A stretch of DNA of 5,651 nt from positions 1 to 5,651 of the forward strand of contig JACPXK010000095.1 of NCBI GenBank assembly GCA_016196565.1, read 5' to 3'. The notes beneath the pieces were generated by a model that was not told the DNA's origin, made no database searches, and saw nothing but the letters and a program-made list of their open reading frames with translations. Every line of letters begins with the position of its first letter. The first letter of the stretch is position 1. This DNA comes from Candidatus Omnitrophota bacterium (GTDB taxonomy: Bacteria > Omnitrophota > Omnitrophia > Omnitrophales > Aquincolibacteriaceae). Positions 1-5,651 of this stretch are shown here, one piece after another. A program made the translations under genes and the position numbers.

Positions 1-53
1 AGGTGGACAAAATCCGCATGCGGCATTTACTTTACTCCAAGACTTTTTTGCCC

Positions 54-119
54 GTCATCCTAAAGGGATTATTTCTATTCGTCATCCTGAGGGAGGCCGA
101 AGGCCGACCGAAGGATCTC
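54..119 (+). repeat. Composite palindromic repeat module, copy 1 (family A)
   Basis: A degenerate short unit (54-80, beginning GTCATCCT) is followed directly by a full unit (81-119, beginning GTCATCCTGAGG and ending AAGGATCTC). The full unit folds on the + strand. The outer arms are ATCCT 84-88 and AGGAT 112-116. A GA/GA internal loop follows (89-90 with 110-111), then GG/CC (91-92 with 108-109), a second GA/GA loop (93-94 with 106-107), and GGCC/GGCC (95-98 with 102-105) around a GAA loop. The module overlaps the 3' end of the GIY-YIG gene, whose stop codon (75-77) lies in the degenerate unit. A second module in the same orientation is at 451-510. Confidence 0.88.
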
Positions 120-383
120 ATAGCCGAGATTCTTTGATTCTACTAATTTGAGTTTCTTTTTTCTTGTCCAACCTTTGATTTGCTTTTCTCGAGTAATTGC
201 ATCTACTATTGAATCAAAAATCTCATAATAGACAAGTTTTGAAGCATTATATTTATTCGTAAAGCCGGGCACTAGCTTTTGTTTATGCTCATAGACTCTT
301 TTAATCAGAGCATTGGTAACACCGGTATAAAGAACACTGTTGTTCTTATTCGTCATGAGATAAACGTAACCACTTCTTGACAT
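75..383 (-). CDS. Small GIY-YIG nuclease-domain protein (YhbQ/UPF0213-like), C-terminus encoded by a repeat
   Basis: This 102-residue protein is a single GIY-YIG domain, the fold used by UvrC and homing endonucleases to cut DNA with one metal ion. Visible family marks are the GIY-equivalent VYLM (residues 7-10), the YIG-equivalent YTG (19-21), a likely catalytic Arg29 followed by His33 (KRVYEHK), and Glu66 (REKQIKGW), the expected metal ligand. The length fits stand-alone members, whose natural substrates are mostly unknown. The ATG at 381-383 is the only plausible start, because an in-frame TAG lies upstream inside the 394-433 repeat. No Shine-Dalgarno or promoter is evident. Residues 89-101 (EILRSAFGLPQDD) are the translation of the repeat at 81-119, and the stop is in the adjoining degenerate unit, so the tail is probably not part of the fold. 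The gene is AT-rich (17 G+C in 60 bases at 181-240, against 34 in 60 at 601-660 in guaA), consistent with transfer or mobility. DNA cleavage is inferred from the family. Confidence 0.9.
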   Translation of the reverse strand: MSRSGYVYLMTNKNNSVLYTGVTNALIKRVYEHKQKLVPGFTNKYNASKLVYYEIFDSIVDAITREKQIKGWTRKKKLKLVESKNLGYEILRSAFGLPQDDE

Positions 384-393
384 GTTTGTTTTC

Positions 394-433
394 GAGATTC
401 TTCGTCGTGCCTATCGGCACTCCTCAGAATGAC
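394..433 (-). repeat. Inverted copy of the palindromic repeat (family A, copy 2)
   Basis: Read on the minus strand this 40-base unit begins GTCATTCTGAGG and ends GAAGAATCTC, matching the full units at 81-119 and 478-510 in the opposite orientation. Its minus-strand hairpin has outer arms ATTCT/AGAAT (426-430 with 397-401). A GA/GA loop follows (424-425 with 402-403), then one G-C pair (423 with 404), a second GA/GA loop (421-422 with 405-406), and GTGCC/GGCAC (416-420 with 407-411) around a GATA loop. The outer-arm C-G pair of the other copies is a T-A pair here, so pairing is kept although the sequence changed. It lies 10 bases upstream of the GIY-YIG start codon. Confidence 0.85.
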
Positions 434-450
434 AAGCACTTCTCTTACTC

Positions 451-510
451 GTCATCCTGAAAGGACTATCTCTATCCGTCATCCTGAGGGCCAAAGGCCC
501 GAAGGATCTC
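451..510 (+). repeat. Composite palindromic repeat module, copy 3 (family A), at the guaA 3' end
   Basis: The layout matches 54-119: a 27-base degenerate unit (451-477) followed by a full unit (478-510). The two degenerate units match at 22 of 27 positions by my alignment, and all five differences are transitions. The full unit folds as ATCCT/AGGAT (481-485 with 503-507), a GA/GA internal loop (486-487 with 501-502), and GGGCC/GGCCC (488-492 with 496-500) around an AAA loop. It ends 5 bases short of the guaA stop codon, so it would form a hairpin at the 3' end of the guaA message. No T-tract follows on the guaA side, so it is not a typical intrinsic terminator. Confidence 0.88.
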
Positions 511-515
511 GACCG

Positions 516-2054
516 TTACTCCCATTCAATGGTGGCGGGGGGTTTGCTGGAAATATCATAGCATACGCGATTAATGCCGCGAACTTCATTAATCATGCGG
601 TTGGAAATGCGTCCCAGCACATCGCTCGGAATTTTAGCCCAGTCGGCCGTCATGCCGTCTTGGGACGTGACCGCCCGAACTGCCGCGACGTTTTCATAAG
701 TGCGTTCATCCCCCATCACCCCGACGCTTTGGACGGGAAGCAAAACAACAAAGGCCTGCCAAATTTTGTCATAAAGCCCGGCTTTGCGGATTTCTTCAAT
801 CGCAATCCAATCGGCTTCGCGCAAAATATCACAGCGCTCTTGAGTCACTTCGCCGAGAATGCGGACCCCAAGTCCCGGGCCGGGGAAAGGATGGCGTTTT
901 ACAAGCTCGTCTTTCAAGCCCAGCACATTACCCACTTTGCGCACTTCATCTTTAAAAAGCTCACGCAAAGGTTCAACCAATTTAAATTTCATTCCTTTGG
1001 GAAGTCCGCCCACATTATGATGGCTTTTGATCACACTGGTGGGCCCGCCGTGCACGGAAACGGACTCAATCACATCGGGGTACAAAGTCCCCTGCGCCAG
1101 ATAAGGAACTTTGCCAAGCTTTTTGGCTTCGCGGTCAAACGTTTCCACAAATACGCGTCCGATTGTTTTACGTTTCTGTTCGGGATCGATAATTCCTTTT
1201 AAGGCTTTGAGAAAAATCCGCGAAGCATCGACAAATTTAATATTCATATGAAAATGGTCTTTAAACACCGCCTTGATTTTTGATGTCTCATTAAGGCGCA
1301 TAAGACCATTGTCCACATAAATACAGGTAAGCTGTTTGCCCAAGGCTTTGTGAAGTAAAAGTCCGGCAACGGAGGAATCCACGCCGCCGGAAAGTCCGAG
1401 CACCACTCTTTGGCGCCCCACTTGCCTTCGAATTTTTTTGATGGCTTCCTGAATAAACGATTTGGGAGTCCAGTCCCCATGAAATTTACAAATCTCAAAA
1501 AGAAAATTTCCGATGATTTTGGACCCTTGAGGAGTATGGACCACTTCCGGATGAAACTGCACGCCGTAAATGCGCCGTTTGTCATTGGCCACAGCAGCAA
1601 CAGGAGAATTGGCGGTAAAGGCGATGCTTTCAAAACCGGGAGGCAGGCGGTCCAGTTTGTCACCATGACTCATCCAGCAATTTAATTTTTTGGGAAGTCC
1701 GGCAAACAGTCCGGCCGGCCGTTTTACGGTCAACTGTGAAAAACCGTATTCCCTCTTTTTGGATTTATGCACTTTGCCGCCTAAAATATGGGCGATCAAT
1801 TGAAGGCCGTAACAAATACCTAATAGTGGAAGGCCGAGAGAAAAAATTCTTTTGTCCGGAATCGGGGCTTTGGGCCCATAAACATTGGCCGGAGAACCGG
1901 AAAGAATGAGGGCTTTTGGATTGTGGGAGAGGATTTCAGCGAGCGGAGCATGATAAGGAAGAATAACGGAGTAAACTTTGTGTTCACGCGCACGACGTGC
2001 TATGAGCTGAGTAACTTGCGAACCAAAATCAAGAATGACTACGGTTTCGTTCAT
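516..2054 (-). CDS. guaA: GMP synthase (glutamine-hydrolysing)
   Basis: The enzyme makes GMP from XMP, ATP and glutamine in the cytoplasm, the last step of de novo guanine nucleotide synthesis. The 512 residues carry the full bacterial single-chain layout, close to the 525 of E. coli. An N-terminal class I glutamine amidotransferase domain (about 1-192) has Cys81 in GICYGLQ and His168/Glu170 in QFHPE, the expected triad. An ATP pyrophosphatase domain follows, with the P-loop SGGVDSS (222-228) and QGTLYPDVIES (321-331). The C-terminal dimerisation domain has HPFPGPGLGVRILG (388-401) and ends in the typical KPPATIEWE (504-512). No key residue is missing. The ATG at 2052-2054 gives the usual start just before VVILDFGSQ. 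It lies 20 bp after the guaB3 stop with no good Shine-Dalgarno in the gap (an AGGA overlapping the guaB3 end is 17 bases away), so translational coupling to guaB3 is likely. A family A repeat hairpin begins 5 bases after its stop. Confidence 0.98.
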   Translation of the reverse strand: MNETVVILDFGSQVTQLIARRAREHKVYSVILPYHAPLAEILSHNPKALILSGSPANVYGPKAPIPDKRIFSLGLPLLGICYGLQLIAHILGGKVHKSKKREYGFSQLTVKRPAGLFAGLPKKLNCWMSHGDKLDRLPPGFESIAFTANSPVAAVANDKRRIYGVQFHPEVVHTPQGSKIIGNFLFEICKFHGDWTPKSFIQEAIKKIRRQVGRQRVVLGLSGGVDSSVAGLLLHKALGKQLTCIYVDNGLMRLNETSKIKAVFKDHFHMNIKFVDASRIFLKALKGIIDPEQKRKTIGRVFVETFDREAKKLGKVPYLAQGTLYPDVIESVSVHGGPTSVIKSHHNVGGLPKGMKFKLVEPLRELFKDEVRKVGNVLGLKDELVKRHPFPGPGLGVRILGEVTQERCDILREADWIAIEEIRKAGLYDKIWQAFVVLLPVQSVGVMGDERTYENVAAVRAVTSQDGMTADWAKIPSDVLGRISNRMINEVRGINRVCYDISSKPPATIEWE

Positions 2055-2074
2055 AAAATGACAAGGGCACGTCC

Positions 2075-3235
2075 TTACTTCCCCATTCCAACTCTTTGCG
2101 CGGCCTGGAAGAGTTTGCCTTCCGTGCGTATGGCCGGAGCGATCACAATTTCAGCAAGTTGAAGTTCGCGAATATTTTGGGCGCCGACATTTCCCATGCA
2201 AGTGCGCAAAGCACCGACAAGATTTTGCGTTCCGTCATCGAGTTTGGCGGGGCCATAAAGAATTTCTTCCAGCGTTCCGCTCGTGCCGACACGAATTCTC
2301 GTACCGCGCGGTAAGTTGGCATGCGGCGTCGCCATTCCCCAGTGGAATCCTTTTCCCGGCGCTTCTTGGGCGCGGGCAAAAGCCGAACCCACCATCACAG
2401 CATCAGCTCCGCAGGCAAAGGCCTTGCAAATATCGCCGCCCGTGGACATTCCGCCGTCTCCGATAATTCCGACATAGCGTCCGCTCTTCTTATAATAGAC
2501 CTCGCGCGCAGCGGCACAATCGGCAATGGAGGTCACTTGAGGAACACCGAGCCCAAGAACACCCCGGGTGGTGCAGGCCGAGCCCGGCCCGATTCCCACC
2601 AAAATGGCGGAACAGCCGGCTTCCATTAATTCCAGGGCAATTTTATAGGTCACACAATTGCCGAGAATCACGGGGATTTTCATGGATTTGCAGAATTTTT
2701 TGAAATCCACCACTTTATAGGAAGAAGAAATATGGCGTACGGTGGTCACCGTGGATTGGACGACAAAAACATCAGCACCCGCCTCTTGAGCAATCGCCCC
2801 GTATTTTTCTGCTTTCTGCGGAATCGAACTTACTGCACAAGGGACTTTCGCTTTTTTAATTTCACGAATGCGCTGGCCGATTAATTTTTCTTTGATGGGC
2901 TCAACATAAAGTTTTTGAACCAGCTGCGTGGCTTTTTCCGGCGAGGCTTTGGCAATATCCGCCAGAATTTCTTGGTAATTTTCATAGCGGGTATAAATTC
3001 CTTCGAGATTGAGAACCGCAAGACCGCCGAGTTTTCCCATCGACACCGCAAACTTTGGGTCCACCACACCGTCCATGGCGGAGGCAAGGAACGGGATTTC
3101 GTAAACTTGTTTGCCGATTTTAAATTGAATATCAACTTCATCGGGATTAATCGTGACATCTCCGGGGACTAAAGCGATTTCATCAAATCCGTAAGCGCGG
3201 CGGGCCTTACGGTCACGGCCGATAAATTCAGACAT
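2075..3235 (-). CDS. guaB3: GuaB3-family IMP dehydrogenase-related protein
   Basis: This 386-residue TIM-barrel protein belongs to the IMP dehydrogenase/GMP reductase superfamily. IMP dehydrogenase oxidises IMP to XMP with NAD+, the substrate for the GuaA encoded next. The active-site loop [11 protein letters not shown] (214-224) contains the expected catalytic Cys221. A phosphate-binding segment IIGDGGM (257-263), GSAFARA (283-289) and [12 protein letters not shown] (341-352) are also superfamily marks. The opening [20 protein letters not shown] (5-24), the [20 protein letters not shown] stretch (309-328) and the ending TEGK...GMGK are diagnostic of the CBS-less GuaB3 group, which is about 370-390 residues long, against roughly 490 for canonical GuaB. 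No Bateman (paired CBS) domain is present, so allosteric control through such domains is not expected. GuaB3 proteins were long annotated only as IMPDH-related. Direct linkage to guaA here favours a real IMPDH role. The ATG has a strong GGAGG 9 bases upstream and its own promoter. Confidence 0.94.
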
Positions 3236-3244
3236 GGGAAAAAA

Positions 3245-3249
3245 CCTCC
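3245..3249 (-). promoter_or_regulatory. Shine-Dalgarno of guaB3
   Basis: GGAGG on the minus strand, 9 bases before the guaB3 ATG (3233-3235). It is the best ribosome-binding site in the window and fixes the guaB3 start. The guaA and GIY-YIG starts have nothing comparable. Confidence 0.85.
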
Positions 3250-3263
3250 GGAAAAATACGAGT

Positions 3264-3331
3264 TGTCATCCCCGAACACTTTAGTCGGGGATCATTGGAA
3301 AGATTCCCGCCAAAATCGTGCGGGAATGACA
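3264..3331. repeat. Compound two-hairpin repeat (family B) in the guaB3 leader
   Basis: The element is bounded by TGTCAT (3264-3269) and ATGACA (3326-3331). Inside are two hairpins: ATCCCCGA/TCGGGGAT (3268-3275 with 3285-3292) and ATTCCCGC/GCGGGAAT (3303-3310 with 3320-3327), each with a 9-base loop. The right half read on the minus strand aligns with the left half read on the + strand, so the element is two copies of one unit facing each other. The copies differ by compensating changes: C-G against T-A, and A-T against C-G. It lies between the predicted transcription start and the Shine-Dalgarno of guaB3, so it should be transcribed. It resembles a dispersed REP/BIME-type element, and an effect on guaB3 expression is possible but unproven. 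Confidence 0.85.
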
Positions 3332-3384
3332 GATGATGTTTGAAAATCGAGGATAAAAGGCGCGATGGTGTTTCCATTTGCGGT

Positions 3385-3414
3385 ATCATACAAAAACACC
3401 CTTGGGATTGTCAA
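3385..3414 (-). promoter_or_regulatory. Sigma70-type promoter for guaB3-guaA
   Basis: On the minus strand, TTGACA (3409-3414) is followed after 18 bases by TATGAT (3385-3390). The -35 is a perfect consensus match and the -10 differs at one position. The predicted start is near 3378, giving a leader of about 143 bases before guaB3. The -35 lies 15 bases beyond the stop codon of the upstream 737-codon gene, so the guanine operon has its own promoter even though the upstream gene points the same way. Read-through from upstream is possible, since no clear terminator separates them. Confidence 0.75.
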
Positions 3415-3417
3415 TCC
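3405..3417. promoter_or_regulatory. Dyad covering the -35 box, possible operator
   Basis: GGATTGTCAATCC is a perfect 6-1-6 inverted repeat that fully contains the -35 hexamer of the guaB3 promoter. A dyad there could be a repressor site. Alternatively it is the stem of a weak terminator for the upstream gene, because a TTTTT run follows about 10 bases later on the minus strand. It does not match the E. coli PurR consensus. Regulatory function is inferred from position only. Confidence 0.35.
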
Positions 3418-3429
3418 TTCAATGCGCGG

Positions 3430-5643
3430 TTATGCGGCGCGGCGAATTTCGCTGCGGGATTTCATGGCAGCTTCTATAAGAGCAGCCCAGCGCTCCGGTC
3501 CTGCTAAGGAAGCACCGGTATAAACTGTCATTTGCAGGCCATTCCAGGGAGTGAGAAGGCGCTCGGCCACGAGATAAGCTGTTAAATCCCGTATCTCAAC
3601 GGCAGCAGAAGGCGCGGAGGCCATGATTAGATTAGGAATGGTATTGTCATTGGGAAGAATTCCAGGATCCCCGATAAAACCGGCCGGGATTTTTCCATTT
3701 CTGACACGCGTAGAAAGTTCGGCCCATAAATTCGCAGGCGCTCTTTCAATTGCCAGATTTTTTAAATTAGCTCCGTAATGTTCGCGGGCATATTGATCGA
3801 TTTGGTGTTTTAAATTGGCGATTTCATTGTCTGAACCATCCACCCAAAGAAAAAGTTTTAATTTTTTGTCCGCAGCGGCAAGGCCGATGGTTTTTTCATA
3901 ATCCGCCATTTTGGCAGAAACCGGCCCGCGATAATCATAAATCACGCGCGCCACAGCTGGCGATTGGACCTGCTCAGCATAAGCCAGCGGTTCCACTCCC
4001 CAGCTATGCAAAATTCGCCTTCTCCAGTTCGCGCCGGCAATTTTTCCGATTAATTTATCAACACCCCAAAATCTTCTTGGTAAAGTCTTTTGGCGCACAG
4101 CGCCAAAACTTCTCTGAGATTCCTTAGTAACTTCGCGCCTTTCCCAGGAAGTTAATGCAGCGCTACTTCCTTCCGACAGCATACGCATTTCAGAGCTCGC
4201 CCTCCGCTTCTTTAAAGCTTCCTTGGCTGATCCATGAATTGCGGTCAATTGCTTTTCAAAAATGGGGAGATGAGAAGGAACCGTATAAACAAGCCTCTGT
4301 AATGGCTGCTGCGAAAGCGGTTGATTAAGATCACCTGCAATCGTTTCCAGGTCCTGGCGATTTAAGTGCTCAAAATAAGTTTTAAAAAACAATCTGACCA
4401 GGCGTTGATATTCTTCAAAAGAAATTGCTTCGCCTGAATTTGAATCCCTGAGACCTGCATATATTTTATGAAAGCTTCGCAACTTGATCTCCACACCATA
4501 CCATCCTTGCTGAGAAAAATACGGCTGCGAGGGTAAAGCCCAAGGTATATTCTCCTCATTGTCTGCTTCCTGGCCGAATGTGAGATCTTGAAAATGAAAA
4601 GTGTCTTTTTGTATTTTAATATTGGCCTTTTGCGCTTCTCCAAGGGCCCAATTGACTGCTATATATTCAAACATTTCGATTGGAGACAAGATTTTCCCAC
4701 CCCGCAATTCACCGGTGAAATTTAACGTTTCTGAAAGCTGGCGTCGTGTCCGCGTAAGCCCTGGATCTGTTAAAAGAATTTGAGGAAGTTTCGAAATACG
4801 CCCCGGAGGGCCTGTGAAAAGATTAAAAACAAGCATGGGAGAACTTTCGGCAGGCATCGATTCTGTGATTTCGATCCAGGAAACGGCTGAGTTGTCGGCT
4901 TTAGGAAAATGAAAGAAGCTGAAAATTTGATCTTCATCGACATAATGCTCTCCCTTACCACTAGTACCAAATTTTTCATCCAATAAATCCCATCCGTCGA
5001 AGCCTTGTTTCGCAGTAGGGATCGCCAAAAGTTTTCGGGCGCCCAAAAATTGAACGAAGGGTCCGCCGATTTGGTTTCTCGCAGTTCCCTGATTACCGGC
5101 CTCTAATCGATTAAAAAACTCGTGGGCTATTCTTGCCTCTTTGAGATTGACAAGACCGATAAAAGGATAAAGCGCATTTTCACGCTGCTGGAATGAAAAA
5201 CCTTGTGAGTTTTGTTCTTGTAAAAATTGTCCCGAACCTTTGACCCCGAGCCACAATCCATGGCCCAACGGGAAATAAGCTTGGCGGCCGTTCGCAACGG
5301 CGTTTTGAAGATTATTGACGTTATCATATCGATCCGTCACTCCCACAAGGATATGATGACCTTCTTGCAAAGCACGTACTGCATCTTCGGCTGTGCCAAT
5401 AGAAAACCCGCTGAATTTGTCGAGAAAATCATCCCCTGGGATTCCCTTGGTCTTTAATAAATTCAAAACGCCCGTATTCAAATATTCGAGCGGCCCTAAA
5501 TATTTTGAAGGTTCTTTTTCCGCGGAAATTTGAAGCAAAAATGCCGGCCGCAGTGAGCGATCATCCTCCAATGCTGCTACGATTTCCGGCGTAACAACTG
5601 CCGCAAGCTCCCGAGGAATATTGCTTCGTTCCAAATATTCCAT
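3430..5643 (-). CDS. Large two-part protein of unknown function, possible distant SelO/kinase-like N-terminal half
   Basis: I do not recognise this protein. From the first visible ATG it has 737 residues, but only 8 bases lie upstream, the frame is open through them (codons for P and V) and no Shine-Dalgarno is visible, so it may start outside the window. No signal peptide or membrane segment is apparent. Residues 1 to about 470 look globular. They contain WLGVKGSGQF (131-140), LKEARIAHEFFNRL (167-180), LVFNLFTGPPGRISKLP (271-287) and TFHFQDLTFGQEADNEEN (348-365). In that order they recall the Lys, Glu and two metal-binding positions of the SelO/protein-kinase fold (candidates K135, E169, D353, D361), a tentative pattern match only. 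A charged Ser/Arg/Lys-rich linker (about 471-550) follows, then a C-terminal alpha/beta-like region (about 560-725) with LKLFLWVDGSDNE (595-607) and AGFIGDPGILPND (654-666). SSEMR (483-487) and RSEIR (730-734) are related short motifs. It is unlikely to belong to the guanine operon, which has its own promoter. Confidence 0.8.
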   Translation of the reverse strand: MEYLERSNIPRELAAVVTPEIVAALEDDRSLRPAFLLQISAEKEPSKYLGPLEYLNTGVLNLLKTKGIPGDDFLDKFSGFSIGTAEDAVRALQEGHHILVGVTDRYDNVNNLQNAVANGRQAYFPLGHGLWLGVKGSGQFLQEQNSQGFSFQQRENALYPFIGLVNLKEARIAHEFFNRLEAGNQGTARNQIGGPFVQFLGARKLLAIPTAKQGFDGWDLLDEKFGTSGKGEHYVDEDQIFSFFHFPKADNSAVSWIEITESMPAESSPMLVFNLFTGPPGRISKLPQILLTDPGLTRTRRQLSETLNFTGELRGGKILSPIEMFEYIAVNWALGEAQKANIKIQKDTFHFQDLTFGQEADNEENIPWALPSQPYFSQQGWYGVEIKLRSFHKIYAGLRDSNSGEAISFEEYQRLVRLFFKTYFEHLNRQDLETIAGDLNQPLSQQPLQRLVYTVPSHLPIFEKQLTAIHGSAKEALKKRRASSEMRMLSEGSSAALTSWERREVTKESQRSFGAVRQKTLPRRFWGVDKLIGKIAGANWRRRILHSWGVEPLAYAEQVQSPAVARVIYDYRGPVSAKMADYEKTIGLAAADKKLKLFLWVDGSDNEIANLKHQIDQYAREHYGANLKNLAIERAPANLWAELSTRVRNGKIPAGFIGDPGILPNDNTIPNLIMASAPSAAVEIRDLTAYLVAERLLTPWNGLQMTVYTGASLAGPERWAALIEAAMKSRSEIRRAA

Positions 5644-5651
5644 GACCGGAT

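Follow-up and report, generated by a model that had tools for sequence, protein, structure and literature searches.

The window, by which we mean the whole 5,651-nt stretch of contig JACPXK010000095.1 from a Candidatus Omnitrophota bacterium, carries a small GIY-YIG nuclease gene, guaA, guaB and a 739-residue open reading frame, together with several copies of a palindromic repeat (Table 1). No Pfam family matched the 739-residue product at E ≤ 0.001, and PF01541 was the sole match at this threshold for the 102-residue nuclease (E = 3.2 × 10−17; 63 bits against a cut-off of 22.6). In addition to the domain itself, the protein has the conserved tyrosine, arginine and glutamate residues of the GIY-YIG superfamily (Tyr8, Tyr19, Arg29 and Glu54), as well as His33 and Asn85, as judged by conservation in 50 sequences, across which Asn85 is invariant. 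In the AlphaFold2 model (mean pLDDT 84.4), Lys70 to Arg74 form the turn between helices 59–70 and 74–84. The best match in the PDB, both by sequence (E = 4 × 10−4) and by structure search, is 1zg2, which is UPF0213 protein BH0048, and Slx1 comes next; the gene is likely to be one of a subfamily encoding single-domain GIY-YIG nucleases, whose nearest solved relative is UPF0213/Slx1-like. A search for a phage origin among 50,697 phage records gave no match at E ≤ 10−5.

Table 1. Genes and repeat elements of the window
Feature	Position	Strand	Basis or remark
Degenerate short copy of the element, just past the stop codon	54–69	+	Direct repeat D1
GIY-YIG nuclease gene, 102 aa	75–383	−	ORF and PF01541
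3' repeat element, CT class, GTCATCCTGAGG...CCGAAGGATCTC	81–119	+	Supplies the 13 residues that precede the final Glu
Codons of Lys70-Gly71-Trp72-Thr73-Arg74, the loop covarying with repeat class	162–176	−	Covariation and AlphaFold2 model
5' repeat element, CT class, 13 nt ahead of the start codon	397–433	−	Opposite in orientation to the 3' element
Degenerate short copy upstream of the GIY-YIG gene	451–466	+	Direct repeat D1
Additional full copy, between the GIY-YIG gene and guaA	478–510	+	Hairpin z = −2.91
guaA	516–2054	−	ORF and Pfam
guaB/IMPDH	2075–3235	−	ORF and Pfam
739-aa ORF, 5' end open at the window end	3430–5649	−	

The nuclease gene sits between two GTCAT-footed palindromes of inverted orientation, and the repeat copies that an earlier, sequence-only reading had noticed just upstream of it correspond to three entries of the table. 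The 3' element has an outer stem of ATCCT/AGGAT and an innermost pairing of GGCC/GGCC; as a single fold it is unexceptional (z = −0.85), and its significance, therefore, rests on recurrence. A CGTC tag is present at positions 54, 81, 451 and 478.

The same reading had located the end of the protein within the repeat, which is indeed the case: the C-terminus is EILRSAFGLPQDDE, and the 13 codons for EILRSAFGLPQDD lie inside the palindromic element, with the last Glu codon and the TAG (75–80) in the spacer between this element and the degenerate copy. Homologues end in NPxWxDLY, whereas the window protein follows the reading frame of the repeat after about residue 88, indicating that the element has replaced the conserved end in this copy. 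The further suggestion that repeat-like tails recur among small GIY-YIG proteins is borne out weakly, and for a minority: an element is overlapped by at least 3 nt in 15 entries, from a subfamily total of 236 genes. As a trait of many such proteins it does not stand, and we reject the tail as a family hallmark: inspection by eye of the last 40 residues found the query to be alone among the 120 best homologues in having one. The tail is an occasional by-product, arising where a repeat adjoins the 3' end of the gene or intrudes upon it; a − element follows within 200 nt downstream in 166 cases, and the gene overlaps it in 14 of these, stops 0–2 nt short of it in 26 and 3–20 nt short in 64.

A discovery set of 80 public-genome loci from many phyla was assembled from the best 80 of 304 retained homologues, and in these the stop codon is very often followed by a palindrome that ends in ATGAC. 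Using a strict definition of the element (a GTCAT foot and a stem of at least 5 bp), one lies within 150 nt downstream of 57 of 81 GIY-YIG genes, compared with 125 of the 944 other ORFs that these loci contain. The sequence-only reading had proposed a specific pairing of nuclease and repeat, reminiscent of RAYT transposases and REP elements, and had named as fatal to it the finding that repeats adjoin GIY-YIG genes no more often than other genes. The outcome is the opposite: canonical elements lie within 100 nt on one side or the other of 66/76 homologues (those with enough flanking sequence), as against 75/767 control ORFs (a set that excludes those lying up to 400 nt from GIY-YIG genes); elements are found on both sides for 42/76 homologues, as against 3/767 controls. 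Likewise, in validation loci that were fetched later, 130 of 150 genes have an element no more than 200 nt from one end or the other. This adjacency supports a specific pairing over chance, and is suggestive of a functional one. It does not extend to all relatives: a divergent GIY-YIG subfamily (12 entries, L197 and L199–L208, with profile scores of 54–78) has one non-canonical element in total, and all 18 low-scoring entries pooled, fragments of the main subfamily included, have an element in 4 of the 16 with enough flank. No clear canonical element is seen in the examined flanks of two Rhizobium loci (L271 and L272).

The orientation of the repeats is also distinctive. At a distance from the GIY-YIG genes, neighbouring repeats most often form an inverted + − pair (31/68; median spacer 19 nt). 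A gene lying beside such a pair would be expected to have a − element upstream and a + element downstream, and the control ORFs fit this expectation (22:11 and 30:15). For the GIY-YIG genes the bias is reversed, with + favoured upstream (44:11) and − favoured downstream (39:14), and this puts the gene inside a repeat pair. Where elements are found on both sides, the order is + − for 34/53 genes in the discovery set and 74/110 in the validation set.

Both the repeats and the proteins fall into classes. The relevant part of the protein is a loop of residues 71–74 (GWTR in the window), which follows a conserved REKQIK helix and varies together with the bases immediately internal to the GTCAT foot: [AG]GSR is found with TGCGA (class A), GW[T/L/V]R.KK with YCTGA (class B, or CT class, which includes the window), [WYF]RR.KK with N[T/C]CGA (the third class) and W.R.WK with perfect stems of at least 7 bp and a short loop (class D). 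The rules GS, GWT, GWRR/RWRR, AGNR and W.R.WK were noted down ahead of fetching the validation loci, and after the validation table had been viewed the CT class was widened to accept L, V, K, I, G and S after the tryptophan, and the third class to accept Y and F. For the nearest element on each side in the validation loci, the three rules entered as predictions scored as follows: GS went with n2n3 = GC in 62/68 cases, WT with CT in 4/6, and W.R.WK with a stem of at least 7 bp in 71/81. Overall, the class of the protein is that of the nearest classifiable element for 65/68 discovery genes, 114/124 scored validation genes and the window gene (43 of the 236 subfamily genes being left unscored); shuffling of the validation set gave a mean of 35.8 matches and a maximum of 58 in 20,000 trials.

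The comparison was also made inside single genomes. In 21 genomes that encode at least two protein classes, the nearest repeat is of the gene's own class for 46 of 49 genes (within-genome shuffles: mean 22.3, maximum 40), which removes genome composition and host kinship as explanations; at one locus (L058), two GIY-YIG genes some 0.7 kb from each other are accompanied by different repeat types, each gene by its own. We also counted independent pairs on the starred (well-supported) branches of a FastTree phylogeny from which the motif columns had been left out, although such pairs are few in number. For class A there are five, all changing in the expected direction (median p = 0.0625); for class B, seven (3.9 expected, 0 opposite, 3.1 no change); for class C, three (0.7 expected, 2.3 no change); and for class D, two, both in the expected direction. 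Since these are too few, we rely on the within-genome test for covariation.

Elements of classes A to C conform to GTCATNNN-GA-inner-GA(A)-N'N'N'AT. Their inner parts comprise 324 distinct sequences, and of the 268 that are long enough 90 can form a 3-bp inner stem, compared with 5.5 in shuffles. The commonest inner hairpin across all loci is GCGAAGC (21 copies), a sequence known as an unusually stable DNA mini-hairpin; this, and the GA/GA(A) interruption, suggest that it is the folded single strand that matters. Among 175 class D elements, selected for the foot, an 8-bp stem and a loop of 3–5 nt, the tag is CGTC or TGTC in 165, and a CCA tail is present in 81.

These last features are those of the CGTC-tagged REPs, a group described in a 2013 survey as families CGTC-1 to 4 and equated there with dRS3 and with the Rickettsia repeats RPE-4 and RPE-6 (PMC3733652). 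Class D elements share with them the tag, an AT-first 8-bp stem, a short loop (4–5 nt in the published definition) and, often, the CCA tail, and inverted pairs are frequent in both (PMC3733652). The foot is also common to classes A to C, the window's elements among them, but these differ in having a 5-bp outer stem, the GA/GA(A) interruption and a variable inner hairpin; accordingly, the CT-class elements of the window do not have the continuous 8–9 bp stem of a CGTC-tagged REP, their 5-bp outer stem being interrupted before the inner stem. A gonococcal homologue is flanked on both sides by ATTCCC...GGGAAT palindromes, which, from their sequence, we take for dRS3. The repeats paired with these nucleases are, or resemble, CGTC-tagged REPs. 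The latter were said to 'apparently lack a dedicated transposase', and the agent of their spread was left open; no gene is tied to the repeats in the survey, from which the term 'GIY' is absent (PMC3733652). A literature search that took in neither preprints nor most subscription journals returned, among the matches listed, no paper linking such a nuclease to CGTC repeats. A search of plasmids matched 33 records, including those of Azospirillum lipoferum, Sinorhizobium meliloti and Novosphingobium aromaticivorans, all three of which are named as carriers of CGTC repeats in the same survey (PMC3733652).

The distribution of the nuclease is patchy, with a match at E ≤ 10−10 in 53/145 Omnitrophota and 75/148 Bacteroidota genomes, and the abundance of the repeats follows it. 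Within the sample of 145 Omnitrophota genomes, the median number of matching repeats is 41.5, 18 and 12.5 where a class A, B or D protein is present, and 1, 1 and 0 where it is absent (p = 10−9, 3 × 10−6 and 2 × 10−12, respectively); these counts are based on the fetched proteins, a few weak or contig-end matches being left out, and for class D on a pattern restricted to the CCCG stem. The difference persists when the comparison is with genomes that have other classes only (p = 0.0025 for A, 0.047 for B and 5 × 10−6 for D), and backward-pattern controls gave almost no counts. There are exceptions in both directions: at least 20 copies occur without a detected protein of the class in 18 (A), 9 (B) and 3 (D) Omnitrophota genomes, and fewer than 5 copies of the searched pattern occur despite such a protein in 1, 4 and 4 genomes, respectively; draft assemblies or past activity may account for these. 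Three genomes (G103, G104 and G127) stand out, with 165, 117 and 63 copies of one repeat class and no matching GIY-YIG protein detected, for which incomplete assembly, gene loss or another driver may be responsible.

Comparison of relatives identified two sites at which the gene and its repeats are jointly present or absent. On plasmid AZO_p3 of A. lipoferum 4B, the gene lies between sufB and sufC with one repeat pair on each side, so that it separates two pairs and is not enclosed by one. The sufB-sufC arrangement is found with neither gene nor repeats in A. oryzae, A. ramasamyi, Azospirillum sp. B510 and A. argentinense. Of the five elements found on scanning 99.8 kb around the A. lipoferum gene, four are those beside it, and the homologous 99.8 kb contains one weak match in A. 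oryzae and two in B510, of other sequence. In Shinella, strains WSC3-e, WSD5-1 and HZN7 carry the gene between the same two neighbours, with repeats on both sides at the WSC3-e locus, and both gene and repeats are absent from H4-D48 and S. sumterensis. Sinorhizobium K101 was considered as a further empty site and rejected, as the gene is present there. Both intergenic regions are too diverged among relatives for insertion ends or target duplications to be read. At one Shinella locus (L276, approximately 2800–3450), the outer repeats that flank the gene have spacers resembling inverted copies of one another, so that what was inserted may be a larger composite of inverted repeats.

The co-location, orientation, class covariation, co-occurrence, conserved nuclease residues and joint presence or absence at two sites observed here probably reflect a partnership of the RAYT/REP kind built on an unrelated nuclease, in which each member of the subfamily pairs with its own class of GTCAT-footed repeat; binding, cutting and mobility we infer. 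The usual unit would be REP(+)-gene-REP(−), with the gene inside an inverted repeat pair. The enzyme would bind the repeat in its folded or cruciform state and cut it at or near the GTCAT foot; the bases immediately internal to that foot would presumably be read by the turn that links the last two helices of the protein. Host repair and replication might then copy or move the repeat pair, with or without the gene, such that the many REP pairs elsewhere in these genomes would be non-autonomous derivatives. GIY-YIG enzymes are hydrolytic, so that strand joining would need host functions.

Three other explanations must be weighed against this partnership. REPs follow many genes as terminators or other 3' elements (strict elements lie downstream of the control ORFs also, at the frequency given above), and small genes might merely lie in repeat-rich intergenic DNA. 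It is very improbable that this accounts for the data, given the class match inside single genomes, the inverted elements on both sides of the gene and the near absence of elements from the divergent subfamily; we reject association by chance or through terminators alone, which adjacency and class matching in the main refute. Rather more credible, albeit still unlikely, is that the repeats are those of the host, or of some other element, and that a selfish nuclease gene invades the spacer of pre-existing REP pairs by gene conversion: GIY-YIG is a homing-endonuclease fold, class-matched recognition would be expected, and the orientation data put the gene where the short spacer of a pair would be. 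However, the relatives at the two empty sites examined lack the repeats as well as the gene, which disfavours homing into pre-existing pairs, and the number of matching repeats rises with the gene, which is not required of a pure target.

The nuclease might, instead, be a resident host enzyme that trims, resolves or regulates at REP hairpins or cruciforms without moving them, a function in keeping with its nearest folds, namely, UPF0213 protein BH0048 and Slx1, a branched-DNA nuclease; moreover, covariation shows recognition rather than mobility. We consider this improbable, as its patchy distribution, the occurrence of several protein classes within one genome and the joint presence or absence of gene and repeats at a site all argue against a host function.

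Of the known systems, RAYT/TnpA-REP with its GTAG-tagged REPs and REPINs (REPtrons) is the closest in its working: a small nuclease gene lies beside its own class of tagged palindrome, the repeats form inverted pairs and reach many copies, and the GIY-YIG genes described here are flanked class by class in the same manner. However, RAYT is an HUH/Y1 transposase, and the window enzyme is a GIY-YIG protein by both Pfam and structure search, with neither the HUH motif nor the catalytic tyrosine of that group; the two folds are unrelated. The RAYT repeats are tagged GTAG, whereas the foot here is GTCAT, in the window and, by definition of the scan, in all scanned elements. Lacking the HUH/Y1 enzyme and the GTAG tag, these units are not RAYT/REPtron members, despite their similar working. 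The coexistence of irregular-stem and perfect-stem repeats is a further likeness, to TnpA-REP groups 2 and 3 (PMC8266576). Stand-alone UPF0213 and prokaryotic Slx1-like proteins are alike in size and fold, but divergent members recovered in the same search are without the repeats; the Slx1 group was, moreover, recorded as having 'no C-terminal Asn' in a 2006 survey (PMC1564403), whereas Asn85 is invariant here, although we do not assume its equivalence to the Asn position of UvrC and I-TevI. The I-TevI type of homing endonuclease has a similar catalytic domain and offers a precedent for possible selfish mobility, but the 102-residue window protein has no intron, intein or extra DNA-binding domain, and it is the gene that is flanked by repeats.

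On balance, we lean towards a broader reading, in which REP-giyyig-REP units are unrecognised pan-bacterial minimal mobile elements: a nuclease of ~95 residues, with a readable protein–DNA code in a single helix–helix turn, would move hairpin-ended DNA, and it would have given rise, as non-autonomous products, to the CGTC-tagged REPs, to dRS3, to some of the Rickettsia RPEs and to the GTCATTGCGA/GTCATYCTGA repeats found in many phyla. The CGTC-tagged repeats gain a named candidate for their missing spreading engine. The analysis also predicts which protein pairs with which repeat, and offers a compact recognition code that is testable with short oligonucleotides. If this reading is true, the strategy of combining REPs with a nuclease has arisen around two nuclease folds that are unrelated, and a likely role can be given to a common gene whose annotation usually goes no further than 'GIY-YIG nuclease family protein'.

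Two minor observations may be added. On a Planktothrix agardhii plasmid (L269, 2989–3273), a GIY-YIG gene lies amid repeats between an MmeI-type restriction-modification gene and the DISARM gene drmA. In the window itself, the interval between guaB and the 739-residue ORF (3265–3330) contains an inverted pair of perfect-stem repeats of the class D type, GTCATCCCCG.. and ..CGGGAATGAC (z = −3.31), from which the recognition code predicts a GIY-YIG gene of the W.R.WK type elsewhere in this genome.
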